64,000 bases of DNA from Arthrobacter sp. Hiyo4 (lineage in GTDB: Bacteria; Actinomycetota; Actinomycetes; Actinomycetales; Micrococcaceae), in the NCBI GenBank assembly GCA_002370555.1, contig AP014718.1:434001-498000 (forward strand). Reading direction: 5' to 3'. This document shows, piece after piece, positions 1-64,000 of the stretch; position 1 is the first letter of the stretch; each line of letters begins with the position of its first letter. The notes beneath the pieces are model-generated. The model did not search any database. It saw only the letters and a program-made list of their open reading frames with translations, and was not told the origin of the DNA. A program made the position numbers and the translations under genes.

Positions 1-247
1 GGGAGTGCAGGGCTCCCCGGTGTTGTGGCCTGACGCGGCCTACCCTGAGTGGCGGATCTCCATCCAGTACGACGGTGTGGGCCACGGTGACGCCGAGCAG
101 TATCGGCGGGACATCCGGCGGGAAGCCCTGACACGCGAGCTCGGCTGGCTTGAGGTGCGCATTTCCAAAGACGACCTTGCTGGGGAGCGTCCCGCCGTCG
201 TGCGTAAAGTCCGGGCCGCACTGGAAGGCCGCGGCTGGCGCCGGTGA
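1..247 (+). CDS. C-terminal part of DUF559-type endonuclease-fold protein (partial)
   Basis: The open frame enters from the left edge and stops at TGA 245-247. The visible 81 residues contain ISIQYDGVGHGD, then R-E-x-L-T-R-E-L-G-W and an arginine-rich end. This pattern (acidic strand followed by a helix and a second strand) matches the C-terminal half of the DUF559 / very-short-patch-repair-like fold common in Arthrobacter hypothetical proteins. The N-terminal part, usually carrying a helix-turn-helix-like domain, lies outside the window. A GTG at 5-7 is in frame but is unlikely to be the true start because the domain would be cut. The biochemical role is not established for this family. Confidence 0.55.
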   Translation, partial: GVQGSPVLWPDAAYPEWRISIQYDGVGHGDAEQYRRDIRREALTRELGWLEVRISKDDLAGERPAVVRKVRAALEGRGWRR

Positions 248-455
248 CCACGCCGAAATGACAGATCACGGCAGTGCGGGCGCGCGGCACTGCCGCGAAA
301 TGCCATCTCGGTGCGGCATGTGAGCGTAAGTGTTACCGGCCCGCGTGACCCGAAACACTGCCCCTGCACAGAAATGGCTAGGATGGTGGCTAGCCGTAAG
401 AGGTCTACTCTCCAGGGTCACAACCCATAGACGAAAACTCAGCATAGGAGTCACC

Positions 456-1474
<1,019 letters not shown>

Positions 1475-1476
1475 GA

Positions 1477-1898
1477 ATGTCCGACGAGTTCCGCAAGAAC
1501 CTCATGGGCCCGGAGCCAACGCTCCTGCCTGCCGAGACGGACGTCTACGCGCAGCTGGACTCCGGCGCCGAAGCCCTGGACCTGGTGGAAAAGCACCCCA
1601 CGTCGTCGCTGTTGTGGGCTGTGCTGGCGGAGGAGGCGTGGGCCGAGGGCCGCACCATCGATTCCTACGCCTACTCGCGCGTGGGCTACCACCGCGGGCT
1701 GGACTCGCTGCGCCGCAACGGCTGGCGCGGCGTGGGCCCCATCCCGTGGGAGCACGAACCCAACCGCGGCTTCCTGCGGTCTCTCTACTCGCTGGGCCGC
1801 GCGTCCGCGGCTATCGGCGAAGCCGAGGAACCGGAACGCATCGAGAAGTTCCTCAACGACTCAGACCGGCAGCCAAGGCAGCCATCGAGGGCAAGTAG
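1477..1898 (+). CDS. DUF3151 family protein (frame broken near 1867)
   Basis: This is the small protein of unknown function that follows fba in many actinobacteria. The start ATG 1477 lies two bases after the fba stop, so the pair is surely co-transcribed. Recognisable stretches are GPEPTLLP, LLWAVLAEEAW, YSRVGYHRGLD and WEHEPNRGFLRSL, giving about 140 residues. The uninterrupted reading would run on into the downstream palindrome. One missing C in GACC(C)GG near 1867 restores the ending PAAKAAIEGK with TAG 1896-1898, which is the family-typical C-terminus. No catalytic motif is visible. The conserved neighbourhood suggests a link to central carbon metabolism, but that is only inference. Confidence 0.85.
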
Positions 1899-1905
1899 CG
1901 CAAGA

Positions 1906-1970
1906 GCAACGCGGGGTCACTTCCTGCCCAATAAACCACCGTCTTCGGGCAGGAAGTGACCCCGCGTTGC
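1906..1970. repeat. Palindromic element, family A (AACGCGGGGTCACTT), copy 1
   Basis: Two perfect 24-base arms (1906-1929 and 1947-1970) starting GCAACGCGGGGTCACTTCC flank a 17-base loop. The same arm core recurs at 10218 and 21016. It sits between convergent genes, eight bases after the DUF3151 stop, and would fold into a very stable hairpin in transcripts from either side. Confidence 0.9.
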
Positions 1971-1983
1971 TTGTTAACGAACG

Positions 1984-2026
1984 ACGGCGGGCGGTCACCT
2001 TTCCTGGAAAGGTGACCGCCCGCCGT
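1984..2026. repeat. Palindromic element, family B (ACGGCGGGCGGTCACC), copy 1
   Basis: Perfect 21-base arms at 1984-2004 and 2006-2026 are separated by a single base. A degenerate copy lies at 4838. It follows the family A element directly, so the convergent gap 1899-2161 carries two different strong hairpins and no gene. Confidence 0.9.
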
Positions 2027-2161
2027 TGTCCACCCGCACCGTTGCCTCGCAAGTCCGCACCGGCTCCCTATCCTCGCAAGCTCGGACTGGGGCCCTCGCC
2101 GGGGCGGCTCCACGGCGAGGGAACCCTGCGGGCGTGGGCCCCGTTGAGCGCAGGGCGTTGG

Positions 2162-2971
2162 TTAGACCTTCGCGAGGCCTGTGCGGGCCATGGCGTCGGT
2201 GTAGACCACGCGCATTTCCTCGAGGTACTGTTCCTGCCGCGCTGGCGTTCCGGCGAAAGCGCGGCCGCTGAGGGAACGGACCTTGTAGGTCTTCAGGCCG
2301 CGGCGCCAGATCATGGGCACCTCGGTCTTGAGCAGCAGATTGGCCAGTCGGTTGGCTTCGGTGCCGTGGGCCACGATCACCGAGGCGCGCGGGACCAGCG
2401 CAAGGAACTTGAGCAGCGGCTTGAGGCCGGCGGAAATCTGGTCCGGCGTGAACTTGCCGTTGACCTCGCCCGGGGTGTGCCACGGGTGGACGTTCCACGG
2501 CATCACGTACTCGGGGCGCAGGCCCAGCTTCCACTGGATGCCGAGCATGCGGGTGGCGGCGTCTTCGTCGCCGGCGGTGATGAAGCCGGACGGGTCAGCC
2601 TCGCCGATGTTGGAGTAGAGGCTGATGATGCGGCACTCGTCGACGTCGTGCATGGGGTCAACGTAGGGTACCTCGGTGTGGGGCTTGACGCTCTGCAGGG
2701 AATCGCACAGCTCGTTGACGGCGGCAACGTTGGGCTCGTAGCGGCGGCTCAGGAGCTGTTCACGGAGGGATTCGGGGCCAGGGCTGTCATATAGTGCAAT
2801 GTCTCCTGCGGGCTCGGCGATGCTGCCAATCCGGAAAATGGGCGCGTGATGGGTGCGCCCGTCCGGCGTGGTTTGAAATGTGGTGTGGACCGATTCCTGG
2901 TCGATCTCTATCAGTTTAGCAAGCCCCGCGAAATACAGGCCCCGGCTCCGGCTTCCCGTGATGGACGGCAC
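2162..2971 (-). CDS. Uracil-DNA glycosylase superfamily-like protein
   Basis: The protein of about 270 residues has PYVDPMHDVDECRI, then SNIGEADPSGFITAGDED, MPWNVHPW and a late VIVAHGTEAN. The order of an acidic water-activating segment, an aromatic/asparagine pocket and a C-terminal HG loop resembles the uracil-DNA glycosylase superfamily, and Arthrobacter homologues carry that name. Activity is not proven. The stop is TAA 2164-2162. The start is uncertain: GTG 2971 and TTG 2992 are possible, and longer readings to 3547 have no family support. A TTGACA box lies at 2992-2987. It is transcribed towards DUF3151 and separated from it by two palindromes. Confidence 0.55.
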   Translation of the reverse strand: MPSITGSRSRGLYFAGLAKLIEIDQESVHTTFQTTPDGRTHHAPIFRIGSIAEPAGDIALYDSPGPESLREQLLSRRYEPNVAAVNELCDSLQSVKPHTEVPYVDPMHDVDECRIISLYSNIGEADPSGFITAGDEDAATRMLGIQWKLGLRPEYVMPWNVHPWHTPGEVNGKFTPDQISAGLKPLLKFLALVPRASVIVAHGTEANRLANLLLKTEVPMIWRRGLKTYKVRSLSGRAFAGTPARQEQYLEEMRVVYTDAMARTGLAKV

Positions 2972-2986
2972 GGGGCGATCAGCCCT

Positions 2987-3003
2987 TGTCAAGTTAATTG
3001 ACA
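2987..3003. promoter_or_regulatory. Inverted TGTCAA-N5-TTGACA, divergent -35 boxes or operator
   Basis: A perfect inverted repeat puts a consensus -35 hexamer TTGACA on each strand (2998-3003 plus, 2992-2987 minus). It lies between the glycosylase-like gene and the small gene at 3100. Whether it is two promoters or one repressor site cannot be told from sequence. No good -10 box is obvious at 17 bases. Confidence 0.4.
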
Positions 3004-3099
3004 GCTTTCGTTTAGCTTCATTGGCTGTCTGTGACAGCCCGCAATAAGGACGTTGCGGCTGGTCGCACCCTTCCATGCAGTCGAAAGAGGTAAGGTGCC

Positions 3100-3296
3100 G
3101 TGAACAAAACCCTGGCAACCCTAAGGACCGCTGCTGCATCCGGAGCCCTGGTTCTGGCGGCCCAGGACGTCGCGCCGCGCTGACGGCCACTGGGGCGGCC
3201 ATCGCTGGCGGTTCGATTGCCGACGCCGGTACGCCGTTCTGGGACAGCCTGGACACCCAGACGTCCCGTCCCGGCGAGGAAGCTGACGACGAGTAG
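3100..3296 (+). CDS. Putative small exported or membrane protein (frame broken)
   Basis: GTG 3100 follows GAGGTAAGG and opens with MNKTLATLRTAAASGALVLAA, a basic start followed by a hydrophobic run as in a signal peptide. That frame stops early at 3171. The +2 frame alongside continues with ATGAAIAGGSIADAGTPFW and ends DDE at TAG 3294-3296. One or two lost bases near 3165 would join them into a protein of about 65 residues with a secretory leader and acidic tail. I do not recognise the family. The reading is plausible because the same kind of error affects neighbouring genes, but a chance open frame cannot be excluded. Confidence 0.4.
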
Positions 3297-3309
3297 ACCG
3301 CGGGAAGTC

Positions 3310-3348
3310 TGCCCGTGGTCCTTTGCCGCGCGCGAAGGGCCACGGGCA
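3310..3348 (+). terminator. Hairpin after the small gene
   Basis: TGCCCGTGG (3310-3318) pairs with CCACGGGCA (3340-3348), with further CCTT/AAGG pairing inside. There is no T run, so this is a terminator-like or 3'-stabilising hairpin rather than a classic intrinsic terminator. Confidence 0.5.
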
Positions 3349-3537
3349 CCCTATTGAGTGGACAAAGTCCATGATCGGCTAAACTTGGGTGGTAAGAGCC
3401 CCGGACTCTTGCGTGGTTGGCCGCCGTAGCGGTCCGGCCAGGCTGTGGCCTTCGGGGCATTCTCATGAACGGCGCTACGCAGGCCTGCCATTTCGGTGGA
3501 CAGACCTGTGCGGCCCGAACGAATGGGGGAGGATCCC

Positions 3538-4824
3538 ATGCCAGCAATCGTGATCGTAGGAGCCCAGTGGGGCGACGAAGGAAAAGGCAAGGCCACCGAT
3601 CTTCTGGGCGGCCGCGTTGACTACGTCGTAAAGCCCAACGGCGGCAATAATGCCGGGCACACCGTCGTCGTAGGCGGTGAGAAGTATGAGCTCAAGCTCC
3701 TTCCGGCCGGCATTTTGAGCCCCAACGCGATTCCGATCATCGGCAACGGCTGCGTGGTGAACCTTGAGGCCCTGTTCCAGGAGATCGAGGGCCTGCAGGC
3801 CGCGGCGCGGACACGTCCAAGCTGCGCATCTCCGCCAACGCGCACCTCGTGGCGCCCTACCACCAGGTCCTGGACAAAGTCACCGAGCGCTTCCTCGGCA
3901 GCCGCGCCATCGGCACCACCGGCCGCGGCATCGGCCCGCGTACATGGACAAGGTGGCCCGCCTGGGCATCCGCGTCCAGGACGTCTTCGACGAGTCCATC
4001 CTTCGCCAGAAGGTGGAAGGATCCCTGCGCCAGAAGAACGAACTCCTGGTCAAGGTCTACAACCGCCGCGACATTGTGGTGGACGAGATCGTGGACTACT
4101 TCCTGGCTTTCGCCGAGCGCCTGCGCCCGCTGGTCATCGACAGCACCCTGGTCCTCAACAACGCCCTGGACGAGGGCAAGGTTGTGCTTATGGAAGGCGG
4201 CCAGGCCACGTTCCTGGACGTGGACCACGGCACCTACCCGTTCGTGACCTCCTCCAACCCGACCGCCGGCGGCGCGTCCGTTGGCTCGGGCATCGGCCCA
4301 CCCGGATCTCCCGCTCCATCGGCATCATCAAGGCCTACACCACCCGTGTTGGCGCCGGACCGTTCCCCACCGAACTGTTCGACGAGATGGGCATGTACCT
4401 GCAGAAGACCGGTGGCGAGTTCGGCGTAAACACCGGCCGCCCGCGCCGCTGCGGCTGGTACGACGCCGTCCTGGCCCGCCACGCCTCCCGCGTGAACGGC
4501 TTCACGGACTACTTCGTCACCAAGCTGGACGTCCTCACCGGCATCGAGCAGATCCCGGTCTGCGTTGCGTACGACGTCGACGGTGTGCGGCACGACGAAA
4601 TGCCCATGACGCAGACCGAGTTCCACCACGCAGTGCCCATCTTTGAGTACTTCGACGGCTGGACCGAGGACATCACCGGTGCCCGCACCCTGGAGGACCT
4701 CCCCGAGAACGCCCGCAACTACGTGCTGGCCCTCGAAAAGCTCTCCGGCACGCGCTTCTCCGCGATCGGCGTCGGCCCGGACCGTGACCAGACCATCGTG
4801 GTCCACGATCTGATCAACGACTGA
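3538..4824 (+). CDS. purA: Adenylosuccinate synthetase (three frame breaks)
   Basis: PurA joins IMP and aspartate using GTP to form adenylosuccinate, the first committed step to AMP. ATG 3538 follows GGGGGAGGATCCC. The N-terminal WGDEGKGK loop, [37 protein letters not shown], and the C-terminal [12 protein letters not shown] are all seen. The reading shifts three times, near 3798 (after IEGLQA), near 3941 (GRGIGP/YMDKVA) and near 4297 (GSGIGP/TRISRS). Each is repaired by one extra C or G, and the three together return to the starting frame. Restored length is about 429 residues, the family norm. Because purA is a single-copy housekeeping gene, artefact is far likelier than decay. Confidence 0.93.
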
Positions 4825-4837
4825 CAGCCTGTAAGGC

Positions 4838-4881
4838 ACGACGGCGGCGGGTCACCTGGAAAGGTGGCCCGCCTTTGTCGT
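4838..4881. repeat. Palindromic element, family B, degenerate copy 2
   Basis: ACGACGGCGGCGGGTCACCT and its imperfect complement ending GTCGT form a hairpin just after the purA stop. The core matches the perfect element at 1984 with one G moved and several arm changes. It may serve as the purA terminator. Confidence 0.7.
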
Positions 4882-4888
4882 CTGCTCA

Positions 4889-4953
4889 CCCAAGTGAGTG
4901 GCAGTTAACGTCCTCAAAATAGGTTGTCGCGACGTTAACTGCTGTCACTTGGG
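4889..4953. repeat. Palindromic element with CCCAAGTGA/TCACTTGGG ends
   Basis: The outer arms CCCAAGTGA (4889-4897) and TCACTTGGG (4945-4953) and the inner arms GCAGTTAACGTC and GACGTTAACTGC are complementary, giving a 65-base hairpin directly after the family B copy. The rest of the gap to 5142 shows no gene that I can support. Confidence 0.8.
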
Positions 4954-5142
4954 AATTTACACAGGGTTTACGCGGCCGGTCTTGTGAGGCCATACGCGAC
5001 CCGGACAGACTCTTAAGCACACCCTGAACTGATCAGCAGATCGTTCCACCAGACCCGTAGGTGCCGGTTGCAGCGATGCTTCCGGGACCGCCCGTGGCGA
5101 AGATGCCGCCCGGACGGGACCCGCAGACCGGAAGGATTTACC

Positions 5143-5479
5143 ATGGCTGGGAAGTTTGAAGTTTTCTTGGATTCGGATTCACGGTTCAGGTTCCGCCTCA
5201 AGGCGCCGGATGGCACCGTGATAGCCGTGTCCGGGCCTTTGATGATAAGTCCGCCGTGGCTGCCGGGATTGCCGCCGTCCGCGAATGCGCCGGGACAGGG
5301 CTGGTCACCGATCTCAGCCCGCCGCCAAGGTTGCACCGCCGGCCCCAGCGCCCGCTGTGGTGGTCCCCGTCCAACTCCAGCCGGACTGTGGCGACCAGCG
5401 CGTTCCCGCCACCAGGCCTCACACGTTCGTTATTGCCAAGACGCCGCGCCGGAGGGTGACTGCGCCGCGCTGGACCTGA
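5143..5479 (+). CDS. DUF1508 (YegP-like) protein (frames broken)
   Basis: ATG 5143 follows GGAAGGATTTACC. The start MAGKFEVFLDSDSRFRFRL followed by KAPDGTVIAVSGPF matches the DUF1508 repeat, a small beta-hairpin/helix module of unknown role found in YegP. The frame moves at about 5238 (GPF/DDKSAVAAGIAAVREC) and again near 5322 in a proline-alanine linker. The third segment ends APRWT at TGA 5477-5479. Most bacterial DUF1508 proteins carry one or two copies; only one is seen here. The C-terminal reading after the second break is the least certain part. Confidence 0.6.
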
Positions 5480-5589
5480 GCCACGACGGACGTAGGCGGC
5501 GCAAGAATCCCCCGGCATCACGGTCCCGGAAAGTTTTTTGTCCGACCTAGTAACCCCTGCGGTGCCTGGACCGATTACCCCTGTGAAGC

Positions 5590-5636
5590 GCCGGTCTGGA
5601 ACTTGTCCCCCATCATGTTCCAGGCCGGCTCTTTTG
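5590..5636 (+). terminator. Intrinsic terminator
   Basis: GCCGG(T)CTGGAAC pairs with GTTCCAG(G)CCGGC around a 12-base loop and is followed by TCTTTTG. It would end the DUF1508 transcript before the sigma factor gene. Confidence 0.75.
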
Positions 5637-5729
5637 TTACAGGAGGGTAGAGGTAGCTGGCGAGGGCATTCCGCGGATGACGTGCGGGCCCTACGCCGCG
5701 CAAGCCCAGTCCCCTCCACCGAAGGCCCT

Positions 5730-6182
5730 GTGTCCGTGACCGAAGCACTGACAGACGACGTTCTGCGCGCGCCCGCGATCCGGAGCTCTTCAGCATCGTG
5801 TACCGGACCTATGCGTCACAGGTCCTGGGCTACCTCACAGCCCGCGGGGTAGAAGATCCGGAGGCGGTTATGCAGGAAGTCTTTATCGCCGTCCTGCCAC
5901 GGCTGCAGAAGGTTACCGGCGGAGTGGCCGGGCTGCGCACGTTTGTCTTCTCCGAGGCTGAAGTACTGCAGCGGATTGCCGCGCAGGAAGTGGCGGACCT
6001 CCTCAACGAATTGCCGGATGAACAGCGGGAAGTGTTGTTGTTACGCCTCGTCGCGGGCCTCACTGTGGACCAAGTGGCCGCTGTGATGGGCAGGGAGTGC
6101 CGGTGCCGTCAAACAGCTCCAGTGCCGTGCATTGATCCGGCTGCGCGAGCAGTCCGCCGTGAAGGAGTACGTGGCGCCATGA
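5730..6182 (+). CDS. ECF-like sigma factor, linker region apparently missing
   Basis: The product has a region 2-like part (LFSIVYRTYASQVLGYL, EDPEAVMQEVFIAVLPRL) and a clear region 4 helix-turn-helix part (LPDEQREVLLLRLVAGLTVD, then GAVKQLQCRALIRLRE). GTG 5730 or 5736 is the start. One base is lost near 5775, and there appears to be one extra G near 6093. Between GLRTFVFS (about 5958) and EAEVLQRIA the usual end of region 2 (hydrophobic VAHARxxD helix) and the linker to region 4 are absent, so the protein is about 30 residues shorter than its family. It ends at TGA 6180-6182, overlapping the next start as ATGA. See the findings for the possible deletion. Confidence 0.65.
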
Positions 6183-6755
6183 CCTCCAATGCCAGCTCCC
6201 TGATCCGGGCCATTGATGAAATGCTCCTTGACGCCGGTGTGGACGATGCCGCCGGCCTCCCCGAAACCCTTCTCGCGGTCGGCTCCCTGGGCTCCCTGCC
6301 TGCACCCGAGCCCGGCCACGAACTGGCGGCACTCCTGTCTGGCCACGCAGGACTGGGCTCCCGGCTGGTCCATCGCAGGGACTCCCGCCGCCAGCGGAAC
6401 CGCCGCAAATCCGGCGGAGGCGCAGTTACCCGCGGAGCCGGCAACCCATAACGACGCGGCGCCGGCACAGCCCCATACGGTTGAACGGGAAGCTGCCCCG
6501 CCGGCGAACGGTCTCGAAAACGCCGGCCAGGACCGGGGCACAGAACCGGCCGGCAGCGGAAACGCTACGCTGTCCGGCAAGTCAAAGGCGGACGACGGCG
6601 GCGCGCCGGTGAACGCTGCGGACGTCACCCGTGACGCCGCTGCCGAACTCGACAAGGCCAAACTAGACAAGGCCGGAAAGCTGGTTGCACGTGCCCCGGC
6701 CGAAGCCGCCGCGGCGGGGGAGACCCTGACGTCAGCCGTCTTCCCCCGGCGCTGA
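6179..6755 (+). CDS. Putative anti-sigma or sigma-linked protein, middle part apparently missing
   Basis: ATG 6179 overlaps the sigma factor stop by four bases, the usual coupling for a sigma/anti-sigma pair. The first 55 residues (MTSNASSLIRAIDEMLLDAG and on to HELAALLSGHAG) are acidic and helical. The reading then changes frame near 6350 to a segment with WAPGWSIAG and a long Ala/Pro/Glu-rich tail ending VFPRR. Family members I recall have a transmembrane segment between these parts; none is present here. Either bases were lost in assembly or the gene is decayed. The role is inferred only from position. Confidence 0.5.
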
Positions 6756-6761
6756 CAGAAA

Positions 6762-6792
6762 AAACCGGGGCCGGCAACGCCGGACCCGGTTT
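6762..6792 (+). terminator. Intrinsic terminator
   Basis: AAACCGGG(G)CCGGC and GCCGG(A)CCCGGTTT pair around AAC, seven bases after the stop of the putative anti-sigma gene. The T-rich side is short, but the A run upstream would also serve the opposite strand. Confidence 0.8.
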
Positions 6793-6867
6793 AATCTGGC
6801 TGAAGAAGTTCACCCGGTAATCCGGATCTCCGACGGAAGAGCCTTTCCTCCTGGAAGAGCCTCTTCG

Positions 6868-7000
6868 TCAGGAAAGCAGCTGCCGCTTGGAGGAGATCAC
6901 GCCGGTGTCGAAGCCGGCCAGGTGCAGCCCGCCATGGAACCGGGCATGCTCGATCTTCACGCAGCGGTCCATCACCACGTTGAGCCCGGCGGCTTCAAAC
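6868..7000 (-). pseudogene. C-terminal remnant of a CoA-binding domain protein
   Basis: Read on the minus strand, the 44 codons before TGA 6870-6868 spell AAGLNVVMDRCVKIEHARF, then HGGLHLAGFDTGVISSKR. This is the typical end of an actinobacterial CoA-binding (YccU-like, Rossmann) protein. Upstream of about 7000 the similarity stops and there is no start codon or N-terminal domain. A complete but different CoA-binding gene begins at 7105 on the other strand. The remnant is therefore a deletion product, either real or made by the assembly. Confidence 0.65.
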
Positions 7001-7104
7001 CAGGGTCCGTGGGACGTAATATTCGTCCACTCCTGGCTTTGATGCCCGCAGGACAGTCAAATATTCGATCAGGGGCCCCTCAGGGGACGATGTACTCTTG
7101 CATC

Positions 7105-7530
7105 ATGGGCCACGTCAACGATCCTGCTGTTATTGAGCGCCTGATGCGAAACAAAGGGCGGTGGGCCATCGTGGGCCTGACCACCAACGAGTGGCGCGCA
7201 GCTTACGACACCTCGCTGTTTATCCGCGACCGGCTCGGGATGGAGATCATCCCCATCAACCTTCCCGGCGACCCTGTCCACGGCGAAACCGGGTACCGCA
7301 CGCTGGGTGAGATTCCCTCTGAAAAGCAACCCCTCGACGTCGTCGACTGCTTTGTGAATTCGCAGAAGGTCGGGGCGGTGGTGGACCAGGCAATAGCGGT
7401 GGGCGCCAAGGCTGTGTGGTTGCAGCTGGGCGTTATCGACGAAGCGGCTGTGGACCGGGCCAAGGCCGCCGGCCTGGACGTGGTGATGGACGTTTGCCCC
7501 GCCCAGCAGGCGTGGAAGTACAACCTCTGA
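7105..7530 (+). CDS. CoA-binding domain protein (YccU family)
   Basis: The 141-residue protein has the Rossmann-like CoA-binding fold: WAIVGLTTN, IIPINLP, FVNSQKVGAVVDQAI, KAVWLQLGV, then GLDVVMDVCPAQQ. ATG 7105 is preceded by TACTCTTGCATC with no strong ribosome site. The frame is intact to TGA 7528-7530. These stand-alone domains bind CoA and are thought to tune acyl-CoA or protein acylation status, but no reaction is known. The next gene is convergent and begins its stop codon at the very next base. Confidence 0.85.
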   Translation: MGHVNDPAVIERLMRNKGRWAIVGLTTNEWRAAYDTSLFIRDRLGMEIIPINLPGDPVHGETGYRTLGEIPSEKQPLDVVDCFVNSQKVGAVVDQAIAVGAKAVWLQLGVIDEAAVDRAKAAGLDVVMDVCPAQQAWKYNL

Positions 7531-8557
7531 TCAGCGCTGCATGAGTTCCGGGTAGTGGCGTTCGGTCACGTCGGGGTGGGCGCGCATGCGGCCCTTGAGC
7601 ATGTTCAGGCCAAAGGACGCGAGCATCGGGTTGGACGGATCGTCGGAGATGCCACGTGCCTGGGCTTTGAGCTCGGGAGGCAGGGGCACCGGATCAATGA
7701 CGGCATCCAGCCGCGGCGACCAGAAGAACGGGACTGAGTAGCGGTCCACGCCCGGTGGCGGCGCCTTGACCCGGTGGATCGTGGCTGCAAGGAATCCTTC
7801 CGTGGCCACCTCCAGCATTTCGCCCAGGTTCACCACGAGTGCCCGGGAAGAGGCTCAACCGGCGCCCATTCAGTTGTCCCGGGCGGCAGCACTTCGAGAC
7901 CGCCCACTTCGTCCTGGAGGAGCAGGGTGACAAAACCGTAGTCAGCGTGGGAGCCCACGCCTTGGTTCCCGGCCGCCTCCACCACACCGCCGACGTAATG
8001 CACCAGCTTTCCCATCCACGCCGGTTCGTTGCCGAAGGGCTCGTCGAAGTGGTCCTCCGGCAGTCCCAGGGAAACCGAGATGCCCCGCAGCAGCTCCATG
8101 CCCACACTGGACATCAGGTCGGCCCAGGCCATGGCCGCCGGCTTGAGCTCCGGCAACGCCTCATCGGGCCACATATTGTGCCCCTGGAGGAGCCAGTATG
8201 GTTGGTCGGCCGGGTAGTTGTGGACGGGCTCGCGTTCCGGGGAGTAGTCGATCTGCTCGCGGGCGTCGGCGCGTCCCTGCGTGACTTCGGTGCCCATCCG
8301 GGTGTAGCCGCGGAAGTGCGGAGAAATCCTGTTGTCCAGCTTCATCCGCTCCTCGAGGGGCAGATCGAAGAAGCGTTTGATGAGGGCCAGCAGCTCCTCG
8401 GCCTGGCCGGGGCCGCGCCGTAACCGGTGATTTGGAAGAAACCCACGTTGTGGGCGGCGTCCCGGAGCTGGTCGATGAATTCGGGGCTGAAGGCACCGTA
8501 CGGCTGGCGTGCGGCGCTCATGTCCAGAACGGGGATGGTGGCCTGATCGGGTGACAT
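7531..8557 (-). CDS. 2-oxoglutarate/Fe(II)-dependent oxygenase, isopenicillin N synthase family (two breaks)
   Basis: A non-haem iron oxygenase of about 342 residues. The N-terminal DIOX_N part shows IPVLDMSAARQPYG and VGFFQITGYG; the catalytic jelly roll shows the iron triad HAD in GSHADYGFVTLL and the distal histidine in ATIHRVKAPP, with RYSVPFFW after it. Two single-base losses, near 8410 (GYG/GQAEELL) and near 7840 (PLPG/LVVNLGEM), split the reading. ATG 8557 starts the intact N-terminus and TGA 7533-7531 ends it. Arthrobacter homologues are common but their substrate is unknown; the gene stands alone. Confidence 0.85.
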
Positions 8558-8602
8558 CTTCGCAGACTAGCACCGCCGGGAAGGGCTTTGTAGGCTCGGT
8601 CC

Positions 8603-9019
8603 ATGGACGCAGCCCAACTCAAGGCAATATGCCTGTCATTTCCCGGTGCCTTCGAGGATTTTCCCTTCGGCCCGGAGACCTCCGTGTTTAAGGTCCGGGC
8701 TGCCGTGGCAGGTGGCGCATGGCATGAAGCCAAGATGTTTGCGGCGTCCGCCATGAACCCCGACGACTGGTCCGTGAGCCTGAAGTGCGAGCCCGCCCTG
8801 GCTGAGCAGCTGCGGGCCGCCCACCCGGAAATCGCCGGCGCGTGGCACATGAACAAGACCCATTGGAACGGCGTGCGGCTGGACGGAAACCTGCCCGATG
8901 CCATGGTCCGGGACATGGTGGAGGATTCCTACGATCTGGTGGTGGCCTCCCTGAGCCGCAAGCAACAGCAGCAGCCTGGGTGGGCGCGGCTGTCCGGTTC
9001 TTCGGGCGGGTCCCGTTGA
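8603..9019 (+). CDS. MmcQ/YjbR family protein
   Basis: The protein opens MDAAQLKAICLSFPGAFEDF and has FGPETSVFKV, MNPDDWSVSLKC and KTHWNGVRLDG, all hallmarks of the MmcQ/YjbR fold (CyaY-like, sometimes called DNA-binding). The typical domain ends at DSYDLVVASLSRKQ. The last 16 residues of the visible frame are atypical and overlap the start of the next gene, so the true stop may be a little earlier or a base may be lost there. Function is unknown. Confidence 0.8.
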   Translation: MDAAQLKAICLSFPGAFEDFPFGPETSVFKVRAAVAGGAWHEAKMFAASAMNPDDWSVSLKCEPALAEQLRAAHPEIAGAWHMNKTHWNGVRLDGNLPDAMVRDMVEDSYDLVVASLSRKQQQQPGWARLSGSSGGSR

Positions 9020-9557
9020 CAGGGAAGCGCCCGGCTGCCGGCGGCCTCAATTATCCGGGCATCGGCCTCACCGAACACGGCCGGGCGCCGGAAGGCTACC
9101 CCTGCGTCGTATCGCGGGAGTATCTGGGTGAGGGGTTGGCGCTCTACCGCCGGGTGGCACAGGGAATCCTTACCTGGGAACTGCAGCGTCGATCCGGACT
9201 GCGCGTCCGGACCGAGTCCGACGTCGTGATCCCCGGCGCGCGCGTGGTGAGCGGGTTCGGCTTCGGGCCCTTCCGCATCAGTGCCCCGTGCGAGGTGGTC
9301 TGGGTCCGCCGGCCGATGCCCGGAGACGGCCCCAGTCAGCGGGCTTCGGCTACGGCACGCTGCCCGGCCACCCTGAACGCGGTGAGGAAGCCTTCGAAGT
9401 TGAGATCGGCGCCGACGGGCGGGTGTTCCTGAAGATCACGGCCTTCAGCAGGCACGCGAACTGGTTCTACCAGGCGGGAGGCCTGCTGGCCCGGGCGGCG
9501 CAACGGCACATCACGTCGCGATACGTTGGAGGGGCACACCAACTCGCCGCAGGATAG
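8980..9557 (+). CDS. DUF1990 family protein (frame broken near 9330)
   Basis: The segments LNYPGIGLTEHGRAPEGY, RVAQGILTWELQRRSGLRV and ISAPCEVVWVRRP are followed, after a one-base loss between 9318 and 9340, by FGYGTLPGHPERGEEAFEV and FLKITAFSRHANW. This is the complete DUF1990 domain, a START-like fold of unknown role. GTG 8980 is a workable start inside the end of the mmcQ-like gene, and the stop is TAG 9555-9557. No ribosome site is obvious, which suggests coupled translation or a missing base upstream. Confidence 0.75.
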
Positions 9558-9585
9558 TCCATGTCCCGCAACGGAAGGAAGACCC

Positions 9586-9903
9586 ATGATCTTCATCGTC
9601 GTGAAATTCAAGGTCAAGCCCGACTGGTCCGAGCGCTGGCTCGGCCTCGTTGACGGCTTTACCCAGGCCACGCGCGCGGAACCCGGCAACCTGTGGTTCG
9701 ACTGGTCCCGCAGCGTGGACGACCCCAACGAGTTCGTGCTGGTGGAAGCCTTCAAGGACGACGCGGCCGGGGACCATGTCAACAGCATCCACTTCAAGCA
9801 GGCCATGGCGGACATGCCGCAGGCGCTGGCCGAAACACCGCGGATCATCAGCCGCCAGTTCGACGGCGACGGCTGGGACCGGATGGGCGAGCTCACCATC
9901 TGA
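9586..9903 (+). CDS. Antibiotic biosynthesis monooxygenase domain protein (YgiN-like)
   Basis: A 105-residue ABM-fold protein: MIFIVVKFKVKPDWSERWL, then EPGNLWFDWSRSVDDPNEFV, LVEAFKDDAAGDHVNS and FKQAM. ATG 9586 follows GGAAGGAAGACCC, a good ribosome site. Such small ferredoxin-like proteins act as quinol monooxygenases or haem-degrading enzymes in some bacteria; which applies here cannot be told. Frame intact. Confidence 0.85.
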   Translation: MIFIVVKFKVKPDWSERWLGLVDGFTQATRAEPGNLWFDWSRSVDDPNEFVLVEAFKDDAAGDHVNSIHFKQAMADMPQALAETPRIISRQFDGDGWDRMGELTI

Positions 9904-9925
9904 CCGCGATCGATACGATTACTGC

Positions 9926-10219
9926 ATGTGGATCGGCTGGATTGAATTCGACATCCTCCTGGGCGACGTCCAGAGCCTGAAGGAGAAACGCTCCGTCATC
10001 AGGCCGCTGCTGGCCGAGCTCAAGCGCCGGTTCGCCGTGTCCGTTGCAGAGGTGGGTGACCACGAACAGTACCGGCGCTCGCAGGTGGGCGCCGGCCTGG
10101 TGGCAGCGGACCGGGCGCACCTCGTGGAGGTGCTCACCGCCGTCGAACGCTTTGTGGCCGCCCGGCCGGAGTTTGAGCTGCTCAGCTCGAGGCAGCGGGA
10201 GCTCCGCAGCGACGATTAA
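9926..10219 (+). CDS. DUF503 family protein
   Basis: The 97-residue protein MWIGWIEFDILLGDVQSLKE with KRSVIRPLLAELKRRFAVSV and VAEVGDHEQYRRSQVGAGLV is a full DUF503 domain (ylxP-like fold). It lies 22 bases after the ABM gene and probably shares its transcript. In other actinobacteria DUF503 genes accompany translation factors; here they do not. The stop TAA 10217-10219 lies within the first arm of the following palindrome. Confidence 0.85.
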   Translation: MWIGWIEFDILLGDVQSLKEKRSVIRPLLAELKRRFAVSVAEVGDHEQYRRSQVGAGLVAADRAHLVEVLTAVERFVAARPEFELLSSRQRELRSDD

Positions 10220-10288
10220 ACCAACGCGGGGTCACTTCTCGCCCATCCCAAGGGGATTATTGGGCGGAAAGTGACCCCGCGTTGGTTT
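10218..10288. repeat. Palindromic element, family A, copy 2
   Basis: Perfect 20-base arms AAACCAACGCGGGGTCACTT (10218-10237) and their complement (10269-10288) enclose a loop with the partial complement CGCCCA/TGGGCG. It fills the whole gap between convergent DUF503 and purL, reaching nine bases from the purL stop. Confidence 0.9.
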
Positions 10289-10296
10289 GAGGAAGG

Positions 10297-12625
10297 CTAG
10301 CCGAAGTACTTCGGCAGGGTCGCCTCGTGGGCTTCGCGGAGGGCGGCCAGGGACATGGTGTCCACGCCGTTGATCTCCAGGTTGCCGCTGGCTGCGTCCA
10401 CCACGCCGATGCGGGTGTGGGCAAAACCGCGGGCCGTGCACATGTCCTTGAACCGGACCTCTTCCGAGCGGGGCACGCCAACTACCGCGCGGCCCTGGGT
10501 CTCGGAGAACAGCGCCGTGAACAGGTCCACGCCGTCGCGGTCCAGAACGTCCTGCAGGGCGATCCGGGCGCCTACGCCGTAGCGCAGTGCGGACTCCACC
10601 AGGGCTGCCGCGAGGCCGCCTTCGGAGAGGTCGTGCGCGGAGTCCACCATGCCGTCGCGGGATGCATTGATCAGGATTTCGCCCAGCTCGCGTTCGGCGG
10701 CGAGGTCAACTTTGGGCGGCAGTCCACCGAGGTGACCGCGCATGTTGGCCCATTCGGAACCGTCCAGTTCTGCCGCCGTCGTACCCAGCAGGTAGATGGC
10801 CTGCCCGTCCTCGCGCCAGCCCGACGGCGTGCGGCGGGCGACGTCGTCGAGCTTGCCCAGCACTGCCACCACGGGGGAGGGGTGGATTGGCGTGGTGCCC
10901 GTCTGGTTGTACAGCGAGACGTTGCCGCCGGTGACCGGGATGCCCAACACCATGCAGGCATCGGACAGGCCGCGGATGGCCTCCGCGAGCTGCCACATGA
11001 CGTCCGGGTCCTCGGGGAACCGAAGTTCAGGCAGTCGCTGACGGCCATGGGCACGGCGCCGGAGGTGGCCACGTTGCGGTAGGCCTCGGCCAGCGCCAGC
11101 TGTGCGCCGTGGTACGGATCGAGGTAGGTGTAGCGGCCGTTGGCGTCGGTGGCCAAGGCAACGCCCAGGCCGGTTTCCTCGTCCACCCGGACCACGCCGG
11201 CATCGTCCGGGAACGCCAAGGCGGTGTTGCCGCCCACGTACCGGTCGTACTGGTTGGTGATCCAGTCCTTGCTGCACATGTTCGGCGAGGCCACGAGCTC
11301 GGTGACGGCGGCAGCCAGTTCCGCGGGGGCGGAGGGCGCCCGGTGTCCTGTACTGAGCCGGTGAAGGAATCGGCCTGTACGGAGTCCTGCCATGACGGGC
11401 GGGCGTACGGGCGGTCGTAGACCGGGCCGTCGTGGGCCACGGTACGCGGATCGACGTCCACAATGACCACGCCGTCCCAGGTGATGATCAGGCGGCCGGT
11501 GTCGGTGACCTCGCCGAGCCAGGAGTACTCCACGGCCCACTTGTCCATCACAGCTTCGAAGGCGGCGATGTTCTCCGGGGTGACCACGGCCATCATGCGT
11601 TCCTGCGACTCGGACATCAGGATCTCGCCCGGAGTCAGGGTGGGGTCGCGCAGCAGGACGGAGGTCAGCTCAACTTCCATGCCGCCGTCGCCGTTGGAGG
11701 CGAGTTCGGACGTGGCGCAGGAGATGCCAGCGGCGCCGAGGTCCTGGATACCCTCAACGAGGGAGCCCTTGAAGAGCTCCAGGCAGCACTCGATCAGGAC
11801 CTTCTCGGCGAAGGGGTCGCCCACCTGGACGGCGGGGCGCTTGGACGGTTTGGTGTCGTCGAAGGACTCGGAGGCCAGCACCGAGGCGCCGCCGATGCCG
11901 TCGCCGCCGGTGCGTGCACCGAACAGGACCACCTTGTTGCCCTTGCCGGACGCGTTGGCGAGCCGGATGTCCTCGTGGCGCATCACGCCAACGGCCAGCG
12001 CGTTAACCAGCGGGTTGCCCTGGTAAACAGAATCGAAGACCATTTCGCCACCGATGTTCGGCAGGCCCAGCGAGTTGCCGTAGCCGCCAATGCCGGCAAC
12101 GGCACCGTGCATCACACGGGCTGTATCCGGGTGGTCAATGGCGCCGAAGCGCAGCGGGTCCATCACGGCCACCGGGCGGGCGCCCATGGAGATGATGTCG
12201 CGGACAATGCCGCCGATGCCGGTCGCGGCGCCCTGGTAGGGCTCAACGAACGACGGCGAGTTGTGGGACTCGATCTTGAACGTCACGGCCCAGCCGTCGC
12301 CCAGGTTGGTGACGCCGGCGTTCTCGCCGATGCCCACCAGCATGTCCTTCTTCATCTCGTCGGTCACCTTTTCGCCGAACTGGCGCAGGTGGTTCTTCGA
12401 GGACTTGTAGGAGCAGTGCTCGCTCCACATCACGGAGTACATGGCCAGCTCGGCGCCGGTGGGGCGGCGGCCCAGGACCTTGACTACCTCATCGAACTCG
12501 TTCTGCTTCAGGCCGAGTTCGGCCCACGGCAGTTCGGTGTCCGGCGTCTTGGCAGCGTTCTCGACAGTGTCGATATTGAACTTCTTGGTCTCGACAGGCT
12601 CGACCACCGAATTGATCTCGGTCAT
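10297..12625 (-). CDS. purL: Phosphoribosylformylglycinamidine synthase subunit II (two breaks)
   Basis: Small-type PurL, the ATP-dependent FGAM synthetase that works with PurQ and PurS in purine biosynthesis. The product of about 776 residues begins [19 protein letters not shown] and shows [13 protein letters not shown] (active histidine), [42 protein letters not shown] and [12 protein letters not shown]. Frame losses near 11340 ([13 protein letters not shown]) and near 11020 ([13 protein letters not shown]) are each repaired by one base. ATG 12625 overlaps the purQ stop as ATGA. The stop TAG 10299-10297 abuts a family A palindrome. Confidence 0.93.
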
Positions 12626-13394
12626 TTGTTGCCTCCCACAATCTTGTTCAGTACGGAGGTGAAGAAACCCAGTCCGTCGGTGTCGGACCCGCCGATCCCG
12701 TCCAGGGATTCGGGGCCGAAGCCAACTTCCACCGCATGCTCGGGGTGGGGCATAAGTCCCACCACGTTGCCGGCGGCGTTGGAGATGCCGGCGATGTCGC
12801 GGCGGGAGCCGTTGGGGTTGAAGCCCATGTAGCGGAACACCACGCGGCCTTCGGCCTCGAGCGCGTCCAGGACCTTTTCGTCGGCGATGTACTGGCCGTC
12901 CTGGTTCTTCAGCGGAACCGTGATTTCCTGGCCGGCCTCGTAGTCCAGGGTCCAGGCGGTGTTGCTGTTTTCCACGCGCAGGATCTGGTCGCGGCACATG
13001 AACTTCAGGTGGTCGTTCTTGATCATGGAGCCGGGCAGCAGGTGCGATTCGGTCAGGATCTGGAAGCCGTTGCAGATGCCCAGCACGGGCAGCTTGGCAT
13101 CGGAGTTCGCGGCGTCGATGATTTTGGACATCAGCGGCGCGAAGCGGGCGATGGCGCCGGCGCGGAGGTAGTCGCCGTAGGAGAAACCGCCGGGGATCAC
13201 GACGGCGTCCACGTCACCAAGGGTGGTGTCCGCGTGCCAGAGCGGCACGGCGGTGCCGCCGGCGAGCCGGACTGCACGGGCGGCGTCGCGGTCGTCAAGG
13301 GTGCCGGGAAGGTGACGACGCCGATCCGTGCACCGGCGAGCCGGGGCTCGGCGGCGACGGCGATTGCCTCGCCGATCAAGGGAAGTTCAGTCAT
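12622..13394 (-). CDS. purQ: Phosphoribosylformylglycinamidine synthase subunit I (frame broken near 13308)
   Basis: PurQ is the glutaminase of the FGAM synthase complex. The C-terminal 209 residues contain [19 protein letters not shown], the nucleophile elbow GICNGFQ and the catalytic HPEH in [10 protein letters not shown]. The first 35 residues ([20 protein letters not shown], then GVVTFP) are in another frame; one G restored in CCGG(G)CACC near 13308 gives [17 protein letters not shown] and joins them. Start ATG 13394 is one base from the purS stop and the stop overlaps purL, so purSQL is one operon. Confidence 0.92.
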
Positions 13395-13395
13395 C

Positions 13396-13647
13396 TCAGG
13401 CCTCGACGACCTCGACGTTGACGACGTCTTCGATTACGGGGTTGGACAGCAGGGTCTCGGCGGCTTCGCGGGCCTGGGCCAGGATTGCGTCGGTCACCTC
13501 GCCCTCAACCGTCAGTTCAAAGCGCTTGCCCTGGCGGACAGAGCTAAAGCTGGTGAAGCCCAGACGGGGGAGTGCACCCACGATGGCCTTCCCCTGCGGG
13601 TCCAGAATCTCGGGCTTGGGCATGACGTCAACAACGATCCGGGGCAT
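13396..13647 (-). CDS. purS: Phosphoribosylformylglycinamidine synthase subunit PurS
   Basis: The 83-residue PurS opens MPRIVVDVMPKPEILDPQGK and has SSVRQGKRFELTVEG and ETLLSNPVIEDVVNV. It bridges PurQ and PurL and helps channel ammonia. ATG 13647 follows CAGGAGTTGCC, a strong ribosome site, so the longer reading to 13695 is rejected. It is first in the purSQL operon; the 260 bases upstream to 13908 hold no other gene I can support. Confidence 0.93.
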   Translation of the reverse strand: MPRIVVDVMPKPEILDPQGKAIVGALPRLGFTSFSSVRQGKRFELTVEGEVTDAILAQAREAAETLLSNPVIEDVVNVEVVEA

Positions 13648-13908
13648 CCGGCAACTCCTGTGCGTGAGCATTGGGTAAGGGCGCAGCGGAGTCACGCCGT
13701 CTTACGCCGTTCCGGGATGCTGGGGACGTTCTTTTTCGAACAGTGTGGACGGGCGCTCCGCGAGCTTGCTAGGCCATTCTACCGGGCCGGGCGCCGCACC
13801 CTGTATTCGGTGGGATCGGCCACAGTCATCGCGGCGTGGCGGGCTTTCGGGAGGTGGAGGACAGCGGCGGCTATGGCCTCGCGGAGCAAGCGTCACTAGG
13901 ATTGCGGC

Positions 13909-14094
13909 ATGGCTGAAAAATCGAAATCTCTGCTGTTGCCGATGATGGCCGTGGCCGTTTTTGCCGGGTTAGGCCGGATGGTTGTGCAGAAGATCAAGGC
14001 GGACCGGGCTGCCCGGGAAACGCGCGTGGCCGGCCCCGTGGACGAAAAGACCCGCCAGTGGATCAGTGACGTGGTCCGGACGCCCAGGCAGTAG
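13909..14094 (+). CDS. Small single-pass membrane protein
   Basis: The 61-residue product MAEKSKSLLLPMMAVAVFAG continues with LGRMVVQKIKADRAARE and ends VVRTPRQ. It has one hydrophobic stretch (about residues 8-23) followed by a basic then acidic cytosolic tail. The start has only a weak ribosome site (GGATTGCGGC). It is intact and codon use fits the neighbourhood. I do not recognise a family. Confidence 0.55.
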   Translation: MAEKSKSLLLPMMAVAVFAGLGRMVVQKIKADRAARETRVAGPVDEKTRQWISDVVRTPRQ

Positions 14095-14141
14095 GCGCCT
14101 ACTCGTTATCCAGGCCTCAAGTCTTTGCCCAAGCCTCAACC

Positions 14142-14170
14142 GGGTGTCCCTGAACGGGGCGCCCGTTTTT
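14142..14170 (+). terminator. Intrinsic terminator
   Basis: GGGTGTCCC pairs with GGGGCGCCC (two G-T pairs) around TGAAC and is followed by GTTTTT. It lies 48 bases after the small membrane protein. Confidence 0.75.
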
Positions 14171-14285
14171 GTGCCCCGCTCCCCGCGCCCCTGCGCCGGC
14201 TGCCATGCTGAAAACGTACTGATCCCGAACGCCCGGTGCCAGGCCTCTCCCAAGCTTCTTCCGGAAACTCCTACCTGACAAGTAG

Positions 14286-14441
14286 AGCTACCGGATCGGC
14301 TGGATTTTCCCCACCACAGACAACACGGTGGAGTTCATCCTGCCCTCAGGTATGCAGAGCGGCCGGGACGACGTGGTGGTGCTGGAAAAGGACGGCAAGC
14401 AGGTCTCCTTCGACCGCCTGCGAGTGACGCCCAAGGGTTGA
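14286..14441 (+). pseudogene. Orphan C-terminal coding fragment, family not recognised
   Basis: The frame after TAG 14283-14285 reads YRIGWIFPTTDNTVEFILPS, then GRDDVVVLEKDGKQVSFDRL and RVTPKG before TGA 14439-14441. Composition and codon bias look like real protein, but there is no start codon at its beginning (only an internal GTG at about 14322) and no N-terminal part in any upstream frame. It may be a truncated gene or the product of lost bases. I cannot assign a function. Confidence 0.45.
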
Positions 14442-14465
14442 GCCAGTCGATTTCCTAGCACCAAG

Positions 14466-14526
14466 GAAGACGTCCGCGAGGAGCTGGACTTTTCCAAAGT
14501 CCGGCCCGCGTGGGGGTCTTCTTTTG
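14466..14526. terminator. Long bidirectional terminator hairpin
   Basis: GAAGAC...GGACTTT and AAAGTCC...GTCTTC pair with small interruptions, followed by TTTTG. It closes the gene fragment before it. The gap from here to 14722 has no gene; it holds the candidate operator and promoter of the subtilase. Confidence 0.7.
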
Positions 14527-14632
14527 TTCCTTCCTGGCCCCGCCTTGTAGCTGCATGATTGACGTATACACCTGATGTGTCCTATGTCATATTTAGCTCT
14601 CAGTCTGTACTGTTTGTAACGGCTGGTCACAG

Positions 14633-14651
14633 TATTACAAAACCTGTAATA
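14633..14651. promoter_or_regulatory. Candidate operator TATTACA-N5-TGTAATA upstream of subtilase
   Basis: A perfect 7-base inverted repeat with a 5-base spacer lies 71 bases before the subtilase start. It is AT-rich in an otherwise GC-rich region. An upstream TTGACG at about 14560 could be the -35 box. It may bind a repressor of the protease gene; no regulator is identified. Confidence 0.45.
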
Positions 14652-14722
14652 TCGTGTGCCGTTCCCAGCTGCTCCAGTCCGGCAACGTGGCCGGCCGTTC
14701 CTCGTGAAAGGTGTAGTCGCTC

Positions 14723-17700
14723 GTGAAATCAACTGGAAAAAGCCCCATTCGGGGCGGAGGACTCCGGAAGGCGGCGGCATTGGCCGTGGGCTTGCCGTTG
14801 CTCCTGTCTTCAATAGCGATGAGCCCCGCTACCGCGGCGCCCGCTGAAGCCAACACGGCAGTTGCCTCAAAGAAGATCAACCCCGGCGACTACCCCGCCG
14901 GCCGCTACATTGTGGTCCTGGCCGAGAAGCCGGCGGCCACCTACGACGGCGGGACTCCCGGGCTCGCAGCGACTAAGCCCCAGAACGGCCGCAAGCTTGA
15001 CGCCGACCGGCCCGAAGTCCAGCAGTACCAGGCGCATCTTGAGGGCAGGCAGAACGCTGTGGCCGGGTCCGAAAGCGTCCGGATCAAGCGCCAGTACACG
15101 GCTGCCATCAACGGGTTCTCGGCCGATTTGACCGCAGACCAGGCCGCTAAGCTCGCCAAGGACCCGGGCGTCCTCATGGTGGCACCGGACTCGGAGAACG
15201 CGCCGGATTACTCCACTACAGACTTCCTTGGGCTCAGCGGTGAAAACGGCATCTGGAAGACTGTCTTCGGCGGGCAGGAGAATGCCGGCAAAGGCGTCGT
15301 AGTTGGAGTTATTGACTCCGGCTACACCCCCTCCAACCCGTTCTTCGCCGGGGAAGACGTGCAACCACTCGCCGGCCAGGCCCAAGTGGGCGCCCCGTAC
15401 CGCACCGCGGACGGCAACATCGCCATGCTCAAGTCCGACGGCGACACCTTCGTTGGAGAGTGCCAGAAGGGCCAGGGAACCGGGCGGCGTTTGACGGCAG
15501 TGCCTGCAACTCCAAAGTCCTGAGTGCCCGCTACTTCGCTGACGACTACATGGCGTACGTGGCGCCGGAGAACCGCGCGCCCGAAGAGCTGATTTCGCCT
15601 GTGGATGTGGGAAGCCACGGGACGCACACTGCCAGTACCGCCGCGGGAAACGCGAACGTCCGGGCCAACCTTGGTGCAACCGATATGGGCATCACCAGCG
15701 GCGTGGCGCCGGCGGCAAAGATCTCCGTCTACAAGGTCTGCTGGGAGGACGACAATCCAGCCACAGGCGGCTGTTACAGCTCCGCCTCCGTGGCCGCGAT
15801 CAACCAGGCCATCCTAGACGGCGTGGATGTCCTGAACTACTCCATCTCCGGCAGCACCTCAACCACCACGGACCCGGTTTCGCTGGCCTTCCTCTCAGCG
15901 GCGTCCGCCGGAATCTTTGTTGCCGCATCCGCCGGAAACTCGGGACCCACGGCAAGCACCGTGAACCACGGCGCTCCGTGGCTGACCACAGTGGCGGCGA
16001 GCTCCTTCTCCACAGAGTTGCAGGGAACCGTCGAATTTGAGGACGGCAGCAAGTACCGCGGCGCCAGTCTTATGTCCGCTCCCGTTCCTGCGAGCAACGT
16101 TGTGCTGGCGGCAGGTGCCGCAGCCGCCGGCACAGCAAACCCGGAACTGTGCGCACCCAATGCGCTGGATCCGGCCAAGGTAACAGGGAAGATTGTTGTC
16201 TGCGACCGCGGGGTGGTGGACCGCGTAGCCAAGAGCGCCGAGGTGCAGCGCGCCGGCGGCATCGGCATGATTCTGGTCAACATATCCCCCTCCTCCGAGG
16301 ACCTTGACCGCCACGCAGTCCCGACTGTGCACGTGAACCCGCCGGCCACGCAGCAGATCAAGGACAAGATCATCGCCAACCCCGGCATCAAGGTCTCCCT
16401 GGTAAACGCGGACACCACCGGCCTTCCGGTCGCGCCGCAGCCGCAGATCGCCGGCTTCTCTTCCCGGGGCCCGTTGCTCGCAACCGGCTCAGACCTGCTC
16501 AAGCCTGACGTGGCGGCCCGGGCGTGGCAGTGCTGGCAGGTGTGTCACCCATCGGTTCCGGCGGCGACCAGTTCGGCATGATGTCCGGGACGTCAATGGC
16601 CGCGCCGCACGTGGCCGGATTTGGCGCCTTGATTCTGGCCAAGAACCCCACATGGTCTCCGGCCACCGTCAAGTCAGCCATGATGACCACAGCCTCTGAT
16701 ATCAAGAACGCAGACGGCAGCCGGAACGGTGACGTGTTCGCCACCGGCGCCGGCCAGGTGGACATTGCGCGGGTCCTGGATCCCGGCCTGGTCTACGACA
16801 ATTCCGAGGACGACTACCTGAAGTTCGTTCAGGGGACGGGCCTGGACCTGGGCATCCCGGATCTCGGAACAACCGCACCACGGGATATGAATGTTGCCTC
16901 GTTCGCGCTGGGGGCACTCACCGGGAAGACGGAGGTCACGCGGACTGTCACTGCGCTGACCCCGGGCGTTTACCGGGCCAAGGCCAGCGTTCCCGGCGTC
17001 AGGGTGACGGTCACGCCGTCGGTCCTTAGCTTCAATGCCGCCGGCGAGAAGCGCACCTTCAAGGTCAAGTTCGAGAACACCAGCGCTGCCCTGGGGCAGT
17101 TCGCCATGGGCAACCTCGTCTGGCATGGTGCCGGCAAGAATGTGGCATCGCCGGTGGCCGTCCGCCCGCAGTCGGTGGTGGCACCGGCAAACCTGGCGTT
17201 TACCTCGGAAGGAGGCCAGGGGCAGGGCGACATTCCGGTGGTTTCGGGCACCAACGCGCCCGTGAAGATCACCCTGGACGGCCTGTCCAAGGCTGACTCC
17301 TCGGCCATCGAACTGGTTCCAGGGCCGCTGGCCCTGGATACGGACGCGTCCAACTTCGCCAAGGAGGTCACCGTTCCGGCAGGATCGCCGCTGGCAAAGT
17401 TCTCCGTCTTTTCCTCGGACGAGGCCGCCGACTTCGACATGGTGGTCTTCAACCCGGCGGGCCAGGCCCTGCTGGCCCAGACGGCCTCTGCCAGTGAGTC
17501 AATTTCGGTTCCGAACCCGGCTCCGGGCGTGTACGCGATTTTTGTGAACCTCTACGCAAGCCCCAATGGGCAGCCCACGAAGGCGTCCGTGGACGCTGCG
17601 GTGCTGGGAGCCAACGTGGGAAATGCCACGGTGACCCCCAATCCCTTGCGGCTCGGGAACGGCAAGTCGGGCATTCTGAAGCTTCAGTGGAAGGGGCTCG

Positions 17701-17909
17701 CTGAAGGCTCCTATATCGGCCGGGTGACGTTCGCCGGTTCGAGCGCGCCCACCTTCGTCTCTGTGGTTGTCACGCCAGGCAGTGCTTTGGTGGTCCCCGC
17801 TGATGAAACTGCCGATGACCCTGCCAACGACAAGAAGGACAAGGCCAAAAAGGAAAAGAAGAAGCAGGAGGTCCCGGAGTTCTCCGGAAACCGGAACATG
17901 GATCTCTAG
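14723..17909 (+). CDS. Secreted subtilase (S8 peptidase) with PA insert (two breaks)
   Basis: A large extracellular serine protease of about 1060 residues. GTG 14723 starts a basic leader with hydrophobic core LAVGLPLLLSSIAM and an Ala-x-Ala site. An I9 propeptide follows (YIVVLAEKPA, RQYTAAINGFSADL). The catalytic residues are Asp in GVVVGVIDSGY, His in GSHGTHTAST and Ser in MSGTSMAAPHVAG. A protease-associated insert (GKIVVCDRG, VQRAGGIGMILVN) lies before the serine. A beta-rich fibronectin-like part and a lysine-rich end (KKDKAKKEKKKQE) finish it. Frame losses near 15483 and 16517 are repaired by one base each. It is convergent with an SSI-like operon, which suggests paired control. Confidence 0.9.
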
Positions 17910-17926
17910 CCCTTCAGCAACAGCAT

Positions 17927-17970
17927 GGGAACGCCGCCGGACCGCTTGGTTCCGGCGGCGTTCCCGTTTT
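17927..17970. terminator. Strong terminator between subtilase and SSI-like operon
   Basis: Perfect 15-base arms GGGAACGCCGCCGGA (17927-17941) and TCCGGCGGCGTTCCC (17951-17965) are followed by GTTTT. It ends the subtilase transcript and probably also the opposing operon. Confidence 0.9.
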
Positions 17971-17990
17971 GCGGAGGCCGCCGCCGATGG

Positions 17991-18343
17991 TCAGATTTCG
18001 CCGCGGGAACCAGTTGTCCCGCCGAGCAGGGGAGCCATAGCGCGCCATCGGGAGATTTCACAGCCATCGGTTCGCCGGAAAGTCACACTGACGGGACGGC
18101 CGTTGATGGAGCCGGTCACAACGGCCACCTGCGGCCCGCCGTATTGCTGCGTGCAGAGTTTCGGGGGGCCCGGCTTGGGAAAGAAGATGTCCTCACCGAA
18201 GCGTTCCATCGCTGACAACGCTGCCGCGGGATCGGGCACGGTGCAACCATCGGCAGGGCGGCCATCGCGGACTATCAGCCGGAACTCGTACTCGGGGAGT
18301 CGGGGTTTTCTGTGACCCTGATGGTCAACTCGAGGTCCTTCAT
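17991..18343 (-). CDS. SSI-like (subtilisin inhibitor-like) domain protein without signal peptide (frame broken near 18298)
   Basis: About 117 residues. The core KLCTQQYGGPQVAVVTGSI and VTFRRTDGCEISRW match the second half of the Streptomyces subtilisin inhibitor-like fold, keeping the disulfide that holds the reactive loop. The first disulfide is lost: the positions read LIVR and AALSAM, without cysteine. The start ATG 18343 (MKDLELTIRVTENPDSP) overlaps the stop of the upstream gene as ATGA and provides no secretion signal. One C is missing near 18298. The residue two after the loop cysteine is Gln, not the usual Met or Lys, so inhibition of the neighbouring subtilase is doubtful. Confidence 0.65.
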
Positions 18344-19263
18344 GCCGTCCCCGCAGTTCGGAGCGGTGCCAAGGCCTGCGCCAGACGCCCTCGGAGCGCA
18401 GCAGCCTCACCGGCGAAGGCGCGCTGATGCTCAACGTAGGCCGCTTTGCCTTCCGCGGTTTCGATCCGAATGGGTGGGTAGCCCCACTCCGCGAGGTCGT
18501 AGGGGGAGGCCTGCATGTCCATGGCCCGGATCCGCCAGGACAGTTCGAAGCAATCCATGACCAGTTCGCTGGGAAGCGCGGGGAGCAGTTTGTACGCCCA
18601 CTTGTAGAGGTCCATGTTGGCGTGCAGGCAGCCCGGCTGTTCCATGTGCCGCTGGTTTTCGCGGCTGGGCGCCAGTTCGTTCAGTGCAATCGCGTCGGGC
18701 GTGTAAAAGCGGAAGGCGTCGAAGTGTGAGCACCGGATCCGGTTGTCCTCTACCACTTTGTCCGTGCCAGCCGAACCCAGCCTCAGCTGCAGGTATTCAT
18801 GGCGCAGGTCGAATTTGTCCTGGCGGTAGACCATGGCCCATTCGTGCAGCCCGAAGCAGCCGAACTGCGCGGGCCGGGCAGCGGTGCCGCGAAGAATGAT
18901 GTCCGCGAAGGCCACAGCCTCGTGCCGGTCGACCAGGAACCGGGCGCGGTCAAATGTCACGGCAGGGGTTCCTGGCGGCAGCCCAAGGGAGGCGAGTTCG
19001 CCGTCGTCGAGCGTTTTGTAGTGCCTCCAGCCCATGCGCGCGGACGCCGCTTCAGCGGTCAGTACGACGCCGGATCCCGGGTGCCAGCGCAGCAGTTGGC
19101 CAGGCTTCTGGGTGTAGTAAGTGAAAAGAAAGTCTTCAACCGGGTGCTTCCGACCTGCCGAGCGGCGGGCAAGGTAGGGATCCGAGTAACGGCGGACGCG
19201 TTGGGCGTGCGCTTCTTCGCGGGCACGCCAGGCCTCGGCCGTCAGCAGGCTACGTTGCTCCAC
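18340..19263 (-). CDS. Conserved protein often annotated 3-methyladenine DNA glycosylase
   Basis: An intact protein of 307 residues: VEDFLFTYYTQKPGQLLRWH, RMGWRHYKTLDDGE, FDLRHEYLQLRLGS, HFDAFRFYTPDA and ANMDLYKWAYKL. Actinobacterial homologues carry the name 3-methyladenine DNA glycosylase, but I see no helix-hairpin-helix GPD motif or AAG-type active site, so the name should be treated with caution. GTG 19263 overlaps the end of the upstream SSI-like gene by 14 bases and its TGA overlaps the downstream SSI-like start. It is thus translationally coupled to two SSI-like proteins, an odd setting for a DNA repair enzyme. Confidence 0.6.
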   Translation of the reverse strand: MEQRSLLTAEAWRAREEAHAQRVRRYSDPYLARRSAGRKHPVEDFLFTYYTQKPGQLLRWHPGSGVVLTAEAASARMGWRHYKTLDDGELASLGLPPGTPAVTFDRARFLVDRHEAVAFADIILRGTAARPAQFGCFGLHEWAMVYRQDKFDLRHEYLQLRLGSAGTDKVVEDNRIRCSHFDAFRFYTPDAIALNELAPSRENQRHMEQPGCLHANMDLYKWAYKLLPALPSELVMDCFELSWRIRAMDMQASPYDLAEWGYPPIRIETAEGKAAYVEHQRAFAGEAAALRGRLAQALAPLRTAGTA

Positions 19264-19813
19264 CGCTGGCACCCAGGACGTCCTGGGCTGCGTTCCAGGC
19301 ACCGATTTCGCAGCCGTTGGTGCGCGCGAACGTGGCATCCACGGGAGTATCGTCCACAATCCCGGTGACCGTGGCGGTCTGCGGGCCGCCGTATTGTTCG
19401 GTGCAGGCCACGTCTTTGCTCTTGGGGCCGGGCTGAGGAGCGCAGCGTTGTTCTTGAGGGCAGCGCACGCAGCCTCCGGCCTGGGGTGCTTGCTCTCAGC
19501 CGTGGGGAGGCCGCCGCGGCAGACCAGCGTGAAGTTCACTGCCGCTTCGGCGGGAGAGGGCCTGACCATGATGGCAAGCTCGGCGTTGCCGGCGCCGGGC
19601 CTGCCGTCGGGGCCGGGGGTGCGGAAGGGGACGGCGCGGGGACGGTGGTCTCGGTGTCCGGAACGGGGGCCCGGAGGTGCCCGGGCTGGCGGAGGAGCTG
19701 GTTGTGGGGCTGGCGGATGAAGAAGTCCCGTTCCCGTCAGGCGTGCCCGTACAGGCGGCAAGCCCGGCAATGGCGAGGACCGCCAGCAATGGCCGTACTG
19801 TTCGCAAATGCAT
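19250..19813 (-). CDS. SSI-like lipoprotein (two breaks)
   Basis: ATG 19813 follows AGGAGGGCC. The N-terminus LLAVLAIAGLAACTG is a lipobox signal, then comes a Ser/Thr/Pro linker in which the frame shifts near 19670. The domain reads VNFTLVCRGGLP, EAACAALKN, then after another loss near 19436 DVACTEQYGGPQTATVTG and ARTNGCEIGAW. The four cysteines match the two disulfides of subtilisin inhibitor-like proteins. The stop TAG 19252-19250 lies inside the next gene. The protein would be surface-anchored, facing the same compartment as the secreted subtilase. The putative P1 residue is Glu. Confidence 0.7.
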
Positions 19814-19869
19814 GGGCCCTCCTAGGTTGCTGCCATTTTACGCCTTGGCGGGTTACTCCCTTGCCGCAT

Positions 19870-20352
19870 TTACTCCCCGACGGGTTGCCCATTGGATCCG
19901 GCGGTGGCGGCGATGAGCCCCATCATGGATTTGTGCAGCGCGCCCACCTGCTCACGGGTCAGCCCCAGGCGTTCCATCATGGTGCCCGGGACGGCAATGG
20001 CCTGCTGACGCAGCGCGGCGCCGGCCGGGGTCAGGCCCACGGCAAGGGTCCGTTCGTTTCCGTCCACCCGTTGGCGGGTGACAAAGCCGGCCTCCTCCAG
20101 CCGCCGAAGCAGAGGTGAGATGGTGGCCGGGGCCTGCGCCAGGGCTTCACTGATGCTGCGCAGGGTGCGGGGTGCTGATTCCCACAGGCACAGCATCACG
20201 AGATATTGCGGGTGGGTGAGTCCGAGCTTTTCGAGGACGGGCTTGTAGGCGCCCACCACGCTTCTGGATGCCACGGTGAGGGCAAAACAAAGCTGTTGCT
20301 CCAAGGGGAGGTCATCGTCCTGCTGCCGCGCAGCGCCGGGGCGTACCGTCAT
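19870..20352 (-). CDS. MarR-family regulator, OhrR-like
   Basis: The 160-residue protein has the winged helix core (LTHPQYLVMLCLWE, SISEALAQAPATISPLLRRL, VTRQRVDGNER). The N-terminal EQQLCFALTVASRSVVGAY carries the cysteine of OhrR, the peroxide-sensing MarR group in which oxidation of this cysteine releases DNA. No ohr gene is adjacent. A palindrome TTAGTGCACTAA lies 17 bases before the start, so self-regulation and control of the divergent small gene at 20434 are likely. Intact frame. Confidence 0.8.
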   Translation of the reverse strand: MTVRPGAARQQDDDLPLEQQLCFALTVASRSVVGAYKPVLEKLGLTHPQYLVMLCLWESAPRTLRSISEALAQAPATISPLLRRLEEAGFVTRQRVDGNERTLAVGLTPAGAALRQQAIAVPGTMMERLGLTREQVGALHKSMMGLIAATAGSNGQPVGE

Positions 20353-20368
20353 GACATTCCTCCAATAG

Positions 20369-20380
20369 TTAGTGCACTAA
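20369..20380. promoter_or_regulatory. Palindromic operator TTAGTGCACTAA
   Basis: A perfect 12-base palindrome lies between the OhrR-like gene and the divergent small gene. Its position right before the regulator start and in the likely promoter of 20434 fits a MarR-family operator controlling both directions. Confidence 0.65.
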
Positions 20381-20433
20381 TTGTTAGCGTACACTGGTGT
20401 GAGTATTTGGGTTCTATCGAAGGGTTCACTTTC

Positions 20434-20676
20434 ATGGGCAAGGACAAAGCGGCGGACAGGGGCAACGCAACCCAGCGGTTTATGCGCGCAACCGGCAAGC
20501 TCAGGGCGATTTTCGGCCCGGCCAACCGCAGTTCCCTGGTGCATGACATGACCGAAGAGAACCGGGCACTCCTGGTTCAGCGCGAACGGGAATCCCAGCA
20601 ATGGGAAACGGTCACCCGCCCGGACGGCAGCACCTATGTTGTGCCCAGGAACCCGGACGACCAGTCCCTCCGCTGA
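20434..20676 (+). CDS. Small protein, paralogue of 20799 gene (FMRATxxLR motif)
   Basis: An 80-residue basic-to-acidic protein. ATG 20434 begins MGKDKAADRGNATQRFMRAT, then GKLRAIFGPANRSS, EENRALLVQRE and WETVTRPDGSTYVVPRN. The core FMRATxxLRxxFGPAxR and the C-terminal beta-like DGxxYxV pattern recur in the next gene, so the two are tandem duplicates. No membrane segment or known domain is evident. The OhrR-like operator upstream suggests peroxide or stress control (inference). Confidence 0.7.
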   Translation: MGKDKAADRGNATQRFMRATGKLRAIFGPANRSSLVHDMTEENRALLVQRERESQQWETVTRPDGSTYVVPRNPDDQSLR

Positions 20677-20798
20677 CCCGCCCCACCATGCCCAACCTCA
20701 CCAGACCCATTTTCGGGCGGCGGGCGTAAAATAAGGGCACTGACTTCACAAGGAGGCAGTGGCTCTTTCGCCCGCAACGCGGGAAGGGGGTGGAAACA

Positions 20799-21014
20799 AT
20801 GGGACATGTGCTCACCGGTTTTATGCGCGCGACTGACAGGCTCCGCTTTGTCTTCGGGCCGGCAACGCGTCTGGACACGGATGCGCCCGTGGTTCACAAG
20901 CATGATGAGTTCGAGCAGGCCTCTGACGAGGACCTTTCCCACTTCGTGGTGGAAACCGATTCCGAAGGTCATCACTACGCTGTGCGCCGCGAAGAATTGG
21001 ACAAACAGGGCTGA
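20799..21014 (+). CDS. Small protein, paralogue of 20434 gene
   Basis: A 71-residue protein. ATG 20799 lies eight bases after AAGGGGG. MGHVLTGFMRATDRLRFVFG and PATRLD share the core of its upstream neighbour; the second half EDLSHFVVETDSEGHHYAVR is acidic. A gap of 122 bases separates the two, so it may have its own promoter. Function unknown. The stop lies two bases before a family A palindrome. Confidence 0.7.
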   Translation: MGHVLTGFMRATDRLRFVFGPATRLDTDAPVVHKHDEFEQASDEDLSHFVVETDSEGHHYAVRREELDKQG

Positions 21015-21015
21015 A

Positions 21016-21090
21016 ACAAAAGCAACGCGGGGTCACTTCCTGCCCGATAACCTTCGTTCATAGGGCCGGAAGTGACCCCGCGTTGTTTGT
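21016..21090. repeat. Palindromic element, family A, copy 3
   Basis: Left arm with AAGCAACGCGGGGTCACTTCC and right arm GGAAGTGACCCCGCGTTG surround a loop that differs from the other two copies. It fills the space between the small paralogue and convergent lysC. Confidence 0.9.
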
Positions 21091-21105
21091 AGAGCGTGGC
21101 TTGGG

Positions 21106-22464
21106 CTAGCGCCCGGTGCCGCCGTAGACGGTTGCCTCGTCCTCGCTGTCCAGGTCGAAGGCCTTGTGGATTGCCCGGACGGCGTCATCGAGGAGATCGG
21201 CGTGTGTCACCACGGAGATCCGGATTTCCGAGGTGGAGATCATGTTGATGTTGATCCCGGCATCGGACAGGGCCTTGAAGAACGTCGCCGAGACGCCCGG
21301 GTGTGACCGCATGCCGGCCCCGATCAGGGACAGCTTGCCGATCTGTTCGTTGTATTCGATGTTCTCGAACCCAATGTCCGGCTGCGCGGCCTTGAGCGCT
21401 TCCAGGGCCTCCGCGCCTTCGACGATAGGGAGGGTGAAGGAAATATCCGTCCGGCCCGTGCCGTGCGTGGAAACGTTCTGTACGATCATATCGATGTTCG
21501 AGTGGGCGTCGGCAATGACCTGGAAGATCGCGGCCGCCTTGCCGGGGATGTCCGGGACACCCACCACAGTGACCTTGGCTTCGGAACGGTCGTGTGCAAC
21601 GCCGGAGATGATTGGCTGCTCCAAGGCAACTCCCTCTTGAGTGGTGATCTTGTCTTCGGCGCTGGGTATGACCCAGGTGCCTTCGTTCTGGCTGAATGAG
21701 GACCGGACATGCAGGGGCACGCCGAACCGGCGCGCGTATTCAACGCAGCGCAGGTGCAGGATCTTCGCACCGGACGCCGCGAGTTCCAGCATTTCCTCGC
21801 TGGAGATGGTGTCGATTTTCTGGGCGGAAGGCACCACGCGGGGGTCCGCGGTATAGATGCCGTCAACGTCGGTGTAGATCTCGCAGACATCGGCATCGAG
21901 TGCGGCCGCAAGCGCGACGGCGGTGGTGTCAGAGCCGCCGCGGCCCAGGGTGGTGATCTCGTTGGTGCTCCGGCTCATGCCCTGGAAGCCGGCGACGATC
22001 GCGATGTGCCCCTTGTCCAGGGCCGTGCGGATGCGGTGCGGATCGACGTCGATAATGCGCGCCTTGCCGTGGATGCCGTCCGTGATCATGCCGGCCTGGG
22101 AGCCGGTGAAGGACTGTGCTGAGGCGCCGAACTTGTTGATGGCCATGGCCAGCAGGGCCATGGAGATCCTCTCACCGGCGGAGAGGAGCATGTCCATCTC
22201 GCGGGCGGGGGCGGAGTCTGTCACCTGGGCGGCGAGGTCCAGCAGTTCGTCGGTGGTGTCGCCCATGGCCGAAACGACCACCACCACTTCGTTGCCGGCC
22301 CGCTGCGCGTCGACCACGCGCTTGGCAACGCGCTTGACACCCTCGGCATCCGACACGGAGGAGCCGCCGAACTTCTGCACAATCAGCTGTTTGGTCACGG
22401 CAGTGCCTTCGGGCAGCTCCTGTGGCTGCGTTGCTGTGTGCACTTCGGAAGTGGGCGTACTCAT
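21106..22464 (-). CDS. lysC: Aspartate kinase
   Basis: LysC phosphorylates aspartate, the first step towards lysine, threonine, methionine and diaminopimelate. The protein is intact: [60 protein letters not shown] and two C-terminal ACT domains ([28 protein letters not shown]) for feedback control. ATG 22464 gives 452 residues with a non-conserved 22-residue leader; the in-frame GTG 22398 would give the family-like start [12 protein letters not shown], so the start is uncertain. No asd gene follows; the downstream side is a family A palindrome. Confidence 0.93.
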
Positions 22465-22679
22465 GCGCGTACCTTCACTGGATCAATCGGAGTTCTGGAG
22501 GTCAGGCACGGCCTTGCTGCTGGACGGCGTGACGTGTCAGCCCAGTTTATCGCCGCCTGTGGCCGGACGCGGAATTGTGTCCAAATCTCAGCCTTCCGGC
22601 GGATACTGCGCCCGTCGGCTCAGGCGTAGGCTCATTTAGTGAGTATGCATGAACGGCTTTGGGGACAGTTGCTCGGGAT

Positions 22680-23651
22680 ATGACAGAAAACTGGGACAGA
22701 ATAGGCATTCCGGCCCAGCCGGAAAGCCCGCGCCAGGACGGTATCAGCGCCACAGCGGTGAGCCGCAGCTTCGGGCAGGTGCACGCCGTCGAGCACATGG
22801 ACTTCCATGCTCCGGCGGGAAAAGTCACCGCACTGATCGGCCCCAACGGTGCCGGCAAAACCACGCTGTTGCTCATGCTGGCTTCACTGCTGGCGCCGGA
22901 TTCCGGCACTATCACGGTGGATGGGCTGGATCCGCAGCACCACCGCGCGGAAGTGCGGAAAAGGATTGGCTGGATGCCGGACACCCTGGGCGTGTGGGAG
23001 TCCCTGACCGCCCGTGAGATCCTCACCCAGATAGCCCGTTTCTACCGGCTGCCCAAGGCCCGAATCCCGCAGCGCGTTACAGAGATGCTGGACCGGGTCC
23101 GCCTGAGCGACCTTGCAGACCAGCCGGCCCGTGTCCTGTCCCGGGGGCAGCAGCAGCGCCTCAGCCTGGCCCGCGCACTGATACACGATCCGTCCGTGCT
23201 GCTGCTCGATGAGCCGGCGTCAGGCCTGGACCCGGGATCGCGGGTGGAGCTGCGGGTGATGCTGCGGCAGCTTGCGGCGGAGGGGAAGTCCATTGTGGTC
23301 TCCTCCCACGTGCTCAGCGAGCTGGACGAAATTGCGGACGCAGCGGTGTTCGTCAACCGCGGGAAGACGGTCCGGCACCAGACCACGGACGCGGCTGCCG
23401 CCTCCGGCCGGCGCTACGCCATCTCGGCAACCGACGGCGCAGCGCTCGCCGCCAAACTCGCGGACATGGGCCTGGCGTTCCGGGTTGAGGACGGCCGCCG
23501 GCCGGCCGTCAGCCTGGTGTTGCTAAACGACGACGACGCCGCCCGCCTCCTGCGCGACCTGGTACTGGCCGGCGTCGGGGTCAGCTCCTTTGCCCCCGCT
23601 TCCGGCGCCCTGGAAGAGACTTACCTGAACCTTGAGGGGGAGCGGCGATGA
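22680..23651 (+). CDS. ABC transporter ATP-binding protein
   Basis: A 323-residue ATPase of ABC-2 exporter type. Walker A is GPNGAGKTT, the Q-loop region is GWMPDTLGVWESLT, the signature is the variant LSRGQQQR rather than LSGGQ, Walker B is LLLDEPASGLDPG and the switch histidine is in SSHVLSEL. A C-terminal part of about 90 residues follows. ATG 22680 has only a weak ribosome site. The permease start overlaps its stop by four bases. The substrate is unknown. Confidence 0.88.
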   Translation: MTENWDRIGIPAQPESPRQDGISATAVSRSFGQVHAVEHMDFHAPAGKVTALIGPNGAGKTTLLLMLASLLAPDSGTITVDGLDPQHHRAEVRKRIGWMPDTLGVWESLTAREILTQIARFYRLPKARIPQRVTEMLDRVRLSDLADQPARVLSRGQQQRLSLARALIHDPSVLLLDEPASGLDPGSRVELRVMLRQLAAEGKSIVVSSHVLSELDEIADAAVFVNRGKTVRHQTTDAAAASGRRYAISATDGAALAAKLADMGLAFRVEDGRRPAVSLVLLNDDDAARLLRDLVLAGVGVSSFAPASGALEETYLNLEGERR

Positions 23652-24799
23652 GCCAGCTGAAACAACCAACGCAGCGCCCGCCGGCTTCCGGCTTTGTTGC
23701 CGGCTACCTTGCCGGCATCCGGGATGTGGTGGTCCTGGAACTCAAGCAGCGGCTTCGGTCCCGCGGCTGGTACATCATGCTGGCCATCTGGTTCATCCTG
23801 ACGGGCCTGGTGACCTGGCTGACCTGGGCCAGCTGGAACGCCCAGCGCGAAGCCCAGCGCGCGTACTCGAGCTTTATGCCGCCCGACACCGGACCGGGGT
23901 CCATGATCTTCGAAGTGGTCCTGGCCTTTGTCCTCCTCTTCGCATTGCTGGTGGCGCCCGCACTGTCTGCCAATGCCGTCAACGGCGACCGCGCCGGCGG
24001 GACCCTTGCCATCCTTCAGGTGACCCTGCTCCGTCCCGGGCAGATCCTGTGGGGCAAGTTCTTCGCCGCGTGGGCCGCCGCCCTGGCCTTCCTGGTTGCC
24101 AGCACACCATTCCTGGTCATCGGAGTGGCCCTCGGCGGCATGACGCCCGGCCATGTCATCGTGGCCCTCCTGATGCTCGCTGTTGAGGTGGGTGTGGTAT
24201 CCGCGATCGGCGTCGGAATTTCCGCGCTGGCAGGGCGCCCGCTGTTCTCGATCGTGGTCACGTACCTTGCCGTGGCCGGGCTGGTTTTCGGTTCCCTGAT
24301 TGCCTTCGGCCTGGGCACCGGGCTCTCGCAGGGCACCATCATGGCCAACCAGGCGCAGTACCGCAACTACGAACCGCTGCAGCCGGTACCCGACGAATCA
24401 GCGCCGCAGGAACCGGAGTACACCTGCTCGGGACCGCTGCGTGCCCAGCCAGCCGTGCGCACCGAAAGGGTGGCGTGGATGCTGGCCATGAACCCTTACG
24501 TGGTGGTGGCCGACGCCATCCCCTACCCGGTCCGCGTCAACAGTGGCATGGGCATGTCGTCACCGGTGGGGGCCATCGAATCCATCAGCCAGGGTGCACG
24601 CTACGCCATGGCCGGTCCAGAGGGCACCTACCCCTGCGCCAACGGCGAGGCCAAACCGCGGTACCTGGCACAGTCCACTCCCTTGTGGCCGCTGGGGCTT
24701 GGCCTGCAGCTGCTGCTTGCCGGGCTCCTGATGTGGCTGGGCTGGCGCTCGCTGCGCACCCCGGCGCACAGGCTGGCGCGCGGAACCCGCATCGCCTAG
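23648..24799 (+). CDS. ABC-2 type permease
   Basis: A 383-residue membrane protein, translationally coupled to the ATPase. Hydrophobic segments include YIMLAIWFILTGLVTWL, VVLAFVLLFALLVAPALS, AALAFLVASTPFLVIGVAL, VEVGVVSAIGVGISAL, SIVVTYLAVAGLVFGSLIAF and a C-terminal LGLGLQLLLAGLLMWLGW. A large external loop holds YTCSGPL and TERVAWMLAMNPYVVVADA. This is the pattern of ABC-2 exporters with an extracytoplasmic insert. Substrate unknown. Confidence 0.85.
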   Translation: MSQLKQPTQRPPASGFVAGYLAGIRDVVVLELKQRLRSRGWYIMLAIWFILTGLVTWLTWASWNAQREAQRAYSSFMPPDTGPGSMIFEVVLAFVLLFALLVAPALSANAVNGDRAGGTLAILQVTLLRPGQILWGKFFAAWAAALAFLVASTPFLVIGVALGGMTPGHVIVALLMLAVEVGVVSAIGVGISALAGRPLFSIVVTYLAVAGLVFGSLIAFGLGTGLSQGTIMANQAQYRNYEPLQPVPDESAPQEPEYTCSGPLRAQPAVRTERVAWMLAMNPYVVVADAIPYPVRVNSGMGMSSPVGAIESISQGARYAMAGPEGTYPCANGEAKPRYLAQSTPLWPLGLGLQLLLAGLLMWLGWRSLRTPAHRLARGTRIA

Positions 24800-24943
24800 A
24801 GTCTGCGCAGGCACGGCGCTGGCGCTGGACAGGCCCGCTTCGGCGGATCACGATTGGGTTAGCTGGCCGACGTGGCAGCTGACTGTCGGGCTCGGCCTGT
24901 CCATAGGGATGGAGGCGGCACGTGCCTGATCAGAGCGTGGCGG

Positions 24944-26029
24944 ATGAGTTCCGTGGTTGAAGGGAAAGATCCGGCCGAGGACGACCCTGTGTACGAACCT
25001 ATTGGCGCCGGAAAACACCAGTACGACGACGAAGACGACGCCGGGGAGACCTCGTCCCCGGGCGGCGGCCAGGTCCGGGTGCTCGTTCGCAGTGCGTTGG
25101 CAACGGCGCTGCTTACTGTCCGCTCTGTCCGCTTCTGGTGGCGGAGCGCCGCCATTCTCGGTGCCTGCTGGGGTGCCGGCACGCTGCTGGTGATCGCACT
25201 GGTCACCGGCGGTGACCAGCCGCCGGAATCCCATGCCTGGGTGTACGTGCTCACGGCCGCAATGCTGGTGCTGGTGAGCTGTGTACTCGCTGTCCGGTGG
25301 GGGTACGTGCGGCACTGCGCTGGCCAGGACCCCGTCGAGGGTGCCGTGGACGGCCCGTTGCTGGACTGGGCGTGCAGCAGTGCCAAAGGATTGGTCTTCG
25401 CCAGCGTGTCTGTCGTTTTCCTGCTGCTTCTCGCGTTCTGGTCTGACTCCTCGCCCGCAGTCGCCGGGGTGACGTATGGCCTGATGGTGCTTGAAGTCCT
25501 GGTCTTTGGCGGCATCGGCGCCGGCGCTGGGCAGTGGTTGGAAGGTCAGCGGGGAAAGATTCTGGCGTGGGGCGTCGCAGCGTTGCTTCTGGTTGGAAAT
25601 GTCGTGGCGGTGACGGCCCTGCTGCCCAGCGTTAGGGCGTACGAGCCGGCGTCGGTGGCCATCAACATTCAACGGGACGAGTTCGGCACGGTTGTCTCCT
25701 ATAGGTGTTCGCCGGAGTTCCGTGGCATCGCCGAGATTTACCACACCGAGCGGATCTTCTGGATGGCAACGAGCAATCCGATGGTGCTCCTGGCGCTGCT
25801 TGCCGGTGAAGTCGAGCCTAAGGAGAACGCCTTGGCTTGGCTCCCCGGGGAGCTTCGGAACGCAGCGGAAGGCACCCAGGTTCCTTGTGTGGAGGGGCAG
25901 GAAAAGGATAAGACAGGCGCCGAAATGCCGCTGGCGCTGATCGGCGTTGGCACCCAATCCGGGGCCGCAGGCCTTATGTTGGCAGGCGGCCACCGGGCTG
26001 CCCGACGACGGCTCCACCCTGCCGCCTGA
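24944..26029 (+). CDS. Membrane protein related to the preceding ABC permease
   Basis: About 361 residues. An acidic N-terminus (DPAEDDPVYEP, YDDEDDAGE) is followed by hydrophobic segments LGACWGAGTLLVIALV, VLTAAMLVLVSCVLAV, VSVVFLLLLAFW, VLVFGGIGAGAG and AALLLVGNVVAVTALL. Its late loop YRCSPEF with HTERIFWMATSNPMVLLALL mirrors YTCSGPL / TERVAWMLAMNP in the gene before, so it is a diverged second permease. ATG 24944 lacks a close ribosome site; a GTG at 24922 behind GGAGG is one frame away, so a base may be missing. The C-terminus ends abruptly after one hydrophobic stretch. Confidence 0.65.
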   Translation: MSSVVEGKDPAEDDPVYEPIGAGKHQYDDEDDAGETSSPGGGQVRVLVRSALATALLTVRSVRFWWRSAAILGACWGAGTLLVIALVTGGDQPPESHAWVYVLTAAMLVLVSCVLAVRWGYVRHCAGQDPVEGAVDGPLLDWACSSAKGLVFASVSVVFLLLLAFWSDSSPAVAGVTYGLMVLEVLVFGGIGAGAGQWLEGQRGKILAWGVAALLLVGNVVAVTALLPSVRAYEPASVAINIQRDEFGTVVSYRCSPEFRGIAEIYHTERIFWMATSNPMVLLALLAGEVEPKENALAWLPGELRNAAEGTQVPCVEGQEKDKTGAEMPLALIGVGTQSGAAGLMLAGGHRAARRRLHPAA

Positions 26030-26040
26030 ACCCATCTTTC

Positions 26041-26067
26041 AGATCAGATCAGACCAGATCAGATCAG
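26041..26067. repeat. Short AGATC-type tandem repeat
   Basis: AGATCAGATCAGACCAGATC continues with AGATCAGG, five imperfect copies of a five-base unit. It fills the gap between the convergent permease-like gene and recR and slightly overlaps the recR 3' end. Confidence 0.7.
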
Positions 26068-26658
26068 GGCGTTGCGGCGGCCTTCGAATGCGCGCCCGAG
26101 GGTGACCTCGTCGGCGTACTCAAGATCGCCGCCGACAGGCAGCCCGGAGGCCAGGCGGGTCACCACGATGCCGATGGTCTTCAGCATCCGGGCCAGGTAC
26201 GTGGCCGTTGCTTCGCCTTCGAGGTTGGGGTCGGTGGCGATAATGACTTCCTGGATGGCGCCGTCTTTCAGCCGGGTCAGGAGTTCCCGGATCCGCAGCT
26301 GCTCGGGCCCAACGCCGGCAATGGGGTTGATGGCTCCGCCCAGCACGTGATAGCGGCCGCGGAAGGACCGGGTGCGCTCCACGGCGAGGACGTCCTTAGA
26401 CTCCTCCACGACACAAATTACTGACGGGTCGCGCCGGGGATCCCGGCAGATGTTGCACAGTTCCTGCTCGGTGACGTTGCCGCATACCGTGCAGAACTTC
26501 ACTCGTTCCTTCACCATGGTGATGGCTTCCACGAGCCGCTTCATGTCCTGCGGGTCCGCCTCGAGGATGTGGAAGGCAAGCCGCTGGGCGGATTTGGGAC
26601 CGACACCGGGAAGCCGTCCGAGCTCGTCGATCAGCTCCTGGACTGCACCTTCGTACAC
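26059..26658 (-). CDS. recR: Recombination mediator RecR
   Basis: RecR works with RecF and RecO to load RecA at gaps. The intact 199-residue protein has the helix-hairpin-helix [20 protein letters not shown], a four-cysteine zinc finger (CTVCGN, CNICRD), the Toprim part [15 protein letters not shown] and the end [22 protein letters not shown] 26658 lies 63 bases after the dnaX stop on the same strand, so they are probably co-transcribed. The ybaB gene often found between them is absent. Confidence 0.95.
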
Positions 26659-26721
26659 GTTTTCCTCTTTTGGCTTGGCTTGGGTGGTGAATGGAGTTGC
26701 GGGAGTACGTGCGCCAGGAGC

Positions 26722-29700
26722 CTAGAACCTCGCAACGATAGGGCTTCCGTCCGGGGACCGCTCCTCGATCAGCTTCCCGCCCAGAATACGCTCGACGGCG
26801 GCGCGTCCAAAGACACCGGATTCCTCGATGGTTTCATCGTCCGCGCTCGGTATGTCCTGGACGTAGGTTGCGGCGGCAGCCCTGGCCGGCGCCTTGGCAC
26901 GCCCGGCTTCGGCCTCGGGGCTGTTGGACAGGCGCTGGTAAAGACTCTGCCGGGCGGCAGCAGCGGACTCGGACGTCGCCGGTGCCGGCTGCAGGGGTGC
27001 GGCAGCCGGAGCATTCGATGCCATGGCGTACTCACGAACGTCAGCCGGTTCGGGAACCACTGCTTCCACTGGCGGGGCTGCCGGGACTGCCGGGGCTTGG
27101 CTGGCTGGCGCCGGGTTTTTGGGCGCTGCGGATTCTGGTGCGGGGATTTCGGTGGTCGCGGTGGGGCTACGGGCGGCAAGCCCCAGCTGGCGTCGGCAGC
27201 GGACTGGCTCACGACAGCTGACGTCTTGGGGACCTGGGCGGTGGCCGGCTCGTAGCTGGGCGCAGGAGCGGTTTCCGTTGCCTCTTCCGGGACGGACGTG
27301 TTCAGGCTTTTGCCAACATTGGGCTCGGTGCCAACCACCCACACGCCAGGCGCCTGCTCGACGGCCCGGCCCACGGATCCAGTGCCGGATCGGGTTGTGA
27401 AGGAACGGCCGAAGCCGCACCGGAGGACCTGCCAGCTGGGGAGGTCTTTGCTGCTGCAGCCTTTGAAGGACCTCGAGCGGGCCGCTTGGCGGGTGCGGCC
27501 GCTGAAGGCTCAGGCTGTGAAAGCGACGGGCGTGGGGTAGCCGCAGCCGAGGGGTCCCAGTCCATGGGTGGTTCCTCGTCCAGCGGCGGAGCATCTTCGT
27601 CGCGCGGGGGGCCCCAGTCGTCATCGGAGTAGGCATACGAACCGGCGGTGGCATCCGGCTCAGCCGGTAGCGGCTGTCCCTGGACGGCTGGTACCTGCGC
27701 GGCCTCAGTGGCTGCCGGCACGCTGACGTCGCCGGTGCGCTGGACAGTTTCAGCAAGAGCTGCCGTGCCTGCAGCCGGGCAGGTGCAGCAGTGGCAGGAG
27801 GCCCGGCCGGTTCGGGAGCACGCGTCGCGGGGGAGGGGCTGGCGAAGGTGCCGGCGCGGTGGCCAGGACCTCAGGCGTGGAAACGGCGCTGGCAGGGGCC
27901 AGGCCCCACGCGACATCGGCTGTACTGGCCGGAGCTTCCGGGCTGGCTTCCGGACTAGCGGGAGCTTTTGGGTTTGGCTCAGCGCTCGCTGCCCTGTTGG
28001 CGCCACCGGCGACTGCGGTGATCTGGCAGTCGATGCCCACTGTTTTGTGGATCGCTTGCCGCAGGTTTTCAGCGTGATCAGCCCGGCCGAAGGCGCCAGC
28101 CAACCCGGTAGTGCTGAACGACAGTGTCAGGACCTGGCCGTCAAATGCACCCACCTGGGCGTTCGGCTCAACCAGGGCCCACGTGCTGCGCTTGATCTTG
28201 GAGAGTGTCTGCAGAACTTCCGGCCAGGCACGGCGCAGGACTTCGACGTCGCCTGACCCGGCGGCCCCAGTGCTTGCCGCGCCAGTTCCGGTCGCACTGG
28301 TCGGTGCGGCAGTGGCCGAGGCATGGCCAACCGAAGCCGGCGCCACCGGTGCAGGTGCAGCGGTGGCAGGAGCCGTGACTGTTTCGGTGCTTGCCGGCGG
28401 GGTAGCCGGGGAAGCTGCGCGGGGGGCGTCTGCGCCGGTCTCCCGGGTGGGCTGACCGGATGCCTGCGGTGTGGGAGCGGGCCGCCTGCCCGTGGACTCG
28501 TCAACCGGCCAGTCGTTGGTGCTGACCCTGGGCGGCGTCAGCGACGGCCTGGTCTGTTCGGCTTCGGATACCTGTGGCCGAAGTGCCGCAGCGGGCGCTT
28601 CAGAAACGGCTGGCGCAGAAACTGGTTGTACTGAAACGGGTGCCGAAGCAGCCGGCGCGGAAGCTGCTGGTACAGAAACGGGTGCAGCGGCAGCCGGAGT
28701 TGCCGCTGTCGGCACCGCGGAAACCGCGGCGGGTCCAGCCGAAACCGCAGCGCCAGGCGGGGCGGGAGCACCGACGTCGTTCCCGGCGTAATTCAGGCGC
28801 CGCTCCACGCGGTCGATCCGCGCAGCGATGCCGCGCTCCGTCTGTTCCGAGCTGGGGAGCAGGATGCGGGCGCAGAGAAGCTCAAGGTGCAGGCGCGGAG
28901 ACGTGGCGCCGGTCATCTCGGTCAGCGCAGTGTTGGTGACATCAGCGGCGCGGGAGAGTTCGGAAGCCCCGAGGTTGTGCGCCTGGTTCTGGAGCCGGGC
29001 GATCTGGTCCGCAGGCATGCCGCGGAGGATGACCTGGGCGCTTTCGGGCATCGCCTGGACGATGATGAGGTCGCGGAAGCGTTCCAGCAGGTCCTCGACG
29101 AAGCGGCGGGGATCGTGGCCGGTCTGCACCACGCGGTCCACAGCCCGGAAAACGGTGGCGGCATCTGAGGCGGCCACAGCTTCCACCACGTCATCCAGCA
29201 ACGATGCGTGGGTGTAGCCGAGGAGGGCCACGGCAAGTTCGTAGTCGAGGCCGTTGGGTCCGGCGCCGGCCATCAGCTGGTCCAGCACGGACAGGGAATC
29301 GCGGACGGAGCCACCGCCGCCCGGACCACCAGCGACAGAACGCCGGGAGCCACGGGAACGTTTTCCTGGTTGGAGAGGAGCTCCAGGTACGCCATCAGCG
29401 GCTCCGGCGGGACAAGCCGGAAAGGGTAGTGGTGCGTGCGGGAGCGGATGGTGCCGATGACTTTGTCCGGCTCCGTGGTGGCAAAGATGAACTTGATGTG
29501 CTCCGGCGGCTCTTCAACGATCTTCAGCAGGGCGTTGAACCCGGCCGAGGTGACCATGTGGGCCTCATCGATGATGAAGATCTTGTAGCGGTCGCGGACC
29601 GGAGCGTACGTTGCGCGCTCGCGGAGGTCGCGGGCGTCGTCCACGCCGCCGTGGCTGGCGGCGTCGATTTCGATGACGTCCAGAGAGCCTGAGCCGCCGC

Positions 29701-29956
29701 GTGCCAGTTCAATGCAGCTGGGGCACGTACCGCAGGGCGTATCCGTAGGGCCTTGGGCGCAGTTGAGGCAGCGGGCCAGGATGCGGGCGGAGGTGGTCTT
29801 TCCGCAACCGCGCGGGCCGGAGAACAGGTAGGCGTGATTGACGCGGTTTTTCCGCAGTGCCGTCATCAGCGGCTCCGTGACGTGTTCCTGCCCGATAACG
29901 TCAGCGAAAGAGTCCGGGCGGTATCTGCGGTAAAGGGCGGTGGTAGTAACAGTCAC
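26722..29956 (-). CDS. dnaX: DNA polymerase III subunit gamma/tau (several breaks)
   Basis: The clamp-loader ATPase that couples the replicase to the helicase. The N-terminus MTVTTTALYRRYRPDSFADV has Walker A GPRGCGKTT, a four-cysteine zinc module (CLNC, CGTCPSC), Walker B IIDEAHM and sensor motifs. The three-domain core ends near RRLNYAGNDVG. A very long Ala/Pro/Ser-rich linker follows, broken by a tau-like domain (VLRRAWPEVLQTLSKIKRST, LSFSTTGLAGAF). The C-terminus reads ERILGGKLIEER. Single-base losses occur near 29320, 27830, 27780, 27370 and 27180. Restored length is about 1078 residues. Losses in low-complexity GC runs look like sequencing faults, not a programmed frameshift. Confidence 0.92.
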
Positions 29957-30028
29957 GAGAAAACCCTACCAATCCGGGCTGACAATCAGGATCCCTCGCG
30001 GACGGCCGCCCTGTGGGGGAATAGTAAA

Positions 30029-30118
30029 GACCCCCCATGCACCCGCCAGAGCCCGTTTACCCTTGCTACCTTCCGGTCCTGGGGGAGTTCAACAGGATGA
30101 CGCCACATGAGGGGCCGC
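30029..30118 (-). ncRNA. ffs: Small signal recognition particle RNA (4.5S)
   Basis: On the minus strand the conserved apical loop reads CAGGACCGGAAGGTAGCAAG followed by GGTAA, with the asymmetric loop of the Ffh-binding site. The ends GGCCCCTCATG and CATGGGGGGTC pair over eleven positions. Length of about 90 bases is right for the small bacterial type. A T-rich TTTACTATT follows the 3' end. It is upstream-oriented to dnaX, a frequent neighbour of this RNA in actinobacteria. Confidence 0.92.
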
Positions 30119-30221
30119 AGACAAGTTTACCCGAAGATTCAGGAAGGTCCGGACGGCCCGTTCGCTGGCCGGCCGTGGCCCGGCCGGGTGCCCTCGCGCG
30201 GCCCGGAATTTCCTGTTGACC

Positions 30222-30274
30222 GGCCCTGGGCCGCATGAGCGGTGCGGGCCCACACCGCTCACGCGGCCAGGGCC
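30222..30274. terminator. Strong hairpin between SRP RNA and the NIF3-like gene
   Basis: GGCCCTGGGCCGC, GAGCGGTG and their complements CACCGCTC, GCGGCCAGGGCC form a near-perfect two-part stem. It lies downstream of the minus-strand NIF3-like gene (stop 30306), so it probably ends that transcript before the SRP RNA promoter. Confidence 0.7.
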
Positions 30275-30305
30275 GCGAAAGCGGGCGCAGAGGCCCGGAC
30301 GCCAG

Positions 30306-30632
30306 CTAGCGCCGCCAGCCGTCCACAGGCCAGGTCATAAAGGCCGGCTCCTCGTAGGGGTGCGCCGCGCGAAGGGCCAGCACAACGGCGTCGAGCATCC
30401 GTTCCTCCACAACGCACTCCACCCGGGTTTCCGGCACGCGTTCGACCGTGCCGACGGCCCCGATGAACGGCTCCGCGCCCGGCAACGGAGTGAAGCGCCC
30501 GGTGCCTGGGGAGGTGAACGCGCAGTGCGAATAGTTCCCGATCCTGCCCGCGCCGGCGTCCCCAATTGCCGCGAGCAGCGGCTCCGTGTGTGTCTCCGGA
30601 ACGTAAACCACCAGGGCGTGCAGTTGTGTCAT
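30306..30632 (-). CDS. NIF3/YqfO C-terminal-domain-like protein (CutA-like fold)
   Basis: An intact 108-residue protein: LHALVVYVPETHTEPLLAAI, then GNYSHCAFTSPGTGRFTPLP, GTVERVPETRVECVVEERML and AAHPYEEPAFMTWPV. This is the small PII/CutA-like domain found inserted in NIF3-type YqfO proteins, here free-standing. Metal or ligand binding is likely but the role is unknown. It stands alone. Confidence 0.8.
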   Translation of the reverse strand: MTQLHALVVYVPETHTEPLLAAIGDAGAGRIGNYSHCAFTSPGTGRFTPLPGAEPFIGAVGTVERVPETRVECVVEERMLDAVVLALRAAHPYEEPAFMTWPVDGWRR

Positions 30633-30942
30633 GGCCTCATACTGCCAAGAAGGCAGGGTAATGGGCAGCGATTTTCATTGCTTATCCGGCGGGTAGGGCC
30701 GATCATGGATATGTACACCGATTGGGGCAATCTCAAGGTTGTGAGCTGCGGGGCCTGGCTGGAGGGCCGGACCCGGCAGCTCAACGGTGTATCGGAGGAA
30801 TGGGCGCATTGGGGCGTCCATTTTTACGTTAACGGGCCAGCTCGAGCCCGGATTGCCGCGTGCGGTAACAGTCCGCCGGCCCAATTGGGCGATGCCGGAA
30901 TGTTCAGGTAGTCTAGTATCTGCTTTTGATTCGAAAGCAGCT
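30633..30942. other. Gap of 310 bases without a supported gene
   Basis: Weak open frames exist on both strands (for example 30705-30911 plus), but codon bias and a ribosome site are lacking. The last 40 bases contain TAGTCT and TAGTAT, possible -10 boxes for the tRNA gene. Confidence 0.5.
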
Positions 30943-31030
30943 GGAGAATTCGCCTAGCGGCCTATGGCGCACGCCTGGAACGCGTGTTGGGTTAACGCCC
31001 TCGGGGGTTCAAATCCCCCATTCTCCGCCA
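30943..31030 (+). tRNA. tRNA-Ser (anticodon GGA)
   Basis: Acceptor arms GGAGAAT and ATTCTCC pair fully and CCA is encoded. The anticodon stem ACGC/GCGT holds the loop CTGGAAC with anticodon GGA. The T arm is GGGGGTTCAAATCCCCC. A long variable arm (TTGGGTTAACGCCC) marks the serine type. It reads UCC and UCU codons. Confidence 0.95.
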
Positions 31031-31035
31031 AATTA

Positions 31036-31070
31036 ATCCCGGTCCTGACCTCGTCAGGGCCGGGATTTTT
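31036..31070. terminator. Terminator after tRNA-Ser
   Basis: ATCCCGG(T)CCTGAC and GTCAGG(G)CCGGGAT pair around CTC and are followed by TTTTT. It would also act on the opposing DUF2236 transcript. Confidence 0.9.
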
Positions 31071-31091
31071 GCGTCCCGGCCTGACCCCGCG

Positions 31092-32010
31092 TCAGCCGTC
31101 GAATTCGTAGCCGAGGCGGCGGAGGCGCTCCCGAGCCGCTTGTTCGCTGGGTCCAGGCCCACGTCCAAGGGCAAAATGTACGACGCCGAGAGTCAACTTC
31201 GTTGCCAGCCTCACGGGAGCGGGAACGGTTCCAGCCGGGGACCTGGAGCCCCAGCATGCGGCGGTACTTCGGCTCGAGGCTATAGACGGCGCCGGCGAAG
31301 ATGATCCGGTAGCCGGGGCGCAGCAGCGGATGCAGTGGCGGGTTGCGGATGAACTCAACGGTCTCGGCAACCCTGCCGTCCGCCACCAGCTCACCGTTGT
31401 TATACCAGCGGTCCAGTTGCTCCCGCATGTCGGCCTCGCTCAGGGGCGGATCCTCCACGCCCATCAGCCGTCCGGCCTGGGCCCACTCACGGACATAGGC
31501 GTCGGGGCCGCCGGGGATTCCGGCACCCCAGATTTTGTGGGCCGAGAGGAAGGCGTCCACGAACGCGATGTGCACCCAGCGGGCGAGTTCCGGATCATTG
31601 GCCGAGTAGCTCCGGTCGCTGCCTTGCCCGTCACCGTACGTCCCCTGTACAGGCTCATGCAGCCGACGGACCCGGGCGGAAGCCTCGTCGGCGGCGGCCT
31701 GTGGGCCATAGGTGACGGTGAAGATCCAGCGGATGGTCCGGGCCAGCCGGCTGAGCGGATCTGCGCGGAAGTCGGAGTGCTCGTGGATTCCTGCCAGCGC
31801 CCCGGGGTGCAAAGCCTGCATCAGGAGCGCGCGGACCCCAGCCACAATGGTGGCCATGGAGCCGTGCACCGCCCAGACGGCCGAGCCGGGAAGGTGATAG
31901 CCGGCGTCGTCCCCTTCGGCCAGCCGCGGGACCCAAGCGGGCTGACCGTCAGTGCTGCCGGTGAATACCCGTTTGATTTCGCCCCGCCATTCCCTGAGGA
32001 AATTTCGCAT
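31092..32010 (-). CDS. DUF2236 / MpaB-like oxygenase family protein (frame broken near 31235)
   Basis: About 306 residues: MRNFLREWRGEIKRVFTG, AVWAVHGSMATIVAGVRALL, HPGALAGIHEHSDFRADPLS and RTIRWIFTVTYG, with RWVHIAFVDAFLSAH and RPGYRIIFAGAVYSL. This helical family (latex clearing protein and MpaB relatives) binds haem or metal in a few members. One base is lost near 31235 between LQVPGW and the C-terminal FALGRGPGPSEQAARERL. The stop is TGA 31094-31092. The substrate is unknown and the gene is alone. Confidence 0.82.
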
Positions 32011-32229
32011 GTCACCATTCTCGCCCAGAAGCCGCGGGCACGGTTCTGAGGGATGATCCACATAATGTCCGCAGCGGTGCCGGCGCGGGGGTTCACATGC
32101 CCGGAGCTTTGTGGTCCCATGAGATGGTAAGTCCGTCTGGATCCGGGGTCTGGCGGGCCAACCCGGGAGTAGCGAGTGGGCAATCATTGGGGATCCGGCC
32201 GGGCGAAGGAGCCCGCGGGCGGCTGCGTT

Positions 32230-33561
32230 ATGGCTGTGCGTGTGCTGGCCGCCAGTGCCGTTATTGCCGCGTCACTCTTCGCCGTCGGATTCCCTGGGAC
32301 GCCCCCGTTGAACACCGCGCCGCAGCGCCGGTCGGGGCCGGACATGTCGGCCTGCCTGGGCTGGCCGGTACTTTCCTGACGGACAGCCGGGCCTTGGTTC
32401 CGTTTAACCGCACAATTGTCAGGACGATCGCCAAGGGCGGGAGCGCTCCGCTCAACGTGGCCGCCACCGGGCTCACCCGCCCCCCGGAGGGTCCCTCATG
32501 GCGCCCCTGGAACTCCTCACGTCAAGCTCTCCATTCGGGTACAGGGTCAGTCCGATTACCGGTGCGGGCGGCGATTTCCACCTGGGCCAGGACTTCGCTG
32601 CAGGCTGCGGCACCAGGGTTTATTCGGCCGACGCAGGCGTGGTCCGGGCCGCCGGGTGGCACCCCTGGGGCGGCGGCAACCGTGTGGAACTAGACCACGG
32701 CAACGGGCTGATCACCACGTACAACCACTTGGAGGCTGTGGCGGTCCGGACGGGGGACTCTGTGCAGGTGGGCCAGGTAATTGCGCGTGTGGGCACCACG
32801 GGTTGGTCCACCGGCTGCCACCTGCATTTCGAAACCATCCTCAACGGCAAGCACACCAGCCCGCTGCACTGGACACTTCTGCGCATTCGTCAGGTGGACC
32901 AGCTCGAGGACATAGCCATGGTCAGCTATGAGGCCAGGCCCGTGGACTTCGGCGCGCAACGCTGGGCCATCCCGGTCGCGGAGGACAACAGCCACACGGT
33001 CCTGGGCGGCGAAGAGGAACTGTCCGAACCGCCGCCGGTGGAGGGACCAGTGACAACGTCGGAACCGCCAGACGGGGCACCCACGGAAGAGCCGGCGTCG
33101 GACACTACCTCGCCTGAATCCGCGTCGCCGGACCCGACTGCGACGGAAACAGCGACAGAATCTGCGACAGGGACGGCGACGGAAACAGCCACTTCGACGG
33201 CGTCGCCCTCCCCGACGGCTTCCACGCCCCGGGCAACGCGGACGCCGGCGGGAACCTCAAGCGCCACGCCGACGACGACGTCACCACCTCCACGGGCACC
33301 TCACCAACCCCCACGGGCACTTCGCCTGCGCTGACGACGAGCGCGTCGCCGTCTCCGACGCCCACTGTCACCAGGTCGTGGCCGTTCAGGCCTGCCTCGC
33401 GCCTGACGCCGACGCCGGCGCCAGCGGTGGAGCCAACGGCAACAACGCGTAGCGGGTCCTCAGCCGAAACAGCGTCGCCCTCGCCCTCGTCTACTACGAC
33501 AACAACAACCACCGTCACACCTACCGACACCGCAACATGGTCAGAGTCGGCGGGACCCTGA
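32230..33561 (+). CDS. M23 (LytM-type) endopeptidase with Thr/Ser/Pro-rich tail (three breaks)
   Basis: A secreted zinc peptidase expected to cut peptidoglycan cross-bridges. ATG 32230 starts the leader MAVRVLAASAVIAASLFAVG. The catalytic domain shows FGYRVSPITG, zinc ligands in HLGQDFAAGCG, HGNGLITTYNHLE and HLHFE. After VDFGAQRWAIPV the protein is a low-complexity tail rich in TATET, SASPSPT and PTP, about 190 residues. Frame losses near 32297, 32475 and 33300 all reduce the frame by one. The stop is TGA 33559-33561. The tail may span or attach to the wall. Confidence 0.82.
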
Positions 33562-33642
33562 CCGAGAACTCCCAGATTGCACCCGTACCCTTGATGGTTG
33601 GCAACGAATCACCTGCATGACCAACCTTTCAAGGACGGCGCT

Positions 33643-34170
33643 GTGACTGACCTGTACACCATTCCCCTCACCCTCAACGACGGCACCGAAACCGACTTTG
33701 GCCGGTTCAAGGGCAACGTGGTGGTGGTGGTGAACGTGGCGTCAAAGTGCGGTTTCACTCCGCAGTACGCGGGCCTGGAGACGCTGTACGAGAAGTTCCG
33801 CGACCGCGGCTTCGATGTGCTCGGAGTTCCGTGCAACCAGTTCGCCGGCCAGGAGCCAGGCAACGACAGCGAGATCGCCGAGTTCTGCGAGCGGAATTTC
33901 GGTGTCACGTTCCCGCTGACGGCCAAGGCCAACGTACGTGGCAAGGACCAGCATCCGCTCTATGCCGAGCTGACCAGGTTCAAAACCAGTGTGCTGCCCG
34001 GCCTGGTGAAGTGGAACTTCGAGAAGTTCCTGGTCAACCGCAAAGGCGAGGTGGTGGCACGCTTCGCGCCCACCGTCGAACCGGACTCCGCCGAGGTCAT
34101 CGACGCAATTGAAATGGCACTGGCAGAATTTGACGGACCGGCGGCCACAATCGAACTTTCCAAGGCTTAA
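33643..34170 (+). CDS. Glutathione peroxidase family protein
   Basis: A thiol peroxidase of 175 residues. The peroxidatic cysteine is in NVASKCGFTPQY (about residue 36), the tetrad Gln in PCNQFAGQEPG and Trp in VKWNFEKFLV. In actinobacteria such enzymes usually work with thioredoxin rather than glutathione. GTG 33643 follows AAGGACGGC. A longer reading to 33598 has no ribosome site. Intact and free-standing. Confidence 0.92.
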   Translation: MTDLYTIPLTLNDGTETDFGRFKGNVVVVVNVASKCGFTPQYAGLETLYEKFRDRGFDVLGVPCNQFAGQEPGNDSEIAEFCERNFGVTFPLTAKANVRGKDQHPLYAELTRFKTSVLPGLVKWNFEKFLVNRKGEVVARFAPTVEPDSAEVIDAIEMALAEFDGPAATIELSKA

Positions 34171-34292
34171 TTCTTTAGTTTTTTCCAACTTGGCCGCAAC
34201 AATTTACCCACAGTTTGCCAATTGTCTGATTGGATAATAGTTACTGAAGGGTAGAAGGGAAGCGCCGTTTCCCACCAACCACAGAGGCAGCA

Positions 34293-35223
34293 ATGAAGCA
34301 CATCGAGGCCGAACACCCCGGCCACGCCACTTCCTTCTTCACCTGAGCGACCCCCACCTGTTGGGAGGTCCGGATCCCCTTTACGGCGCAGTTGACAGCG
34401 AAGCCAAGCTCATTCAGCTGTTCGACGAGGTCAGGGCTTCCGGCGCCCGGCCCGAGGCCGTGATCTTCACGGGTGACCTCGCCGACCAAGGCGACCCTCA
34501 GGCCTACGCAAAGCTCCGGGCAATTGTTGATCCCGCCTGCGAGGACATGGGCGCCCAAGTCATCTGGGCCATGGGCAACCACGACAACCGCGCCAACTTC
34601 CGGACCGGGCTGCTGGACGAGCCGGCCAGTGACGCACCGGTGGACCGCAGCTACTTCATCAACGGCCTGCGCATCATCACCATGGACACGTCGGTCCCGG
34701 GTTACCACCACGGCGAGCTCAGCCCTGCCCAGCTGGGGTGGCTCACCCGCCAACTGGATACCCCGGCCCCGACGGCACCATCCTGGCGCTCCACCATCCG
34801 CCGGTCCCGTCGGTCCTGGACCTTGCCGTGCTCGTGGAACTGCGGGACCAGGCAAGTCTGGCCTCCGTGGTCCGCAACTCCGACGTCCGTACCATTCTGG
34901 CCGGGCATCTGCATTACTCGACCACCGCCACCTTTGCGGGGATTCCTGTCTCCGTCGCCTCGGCCACGTGCTACACCCAGGACCTCAACGTCGCAGTCGG
35001 CGGTACCCGCGGCCGGGACGGCGGGCAGGCCTTCAACCTGGTGCACGTCTACGAGCACACCATTGTCCACTCCGTGGTTCCGCTCGGGAACGCGGCCACC
35101 GTGGGGGAGCATGTCACCTCGGAAATGACGGCCGAGCGGCTGGCCGCCGCGGGCGTCAGCATCCCTGACAACGCCAAAACAGCAGGCGCTAGGAAGGTAG
35201 CCCTTCCGAACTACGCTATCTAG
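34293..35223 (+). CDS. Metallophosphoesterase, CpdA-like (two breaks)
   Basis: A calcineurin-like phosphoesterase of about 311 residues, resembling cyclic-3',5'-AMP phosphodiesterase CpdA. The two-metal motifs are [24 protein letters not shown] and [12 protein letters not shown] 34293 follows AGAGGCAGCA. The frame is lost near 34345 (SFFT/LSDPHL) and near 34763 ([15 protein letters not shown]). The end NYAI stops at TAG 35221. An inverted CCAAT-N6-ATTGG lies at 34218-34233 upstream, possibly regulatory. Confidence 0.87.
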
Positions 35224-35247
35224 CTGCGCACAGCACGGCGGGTCGAA

Positions 35248-35278
35248 GCCCTGACGTGGGCGCGACCAGCGTCAGGGC
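35248..35278. terminator. Terminator between convergent genes
   Basis: GCCCTGACG (35248-35256) pairs with CGTCAGGGC (35270-35278). No long T run follows on either side. It lies between the phosphodiesterase and Stealth genes. Confidence 0.65.
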
Positions 35279-35286
35279 CGCGAGCG

Positions 35287-36807
35287 TCAGAGCTCCCAGG
35301 GCGCCTTGATGGGGTAGTACTTCTCCAGGAAGTCGGTCACGAGCTCGGCGCGCTCATCCGCAGGGACCTCGGGGAAACTGCCGTCGTTGAGGCAGAAGAA
35401 GTCCATGTTCCGCTTGGCCAGCAGCTTGGGCAGCGAGTTCAGCCCCGCGCGGGCGGTGGTGTCCACATAACGCACCTTGGCGGCGGTCTGCGTCACCGCG
35501 CGGCCTGTCAGCAGCGCGTAGTAGTGGTAGAAGGAATTGGTGACCGAGATGTTGTCCGCGGCGCGGAACCTGCTCGCTGCCGTCTTCTGGAACTCCTCCG
35601 GGAACTCACGCTCCATCCTGGCCACAACGCTGCGCCGCAGCGGGGCGGCGGTGTGCTCGAGGTGCCGCGTGGTGATCCGACCGAACCGGTTCCAGAGCAG
35701 CTTGCGGTTCACGCGGGCGGCGTTCTCGAAGCCACTGCGCTCGGCATCGTTGTCGCCCAGCCCGATCCGGGTCTCGGCCTCGATGAACTTCGTGACGCCA
35801 CCCGGTGTGAAGAACATGTCCGGGCCCACCGGGCGGCCGAAGAACATGTCGTCATTCGAGTAGAGGAAGTGCTCGGAGAGGCCCTCGATGTGGTGGAGCT
35901 GGCATTCCACCGCCTGCGAGTTGTGCGTGGGCAGCACGGCGGGATCGGCGAAAAACTCATCGCTGCGGACAATGGTCACCGACGGGTGCTCCGCGAGCCA
36001 CTCCGGGGCGGGGGAGTCTGTGGCGATAAAGATGCGCCGGATCCAGGGCGCGAACATGTAGACGGAGCGCAGGGCGTATTTGAGTTCGTTGATCTGCCGG
36101 AAGCGGGCTTCGTGGTCGTCGCCTTCGCCAAGAACCACACCCTGTTGCTGGGCACGGCGGGCCGCGATGTATTCGGGAGAGCTGCCGTCAACCCACGAAA
36201 ACACCAGGTCGATGTCGAAGCTGATGTCGCTGGCATGGTCGGCGAACATGTTCTCGATGGTGGGCCAGGTGTGGCCGTACCGTTCAACCGTTCCGCGGAC
36301 AGCGTCCTGGGACTGCATGGTGCGGCGGGTCAGGGAGTTTTCAATCGGGAGGATCAGCTGGTCGCCCTCAAAGCTCCAGAGCTCAATCTGGACGCCGGCG
36401 GAGGAACCGAACTCGAAACCGCCATCGGGTTCAACCCGCGGACGGTAGAGGCGGAAGATGCGGGCCTGACGGTTGGGGGAGAGATCTCCGTCGGCAACCA
36501 GCACGGAGGACTTCTTTTTCGCGTCCACGGTCATGGAGTACACGGGCTCGTTTCGGCAGGCCTCCACCAATGCCGCCCGCAGCTTCTTGCGGTCCTTCCA
36601 GTCCAGGGCGATGACCGGACGGTCGTTGTTGCCGCGCACCAAAAGGTAGTCCAGCCCGGCCTCCGCGAGGACGCCCCGCAGGAACAGCAGGTCCTCAACC
36701 ATGGCCTGGTACGGCGTCCGGTTGTGGTTGATCAGGGCATACCTGCCCTTGTGCCGGACGACGTCCGGCCGGTGCTTGAGCCGCGCCTCAGCAGCCGGAG
36801 ATGTCAC
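35287..36807 (-). CDS. Stealth-family sugar-1-phosphate transferase
   Basis: An intact protein of 506 residues. The four conserved regions are seen: CR1 DIDLVFSWVDGSSPEY, CR2 RQINELKYALRSVYMFAPWI with FIATDSPAPEWL and HFLYSNDDMFFGRP, CR3 RNRFGRITTRHLEHTA-like NRFGRITTRHLEHTAAPL and CR4 FFCLNDG near the end. Stealth proteins move hexose-1-phosphate to make capsule or cell-wall phosphoglycans. GTG 36807 is the first in-frame common start, yet the frame stays open upstream to an ATT at 36882 behind GGAG; reading from there adds 25 residues (TEAPVQDEIYYGGQ). No other polysaccharide genes are nearby. Confidence 0.88.
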   Translation of the reverse strand: MTSPAAEARLKHRPDVVRHKGRYALINHNRTPYQAMVEDLLFLRGVLAEAGLDYLLVRGNNDRPVIALDWKDRKKLRAALVEACRNEPVYSMTVDAKKKSSVLVADGDLSPNRQARIFRLYRPRVEPDGGFEFGSSAGVQIELWSFEGDQLILPIENSLTRRTMQSQDAVRGTVERYGHTWPTIENMFADHASDISFDIDLVFSWVDGSSPEYIAARRAQQQGVVLGEGDDHEARFRQINELKYALRSVYMFAPWIRRIFIATDSPAPEWLAEHPSVTIVRSDEFFADPAVLPTHNSQAVECQLHHIEGLSEHFLYSNDDMFFGRPVGPDMFFTPGGVTKFIEAETRIGLGDNDAERSGFENAARVNRKLLWNRFGRITTRHLEHTAAPLRRSVVARMEREFPEEFQKTAASRFRAADNISVTNSFYHYYALLTGRAVTQTAAKVRYVDTTARAGLNSLPKLLAKRNMDFFCLNDGSFPEVPADERAELVTDFLEKYYPIKAPWEL

Positions 36808-36983
36808 CTCCGCATGGGTGCGCGGTTCTACGGACGCCTGGCCGCCGTAGTAGATCTCGTCCTGGACAGGTGCTTCTGTAATGGTTGTCTCCGTCGCGGC
36901 TAAATGGTAAGCGTTCTTATCTGAATAATAGCGCGACCCCCAAAATGGCAGGTCTCAAACGGGCGCCGCCGGCCGGGACGTGC

Positions 36984-37909
36984 TCAGCCGACCATGGCCT
37001 CCCGCCAGCTGCGAAGGTAAGCTCCGCCGGCGTCATCGTGAATGACATCTTCCCCAAGCCCGAGATCGGTGGCGGTCAACACGTCATAGGGCTTGACCGG
37101 AACGCCGTCCGCCGGGCGGACATCAACGTGTTTTACGGGGTGGTCATTGTGGTGGAGCCAGTCCGCCATGGCGTAGTCCGTGCGGGAATCACCTACCGTC
37201 CGCCACGCCAGCGGCGTGATGCCCTGTGCCGCCAGCAACTCCACGGCGCGGCTGGCGCCGAGGTCCTTGCCCAGCCGCACTGACTCAATATCGGTGGAAA
37301 TGATGGTGGGATCTACGCGGTAGTCCACCTCGTCGTCGGAATTCGGTGCGTGGTGCTCCAGGCGGACCACGCCCATGCCGTGGCGGGTCATGAGGTCCAT
37401 GGCGTCGGAGTCGAAAAGCTTCTGTTCGGCCAGGTAGTCGGCGGAGGGCACCTCGATGTGCTGCTCCACGGACACCATGGCACGTTTCGTCTCGTCAAAA
37501 AACATGTGCCTGGCGTAGTCCTCGGCCACGAGCCGGCGGACGTCATCACCGTAGGCCTTGGCACGGCCAGCTCGTGATCAACGTGGATGGGCCGGGCCGG
37601 CGGCGGTGTAGCTGAACCACACGGCGCCCTTCTCGCAAACGGCGTGGATGACTGTTCCGGCGGGAATGCCGGCGGCGATCATCGGCTCCATGACATGCTC
37701 CCGGATGAAGGTATCGGAGCGGCCGGTATTGAAAATGACCGGAATTCCGGCAGTGGCCAGCGCCACCAGATCGGCAATGATGCCGGCTTTCACGTCACGG
37801 GTCACGGGGCTGGCCACGGGTCCGTCGACGTCGAGCAGGAGGGCGAGGGCGGGGTGGACGGCAGGCGGGCGCCAGGCGTGGTGCTGGCAGCGAATTCGGG
37901 TGCGGTCAT
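36984..37909 (-). CDS. HAD-superfamily hydrolase (two breaks)
   Basis: About 309 residues. Motif I is LLLDVDGPVASP, with the first Asp as nucleophile; motif II is IFNTGRSD; a late motif III/IV is TVGDSRTDYAMADWL. The Cof/SPP-like cap lies between. ATG 37909 (MTAPEFAASTTPG) joins the main frame after a base loss near 37860; another near 37572 separates AGPAHPR from the ARHMFFDETKRAM part. TGA 36986-36984 ends it. Such enzymes dephosphorylate sugars or cofactors; the substrate is unknown. Confidence 0.82.
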
Positions 37910-38054
37910 GGCTCCATTGTGTCAGCCACGGGCCTCTGATCCTGGCCGGCGGCGCAATGTCCACGGCATGTGACAGATGGTCACTGTTTGGCTACAACCT
38001 TGGGATGCTGCGGCCCGGACACTTCTCTTGGGCCCCCAAGCTGCCTAGGGTGGC

Positions 38055-38357
38055 ATGGTGATCTTCAAAGCTGTGGGCGAGGGACGCCCGTATCCCGACC
38101 ATGGTTTCAACACGCCCAAACAGTGGGCGTCGCTGCCGCCGCGCCCTGTCCGCCTGGACGAACTGGTGACCACCAAACGCACGCTCGACCTCGAAGCGCT
38201 CCTGGCCGAAGACTCCACCTTTTTCGGAGACCTTTTCCCCCACGTGGTGCAGTACCAGGGAACCCTGTACCTGGAGGACGGGCTGCACCGCGCGGTCCGG
38301 ACAGCGCTGCACCAGCGGACCGCCATCCACGCCCGCGTGCTGGTCATAGATGGCTAG
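38055..38357 (+). CDS. Small conserved actinobacterial protein (sometimes labelled VapB-like)
   Basis: The 100-residue protein MVIFKAVGEGRPYPDHGFNT continues with PRPVRLDELVTTKRTLDLEA, LLAEDSTFFGDLFPHVV and QYQGTLYLEDGLHRAVR. It is well conserved in actinobacteria and is almost always next to a LytR_C membrane protein, as here, with the next ATG inside its end. Databases sometimes call it a VapB-type antitoxin, but no PIN toxin is present, so I do not accept that role. A function in cell envelope upkeep is possible. Intact. Confidence 0.75.
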   Translation: MVIFKAVGEGRPYPDHGFNTPKQWASLPPRPVRLDELVTTKRTLDLEALLAEDSTFFGDLFPHVVQYQGTLYLEDGLHRAVRTALHQRTAIHARVLVIDG

Positions 38358-39014
38358 GAAACCCAAGGACGCCAGCGTCCTGCACGGCCACCACGTTGTC
38401 ACCGGCCCCGAACTGCGGGCCACGTTTGAGGCTGCCGGAGACCCCGACAACCCGGTGCGGGTGCGCCGCCGCGTGGTGCATGGAGTGGTCCTGGTCCTGC
38501 TGCTGGGCCTCATTACCGGAGCCATCATCGTTGCGCTGGCCATCATGAACGGGCATCTTAAGCTGCCGACGACGGCGGGCAGCGATAAGCCCCGTGCAGC
38601 CTGCCCCGGGCAACCTTTGACTACACTCCCAACGAAAAAATCAACCTCAACGTCTACAACTCCACCAGCCGTCCCGGACTGGCCCGATCGGTGGCGGATG
38701 AGTTGCTGGTCCGGAAGTTTGTGGTGGGGGCCGTGGCCAACACGGAGGCCGGCTTCCGCGGCGTGGCTGCGGTGGTTTCCGGGGCTGCCGGGCAGTCTGC
38801 CGCCTTCACTGTCCAGCGGAACCTGCCGGGCTCCGACTACTTCCAGGACGGCCGGACGGATGCTAGCGTCGACGTGATTCTTTCCAGCGGCTACCGGGAG
38901 CTCGCCGCTGCGGACCGTGTGGACCAGACGCCGGGGAAGCTCAGCTGTCCGCGTGAAAGCCGGCGGATTGCTGACGATGCCAAGTGGCCGGTGATTCCGA
39001 CGGCCGCCCCCTGA
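38350..39014 (+). CDS. LytR C-terminal domain membrane protein (frame broken near 38612)
   Basis: ATG 38350 overlaps the previous gene by eight bases. One membrane segment, VVHGVVLVLLLGLITGAIIVAL, is in the N-terminal third. After a one-base loss near 38612 the external part reads INLNVYNSTSRPGLARSVAD, the LytR_C fold, with KFVVGAVANTEAGFRGVAAV and VDVILSSGYREL. Such proteins sit at the cell surface and are thought to assist wall polymer attachment. The stop TGA 39012-39014 lies in the left arm of a palindrome. Confidence 0.85.
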
Positions 39015-39086
39015 CCCTTTGCTCTATCACTTCCGGTCGTCAAACCAGCTGGATGACGACTCCAAGTGATAGGGCAACGCAGGGGG
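39007..39086. repeat. Palindromic element with CCCCCTG/CAGGGGG ends
   Basis: Complementary pairs CCCCCTG/CAGGGGG, CTATCACTT/AAGTGATAG and TCGTCA/TGACGA are nested in order. It overlaps the LytR_C stop and touches the tetR-type stop, filling the convergent gap entirely. CTATCACTT resembles the arms of the family at 53939. Confidence 0.8.
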
Positions 39087-39722
39087 TTAGGGGAGGCGGA
39101 TGCGCAGGGGTGCGCCGTCGTCGTCGAACCTTGCTCCGGCGCCCAGCTGGATGAACCGCACGGTCCGGGCGATCCGTGCCTCAAGTTCGGCGGGCTCGTT
39201 GCTGCCGCGGGCTGCGCTGGAGGAGAGCGTGCCGTGGATGAGCTGCGCCTGCTGGCGAATGTCCGCGTGCGGCAGGTACCCCTGCGCCATGCCGTCCCCG
39301 AGGATGCCCTGTAGCAGGACGCTGAGTTCACCCACGTGGTCGGCCAGTTTCGCAAAGGACGACGGCGACAGCACCGCCGCCATCGCCGGTCCGGGCGGGA
39401 GGTGGCGGCGACTGAGGTCCTCCACCTGGGTGCGCACGTACAGGGCCAGCCGTTCGACGGGGTTATCAAGCGCGCTCAGTGAGTCCCGGAGTTCGGCGAG
39501 GAAGCGCTCGGTCTCATCCAGGGCGTAGGAGATCAGCAGTTCTTCGATGTCGGCGTAGTAGTTGTACACCGCGGTCCGCCCCACCCCGGCATGCCGGGCG
39601 ACGTCAGTCATGGTCAGTCCGGGCAGGCCGTGGGTGAACAGGAGCTCCCCGAACGCTGTCAGGACCCGGCGTTGCGTCTCGGCGCGTTGCGCGGCGTTGT
39701 TGGCCGCCGAAATCCTAGGCAT
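39087..39722 (-). CDS. TetR-family transcriptional regulator
   Basis: An intact 211-residue repressor. The N-terminal helix-turn-helix reads LTMTDVARHAGVGRTAVYNY with YADIEELLISYALDE; the C-terminal ligand domain is not specific (ALYVRTQVEDLSRRHL). It lies 56 bases downstream of the DsbA-like gene on the same strand and may be co-transcribed. Its target is unknown. Confidence 0.88.
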   Translation of the reverse strand: MPRISAANNAAQRAETQRRVLTAFGELLFTHGLPGLTMTDVARHAGVGRTAVYNYYADIEELLISYALDETERFLAELRDSLSALDNPVERLALYVRTQVEDLSRRHLPPGPAMAAVLSPSSFAKLADHVGELSVLLQGILGDGMAQGYLPHADIRQQAQLIHGTLSSSAARGSNEPAELEARIARTVRFIQLGAGARFDDDGAPLRIRLP

Positions 39723-39778
39723 GCAGACACTTTACCGCGATGTGTCAGCAAAAAGCGTGCGCCGGACTGACGCGCCTC

Positions 39779-40485
39779 TCAGACAGCGCAGCCGTCCGGG
39801 CCGCAGGCCTCGCCGCCGTTGCCGTCCGCGGCGCTGACCAGAACCAGCGGGTTGGTCTCCTGCCAGGCTTGGGTGAGCGCGGCCGTGAATGTTTCGGCGG
39901 GCTGGGCACCCGAGAGCCCGAACTTCCGGTTAATCACAAAGAACGGGACGCCGCTGATGCCCAGGGCGCGGGCTTCCTCGAAATCGAAGCGGACGTCGTC
40001 GGCGTACTTGTCCGTGGTGAAGAGCCCGGCGACTTCCTCAGTGTTGAGGCCCAAGCCGTGGCCCAGCGCGGTGAGGTACCCGGCGCTGCCGATGTCCTTG
40101 CCGTGCTCGAAATGGTCGCTCAGCAGGCGCTCCTTCGCGGCATCCTGCTGTCCGTGCTGGGCCGCGAGATGGATCAGGCGGTGGGCAGTGAAGCTGTTGG
40201 CCACCACCACCTGGTCGAACCGGTAGTCCAGGCCCTCGCCCTTGGCCTGCTCGGTGACGTGGTCAAACATCTGCGAGACCTGCGCCGGGCCATGCCCTTG
40301 CGCGTGCTCAGGTAATCCAGCTCGGTGCCGTCATAGTGCTCGGGAAGGGTGGGGTCCAGCTGGTAGCTGCGCCACTTCACCTCCACAGCATCGCGGTGCG
40401 GGAACTCGGCCAGGGCCGCCTCGAACCGGCGCTTGCCGATGTAGCACCACGGACACGCGACGTCTGACCAGATCTCAATCTTCAT
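39779..40485 (-). CDS. DsbA-family oxidoreductase, FrnE-like (frame broken near 40290)
   Basis: About 235 residues. MKIEIWSDVACPWCYIGKRR has the CPWC active site of FrnE-type cytosolic thioredoxin-fold proteins; VKWRSYQLDP, GISGVPFFVINRKFGLSGAQ and a C-terminal cysteine pair (EACGPDGC) follow. One C is missing near 40290 between KGMA and PAQVSQMFDHV. ATG 40485 is the clear start. Such proteins reduce or isomerise thiols and aid oxidative stress survival. Confidence 0.88.
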
Positions 40486-40570
40486 GCTTGCCACAACCCC
40501 GCCTGCCCCGGGGCCATTCCGTGGCGGGGTGTCAGATTGGTCACCATTGAGCGGGGTTCTGGCCGGGTGG

Positions 40571-41101
40571 TCAGACGGGGCGCTCCAGGACGAAGTCGTG
40601 CTCCACGGTGGTTCCCAGCCGGAAGGACTTGGAGCCCACTTTGTGGAAGCCGGACTTTTCGTAGAACCGGATGGCCCGGGCGTTCTGGCTGTTGACGCCA
40701 AGCCACACCCCGGCCGCGCCCGCTTCTGCCGCAGCCTGGAGGCTGGCGTGCATCAGTTCGGCGGCCGCGCCCAGGCCGTGGTGTTCGGGGTGGACGTAGC
40801 ATTTGCTGAGCTCCATGGACGGCAGGACCTTCAGCGCCGGTGCCACATCCGGATCCCCTGCCGGTCGGTTGACGAGCAGGCTGTAGCCGCGGAGCCCGCC
40901 GTCGGCGTCAATGACCAGGAGGGTGACATCGGGATCCGCCAGGTACTCCCGGAAGTGCCGTTCGCTGAGCGTGTTGGCCACGTGCGCGGCAATGTCTTCC
41001 GGTGACGATGTCGGCGGGCACGCCAGCGGGAAGGTGACGGCCGCCAGTTCGGCGAGCTTGCCGGCGTCGTCCGTTGTTGCCTTTCGGATCGTATGGGTCA
41101 T
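40571..41101 (-). CDS. GNAT-family N-acetyltransferase
   Basis: An intact 176-residue acetyltransferase. MTHTIRKATTDDAGKLAELA is the usual opening; motif A with the CoA loop is CYVHPEHHGLGAAAELMHAS, and WLGVNSQNARAIRFYEKSGF is motif B. It uses acetyl-CoA on an unknown amine. It stands alone between the DsbA-like gene and the sugar operon. Confidence 0.88.
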   Translation of the reverse strand: MTHTIRKATTDDAGKLAELAAVTFPLACPPTSSPEDIAAHVANTLSERHFREYLADPDVTLLVIDADGGLRGYSLLVNRPAGDPDVAPALKVLPSMELSKCYVHPEHHGLGAAAELMHASLQAAAEAGAAGVWLGVNSQNARAIRFYEKSGFHKVGSKSFRLGTTVEHDFVLERPV

Positions 41102-41130
41102 GCAGGGATTCTACGTGCGCTTCCTCCGGG

Positions 41131-42131
41131 TCAGGGCTTGGTGCTGAAGGCGGCGTCGAAGGAGGTGTTCGACGGCGGGAAGTCGAACTTCTTCAGCGCT
41201 GCGAGGGCTTCGGGGGCGCCGTGGAGCCGGTCCATGCCGGCGTCTTCCCATTCGATACTGATAGGTCCGTTGTAGCCGATCGCGGCCAGGGCGCGGAAGG
41301 ACGATTCCCAGGGGACGTCGCCGCGGCCGGCGGAGACGAAGTCCCAGCCCCGCCGCGGGTCGCCCCACGGCAGGTGCGAGCCCATGACCGTGTTCCGGCC
41401 GGTGGGGCGCAGCTTCGTGTCCTTGCAGTCGACGTGGTAGATCCGGTCCTTGAAGTCCCAGATGAACGAGACGGGGTCGATGCCCTGCCACATGAAGTGG
41501 GACGGGTCCCAGTTCAGGCCGAACGCGGGCCGGTGGCCGATCGCTTCGAGGGTCCGGACGGTGGTCCAGTAATCGTAGGCGATCTCGGAGGGGTGGACCT
41601 CGTGGGCGAACCGGACACCGCATTCGTCGAAGACGTCCAGGATGGGGTTCCAGCGGTCCGCGAAGTCCTGGTAGCCGGCGTCGATCACGGCGGCGGGGAC
41701 GGGCGGGAACATCGCCACGTACTGCCAGATCGAGGAGCCGGTGAATCCGACGACGGTGTCCACGCCGAGGGCTTTGGCCAGGCGGGCGGTGTGTTTCATT
41801 TCCTCGGCGGCGCGTTGGCGGACACCTTCGGGATCCCCGTCGCCCAGACCTTCGTACCCACGATCGCTTCGTGGCGGAAGTCGATGGGGTCATCGCAGAC
41901 GGCCTGGCCCTTGAGGTGGTTGGAGATGGCCCAGACCTTGAGGTTGTACTTCTCCAGCACGGCGAGTTTGGACTCGACGTACCCGGGTTCGTCCCAGCGC
42001 CAGGCGTCCAGGTGGTCCCCGGACACGGCGATCTCCAGGCCGTCGTAACCCCAGCCGGAGGCCAGGCGTGCGACTTCCTCGAACGGGAGGTCGGCCCACT
42101 GGCCGGTGAACAGGGTGTAGGGGCGGGGCAT
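41131..42131 (-). CDS. Sugar phosphate isomerase/epimerase-type TIM-barrel protein (frame broken near 41848)
   Basis: About 333 residues, xylose-isomerase-like TIM barrel (AP endonuclease family 2). The metal ligands lie in [49 protein letters not shown] and [11 protein letters not shown]. One base is lost near 41848 ([19 protein letters not shown]). It is the last gene of a four-gene minus-strand operon, one base from the stop of its upstream neighbour start codon region. Family members act as sugar isomerases, dehydratases or 3-keto-glycoside eliminases; the context suits the last. Confidence 0.85.
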
Positions 42132-42132
42132 G

Positions 42133-43345
42133 TCAGGCTCCTTCGGGGACTGTGGCGGGTGTGGTGCCGGTCAGTTGGATAAGGGCGCTTTTCGCTGCCG
42201 CGGATTCCTCCACGGCGTTCAGGATGCGCTGGACCTCCAGGCCGTCGGCGAACGACGGCGATGGTGCCTGGCCGGTGGCGATGGCCAGCAGGAAGTCGCG
42301 GATTTCGTGGGTGAAGGTATGTTCCCAGCCGATGATGTGGCCCTGGGCCACCAGGCTTCAAGGTAGGGGTGCTCGGGCTCGTTGACCAGGATACGGCGGA
42401 AGCCCTGCTCCCGGACGGGAACGGTGGCATCCAGGAAGCCCAGCTCGTTGAGGTTTTCCAGATCGAACACGATGGAACCCTTGTCGCCGTAGATTTCCAG
42501 GTTCAGCGAGTTCTTCCGTCCGGTGGCCACCCGGGAGACCTCCACTGAGGCGATGGCCCCGGAGGCGAGGGACAGCGTTGCCCAGGCGGCGTCGTCGACC
42601 GTTACCTCCTCCGGTCCGGCCGGGCCGGGCCGGTGGCTCGTGAAGGTGTGTGTGCGGCCGGAGACCTCCGTGACCTGGTCGCCCAGCAGGAAAAGGACCT
42701 GGTCGATGGCGTGCGAGGCAATGTCACCCAGCGCGCCCGAGCCTGCCGTTTCCTTCCGCAGCCGCCAGGTCATGGGTGCCTGGTCATCGGCAAGCCAGTC
42801 CTGCAGATACGCGGCCCGGACGTGCCGGACGTTCCCCACCCTGCCCTCCGCGATAAGTTCCTTCGCCAGCACCAGGGCCGGGACCCTCCGGTAGTTGAAC
42901 CCCACCATTGACTGCACGCCGGCGGCCCGCGCCTCCACGGAGGCCGCGGTCATGGCCTCGGCCTCGGCCAGGGTGTTGGCCAGCGGCTTCTCCAGCAGCA
43001 CGTGCTTTCCCGCCTCGAGGGCGGCAATCGCGATCTCGGCGTGCATCCAGCCCGGTGCGCAGATGTCCACGATGTGGATGTCGTCCCGGCTGATCACCTC
43101 GCGCCAGTCGGTGGCTGTTTCAGCCCAGCCGTACTTCGCGGCGGCATTGGCCACCCCGGCGGCGTCCCGGCCCACCAGGACTATCTGCTCGAAGGCCGGG
43201 ACGTCGAAGTAGCTGGCGACGTTCCGCCACGCGTTCGAGTGGGCTTTGCCCATGAACGCGTAGCCGATCATTGCCACACCCAGGGGGCCTGCGCCCGCCC
43301 GGCGTCCGGGCTTTCGCCGCTGGTGCTGTGTTCGTGTGAGGTCAT
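42133..43345 (-). CDS. Gfo/Idh/MocA-family dehydrogenase A (two breaks)
   Basis: About 404 residues. The NAD-binding part reads VAMIGYAFMGKAHSNAWRNV; the catalytic EKP motif is LLEKPLANT; FNYRRVPALVLAKELI, YLQDWLADDQAPMTWRLRK and SGALGDIASHAIDQVLFL follow, resembling levoglucosan dehydrogenase and related C3-oxidising sugar dehydrogenases. ATG 43345 starts a short variable leader that joins the main frame after one C lost near 43283; a second loss is near 42352 (EAWWP/QGHIIGWEHTF). It ends one base before the start of the isomerase gene at 42131. Confidence 0.87.
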
Positions 43346-43356
43346 GGTGGGTCTTC

Positions 43357-44477
43357 CTAGAGGGTAGCGGCTTCCGGCGCCCAGTCCTCGGGGAGGGCCG
43401 GGGATGCCGGAGCGGAACTTTCGACGTCCACGAACGTGCCGGACTCCATGGACTCGGAGATTGACACCATGGAATCCAGGACGTGGTAGGCCAAATCACC
43501 GGTGGCGCGGTGGGGAACCCCTGCACGCAGCGAGCGGGCCATGTCCAGGACGCCCATGCCACGGCCGTTCGCCGGTCCTGTGGCGGGGATGGTGGTCCAG
43601 TCCTCGTCACCAGCCCGCCAAAGCCTGATGTCGCCGTCGAAAAAATTGGGGTCCGGTAGCGAGAGGGTGGCCTCAGTGCCGGTGATCTCCACGAAGCCCA
43701 TCCGCTGGCGGGGGGACTCAAACGAGAAGACGCTGTGCGAGGAGGCTCCGGATTCGAACTGGGCCATCGCCGAGACGTGCGTGGGCACCTCCACGGTGAA
43801 CTCTTCGCCGGCCTTGGGCCCGGATCCGATGACGCGTACGTCCTTGGCCTTGGACCCGACGGCGGCCACCTTGCGGATGGAGCCGAACGCCTGGATCAGT
43901 GCGGTGAGGTAGTAGGGGCCCATATCGAACAACGGGCCGGCGCCGTACTGGAAGAGGAACGCCGGGTTGGGATGCCAGGACTCCGGGCCGGGGTCTGGAA
44001 CGTGGTCATCGCGGTCAGCGGGGTGCCGATGTCCCCGCCCTGGATCAGGCGCAGCGCGGTCTGCAGACCGGCGCCCAGGAACGTGTCCGGGGCCGTTCCC
44101 AGGCGCATCCCGGCAGCGTCTGCGGTCTTCAGCAGGCCGAGCCCGGAGGTGCGGTCCAGGGAAAACGGCTTCTCGGTCCAGACGTGCTTGCCGGCGTTGA
44201 CGGCGGCCGTGGCCACTTCCACATGGGCAGCCGGGATGGTCAGGTTGACGATGATTTCGACGTCGGGGTGGTTCAGCGCCTTCTCCGGCGCGCCCCATTC
44301 CGGGATGCCGTATTCCTTGGCCCGGGCCTCCGCGGACTCCGCGAAGAGGTCCGCGATCACGAGGACTTTCAGGTCCGGGAAGACCGTGAGGTTGTCCAGG
44401 TACTGCTTGCTGATGTTGCCGGCGCCGATGACGGCAACTCCCACCGGGCCGCGGCGGGTGGATGCTGCGTGGCTCAT
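43357..44477 (-). CDS. Gfo/Idh/MocA-family dehydrogenase B (frame broken near 43990)
   Basis: About 373 residues. GVAVIGAGNISKQYLDNLTV is the nucleotide-binding start and HVWTEKPFSLDR contains the EKP lysine; GPLFDMGPYYLTALIQAFG holds the family DMGxYxL pattern. One base is lost near 43990 between TTFQTP and ESWHPNPAFLFQYG. ATG 44477 overlaps the upstream isomerase stop as ATGA. Two different Gfo/Idh/MocA enzymes in one operon suggest an oxidation step and a reduction step on the same sugar. Confidence 0.87.
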
Positions 44478-45226
44478 GCGTGTGCTCCTTCGGTGCCCTG
44501 TGCGGCGTTGAGGTAGGCGAGGCTCTCGGCGATGCCCTCGAAGATGTCCCCGTCGTAGTCATCGAATTCCACCACGCCCACCTCGAGCGACTGGGCGGCG
44601 GCAATGACGTCCAGTACGGCGACCTTGCCCTGGCCTGCAGGCTGCTGGGCCTTGGTGTCGGTGTTCAGGGGGCCGTCCTTGATGTGGATAAACTTCACCC
44701 GGTCGCCGAGCTTGGTCAGGATGTCTACCGGGTCCTGGCCTCCCACGGCAACCCAGTACGTATCCACCTCGAGGACAACTTCGGGAGCGAGGAGGTCCGC
44801 GAAGTACTCCAACGCGGTGCGTCCCTCGATGGTGGACTCCAGCTCCCACTGGTGGTTGTGGTAGCCCACGCGGATGCCGTATTCGGCGCCCTTCCTGGCG
44901 GCGGCGTTCAGGCCGGCAGCGGTGGCCTGGATGTCCGCCGCGGACTGCCAGCGGTCAGCCGCGATGAACGGATCGATCACGGTGGTGATCCCCAGTTCCC
45001 TGGCGGCGGCGAATATCTCATCCTGGTCCTGGCTCAGCAGCGGTGCGTGCCCGGACGGAGCCGTCAGGCCGTTCTCCCTCAGCGCAGCCCCGAGCTCTTT
45101 GGCCGTGGCGACAAAGTTGTACGGCTCAACCTTGGTGAAGCCGATCTCCGCGACCTTGCGGATGGTGCCGGGAAGGTCCGCCTGGATCTGGTCCCGGAGT
45201 GTGTAGAGCTGGATCGAGTAGTTCAT
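44474..45226 (-). CDS. Sugar phosphate isomerase/epimerase-type TIM-barrel protein B
   Basis: An intact 250-residue protein: MNYSIQLYTLRDQIQADLPG, KVEPYNFVATAKELGAALRE, IRVGYHNHQWELES, VVLEVDTYWVAVGGQDPVDI, FIHIKDGPLNTDT and VEFDDYDGDIFEG. The Glu, Asp, His and Glu of the metal site are placed as in the family. ATG 45226 follows AGGAGAACCA; a longer reading from 45295 runs into the promoter. It is the first gene of the four-gene operon and is divergent from the ROK repressor. Confidence 0.87.
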   Translation of the reverse strand: MNYSIQLYTLRDQIQADLPGTIRKVAEIGFTKVEPYNFVATAKELGAALRENGLTAPSGHAPLLSQDQDEIFAAARELGITTVIDPFIAADRWQSAADIQATAAGLNAAARKGAEYGIRVGYHNHQWELESTIEGRTALEYFADLLAPEVVLEVDTYWVAVGGQDPVDILTKLGDRVKFIHIKDGPLNTDTKAQQPAGQGKVAVLDVIAAAQSLEVGVVEFDDYDGDIFEGIAESLAYLNAAQGTEGAHA

Positions 45227-45308
45227 TGGTTCTCCTGATTGCAGACGAATCCACGTTGACTGAGTGCTGCCGTACTGAGGCGATGCCACTTCCACTAAAG
45301 CTAGAATG

Positions 45309-45334
45309 ACTTTTGCCGAGCGTCAAGCAAAAGT
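45309..45334. promoter_or_regulatory. Inverted repeat ACTTTTGC-N10-GCAAAAGT, probable ROK operator
   Basis: Perfect 8-base arms at 45309-45316 and 45327-45334 with a 10-base spacer sit in the 173-base divergent region between the sugar operon and the ROK gene. The position and AT-rich half sites fit a dimeric repressor site acting on both promoters. Confidence 0.75.
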
Positions 45335-45399
45335 TGCCCGGATGCCGATATTCTTTGTTCCGCGTGACAGGCAGAAGTTTCATGTGTTATTCATGATCC

Positions 45400-46606
45400 A
45401 TGAGCCTCAGCCCCGGAACCGAGCACTCCGCCCCAGACCACGGCGGCAGCCTGGCGCGCGCCGGCGATCTCTTCCAGCTCCTGCGGGACGGCAAGGCGCG
45501 GACTCGTGCGGAGCTGGCCCTGACCACCGGACTGGCGCGTTCCACCGTTGCCGCCCGCATAGACGCCCTGATCGCCTCCGGCCTGGTGGGTGCTGCGGGT
45601 GAGGCGAACTCCAGCGGCGGCAGGCCGCCGTCGCGCTTTGCCTTCAACCCGGCGGCACGCGCCGTCCTGGCCGTCGACGTCGGCGCCACGCACGTGATTG
45701 TTGCAGTCACCGATCTCAGCGGCCGGGTGCTGGCGGAGCGGCGGCTGGCCCAGGATGTTGCCGCTGGCCCGAGGCGGTGCTCAGCCGGGTGATCAAGGCG
45801 GCCGGGCGTTGCTCGAGCAGGCCGGACGGGACCCGCGCGATCTCGCCGGCGTCGGGATCGGCCTGCCGGGCCCGTGGAGCACGCCACCGGAAAGCCCGTC
45901 AAGCCGCCCATCATGCCGGGGTGGGATGGGTTCGACGTCGTCCCGTACGTCCAGCGCTCGCTGCCAGTTCCGGTGCTGGTGGACAACGACGTGAACATCA
46001 TGGCGCTGGGGGAGCGGTCGGCGCACTGGCCGGAGCACGGGAATTTCCTGTTCATCAAGGTTGCCACCGGCATCGGATCCGGGATCATCAGCAACGGTGA
46101 ACTGCAGCGCGGCGCCAATGGAACGGCCGGCGATCTGGGCCACGTCCGCGTGCCCCGCGGCGACGACGTGCTGTGCCGGTGCGGAAACTACGGCTGCCTG
46201 GAGGCGCTCGCTTCGGGACCCGCAGTCGCACGTGAACTGGCCCATGAGGGCTGGCGGCTGAGAAGGGAAGCGATGTACTGCGGCTGGTCGCCGAAGGCAA
46301 TCTCCAAGCCATCCAGGCCTTGCGCCAGGCGGGACGGGACCTGGGGACGTACTGGCCACAGTCGTGAACCTGCTCAATCCGTCCGTCATCGTCATCGGCG
46401 GGAGCCTTGGCCAGGCAGGAGAGCACCTGATGGCCGGCGTCAGGGAAGTGGTATACCGGCGTTCGTTGCCGCTGGCGACCACGCACCTGCGCATAGCCGT
46501 GTCCATGGCCGGGGACCAGGCCGCGATACTCGGCGCCAGCCAGATGGTGACGCAATTCGTGTTGTCGCCGGCAGCCATTGAGACGACGCTCCAGGCAGCG
46601 GGTTGA
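45400..46606 (+). CDS. ROK-family transcriptional repressor (five breaks)
   Basis: About 404 residues once restored. A winged helix (ARTRAELALTTGLARSTVAA, SSGGRPPSRFAF) precedes a ROK sugar-binding part: VLAVDVGATHVIVAVTDL, GVGIGLPGP, VLVDNDVNIMALGE, IKVATGIGSGII, the zinc motif CRCGNYGCLE and LNPSVIVIGGSL. Breaks near 45767, 45808, 45872, 46260 and 46345 are each repaired by one base. The many losses in one gene could also mean decay, but the protein is otherwise well preserved. It likely represses the divergent sugar operon until a sugar binds. Confidence 0.85.
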
Positions 46607-46615
46607 CCTCGCGCG

Positions 46616-47575
46616 TCAGGAACTGATCACCCGCACCGGCGTACCGTCCAGCCAGGCAGTGACGTCCTCGAACGCGCCACCGTAGAACTGCCGGTAGCTC
46701 TCGGCCGTCACGTAGCCCAGGTGCGGGGAAAGCACAGTGTTGGGGGCGCTGAGCAGCGGGTGGCCCGCAGGAAGCGGTTCCTGGTCAAATACGTCCAGGG
46801 CCGCACCGCGGATCCAGCCCTCGTTCAAGGCCCGTACCAGGGAATCCTCGTTCACCAGCGGACCCCGGGAGGTGTTCACCAGGATGCCTTCGGGCCCAAG
46901 GAGCCGAAGTTCCTGCTCACCCACGATGTCCTCGGAACGGTGAGACAGCCGCAGGTGGAGGGACACGACGTCGGAATTCTCGAAAAGGTCCTCCTTGCTG
47001 ACCTTCTGAACGCCTGCCTCGACGGCGGCCTCCTCGGTGAGATTCTGGCTCCAGGCGAGCACTTCCATGCCGAAGGCCTGCCCGTAGGCCGCGATCCGCC
47101 GACCGATCTTACCCAGGCCCACGACGCCCAGGGTCTTGCCGGAAAGCTCCATCCCCACCGAGGTCTGCCACGTGCCCGCGCGCAGCGAGTTCTCCTCGGC
47201 CGGGAGGTTGCGGGCGATCGCGAGCAGCAAGGCCCAGGTCAGTTCGGGCGCGGCCGTGGGAGACCCGGGCGTGCCGCATACGGTGATGCCGAGTTCCGCT
47301 GCTGCGGCCACGTCGATGGAGGCATTGGCCATGCCGGTGGTCACCAGCAGCTTCAGCCCCGGGAGACGTTCCAGCACTGTGCGGGGGAACGGGGTCCGCT
47401 CACGCATCGCTATGACGATCTGGTAGTTGGCGAGGGCTGCTGCCAGGGCGTCCTCGGACTGGAAGGGCTCGCGGAAGACGGACGTTGTAACGCCGGCCTG
47501 TTCCAGGGCGGACCAGTCGGCGAAACCGCGCGCCACGCCCTGGTAGTCGTCGAGGATGGCAAGCCGCTGCTGCAT
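46616..47575 (-). CDS. D-isomer-specific 2-hydroxyacid dehydrogenase
   Basis: An intact 319-residue NAD-dependent enzyme. The nucleotide site is GVVGLGKIGRRIAAYGQAFG; the catalytic residues are Arg in NTSRGPLVNE, Glu in FDQEPLPAGHPL and His in SPHLGYVT. The N-terminal MQQRLAILDDYQGVARGFAD is typical of a group acting on small hydroxyacids. It ends nine bases after the convergent ROK gene and may or may not belong to that pathway. Confidence 0.9.
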   Translation of the reverse strand: MQQRLAILDDYQGVARGFADWSALEQAGVTTSVFREPFQSEDALAAALANYQIVIAMRERTPFPRTVLERLPGLKLLVTTGMANASIDVAAAAELGITVCGTPGSPTAAPELTWALLLAIARNLPAEENSLRAGTWQTSVGMELSGKTLGVVGLGKIGRRIAAYGQAFGMEVLAWSQNLTEEAAVEAGVQKVSKEDLFENSDVVSLHLRLSHRSEDIVGEQELRLLGPEGILVNTSRGPLVNEDSLVRALNEGWIRGAALDVFDQEPLPAGHPLLSAPNTVLSPHLGYVTAESYRQFYGGAFEDVTAWLDGTPVRVISS

Positions 47576-47746
47576 GTGAAGTTCCTTCGTCCGGGTATGC
47601 GGCGCTTGGCAGCCCGCACGTTGGGGCCCGCCGGTGTGAGCTTCATCGTATGCCAGGGCGCCATGACGTGGCCTGCGGCGTCCGGGGCAATACGCCGTGA
47701 TAGCAATGGAAGTGATGAAATCCTATTTAGTCACCGCCGAATCCTC

Positions 47747-48941
47747 ATGAGCGGACAGTTCCTGGCCAAAGTTCCCAAGGGCTGGATCCTCCTGGCCTGC
47801 ATCGGACTCCTGGCGCTGAACCTGCGTGGGCCCTTCGTTGCCGTTGCCCCGGTGGTTGACCTGATGCAGGCCGACCTCGGATTTACCCCCGTGATGTTGG
47901 GCCTGCTGACGAGCATCCCGGTGCTGTGCTTCGCGCTCGCCGCGTCGCTGGCGTCACTGACTACACGGAAACTCGGCGCGGAGTTCGCCGTTTCGCTGAC
48001 CATCCTTGGCGTCCTGGCTGGCGTGATTGTGCGCTCGGCGGGCGGCCCGGGACCGGTGGTGGTTGGCACGGTGATGATCGGCCTGGCCATCACGGTGGGC
48101 AATATCGCAGTGCCGTTGATTATCCGCCGCGACTTCTCCCCGTTGCGCCAAGGGACCGCCATGGGTGTGTACACGGCGGCCCTGAATATCGGGTCGTTCC
48201 TGACGTCGATGGTCACGGCGCCACTGGCCGAGCTCGCCGGTTGGCGGGTGGCTCTAGTGTCCGTGGGCATCCTGGCTGTCATTGCCATCGTTTTCTGGAC
48301 CCTCGCCGTTGGCGCGCGCACCGCGTTTGTGCCGTCCCGCACCGTGGTGGCCGGCGGGCAGGAGCACCCGGCCGTCAAGGGTTCCGGCTGGATTACCGCC
48401 GGGCTCACCGCAGGCTTCGCCGGGCAGGCGTTTTCCTACTACGCTGTGACGGCATGGCTGCCGAGCTACCTCAACGACGAACTTGGCATGTCCGCCTCAG
48501 CCGCCGGGCAGGCTCATCGCTGTTCCAGATCTTCGCCATTGTTGGCGGCTTGGGAGTGCCGTTCGCGGCCAAATATTTCAGTACGACGACGACGGCAGTC
48601 ACCGTGGGGCTGTTGTGGACAACCGTGCCGGGCGGGCTGCTGCTGGCACCTGAGCAGTGGTGGCTGTGGTCCACGTTCGGCGGCATCGCGCAGGGCGGCG
48701 GGATCACGCTGATCTTCATCGCCATCATCAAGCTGGCCCGGGACCAGGTGTCCGCGGGCCGGATGTCCGCCACGGTCCAGGGCTCGGTTACTGCTTCGGG
48801 GCGGTGGCCCCGCCGATGGTGGGCTTCGTGCACGACGCCTCGGGTTCCTGGACCCCGGCGCTGCTGGTGATCCTGGGCTCGGTGTTGATGTTCTTCGTCT
48901 GCACAACCCTGGCCGTGCGGCTGGTGCCGAAAGGACGCTGA
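47747..48941 (+). CDS. MFS transporter, CynX/NimT-like (two breaks)
   Basis: A 12-segment permease of about 399 residues. GWILLACIGLLALNLRGPFV is the first segment with the CynX-type LRGPFVAV motif; VMIGLAITVGNIAVPLIIRR and LGLLTSIPVLCFALAASLAS follow. Frame losses near 48512 (AAGQ/SSLFQIFAI) and near 48793 (TVQGS/GYCFGAVAPPM) are repaired by one base each. The C-terminus reads TTLAVRLVPKGR. Family members take up cyanate, nitroimidazoles or related small anions; the substrate is unknown here. Confidence 0.87.
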
Positions 48942-48987
48942 CGCGTCCCGCCGTCGTACGTTCTTTCCTTCCCTGGCATGTTTACCA

Positions 48988-49088
48988 ACGCTCTCTCACA
49001 TAACGCAGCTTAACGACCGACGCTCTCTCACTATCTTGAGGATAGTGAGAGAGCATCCCCGGTTTTCCTGCATTAAGTGAGAGAGCGT
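48988..49088. repeat. Nested palindrome, family C (CGCTCTCTCAC), copy 1
   Basis: An inner hairpin GCTCTCTCACTATC/GATAGTGAGAGAGC lies between 49022 and 49054. Outer arms ACGCTCTCTCAC(A)TAA and TTA(A)GTGAGAGAGCGT (48988 and 49074) repeat the same sequence, so the element is a hairpin within a hairpin. It separates the convergent MFS and aceB genes. Confidence 0.85.
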
Positions 49089-49203
49089 CCGGGGTCACAC
49101 GGGGTGTTCCGTCGCCGGGCCGGCGCCCGGATCTCGGGGGTGCCTGTTGCGAAGGGCGTGCCTGCCCGGCGGACGGAAATCTATTCAGTAGCCTGCTGCA
49201 GCC

Positions 49204-50851
<1,648 letters not shown>

Positions 50852-50880
50852 TTCAGTCTCCCGGTGCAGGGCCCAGCTGG

Positions 50881-50928
50881 GTAGCAGTAAGTGTCGTTTT
50901 GAGCCTCCAAAACGACACTTACTGCTAC
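50881..50928. repeat. Palindromic element, family D (AGCAGTAAGTGTCG), copy 1
   Basis: Perfect 21-base arms GTAGCAGTAAGTGTCGTTTTG (50881-50901) and the complement at 50908-50928 flank a 6-base loop. It lies between aceA and aceB, which run in the same direction, so it could act as a partial terminator or mRNA stabiliser inside the operon. A second copy is at 61361. Confidence 0.9.
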
Positions 50929-50943
50929 TTACTTGGGGAAAAT

Positions 50944-52260
50944 TTAGTGGAACTGGCCTTCTTCGGTGGATCCCACCAGTGCCAGGGTTGATGCGTTCGG
51001 GTTGAGCGCAGTTGCAATGTCGTCGAAGTAGCCGGTGCCGACTTCGCGCTGGTGCTTGGTCGCGGTGTAGCCGCGGGACTCGGAGGCGAATTCCTTTTCC
51101 TGCAGCTCGACGTAGGCGCTCATGCCTTCACGGGCGTAGCCGTGGGCGAGGTCGAACATCGAGTAGTTCAGGGCGTGGAAGCCGGCCAGGGTGATGAACT
51201 GGAACGTGAAGCCCATGGCGCCGAGTTCACGCTGGAACTTCGCGATCGTGGCGTCGTCCAGGTGCTTGCGCCAGTTGAACGAGGGTGAGCAGTTGTAGGA
51301 GAGCATCTGGTCCGGGAAGTCGGCCTTGACGGCCTCGGCGAACTTGCGTGCCAGCTCCAGGTCTGGGGTGCCCGTCTCCATCCAGATGAGGTCGGAGTAC
51401 GGGGCGTAGGCCTTGGCACGGGCGATGCAGGGTTCGATGCCGTTGCGGACCTTGTAGAAACCTTCCGGGGTGCGCTCGCCGGTGACGAATTCCTGGTCGC
51501 GGGGATCGACGTCGGAAGTGATCAGCGTGGCTGCCTCGGCATCGGTGCGGGCGATGACCACGGACGGAGTGCCGGCGACGTCGGCCGCCAGGCGAGCGGC
51601 GTTCAGTGTGCGGACGTGCTGCTGGGTGGGGATGAGGACCTTGCCGCCGAGGTGGCCGCATTTCTTCTCGGAGGCGAGCTGGTCCTCCCAGTGCACGCCA
51701 GCCGCACCGGCCTGGATCATGGATTTCATAAGCTCGTAGGCGTTCAGCGGGCCACCGAAGCCGGCCTCGGCGTCGGCAACGATCGGCACCATCCAGTCCT
51801 CAACGGTCTGGATGCCTTCGGAGAATTCGATCTGGTCGGCGCGGAGGAGGGCGTTGTTAATGCGGCGGACCACGGTGGGAACCGAGTTGGCCGGGTAGAG
51901 GGACTGGTCCGGGTAGGTGTGGCCGGAGTTGTTGGCGTCGGCGGCGACCTGCCAGCCCGAGAGGTAGATGGCGCGGAGGCCGGCCTTGACCTGCTGCACG
52001 GCCTGGTTGCCGGTCAGGGCACCCAGGGCGTTGGTGTACCCGCCGGTCTTGTGCTCTTCGGTGAGCTGCTTCCAGAGCTTCTCGGAACCGCGGCGGGCCA
52101 GCGTGTGCTCTTCGGAGACCCGGCCGCGGAGCTTGACGACGTCCGAGGCCTTGTAGTCACGGGTCACACCTTCCCAGCGGGGGTTGGCGGCCCACTCGAG
52201 CTCCAGGGCGGCGGCCTGCTGTTCGGGCGTCTGCTGGGTGGGCTCAAATGCTGCAGTCAT
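50944..52260 (-). CDS. aceA: Isocitrate lyase
   Basis: Splits isocitrate into glyoxylate and succinate. The intact 438-residue protein has the catalytic [13 protein letters not shown], the metal and substrate regions [29 protein letters not shown] and [16 protein letters not shown]. It is divergent from ramB, whose product represses it when acetate is not used. Both start codons face a 153-base region that holds the promoters; direct near-repeats GCACTTCAC and AACACTTCTC near 52371 may be part of the regulator site. Confidence 0.95.
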
Positions 52261-52413
52261 CGTTGTCTCCTTGATTGAGCTCCGGGTGTTTATCTGCCGG
52301 CCGGAGCTGCTTCCTTGCAGCTCCGGCCGGCTACCCCGGTGCGGTGTTTCTTTCCGTGTTCACTACTTTTCAGCACTTCACAACACTTCTCTAGGGTAAA
52401 ACCGTGGAAAGAA

Positions 52414-53928
52414 ATGCACTTCTTCGCGTATCCTCAAGAAATGACGCCTGGAAGCTGGAACCGCGAAGTCGCCCTACCGCCGTCGTCCGCCGCCTCCCCG
52501 GAACTGGACGTCATCAGCCTGGGCCGCCGCGTGCGGCATCTGCGCAAGCAGGCCGGGTACACACTCGATGACCTGGGCGCCGCCGTCGGGACCGCCCCCA
52601 GCCAGTTGAGCCTGATCGAAAACGGCAAACGGGAACCCAAGCTCTCCCTGCTGCAAGGGCTGGCCGCTGCGCTCAACGTGAGCATCGACCAGTTGCTTGG
52701 CGCCGAGCCGCCGAGCCGCCGCGCGGCCCTGGAAATTGAGCTGGAACGCTACCAGCGCGGGCCCCTGTACGAGTCCCTTAATCTGCCCAAAATCCGCATC
52801 AGCTCGCGGCTTCCGGTCGATGTGCTGGAGGCGCAGGTGGGGCTGCTGCACGAGCTCGAACGCAAGCTTAACGAGCAGGTGGCGACGCCGGAGGAAGCCC
52901 GCCGCGCGAACGGTGAGCTGCGTGCCATGATGCGTGAGCGCGGCAACTACTTCCCGGAGTATGAGGCCGAGGCCCAGAAGGTCCTGGGGCTGGTGGGTTA
53001 CACGGCCGGGCCGCTGAGCCAGCACGTCATCGCGGACATCGCTGAGAAGCTCGGATTCACCCTTCATCACGTGGGCGACCTGCCGCATTCCACCCGTTCA
53101 GTGACGGATTTGAAGAATCACAGAATTTACCTGACGCAGAGCCAGCGGCAGGACCACGACCCCCGCTCGGTGCTGTTGCAGGCGCTGGGGCACTACGTCC
53201 TGGGGCACGAGACGCCGAAAAACTACGGCGACTTCCTCGGCCAACGGGTGGCCACGAACTACTTCGCGGCCGCGCTCCTGCTGCCCGAGCAGGCCACCGT
53301 GGACTTCCTGCAGAAGGCCAAGGCTGCCAAGGAAATCGCGGTTGAGGACATCCGCGACGCCTTTGCCGTCTCCTACGAGACCGCCGCGCACCGCTTCACC
53401 AACCTGGCCACGAAGCACCTGGGCATCACCACCCATTTCCAGAAGACCCACAAGAGCGGCATCATCTACAAGGCCTACGAGAACGACGGCGTGACGTTCC
53501 CGATGGACCATACAGGCGCCATTGAGGGCCAGCCGTCGTGCAAGGCCTGGACCTCGCGGGCGGTATTTGATGTGCCGGACAAGTTCAGCGCGTACAGCCA
53601 GTACACGGATACTCCATCCGGCACGTATTGGTGCACGGCCCGGACGGAGGGATCGGCCAGCGGCGAGTTCTCCCTGAGCATCGGGGTGCCGTACCAGCAC
53701 GTGAAATGGTTCCGCGGCCGGGAAACCGCGGCGCGCGAAAAGTCCACATGCCCCGACCCGAACTGCTGCAAGCAGCCCCCGGCAGCACTGGCCTCCGAGT
53801 GGGCCGGAAACGCCTGGCCGTCTGCCCGCGCCCACTCGCACCTGCTCGCCGCGATGCCGCCCGGCGCGTTCCCCGGCGTGGACGAGACCGAGGTCTACTC
53901 GTTCCTGGCTGCGCACTCGGGGAACTGA
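52414..53928 (+). CDS. ramB: RamB-type regulator of acetate metabolism
   Basis: An intact regulator of about 504 residues. An XRE helix-turn-helix (LGRRVRHLRKQAGYTLDDLG, SQLSLIENGKREPKLSLLQG) is followed by a ScfR/IrrE-like metallo-fold (QALGHYVLGHETPKNYGDFL, FAAALLLPE) and the C-terminal short-chain fatty acyl-CoA regulator domain with cysteines (STCPDPNCCKQPP). RamB represses aceA/aceB in Corynebacterium. ATG 52414 lies behind GGAAAGAA; ATG 52441 is a shorter alternative. Position beside aceA fits its role exactly. Confidence 0.9.
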   Translation: MHFFAYPQEMTPGSWNREVALPPSSAASPELDVISLGRRVRHLRKQAGYTLDDLGAAVGTAPSQLSLIENGKREPKLSLLQGLAAALNVSIDQLLGAEPPSRRAALEIELERYQRGPLYESLNLPKIRISSRLPVDVLEAQVGLLHELERKLNEQVATPEEARRANGELRAMMRERGNYFPEYEAEAQKVLGLVGYTAGPLSQHVIADIAEKLGFTLHHVGDLPHSTRSVTDLKNHRIYLTQSQRQDHDPRSVLLQALGHYVLGHETPKNYGDFLGQRVATNYFAAALLLPEQATVDFLQKAKAAKEIAVEDIRDAFAVSYETAAHRFTNLATKHLGITTHFQKTHKSGIIYKAYENDGVTFPMDHTGAIEGQPSCKAWTSRAVFDVPDKFSAYSQYTDTPSGTYWCTARTEGSASGEFSLSIGVPYQHVKWFRGRETAAREKSTCPDPNCCKQPPAALASEWAGNAWPSARAHSHLLAAMPPGAFPGVDETEVYSFLAAHSGN

Positions 53929-53938
53929 CCCCCTGACC

Positions 53939-54035
53939 CTCTCTCACTTAGGGCGGGTTTTTACCGGACGCTCTCTCACTTTCTTGGAGAAAGTGAGAGA
54001 GCGTTGGCGGTTTTCTTAGGTTAAGTGATAGAGCG
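53939..54035. repeat. Nested palindrome, family C, copy 2
   Basis: The inner hairpin ACGCTCTCTCACTTTC/GAAAGTGAGAGAGCGT is enclosed by outer arms CTCTCTCACTTA (53939) and TAAGTGATAGAG (54022). The design repeats the element at 48988 with different inner stem tips. It separates convergent ramB and the TAXI gene, six bases from the latter's stop. Confidence 0.88.
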
Positions 54036-54041
54036 TTTGGA

Positions 54042-55039
54042 CTACCCGTGGAGCTCCCGGTACGCCGCAACGGCGCCGGGGTGCAGGGGCAAACCGGCGG
54101 TGTTGATCAAGGATTCCGGGCTCAGGAACTGAACGCCCAGGCTGGAGCTCGGGATTAGTTCCTCGGCACGGCCCACCAGCAGTTCGACGGTCTGTTGGAC
54201 GGTTCGGTCATCAAGATCGCTTCGGCACAGCAGCAGGTTTGCCACGCCCACGGTCCACACGGCCGGAATGCCCGCGTAGGCGCCCGCCGGGATCAGCACC
54301 CGGTCGTAGAAGACGCCGTATTTCGCCCGCAGTGCCGGCAGCAGCGGCGACAGATCAAGAAGACCCAGCCCGACGTCGTCGTTCGCGGCAGCAATGGCCG
54401 CGGTAGGCACGCCGCCCGACCAGAACAACGCGTCCACCGTTCCGTGCCGCAGTGCCGCCAGGCCCTCGTTGAGGCCAAGGCTCAGCACCGTGATGCCGCC
54501 GGCGGTGCCCGCAGCGCTGCTCAGTCCGGCAGCCTCGAGCAGCCGCGGAGTGGTCAGTGACGTCCCTGAGCCGGGCTCGCCGACGGCCACGGTTCGGCCG
54601 GCAAGCCCGCCAATTCCCAGGATGCCGCTGTTTTGCCGGATGACGCAGTGGACGTAGTTCTCGTAAACCTTTCCGACGGCGGAGAGTCCGACGGCGGGCG
54701 GCTCGCCCGCCGCTGTGCTTTGGGCAGCTGAATCCGCGAGCGCGACGGCGAATGTGGCTTTGCCTGTCAGTAGAAGTTCGAGGTTGTCCAGGCTGCCGCC
54801 GGTAGTCAGTGCCGTGGCTTGGCCGGCAACGCTGTGACGTTGAAGGGAGGCCGCAAGCAGTTCGGCGAACTCGAGGTAGAAGCCTCCGGGCTCGCCGCCG
54901 GCCACAGTGACGGTGCCCGGACGGTCCGTCGGTGTGCATGCACTCAGGGCCGGCAGAAGCAGCCCCGACAACCCGGCCGCGACGCCGGCCTTGAGGACGG
55001 TCCGCCGCGGGGCGTTCCGGGTCCGATGGGGTCAGTCAT
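54042..55039 (-). CDS. TAXI-family TRAP transporter substrate-binding lipoprotein (frame broken near 55013)
   Basis: About 331 residues. With one base restored near 55013 the start ATG 55039 gives a twin-arginine leader (RRTVLKAGVAAGLSG) that ends in a lipobox (LSAC), so it is exported folded and lipid-anchored. The binding fold shows VTVAGGEPGGFYLEFAELLA, TGGSLDNLELL, GLAGRTVAVGEPGSGT and DALFWSGGVPTAAI. TAXI proteins bind glutamate-like or C4 acids. Its start overlaps the stop of the histidine kinase by eight bases and no TRAP membrane subunits are present, pointing to a sensing role. Confidence 0.85.
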
Positions 55040-55765
55040 TGCGGGCTCCCGGCACGTCCGCGGCGCGGGAAACTCGAGGCGCGCGATCAGGCCATGCGGC
55101 GAGGCGTCCGCAAGCACCAGCCGGCCACTGTTGGCCGCTGCCAGTTTGTCCACGATGGTCATGCCCAGCCCGGTGCCGGGGATCTTCCGGTGCGCAGGGG
55201 ACCGCCAGAAACGGCTGGTGGCCGCTGTCCGTTCGTCCGCGGATAGCCCAGGGCCGTCGTCGGACACTTCAATGGCCACCGTGCCTTGGCGCTCGCGGGC
55301 AGCAACCGAGATCCGGGCGCCGGGAGCGTACTTGATGGCGTTGTTCAGAAGTTCGCCGACCATCTGGGCCAGCTCTGCGGCGCTGCAGGGATGTGTACGG
55401 CGGGGGCCGGCGGATCTGCCAGCAGGATCGCTGCTCCGCCGCGCCGGGCGGCGGGCCCGCCCGTTCGGCTTCTTCCTGCAGGACCGGGTACGGATCAAGC
55501 GGCACCTTTGCCGCCGGCGCCGGGTTCCCAGCGGACCCCGGGCGGAGTCCTCAGAGGCCCGGTGCTCGGCGGACGCCAGCCGCAAAACGCCGTCCAGGAT
55601 CTCCTCCACGCGTTCGAGCTCGGCCAGCACCCCTGCCGCGGCGTCGTGCTCCCGGGCGGTCTTCAGTTCCAGCTGCAGCAGATCGATCCTGAGCCGCAGG
55701 GCGCCCACGGGATTGCGTAGTTCGTGCGATGTGTCAGCGATCAGTTGCAGCATCGCCGCGTCCGT
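55032..55765 (-). pseudogene. Two-component histidine kinase, N-terminal part missing (several breaks)
   Basis: The H-box is IADTSHELRNPVGALRLRID with the phosphorylated His; the N-box is GELLNNAIKYAPGARISVAA and the G-boxes are VSDDGPGLSADE and GTGLGMTIVDKL. Nothing of the sensor, membrane segments or HAMP domain is found: upstream of the H-box, at about 55765, the sequence changes abruptly into the end of an unrelated plus-strand gene. The middle linker also has two or three single-base losses. The cognate response regulator is not in the window. The true stop is probably TGA 55034-55032, overlapping the TAXI start. I call it broken because of the missing N-terminus. Confidence 0.6.
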
Positions 55766-55910
55766 CATCGGCATCACGGACTTCGGCACGTTCCTGAACT
55801 ACGTGGTGGTGGGCTTTGTTTGCAAAGCACTCGTGGAGGTCCTGTTTGTGCCGGCAACGTCCTTGGTCATCGGCTGCATCAAGAAGCGCGAACCGAGCTA
55901 CGGGGTCTGA
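55766..55910 (+). pseudogene. C-terminal fragment of a queuosine precursor transporter (YhhQ/QPTR family)
   Basis: The frame GITDFGTFLNYVVVGFVCKA then LVEVLFVPATSLVIGCIKKR ends at TGA 55908-55910. This is the last two membrane segments of the YhhQ-type transporter that imports queuosine precursors, and it adjoins tgt, its usual partner. The N-terminal four or so segments are absent; the sequence just before is the histidine kinase on the other strand. The fragment cannot work as it stands. Confidence 0.6.
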
Positions 55911-55937
55911 GCGGCTGGCCCCGGGCGGAGCCCGCGC

Positions 55938-57301
<1,364 letters not shown>

Positions 57302-57315
57302 ACGCCGCCGATCCC

Positions 57316-58041
57316 TCAGCCTGCCGCTTCCGGTGTGGGGTAGTTCTCAGCCCGCCAGCTGTCCCAGAGCGAATGGATTGACTCCAGTTTGTGGGCACCC
57401 AGATCAAATGTCGAGGCGATCACCATGGCGCCGCCATGGGGCCTGACCCCTTCAATGACGGGCTGGTCCGCCACGATCAGGAGGCCGTCCCCGTGCTCCG
57501 CGTATCCGTGGACGGTGAGTCCCACCTGGTGGTTGCTGCGGAACCATACCTTCCCGGTGATCTCCTCGCCCGTGGACAGCGTCAGCTCGTACGGCTCACC
57601 AGGCGCAGGCACGTCCGACAATCCCAGCTTTTCGATTTCGGAATCCGAGGTGCCGGGAAATTCGAAGAACAACGTATGCCGCTTGCCGTGCGGGTGGTGC
57701 TCCAGCGCGAACCGGAGCTGCTGGAGGAATGTCAGCCAGCCCTGGGTGATGTCCTCATCCCAGGCTGCCCACTCGGAGTTGTGGTCCAGGGCTGCCCGCG
57801 TGACACTGACCAGCGTCCCGGCGGACACCGGTTTGAGGTCGAAGACATCGCCGCCGTCGGTGGTCAGGCTGGTATGGTCCGGGGCTTCAACGACGTTGCT
57901 GCTGAAGTAGATCCCGTCAATCTCATCAGCCAGTTCATCGGCCTGCCAGCCGTGCCACTGGGCAACTTTGGCCGGTTCGCGCAGCATGGTCCAGACCTGC
58001 GGCGCGTCAGCATTTATCACCACGCTCAGATTGTTCGTCAT
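57316..58041 (-). CDS. SRPBCC-fold protein
   Basis: An intact 241-residue protein made of a START/Bet v1-like domain: MTNNLSVVINADAPQVWTML, then IDGIYFSSNVVEAPDHTSLT, LVSVTRAALDHNSEWAAWDE and GWLTFLQQLRFALEHH. A second beta-rich half (ITGKVWFRSNHQVGLTVHGY) follows. Such Arthrobacter proteins are described as AHSA1-like or polyketide-cyclase-like; no activity is known. Confidence 0.75.
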   Translation of the reverse strand: MTNNLSVVINADAPQVWTMLREPAKVAQWHGWQADELADEIDGIYFSSNVVEAPDHTSLTTDGGDVFDLKPVSAGTLVSVTRAALDHNSEWAAWDEDITQGWLTFLQQLRFALEHHPHGKRHTLFFEFPGTSDSEIEKLGLSDVPAPGEPYELTLSTGEEITGKVWFRSNHQVGLTVHGYAEHGDGLLIVADQPVIEGVRPHGGAMVIASTFDLGAHKLESIHSLWDSWRAENYPTPEAAG

Positions 58042-58102
58042 AGCCCGAATCTACAACGCAGGCGCGGCCCGGGTAGGGGTTAATTCCGCCACCCGGACAA
58101 GG

Positions 58103-59155
58103 TCAGGCCCGGACGGCCTCGAGTTCGTTGCTGATCCGGCGCTGGAGTTCGGCCACACCGATCGTCTCGGACCCGCCGTGCGCCCGCAGGAACAGCAGGG
58201 ATTCGAGGCGCAGCAGCCGCCACTCCCGCTCGGCTTCGTGGTTGGAGTTGTCGATCGAGCGGAAGATCTCTTTGTCGTACAGGTTGGGTTCGTTCAGCGA
58301 CCGCTGGCGCACCTTGGCGTTCATCCGTGCCTTGAACGGGTCCGTTTCCTGGTTTTCCGGCAGACGCAACAGCTTCTCATAGACTTCGGCGCGCTCCTCC
58401 TGCCGGTCCTGGCGGCAGATGAAGCTGGACAACGCCAGGGACGCCTCCACGGATGCCCAGCGGCCCGGGTTGCCGTCGAACGGCAGGACATTGAGCAGGT
58501 CCGCCACGGTGAGCGCCCCGTCCGGATCCTTGAGCGTGATGAACAGTTCGTGGGCCAGGTCGCTGAGGTCCTTGAGGCAGCTGCCGGACTTGAAGTTGAT
58601 GCCCTTGGCCAGCTTGTCCGCCAGCAGCAGCACCCCTACGGCGTCCGGGTGGGCTTCCGCGGCCGCCTCCACCACCGCTTCGGGTGTGCCCTTCGGCGCC
58701 GGAATCCGCCCCAGTTCTTCCGCGGACGGGGCGCTCACCGCCGGCGGGATGGCTGGCAAGGGAGGTACGACGACGGCGGGAGCCGCCGGGGCTATCTCCG
58801 CTTCGTCGGTGTGCCGGGGCTGTTCGGCAGGAGGTTGCGCCGCGATCGGAAGCTGCGTGACGGCGTCGTGCGTTGCGTCCTGGAGGGTGCTGCCCTCAAG
58901 AGCGGTGTCCGGAACCGTGATGACCCGGCCTGCTGTGTCCAGGATCTTTACGGTGGAGCCGGCTGCGATGCGGAGGGTGCCGCCGCCGGTGAGGTTTGCC
59001 AGGACCACCGCAGGGGTCCCGAAATCATCCGGTTCAAACTCCACATGCTGGATTTCGGCGGTGCGTTCACCGTCGGGGAGGAGGAGCTGATCGCCGGTGG
59101 TCAGAGATCCAGCCTGCTGTTCGCTGTAGTGCCTGGAGGCTGGGTTTTCGGTCAT
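58103..59155 (-). CDS. Conserved hypothetical protein (DUF6707-like)
   Basis: An intact protein of 350 residues. The N-terminal 90 residues form a beta-rich part (LTTGDQLLLPDGERTAEIQH, VVLANLTGGGTLRIAAGSTV), then a Pro/Ala-rich linker, then a helical part (GVLLLADKLAKGINFKSGSC, DLAHELFITLKDPDGALTVA, FICRQDRQEERAEVYEKLLR). It resembles hypothetical Arthrobacter proteins of the DUF6707 type; no function can be given. Confidence 0.65.
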   Translation of the reverse strand: MTENPASRHYSEQQAGSLTTGDQLLLPDGERTAEIQHVEFEPDDFGTPAVVLANLTGGGTLRIAAGSTVKILDTAGRVITVPDTALEGSTLQDATHDAVTQLPIAAQPPAEQPRHTDEAEIAPAAPAVVVPPLPAIPPAVSAPSAEELGRIPAPKGTPEAVVEAAAEAHPDAVGVLLLADKLAKGINFKSGSCLKDLSDLAHELFITLKDPDGALTVADLLNVLPFDGNPGRWASVEASLALSSFICRQDRQEERAEVYEKLLRLPENQETDPFKARMNAKVRQRSLNEPNLYDKEIFRSIDNSNHEAEREWRLLRLESLLFLRAHGGSETIGVAELQRRISNELEAVRA

Positions 59156-59240
59156 GGGAGTCCTTAAGTTCTCTTGCGGTCCGCCCTACAGTCTACAAAG
59201 CGGGCCCTGGAAGTCGGGGACGCCGGGGAACCCGCGGGCG

Positions 59241-59779
59241 TCAGTGACCCACGCCCGCAAAGGCCAGCGCCTGGCGGACCAGGGCGCCGCGGCCGCCGCT
59301 GAATTCGAGCTGGACGTCGGGGCTTAGCACTTCCGCCGGGGTCATCCAGGTCAGTTCCAGGGCGTCCTGGCGGGGTTCGCATTCGCCGGTCACGGGGATG
59401 ACATACGCCAGGGACACGGCGTGTTGGCGGTCGTCGGTAAAGCCGGTCTGGGACGGGCCGGGAAGTATTCGGCCACCGTGAAGGGGACCGGGCTGATGGG
59501 GAGCTGTGGAAAAGCGAGCGGCCCCAGGTCCTTTTCCATATGGCGCAGGAGTGCGGCGCGGATGGTCTCGCGGTAGATCACACGGCCCGAAACCAGCGAC
59601 CGGATCATGTTCCCGTCCTCGTCGGCCTGCAGCAGGGTGCCAACCTCGTTCACAAAACCCAGCGGATCCAGCCTTACCGGCACGGCCTCCACATAGATCA
59701 TGGGGAGCCTCCCGCGGGCCTCAAAGAGGTCTTCTTCGGAAAGCCAGCCGGGATTGGGGTCAGGAGTGCGAACGTTCAT
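59241..59779 (-). CDS. NUDIX-like hydrolase (DUF4916 type; frame broken near 59462)
   Basis: About 180 residues: MNVRTPDPNPGWLSEEDLFE, LPMIYVEAVPVRLDPLGFVN, SGRVIYRETIRAALLRHMEK, then after a base lost near 59462 GFTDDRQHAVSLAYVIPVTG and WMTPAEVLSP. It has the beta sheet and helix of the NUDIX fold, but the classic GX5EX7REUXEEXGU box is degenerate, as in DUF4916 proteins. The substrate is unknown. Confidence 0.7.
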
Positions 59780-59927
59780 GGTTAAGTTCTACCCCATCGG
59801 ACGGCCGCGGACCGCTGAAGGATGAGCTCTCAGCGTAAAGCGTCGCCCAATGCGTGGGAATCTCACCCCTCGGGCCGCTCATATCCGGGCCAGTTCACGC
59901 CGGGGCCGGGCTCACCTTAAGAGCGGA

Positions 59928-60689
59928 TCACGGCGCGGCGAGACGCTGCGAGATCCAGAGGGTTGGCGGGACATGCGGTGCTGCGGTGTCTTCCGGGGGC
60001 TTGCGGCTCCTGAGGCGGCGTCGGGGTTGGCCACGTGCAGGGTCCGGCCGAAGGCTTCCTCGGTTTCGCTGACGTCCAGCCCGGCGGCGGTGAGCCGGTC
60101 CCGCAAGGCGCCCAGATCGCCGCCGTACTCAAATCCCAGGCCGGACCGCGGTGGACCGGCTGCCGGCCGCACCATGAGCACCCCGCCGTTCTTGGCGGTA
60201 AAGTCGGCGGTTTCGTCGGCGTCCGGGACGGGGCGGAACCTGGCGCCGATGTCCTGCAGGGTCACGGCGGCGGCGCCGGGATCCTCCGTAAACCAGACCC
60301 CGACGACGGTCAGGGCCGGATCAGCGTCAGCCGAGTTAGGCTCCCGGGCGCCTTTGTCCGCCAGGAAGCTGAAGCCGTCCCGGGCGGTGATGCGGCAGGA
60401 CTCGCCGTGGTCGGCGGCGATGAGTTCGGTGACCGTGTTCCCGGATTCCTCCGCGGCCAGGGTGGTGCGCCGCGCGAATTCCGCCAGATCGCCCACCTCC
60501 ACTCCCAAGGCAGAGGCGCCGTCGTCCGTGGCGCCGGCGTCGGCCACATGCAGGGCCAGCCGGCCGGAACCGGCGTCGAACTCCCGCCACGGGCCCTCAT
60601 CAACGGTCTTGACCACGCCCAGGGCAGCCAGGAGGTGTTCCCAACTGTCCGGCCGGGAGGTGAAATGGACGGGCCTGACACGCAGCATG
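59928..60689 (-). CDS. VOC-family (glyoxalase-like) protein (C-terminal frame uncertain)
   Basis: About 253 residues with two vicinal-oxygen-chelate repeats: MLRVRPVHFTSRPDSWEHLL, FDAGSGRLALHVADAGATDD, GFSFLADKG, then LTVVGVWFTEDPGAAAVTLQ, AKNGGVLMVRPAAGPPRSGL and LDVSETEEAFGRTLHVANPD. ATG 60689 follows GAGGAGGAACCC. The last 30 codons change frame more than once; the ending TLWISQRLAAP with TGA 59930-59928 is typical for the fold. Function unknown. Confidence 0.65.
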
Positions 60690-60764
60690 GGTTCCTCCTC
60701 GAATCCGGACAGGTCGGCTACCGCCATCATGCCACTTCCTGCAGAAGGTGGGCAGAATAGGGCC

Positions 60765-61369
60765 ATGGCCATTGAACTTGAGGAACTGCTGGTGAGAGAT
60801 GCGGCCGCATGGCGGGCGTGGCTGGAGGCGAACCACGCGGACAGCCCAGGCGTGTGGCTGGTACTGCATAAGAAGGGCGGCAACACGACTGGACTGGACT
60901 ACCACGCTGCCCTGGACGAGGCGCTCTGCTTCGGGTGGATTGATGGTCAGGTCATTAAGCGCGACACTGAGAGCTACAGCCAGCGCATGACCCGCCGCAC
61001 CGCCAAGAGTCCTTGGTCAGCACGGAATGTTGGGCATGTTGCCCGGCTGGAAGCCACGGGCAAGATGACCGACGCCGGGCGTGCCGCGGTCGAAAGCGCA
61101 AAAACGGACGGACGCTGGGAGATCGCCTATTCCGGGCAGGCGTCCGCGGAGGTCCCGCCGGATCTGGCCGCCGCGATCGCCGCCGTCCCGCGGCCCAGGC
61201 CATGTTCGACGTCCTCAACTCCGTGAACCGGTATGCCCTGATTTACCGGACGAATTCCGTGAAGCAGGCATCCACCCGGGAGCGGAAGATCAAAGGCTTT
61301 GTGGAGATGCTGGCCCGGGGCGAGGCGCCGTATCCGCAGAAGAGGAAGCCTGCCGCCCCGCCCAACTAA
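60765..61369 (+). CDS. YdeI/OmpD-associated family protein (frame broken near 61198)
   Basis: About 201 residues: MAIELEELLVRDAAAWRAWL, VWLVLHKKGGNTTGLDYHAA, DEALCFGWIDGQVIKRD and MTRRTAKSPWSARNVGHVAR. After one base lost near 61198 the second half reads AMFDVLNSVNRYALIYRTNS and KIKGFVEMLARGEAPYPQK, the bacteriocin-protection (YdeI) C-terminal helix bundle. It is a cytosolic protein linked to envelope stress in some bacteria. The stop lies in the left arm of the next palindrome. Confidence 0.82.
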
Positions 61370-61426
61370 CAAGCAGTAAGTGTCGCTATGAGGGCTCATA
61401 ACGACATCTGCTGCTGCCTAGTTGGG
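61361..61426. repeat. Palindromic element, family D, degenerate copy 2
   Basis: Outer arms CCCAACTA/TAGTTGGG and inner arms TGTCGCTATGAG/CTCATAACGACA are complementary, with AGCAGTAAGTGTCG shared with the element at 50881. It overlaps the stop of the convergent YdeI-like gene and reaches the ABC gene stop at 61428. Confidence 0.82.
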
Positions 61427-61427
61427 G

Positions 61428-62584
61428 TCAGTCGTCCAGGGGGAAGGCGACCGCTTCGCCGACCACCCGCAGACAGAGTTCCATGCCCGGGCGGGCGATG
61501 GAGGCGTTCCAGTGCCGGATGGTGATGACTTCGCCGCCGCCGGGGTAGCGGTGGTCGGCGCGGTCGGCCAGTTCATGCGGAACAGAGAGTTTGAGGCGCA
61601 CGGTGGTTTCCGGCCCGAAGTAGTCGGTGTCCACCACCACGCCGCGGATGGGGCCATCCTCGGCAATGCGGATCTGTTCCGGACGCAGCATCAGCTGGAC
61701 CCGGCCCTGGGCAGGCGGGCGGCGCACGGGAATTCCGCCCAGTGAGCACGTGGCCAGTGAGCCTTCCATCCAGGCGTCCAGGATGACGGCGTCGCCCAGG
61801 AATTCCGCGGTGGCGCGGTCGGCGGGCGGGTGTAGACCACAAACGGGTTGCCGATCTGTGCCAGCTTGCCGCCGCGCATCACGGCCACCTGGTCCGCGAA
61901 GGACAGGGCCTCGGCCTGGTCGTGGGTGACCAGGATAGTGGTGACGCCGGCTTTGTTGAGGACCTTGGCCACGGCCCTCCGGGTAGCCACCCGCAGTCCG
62001 GCGTCCAAGGCGGAAAAGGGCTCGTCCAGCAGCATCAGTTCAGGCTCGCGGGCCAGGGCGCGGGCCAGGGCCACACGTTGCTGTTGACCGCCGGAGAGCT
62101 GGTGTGGCCGCCGCTTGGCCATGGCGGCGTCCAGCGAGACCATTTCCAGCAGCTCGCTGATCCGGCCCGCCGCCCCGCGGCGGCCACCCGCCAGCTTGGC
62201 CGTGTCCAGGCCGAACGCGATGTTCTGGCCCACCGTCAGATGCGGGAAAAGCGCCCCGTCCTGGGCCACGTACCCCACCTGGCGCCTGTGCGCAGGCAAC
62301 CATACGCCGTCGCCCGCCACCTTGGTGCCGTTGAGGGAGATGCTGCCGGTGGCTGGGTGTTCAAAGCCCGCGATCAGCCGCAACAGGGTGGTTTTGCCCG
62401 AGCCGGAGGGCCCCACAATGGCGGTGGTTCCGCCCTTGGCCACGGACAGGTTGACGCCCTTGAGGACGGCCTGGGACGCAAAGTTCTTGGTGACGTCTGC
62501 AATCTGCAGGTGGCTGTTGGTGGAGGGAGCTACGGACGGCGCGATCCGCGGTTCCGGAAGCCTGGAGGGGGATTGTTCGGTCAC
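61428..62584 (-). CDS. ABC importer ATPase, ferric type (FbpC-like; frame broken near 61829)
   Basis: About 386 residues. Walker [11 protein letters not shown]-loop [17 protein letters not shown], signature [15 protein letters not shown], Walker [13 protein letters not shown] and the H-loop [15 protein letters not shown], followed after a base lost near 61829 by a TOBE domain ([25 protein letters not shown]). GTG 62584 overlaps the permease stop, so the two are co-translated. The ATPase and the two-domain permease together resemble FbpBC iron(III) importers; a binding protein would lie beyond the right edge. Confidence 0.85.
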
Positions 62585-64000
62585 TGTCCGGCCACTTTCT
62601 TGGACTGCTGGAAGAGAAGGTAAGTCATGGGTGCCGAGAGCAGGATCATCAGCAGGGCGTAGGGGGCGGCGCCGGCGTAGTCGATCTCGCTGCTCTTGCT
62701 CCAGAACTCGGTGGCAAGCGTGCGGGTCCCGTTCGGGGAGAGCAGGAGCGTGGCGGTGAGCTCGTTGGCTATGGCCAGGAACACCAGGGCCGCGCCGCCC
62801 GCCGCCGCCGGAGCGGTCAGCCGCAGCGTGACGCGGATGAAGGCCAGCAACGGCGGTTTGCCCAGGGACTGTGCAGCTTCGTCGAGTTCCTTGGGGGCTT
62901 GGGACAGGCCGGCGCGGAGGGTGACCAGCGCCCGCGGCAGGAACAGCAGGACGTAGGCGGCCACCAGAACTCCGGCTGTTTGGTAGACGCCGGGGACCAG
63001 CCGGATGCTGACGGTGACGAACGCGAGGCCCACCACAATCCCGGGCAGGGAACTGGTGACGTAGTTGGAGAGCTCCAGGGACTTGCTGAACCAGCTGGGG
63101 TGCCGCACGGCAAGGAAGGCCATGGGGAACGCGACGGCGGTTGTCACCACCGCGCCGGCCAGGCCGTAGCCGAGCGTGGTCAGGAGGGCCGGTGCGAACT
63201 CGTCGGCCGCCCAGATTGCAGGACCGCCCGCGATGATCCAGCGCAGGACGAAGAACACCGGCAACCCGAAGGCCAGTCCCGTCAGCGCGAGCAGGGACAG
63301 CTGCGCCGGGACCTGGTACGCGTGCAGCGGCAGGCGCAGGGCCCTGGCCTGGGCGCCGGATCCTATACGGGCGTAGCGGGCGTTGCCCCGGCCGCGGACC
63401 TCCACCACCAGCAGGATCAGGCAGAAAAACACCAGGACGCTGGCGAGCATGTTGCCGGCGGTGCCGTTGAAAGTGGACTGGTACTGGACCATGATCGCGG
63501 TGGTGAACGTGTCGAACCGGATCATCGCGAACGCACCGTATTCGGCGAGCAGGTGCAGGGACACCAGGAGGGCGCCGCCGGTCATGGCGATCCTGAGCTG
63601 GGGGAGAACAACCCGGAAAAAGACCCGCCAGTTGCCGAGGCCCAGTGAGGCAGCCGACTGTTCGATGGCCGGGTCCAGGCGGCCGAGGGTTGCCGCGGCG
63701 GGGATGTACACCAGCGGGAAATACGAAAGCGTGGCGATGAGGACCCGGAGCCCAGTCCGGCCAGGGACGGGACCGCCGAGACCCACGCGTAACTGTTCAC
63801 AAACGCGGGGATGGCCAGCGGCGCCGCCAGCAGCACTGCCCAGATTTTGCGGCCACGGAGTTTGGTCCGCTCCACCAGCCAGGCACCGCCCACGCCCAGG
63901 ATGAGGCTCAGCGGAACAGTGAACACCACCAGCAGCACGGTGTTGAGCAGGAGCTCGCCCACCCGCGGCCGGAAGATTAGTTCGACGGCGGTGTCCCACC
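62581..64000 (-). CDS. ABC importer permease, ferric type (FbpB-like, partial; frame broken near 63745)
   Basis: The gene runs off the right edge. Two fused inner-membrane domains are visible: [20 protein letters not shown] and [18 protein letters not shown], the EAA loop [20 protein letters not shown] in the first half, and in the second [16 protein letters not shown] and a second loop [20 protein letters not shown]. One base is lost near 63745. The stop TGA overlaps the ATPase start. The tandem permease is typical of FbpB/SfuB iron(III) systems, though thiamine or phosphonate cannot be excluded. Confidence 0.85.

Follow-up and report, generated by a model that had tools for sequence, protein, structure and literature searches.

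Inhibitors of the SSI family are known to be secreted, and two SSI-like proteins, one with an export signal and one without, next to a secreted subtilase raise the question of which protease or partner each copy serves. The locus lies in a window of 64,000 nt (the whole stretch of DNA that was analyzed, from contig AP014718.1 of Arthrobacter sp. Hiyo4). The original prediction had read it as a protease/inhibitor or protease/immunity module, in which the lipoprotein guards the cell surface and the signal-less copy guards the cytosol against premature protease activity. The features concerned are the following:

13396-13695, minus strand: presumably a purS-like gene, flanking the locus on the subtilase side
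14723-17909, plus strand: subtilase, a secreted S8 protease (signal peptide judged by eye)
17991-18343, minus strand: SSI3, an SSI-fold protein without signal peptide, with one frameshift near 18.29 kb
18340-19263, minus strand: GLY, an actinobacterial protein of ~307 aa, middle gene of the operon
19250-19813, minus strand: SSI1, a lipoprotein with a Ser/Thr/Pro-rich linker and a four-cysteine SSI domain, frame-shifted in the assembly
19870-20352, minus strand: a gene that we take to encode a MarR-like regulator

The minus-strand operon runs from SSI1 (19813-19250) through GLY (19263-18340) to SSI3 (18343-17991) and is convergent with the plus-strand subtilase, as had been predicted. The SSI1 stop overlaps the GLY start, a GTG at 19263, and a 4-nt overlap joins the GLY stop to the ATG of SSI3. 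Several other genera have the MarR-like flanking gene at this locus as well. The window holds no intact copy of the subtilase, SSI1 or SSI3. The open frame of the subtilase is broken into three pieces by frameshifts at ~15.47 kb and ~16.53 kb, and intact frames of ~1064 codons are present in the closest relatives. Base-by-base alignment covered the operon only (17901-19900) and revealed, against an intact relative with 96.9% identity, four single-base losses, of which three fall in plain G runs; over the whole stretch, blastn gave 95.6% identity with 12 gap openings. Since relatives hold intact orthologues, and the breaks in the operon are one-base losses lying mostly (3/4) in plain G runs, the sequences point to assembly errors, and pseudogenes are the less likely reading. 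As a separate observation, purL in the same window also appears frame-broken.

The subtilase consists of an I9 propeptide, an S8 catalytic domain with a PA domain, an fn3_6 domain and a weak PPC domain. Its S8 membership is given by the Pfam match and by the Asp, His and Ser catalytic motifs, which in the window are spread over three frames (GVIDSGYTP at 15305-15331, GSHGTHTAS at 15610-15636 and GTSMAAPHVAG at 16587-16619). SSI1 passed the Pfam SSI cut-off of 23.9 bits (PF00720) in both intact orthologues that were scanned, with 27.2 and 27.6 bits. Its domain has four cysteines in all 60 loci of our genus sample, which would form two disulfides, and a lipobox-like motif precedes the domain in 59/60. 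By sequence, SSI1 is thus a member of the SSI family and a predicted lipoprotein with all four cysteines, in agreement with the original prediction. Its P1 residue varies among the 60 loci (Q in 40, M in 14, E in five, one unread), and its median dN/dS is 0.274. The dN/dS values given here derive from a separate 47-locus set, which was used for dN/dS and the GLY tree only and comprises 20 loci chosen by genome, L196 and 26 named loci whose assignment to the genus was based on their having the block. Two loci of this set (L136 and L146) have the subtilase more than 1.5 kb from SSI3, and GLY is interrupted in L146.

The third operon product had also been called SSI-like, and this stands for its predicted fold and fails at the Pfam cut-off, below which both scanned orthologues remain (12.3 and 17.9 bits). 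The SSI3 model (pLDDT 84.4) gave SSI-family chains in all of the first 14 Foldseek PDB rows, with probability 0.99-1.00, TM 0.49-0.60 and rmsd 5.3-6.7, three rows being at E 0.001 or better. Judged on this model, SSI3 has an SSI fold, and it is by predicted fold that we place it in the family. The second cysteine pair is kept and the first one lost (two domain cysteines in 50/60 genus loci, three in 10/60), the reactive loop CTQQYGGPQ is identical in 60/60 and the median dN/dS is 0.255. The predicted lack of a signal peptide was borne out, as the first 40 residues contain no 15-residue stretch above 1.15 hydropathy in any of the 60 genus loci. That SSI3 leaves the cell by a non-classical pathway, or is exported after starting at an unrecognised codon, is very improbable; for the Bacillus inhibitor IPI, a signal-bearing alternative start was put forward (PMC3901451), but no upstream in-frame extension of SSI3 exceeds 1.59 hydropathy (48 scorable among the 60 genus loci) and an in-frame stop lies no more than 25 codons upstream in 17/60. 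In the tree, the SSI3 type forms one supported group (98/90) that includes the lipoproteins of g24, and the rows joining it next (84/90) are lipoproteins encoded downstream of GLY. Because SSI3 groups with lipoproteins, it looks like a surface inhibitor turned cytosolic. With weak forks inside the group and no root to the tree, the signal could have been lost once and regained in g24, or lost several times.

Conservation was studied in 60 genus loci chosen by genome, independently of the block, and in 31 other genera, represented by 111 genomes, for which absence of the subtilase means no match at E 1e-60. Within the genus, SSI1-GLY-SSI3 is found in 60/60 loci and the convergent subtilase in 59/60, the exception being a contig that ends just past GLY; the distance between subtilase and SSI3 is within 500 bp in 54 loci and up to 4.9 kb in the others. 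To this extent the block is conserved with the subtilase, a point that had been put forward for checking in other Micrococcaceae. The genus subtilases fall into two distant clades in the same slot (A in 36 loci, B in 23), which would suit a requirement for a subtilase at this place, but recombination between the conserved flanks would equally produce such a pattern. Outside the genus, subtilase and SSI lie within 12 kb of each other in 27 of the 28 genomes with both, and in four genomes of g24 the pair is located away from GLY, a fifth carrying neither. All of this fits a dedicated protease/immunity module, with SSI1 as guard of the surface and SSI3 as guard of the cytosol against the neighbouring subtilase. 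However, SSI is present without this subtilase in 31/59 genomes and 9/18 genera outside the genus, so that the inhibitor does not occur solely with its protease and the operon without subtilase, named beforehand as evidence against the module, is largely what is seen there. The subtilase likewise occurs without SSI in 11/39 of these genomes, and the association at genus level is weak (9 genera with both, 2 with the subtilase only, 9 with SSI only and 11 with neither; Fisher p = 0.066). A motif scan of 17 subtilase-free SSI loci, which is a weak test, turned up no convincing candidate for an S8 or S1 gene. Inheritance of a single old locus, bounded by lysC/MarR and purS/purQ, can explain much of the linkage.

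A signal-less SSI3 is present in three genomes (G214, G251 and G307) in which the search for this subtilase found none, although other exported S8 proteases exist in all three. In g19, SSI3 adjoins a subtilase, yet it has lost the cysteines and the loop motif, and the subtilase of the window comes with an I9 propeptide of its own. Since SSI so often occurs without this subtilase and three genomes have a signal-less SSI3 without it, a cytosolic guard against premature activity is unlikely and this part of the original prediction is not upheld; the dedicated module as a whole we likewise consider unlikely, its neighbourhood evidence notwithstanding. Among the 27 of 29 S8 matches judged by eye in seven genomes (L230 and L244 fell outside the judgement), none stood out clearly as an intracellular target of SSI3, a sedolisin-like match (L247) being the sole exception to their exported-looking N-termini.

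The middle gene would offer another candidate partner. GLY was found in 123/246 sampled genomes of the class, and one plasmid homologue is annotated as "3-methyladenine DNA glycosylase." Searches of Pfam and NCBIfam at E 1 gave no match for GLY, and its best PDB sequence match was at E 0.75. For its model (pLDDT 93.4), Foldseek at E 0.001 gave no matching PDB chain, a result with which a glycosylase fold is still compatible; in a comparison with 411 chains (VIA) the highest Z was 5.1, to helix bundles, with no glycosylase among the matches listed, which excludes nothing. From these searches the DNA glycosylase label gains no support. SSI3 might be a regulator or chaperone of GLY, with the subtilase as a bystander: the 4-nt overlap, retained in 48/60 genus loci, would couple the production of the two, and in 53 of the 59 SSI-bearing genomes outside the genus GLY and an SSI gene are at most 12 kb apart. 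We rate this reading as unlikely, since G251 and G307 carry SSI1 and SSI3 in tandem with GLY on another contig, and no SSI was found within 6 kb of GLY in 15/31 other genera and in 9/9 loci outside the family.

The explanation that we consider best as a whole, with an even chance of being right, is that SSI1 is a surface inhibitor and SSI3 a former lipoprotein inhibitor, now cytosolic with a fixed partner. The locus would be an old Micrococcaceae neighbourhood (lysC, MarR, GLY, SSI and purS/purQ), with the secreted subtilase present in a minority of genera. SSI1, anchored at the surface, would most likely act at the cell envelope by binding exported serine proteases, among which the neighbouring subtilase is a plausible but non-exclusive target. 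SSI3 would descend from lipoprotein inhibitors by loss of the export signal and the first disulfide, and would be made in the cytosol through translational coupling to GLY. Because the signal is lost, selection is purifying and the loop is invariant, SSI3 probably has a fixed binding partner inside the cell and does not serve as a guard against this subtilase. More tentatively, and with less than even confidence, SSI3 may have been recruited either to GLY or to a housekeeping protease, with a formerly variable loop now frozen, and the adjoining protease would then mark its origin and not its function. These Arthrobacter-group soil bacteria would accordingly carry, beside a secreted protease, a surface-anchored inhibitor and a conserved export-less sister copy that probably has a different job inside the cell. 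A genus-wide signal-less SSI3 with an invariant loop would be a clean case of an inhibitor switching compartment, and the lipoprotein relatives at the same locus in sister genera make the loss of export and the change of partner directly testable. The locus also draws attention to GLY, a widespread gene with an unsupported database label.

Among known systems, the Streptomyces subtilisin inhibitor family (PF00720; SSI, sermetstatin and SSTI) shares the fold, the second cysteine pair and the loop position with both proteins, and both cysteine pairs and the export signal with SSI1 alone. SSI1 differs in its predicted lipid anchor and long linker, and SSI3 in lacking the signal and the first cysteine pair and in its invariant loop. 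No report of a signal-less SSI protein appeared among the PMC matches listed on SSI proteins. Sti of Streptomyces coelicolor, described in PMC4255298 as an extracellular brake on a protease cascade, may serve by analogy as a model for SSI1, in that it inhibits extracellular proteases of its own producer. According to the same source, Sti-like inhibitors are extracellular and unusually divergent between species, in contrast to the SSI3 loop, identical in all 60 loci. The Bacillus subtilis protein IPI, a reported inhibitor of the intracellular subtilisin Isp1 (PMC3901451), resembles SSI3 in the idea of an intracellular subtilisin inhibitor, but has an Ig-like fold unrelated to that of SSI3.

In the window, an S8 protease on the plus strand converges with a three-gene operon on the minus strand, as the original prediction had described, and the features are arranged as follows.

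14723-17909, plus strand: subtilase with a signal peptide judged by eye, an I9 propeptide, and PA and fn3_6 domains besides the S8 catalytic domain
19813-19250, minus strand: SSI1, first operon gene, facing the subtilase
19263-18340, minus strand: GLY, middle gene, facing the subtilase
18343-17991, minus strand: SSI3, third gene, facing the subtilase

The stops and starts of neighbouring operon genes overlap. The subtilase of the window is spread over three frames, but in its closest relatives it is a single ORF of about 1064 codons; among named records, those of Arthrobacter and Pseudarthrobacter lie closest. Compared with an intact relative (96.9% identity), 17901-19900 has four single-base losses (SSI3 has one, SSI1 three), of which three fall in plain G runs, together with two longer gaps, of 9 and 16 bases. 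These operon frame breaks are likely caused by assembly error. The purL-like gene at 11027-12997 also looks frame-broken, as one ORF with foreign-character residues at both ends, in keeping with an assembly rich in small indels.

Searched anywhere in the genome (E 1e-10), the GLY ORF matched 197/198 genus genomes and the last piece of the subtilase 198/198. In 60 genus loci chosen by genome handle, GLY was always flanked by SSI1 and SSI3 (60/60), with a 4-nt overlap between its stop and the SSI3 start in 48, and the convergent subtilase came next in 59, the exception (L270) stopping at a contig edge. Between SSI3 and the subtilase lie at most 500 bp in 54/59 and as much as 4.9 kb in the rest. 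Two subtilase clades, distant from each other, fill this slot (A in 36, B in 23). Locus L196, a close relative of the window, carries subtilase A and is placed among B carriers in the GLY tree (47 loci), a placement suggesting that the subtilase was swapped while its neighbours stayed put; both trees are of a quick kind, with long branches in that of the subtilase. The clade also differs among close GLY relatives in one genus (e.g., L196 and L115). In six loci (L098, L106, L125, L126, L127, L164) another subtilase, divergent and belonging to a separate clade, lies upstream of SSI1, placing subtilases on both flanks of the operon. Two Arthrobacter-like loci, L138 and L163, come from records titled Sporosarcina beigongshangi and Acidobacteria bacterium, respectively, which are probably mislabelled or mixed assemblies.

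For other genera, one locus each from 31 was surveyed. Within about 6 kb of GLY, an SSI, as a rule a lipoprotein, was found in 16/31 and a subtilase in 7/31, mostly divergent on the opposite side of GLY; many loci have lysC or MarR on one flank and purS/purQ on the other. This shared setting marks the locus itself as old. Outside the family, neither SSI nor subtilase occurred in the stretch examined around GLY (9/9 loci, and 23/23 named loci). Among 111 genomes, 39 have the subtilase, 59 an SSI, 28 both, 11 only the subtilase and 41 neither. Taking 12 kb as near, the subtilase was near GLY in 34/39 and SSI near GLY in 53/59. Association of subtilase and SSI gave Fisher p 0.005 by genome, ignoring kinship, and 0.066 by genus. 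Conservation of the block with its subtilase holds within the genus, but elsewhere SSI occurs without it in 31/59 genomes.

The proposed protease/inhibitor module found partial support. In its favour, subtilase and SSI lie within 12 kb of each other in 27/28 genomes with both, and in genus g24 a lipoprotein SSI lies beside the subtilase away from GLY (G220, G247, G289, G305) and both are missing in G270, a pattern that favours a protease/inhibitor pair, albeit from a single genus. Against it stand the SSI-only genomes and three with a signal-less SSI3 in which searches for this subtilase were negative: G214, and G251 and G307 of genus g28, where SSI3 follows SSI1 away from GLY. These three, which all have other exported S8 proteases, speak against the predicted guarding of the cytosol from premature activity of this subtilase, and against GLY as sole SSI3 partner. 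The dedicated-module reading is weakened. An SSI1-SSI3 tandem lies at L201 (5225-6222) and L202 (5760-6736), with no GLY or subtilase nearby and close to a galU-like gene.

GLY is a conserved actinobacterial protein (18340-19263) that hits no Pfam or NCBIfam family at E 1 and, by sequence, nothing significant in the PDB. Its confident model (pLDDT 93.4) matched no PDB chain at Foldseek E 0.001. Residues invariant in 29 sequences include C136, H140, H155, C178, H180, C212 and H214, and these Cys/His could form a metal site. One plasmid homologue out of five is labelled "3-methyladenine DNA glycosylase"; nothing in this analysis supports the label.

SSI1 is, as predicted, an SSI-like lipoprotein with all four cysteines in its domain, and two intact orthologues pass the Pfam SSI cut-off. 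It probably inhibits exported serine proteases at the cell surface, the neighbouring subtilase possibly being among its targets. In the 47-locus set (pairs with dS 0.1-1.2), median dN/dS was 0.255 for SSI3 (580 pairs) and 0.274 for SSI1 (495 pairs), hence purifying selection of similar strength. Loop positions were taken from the HMMER alignment to SSI and given in SSI numbering; the SSI3 loop CTQQYGGPQ is identical in 60/60 genus loci, and P1 of SSI1 varies (Q in 40, M in 14, E in 5, one unread). Phylogeny of 91 SSI domains unites the SSI3 type in one supported group (98/90) including g24 lipoproteins, joined next (84/90) by lipoproteins downstream of GLY; with 112 columns and midpoint rooting only, many forks of this tree are unresolved, and the signal may have been lost once or several times. 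The SSI3 copy in genus g19 has lost its cysteines as well as the loop motif. SSI3 probably started out as a lipoprotein inhibitor and would now act in the cytosol on a putative partner.

The prediction of an SSI-like SSI3 lacking a signal peptide was borne out: no recognisable signal was found in orthologues and genus loci, where the first cysteine pair is also gone. SSI3 scores under the Pfam SSI cut-off, and the first 14 PDB rows matching its model are SSI, sermetstatin and SSTI; since TM-scores are 0.49-0.60 and rmsd 5.3-6.7, the modelled resemblance to the SSI family is one of fold and not a close one.
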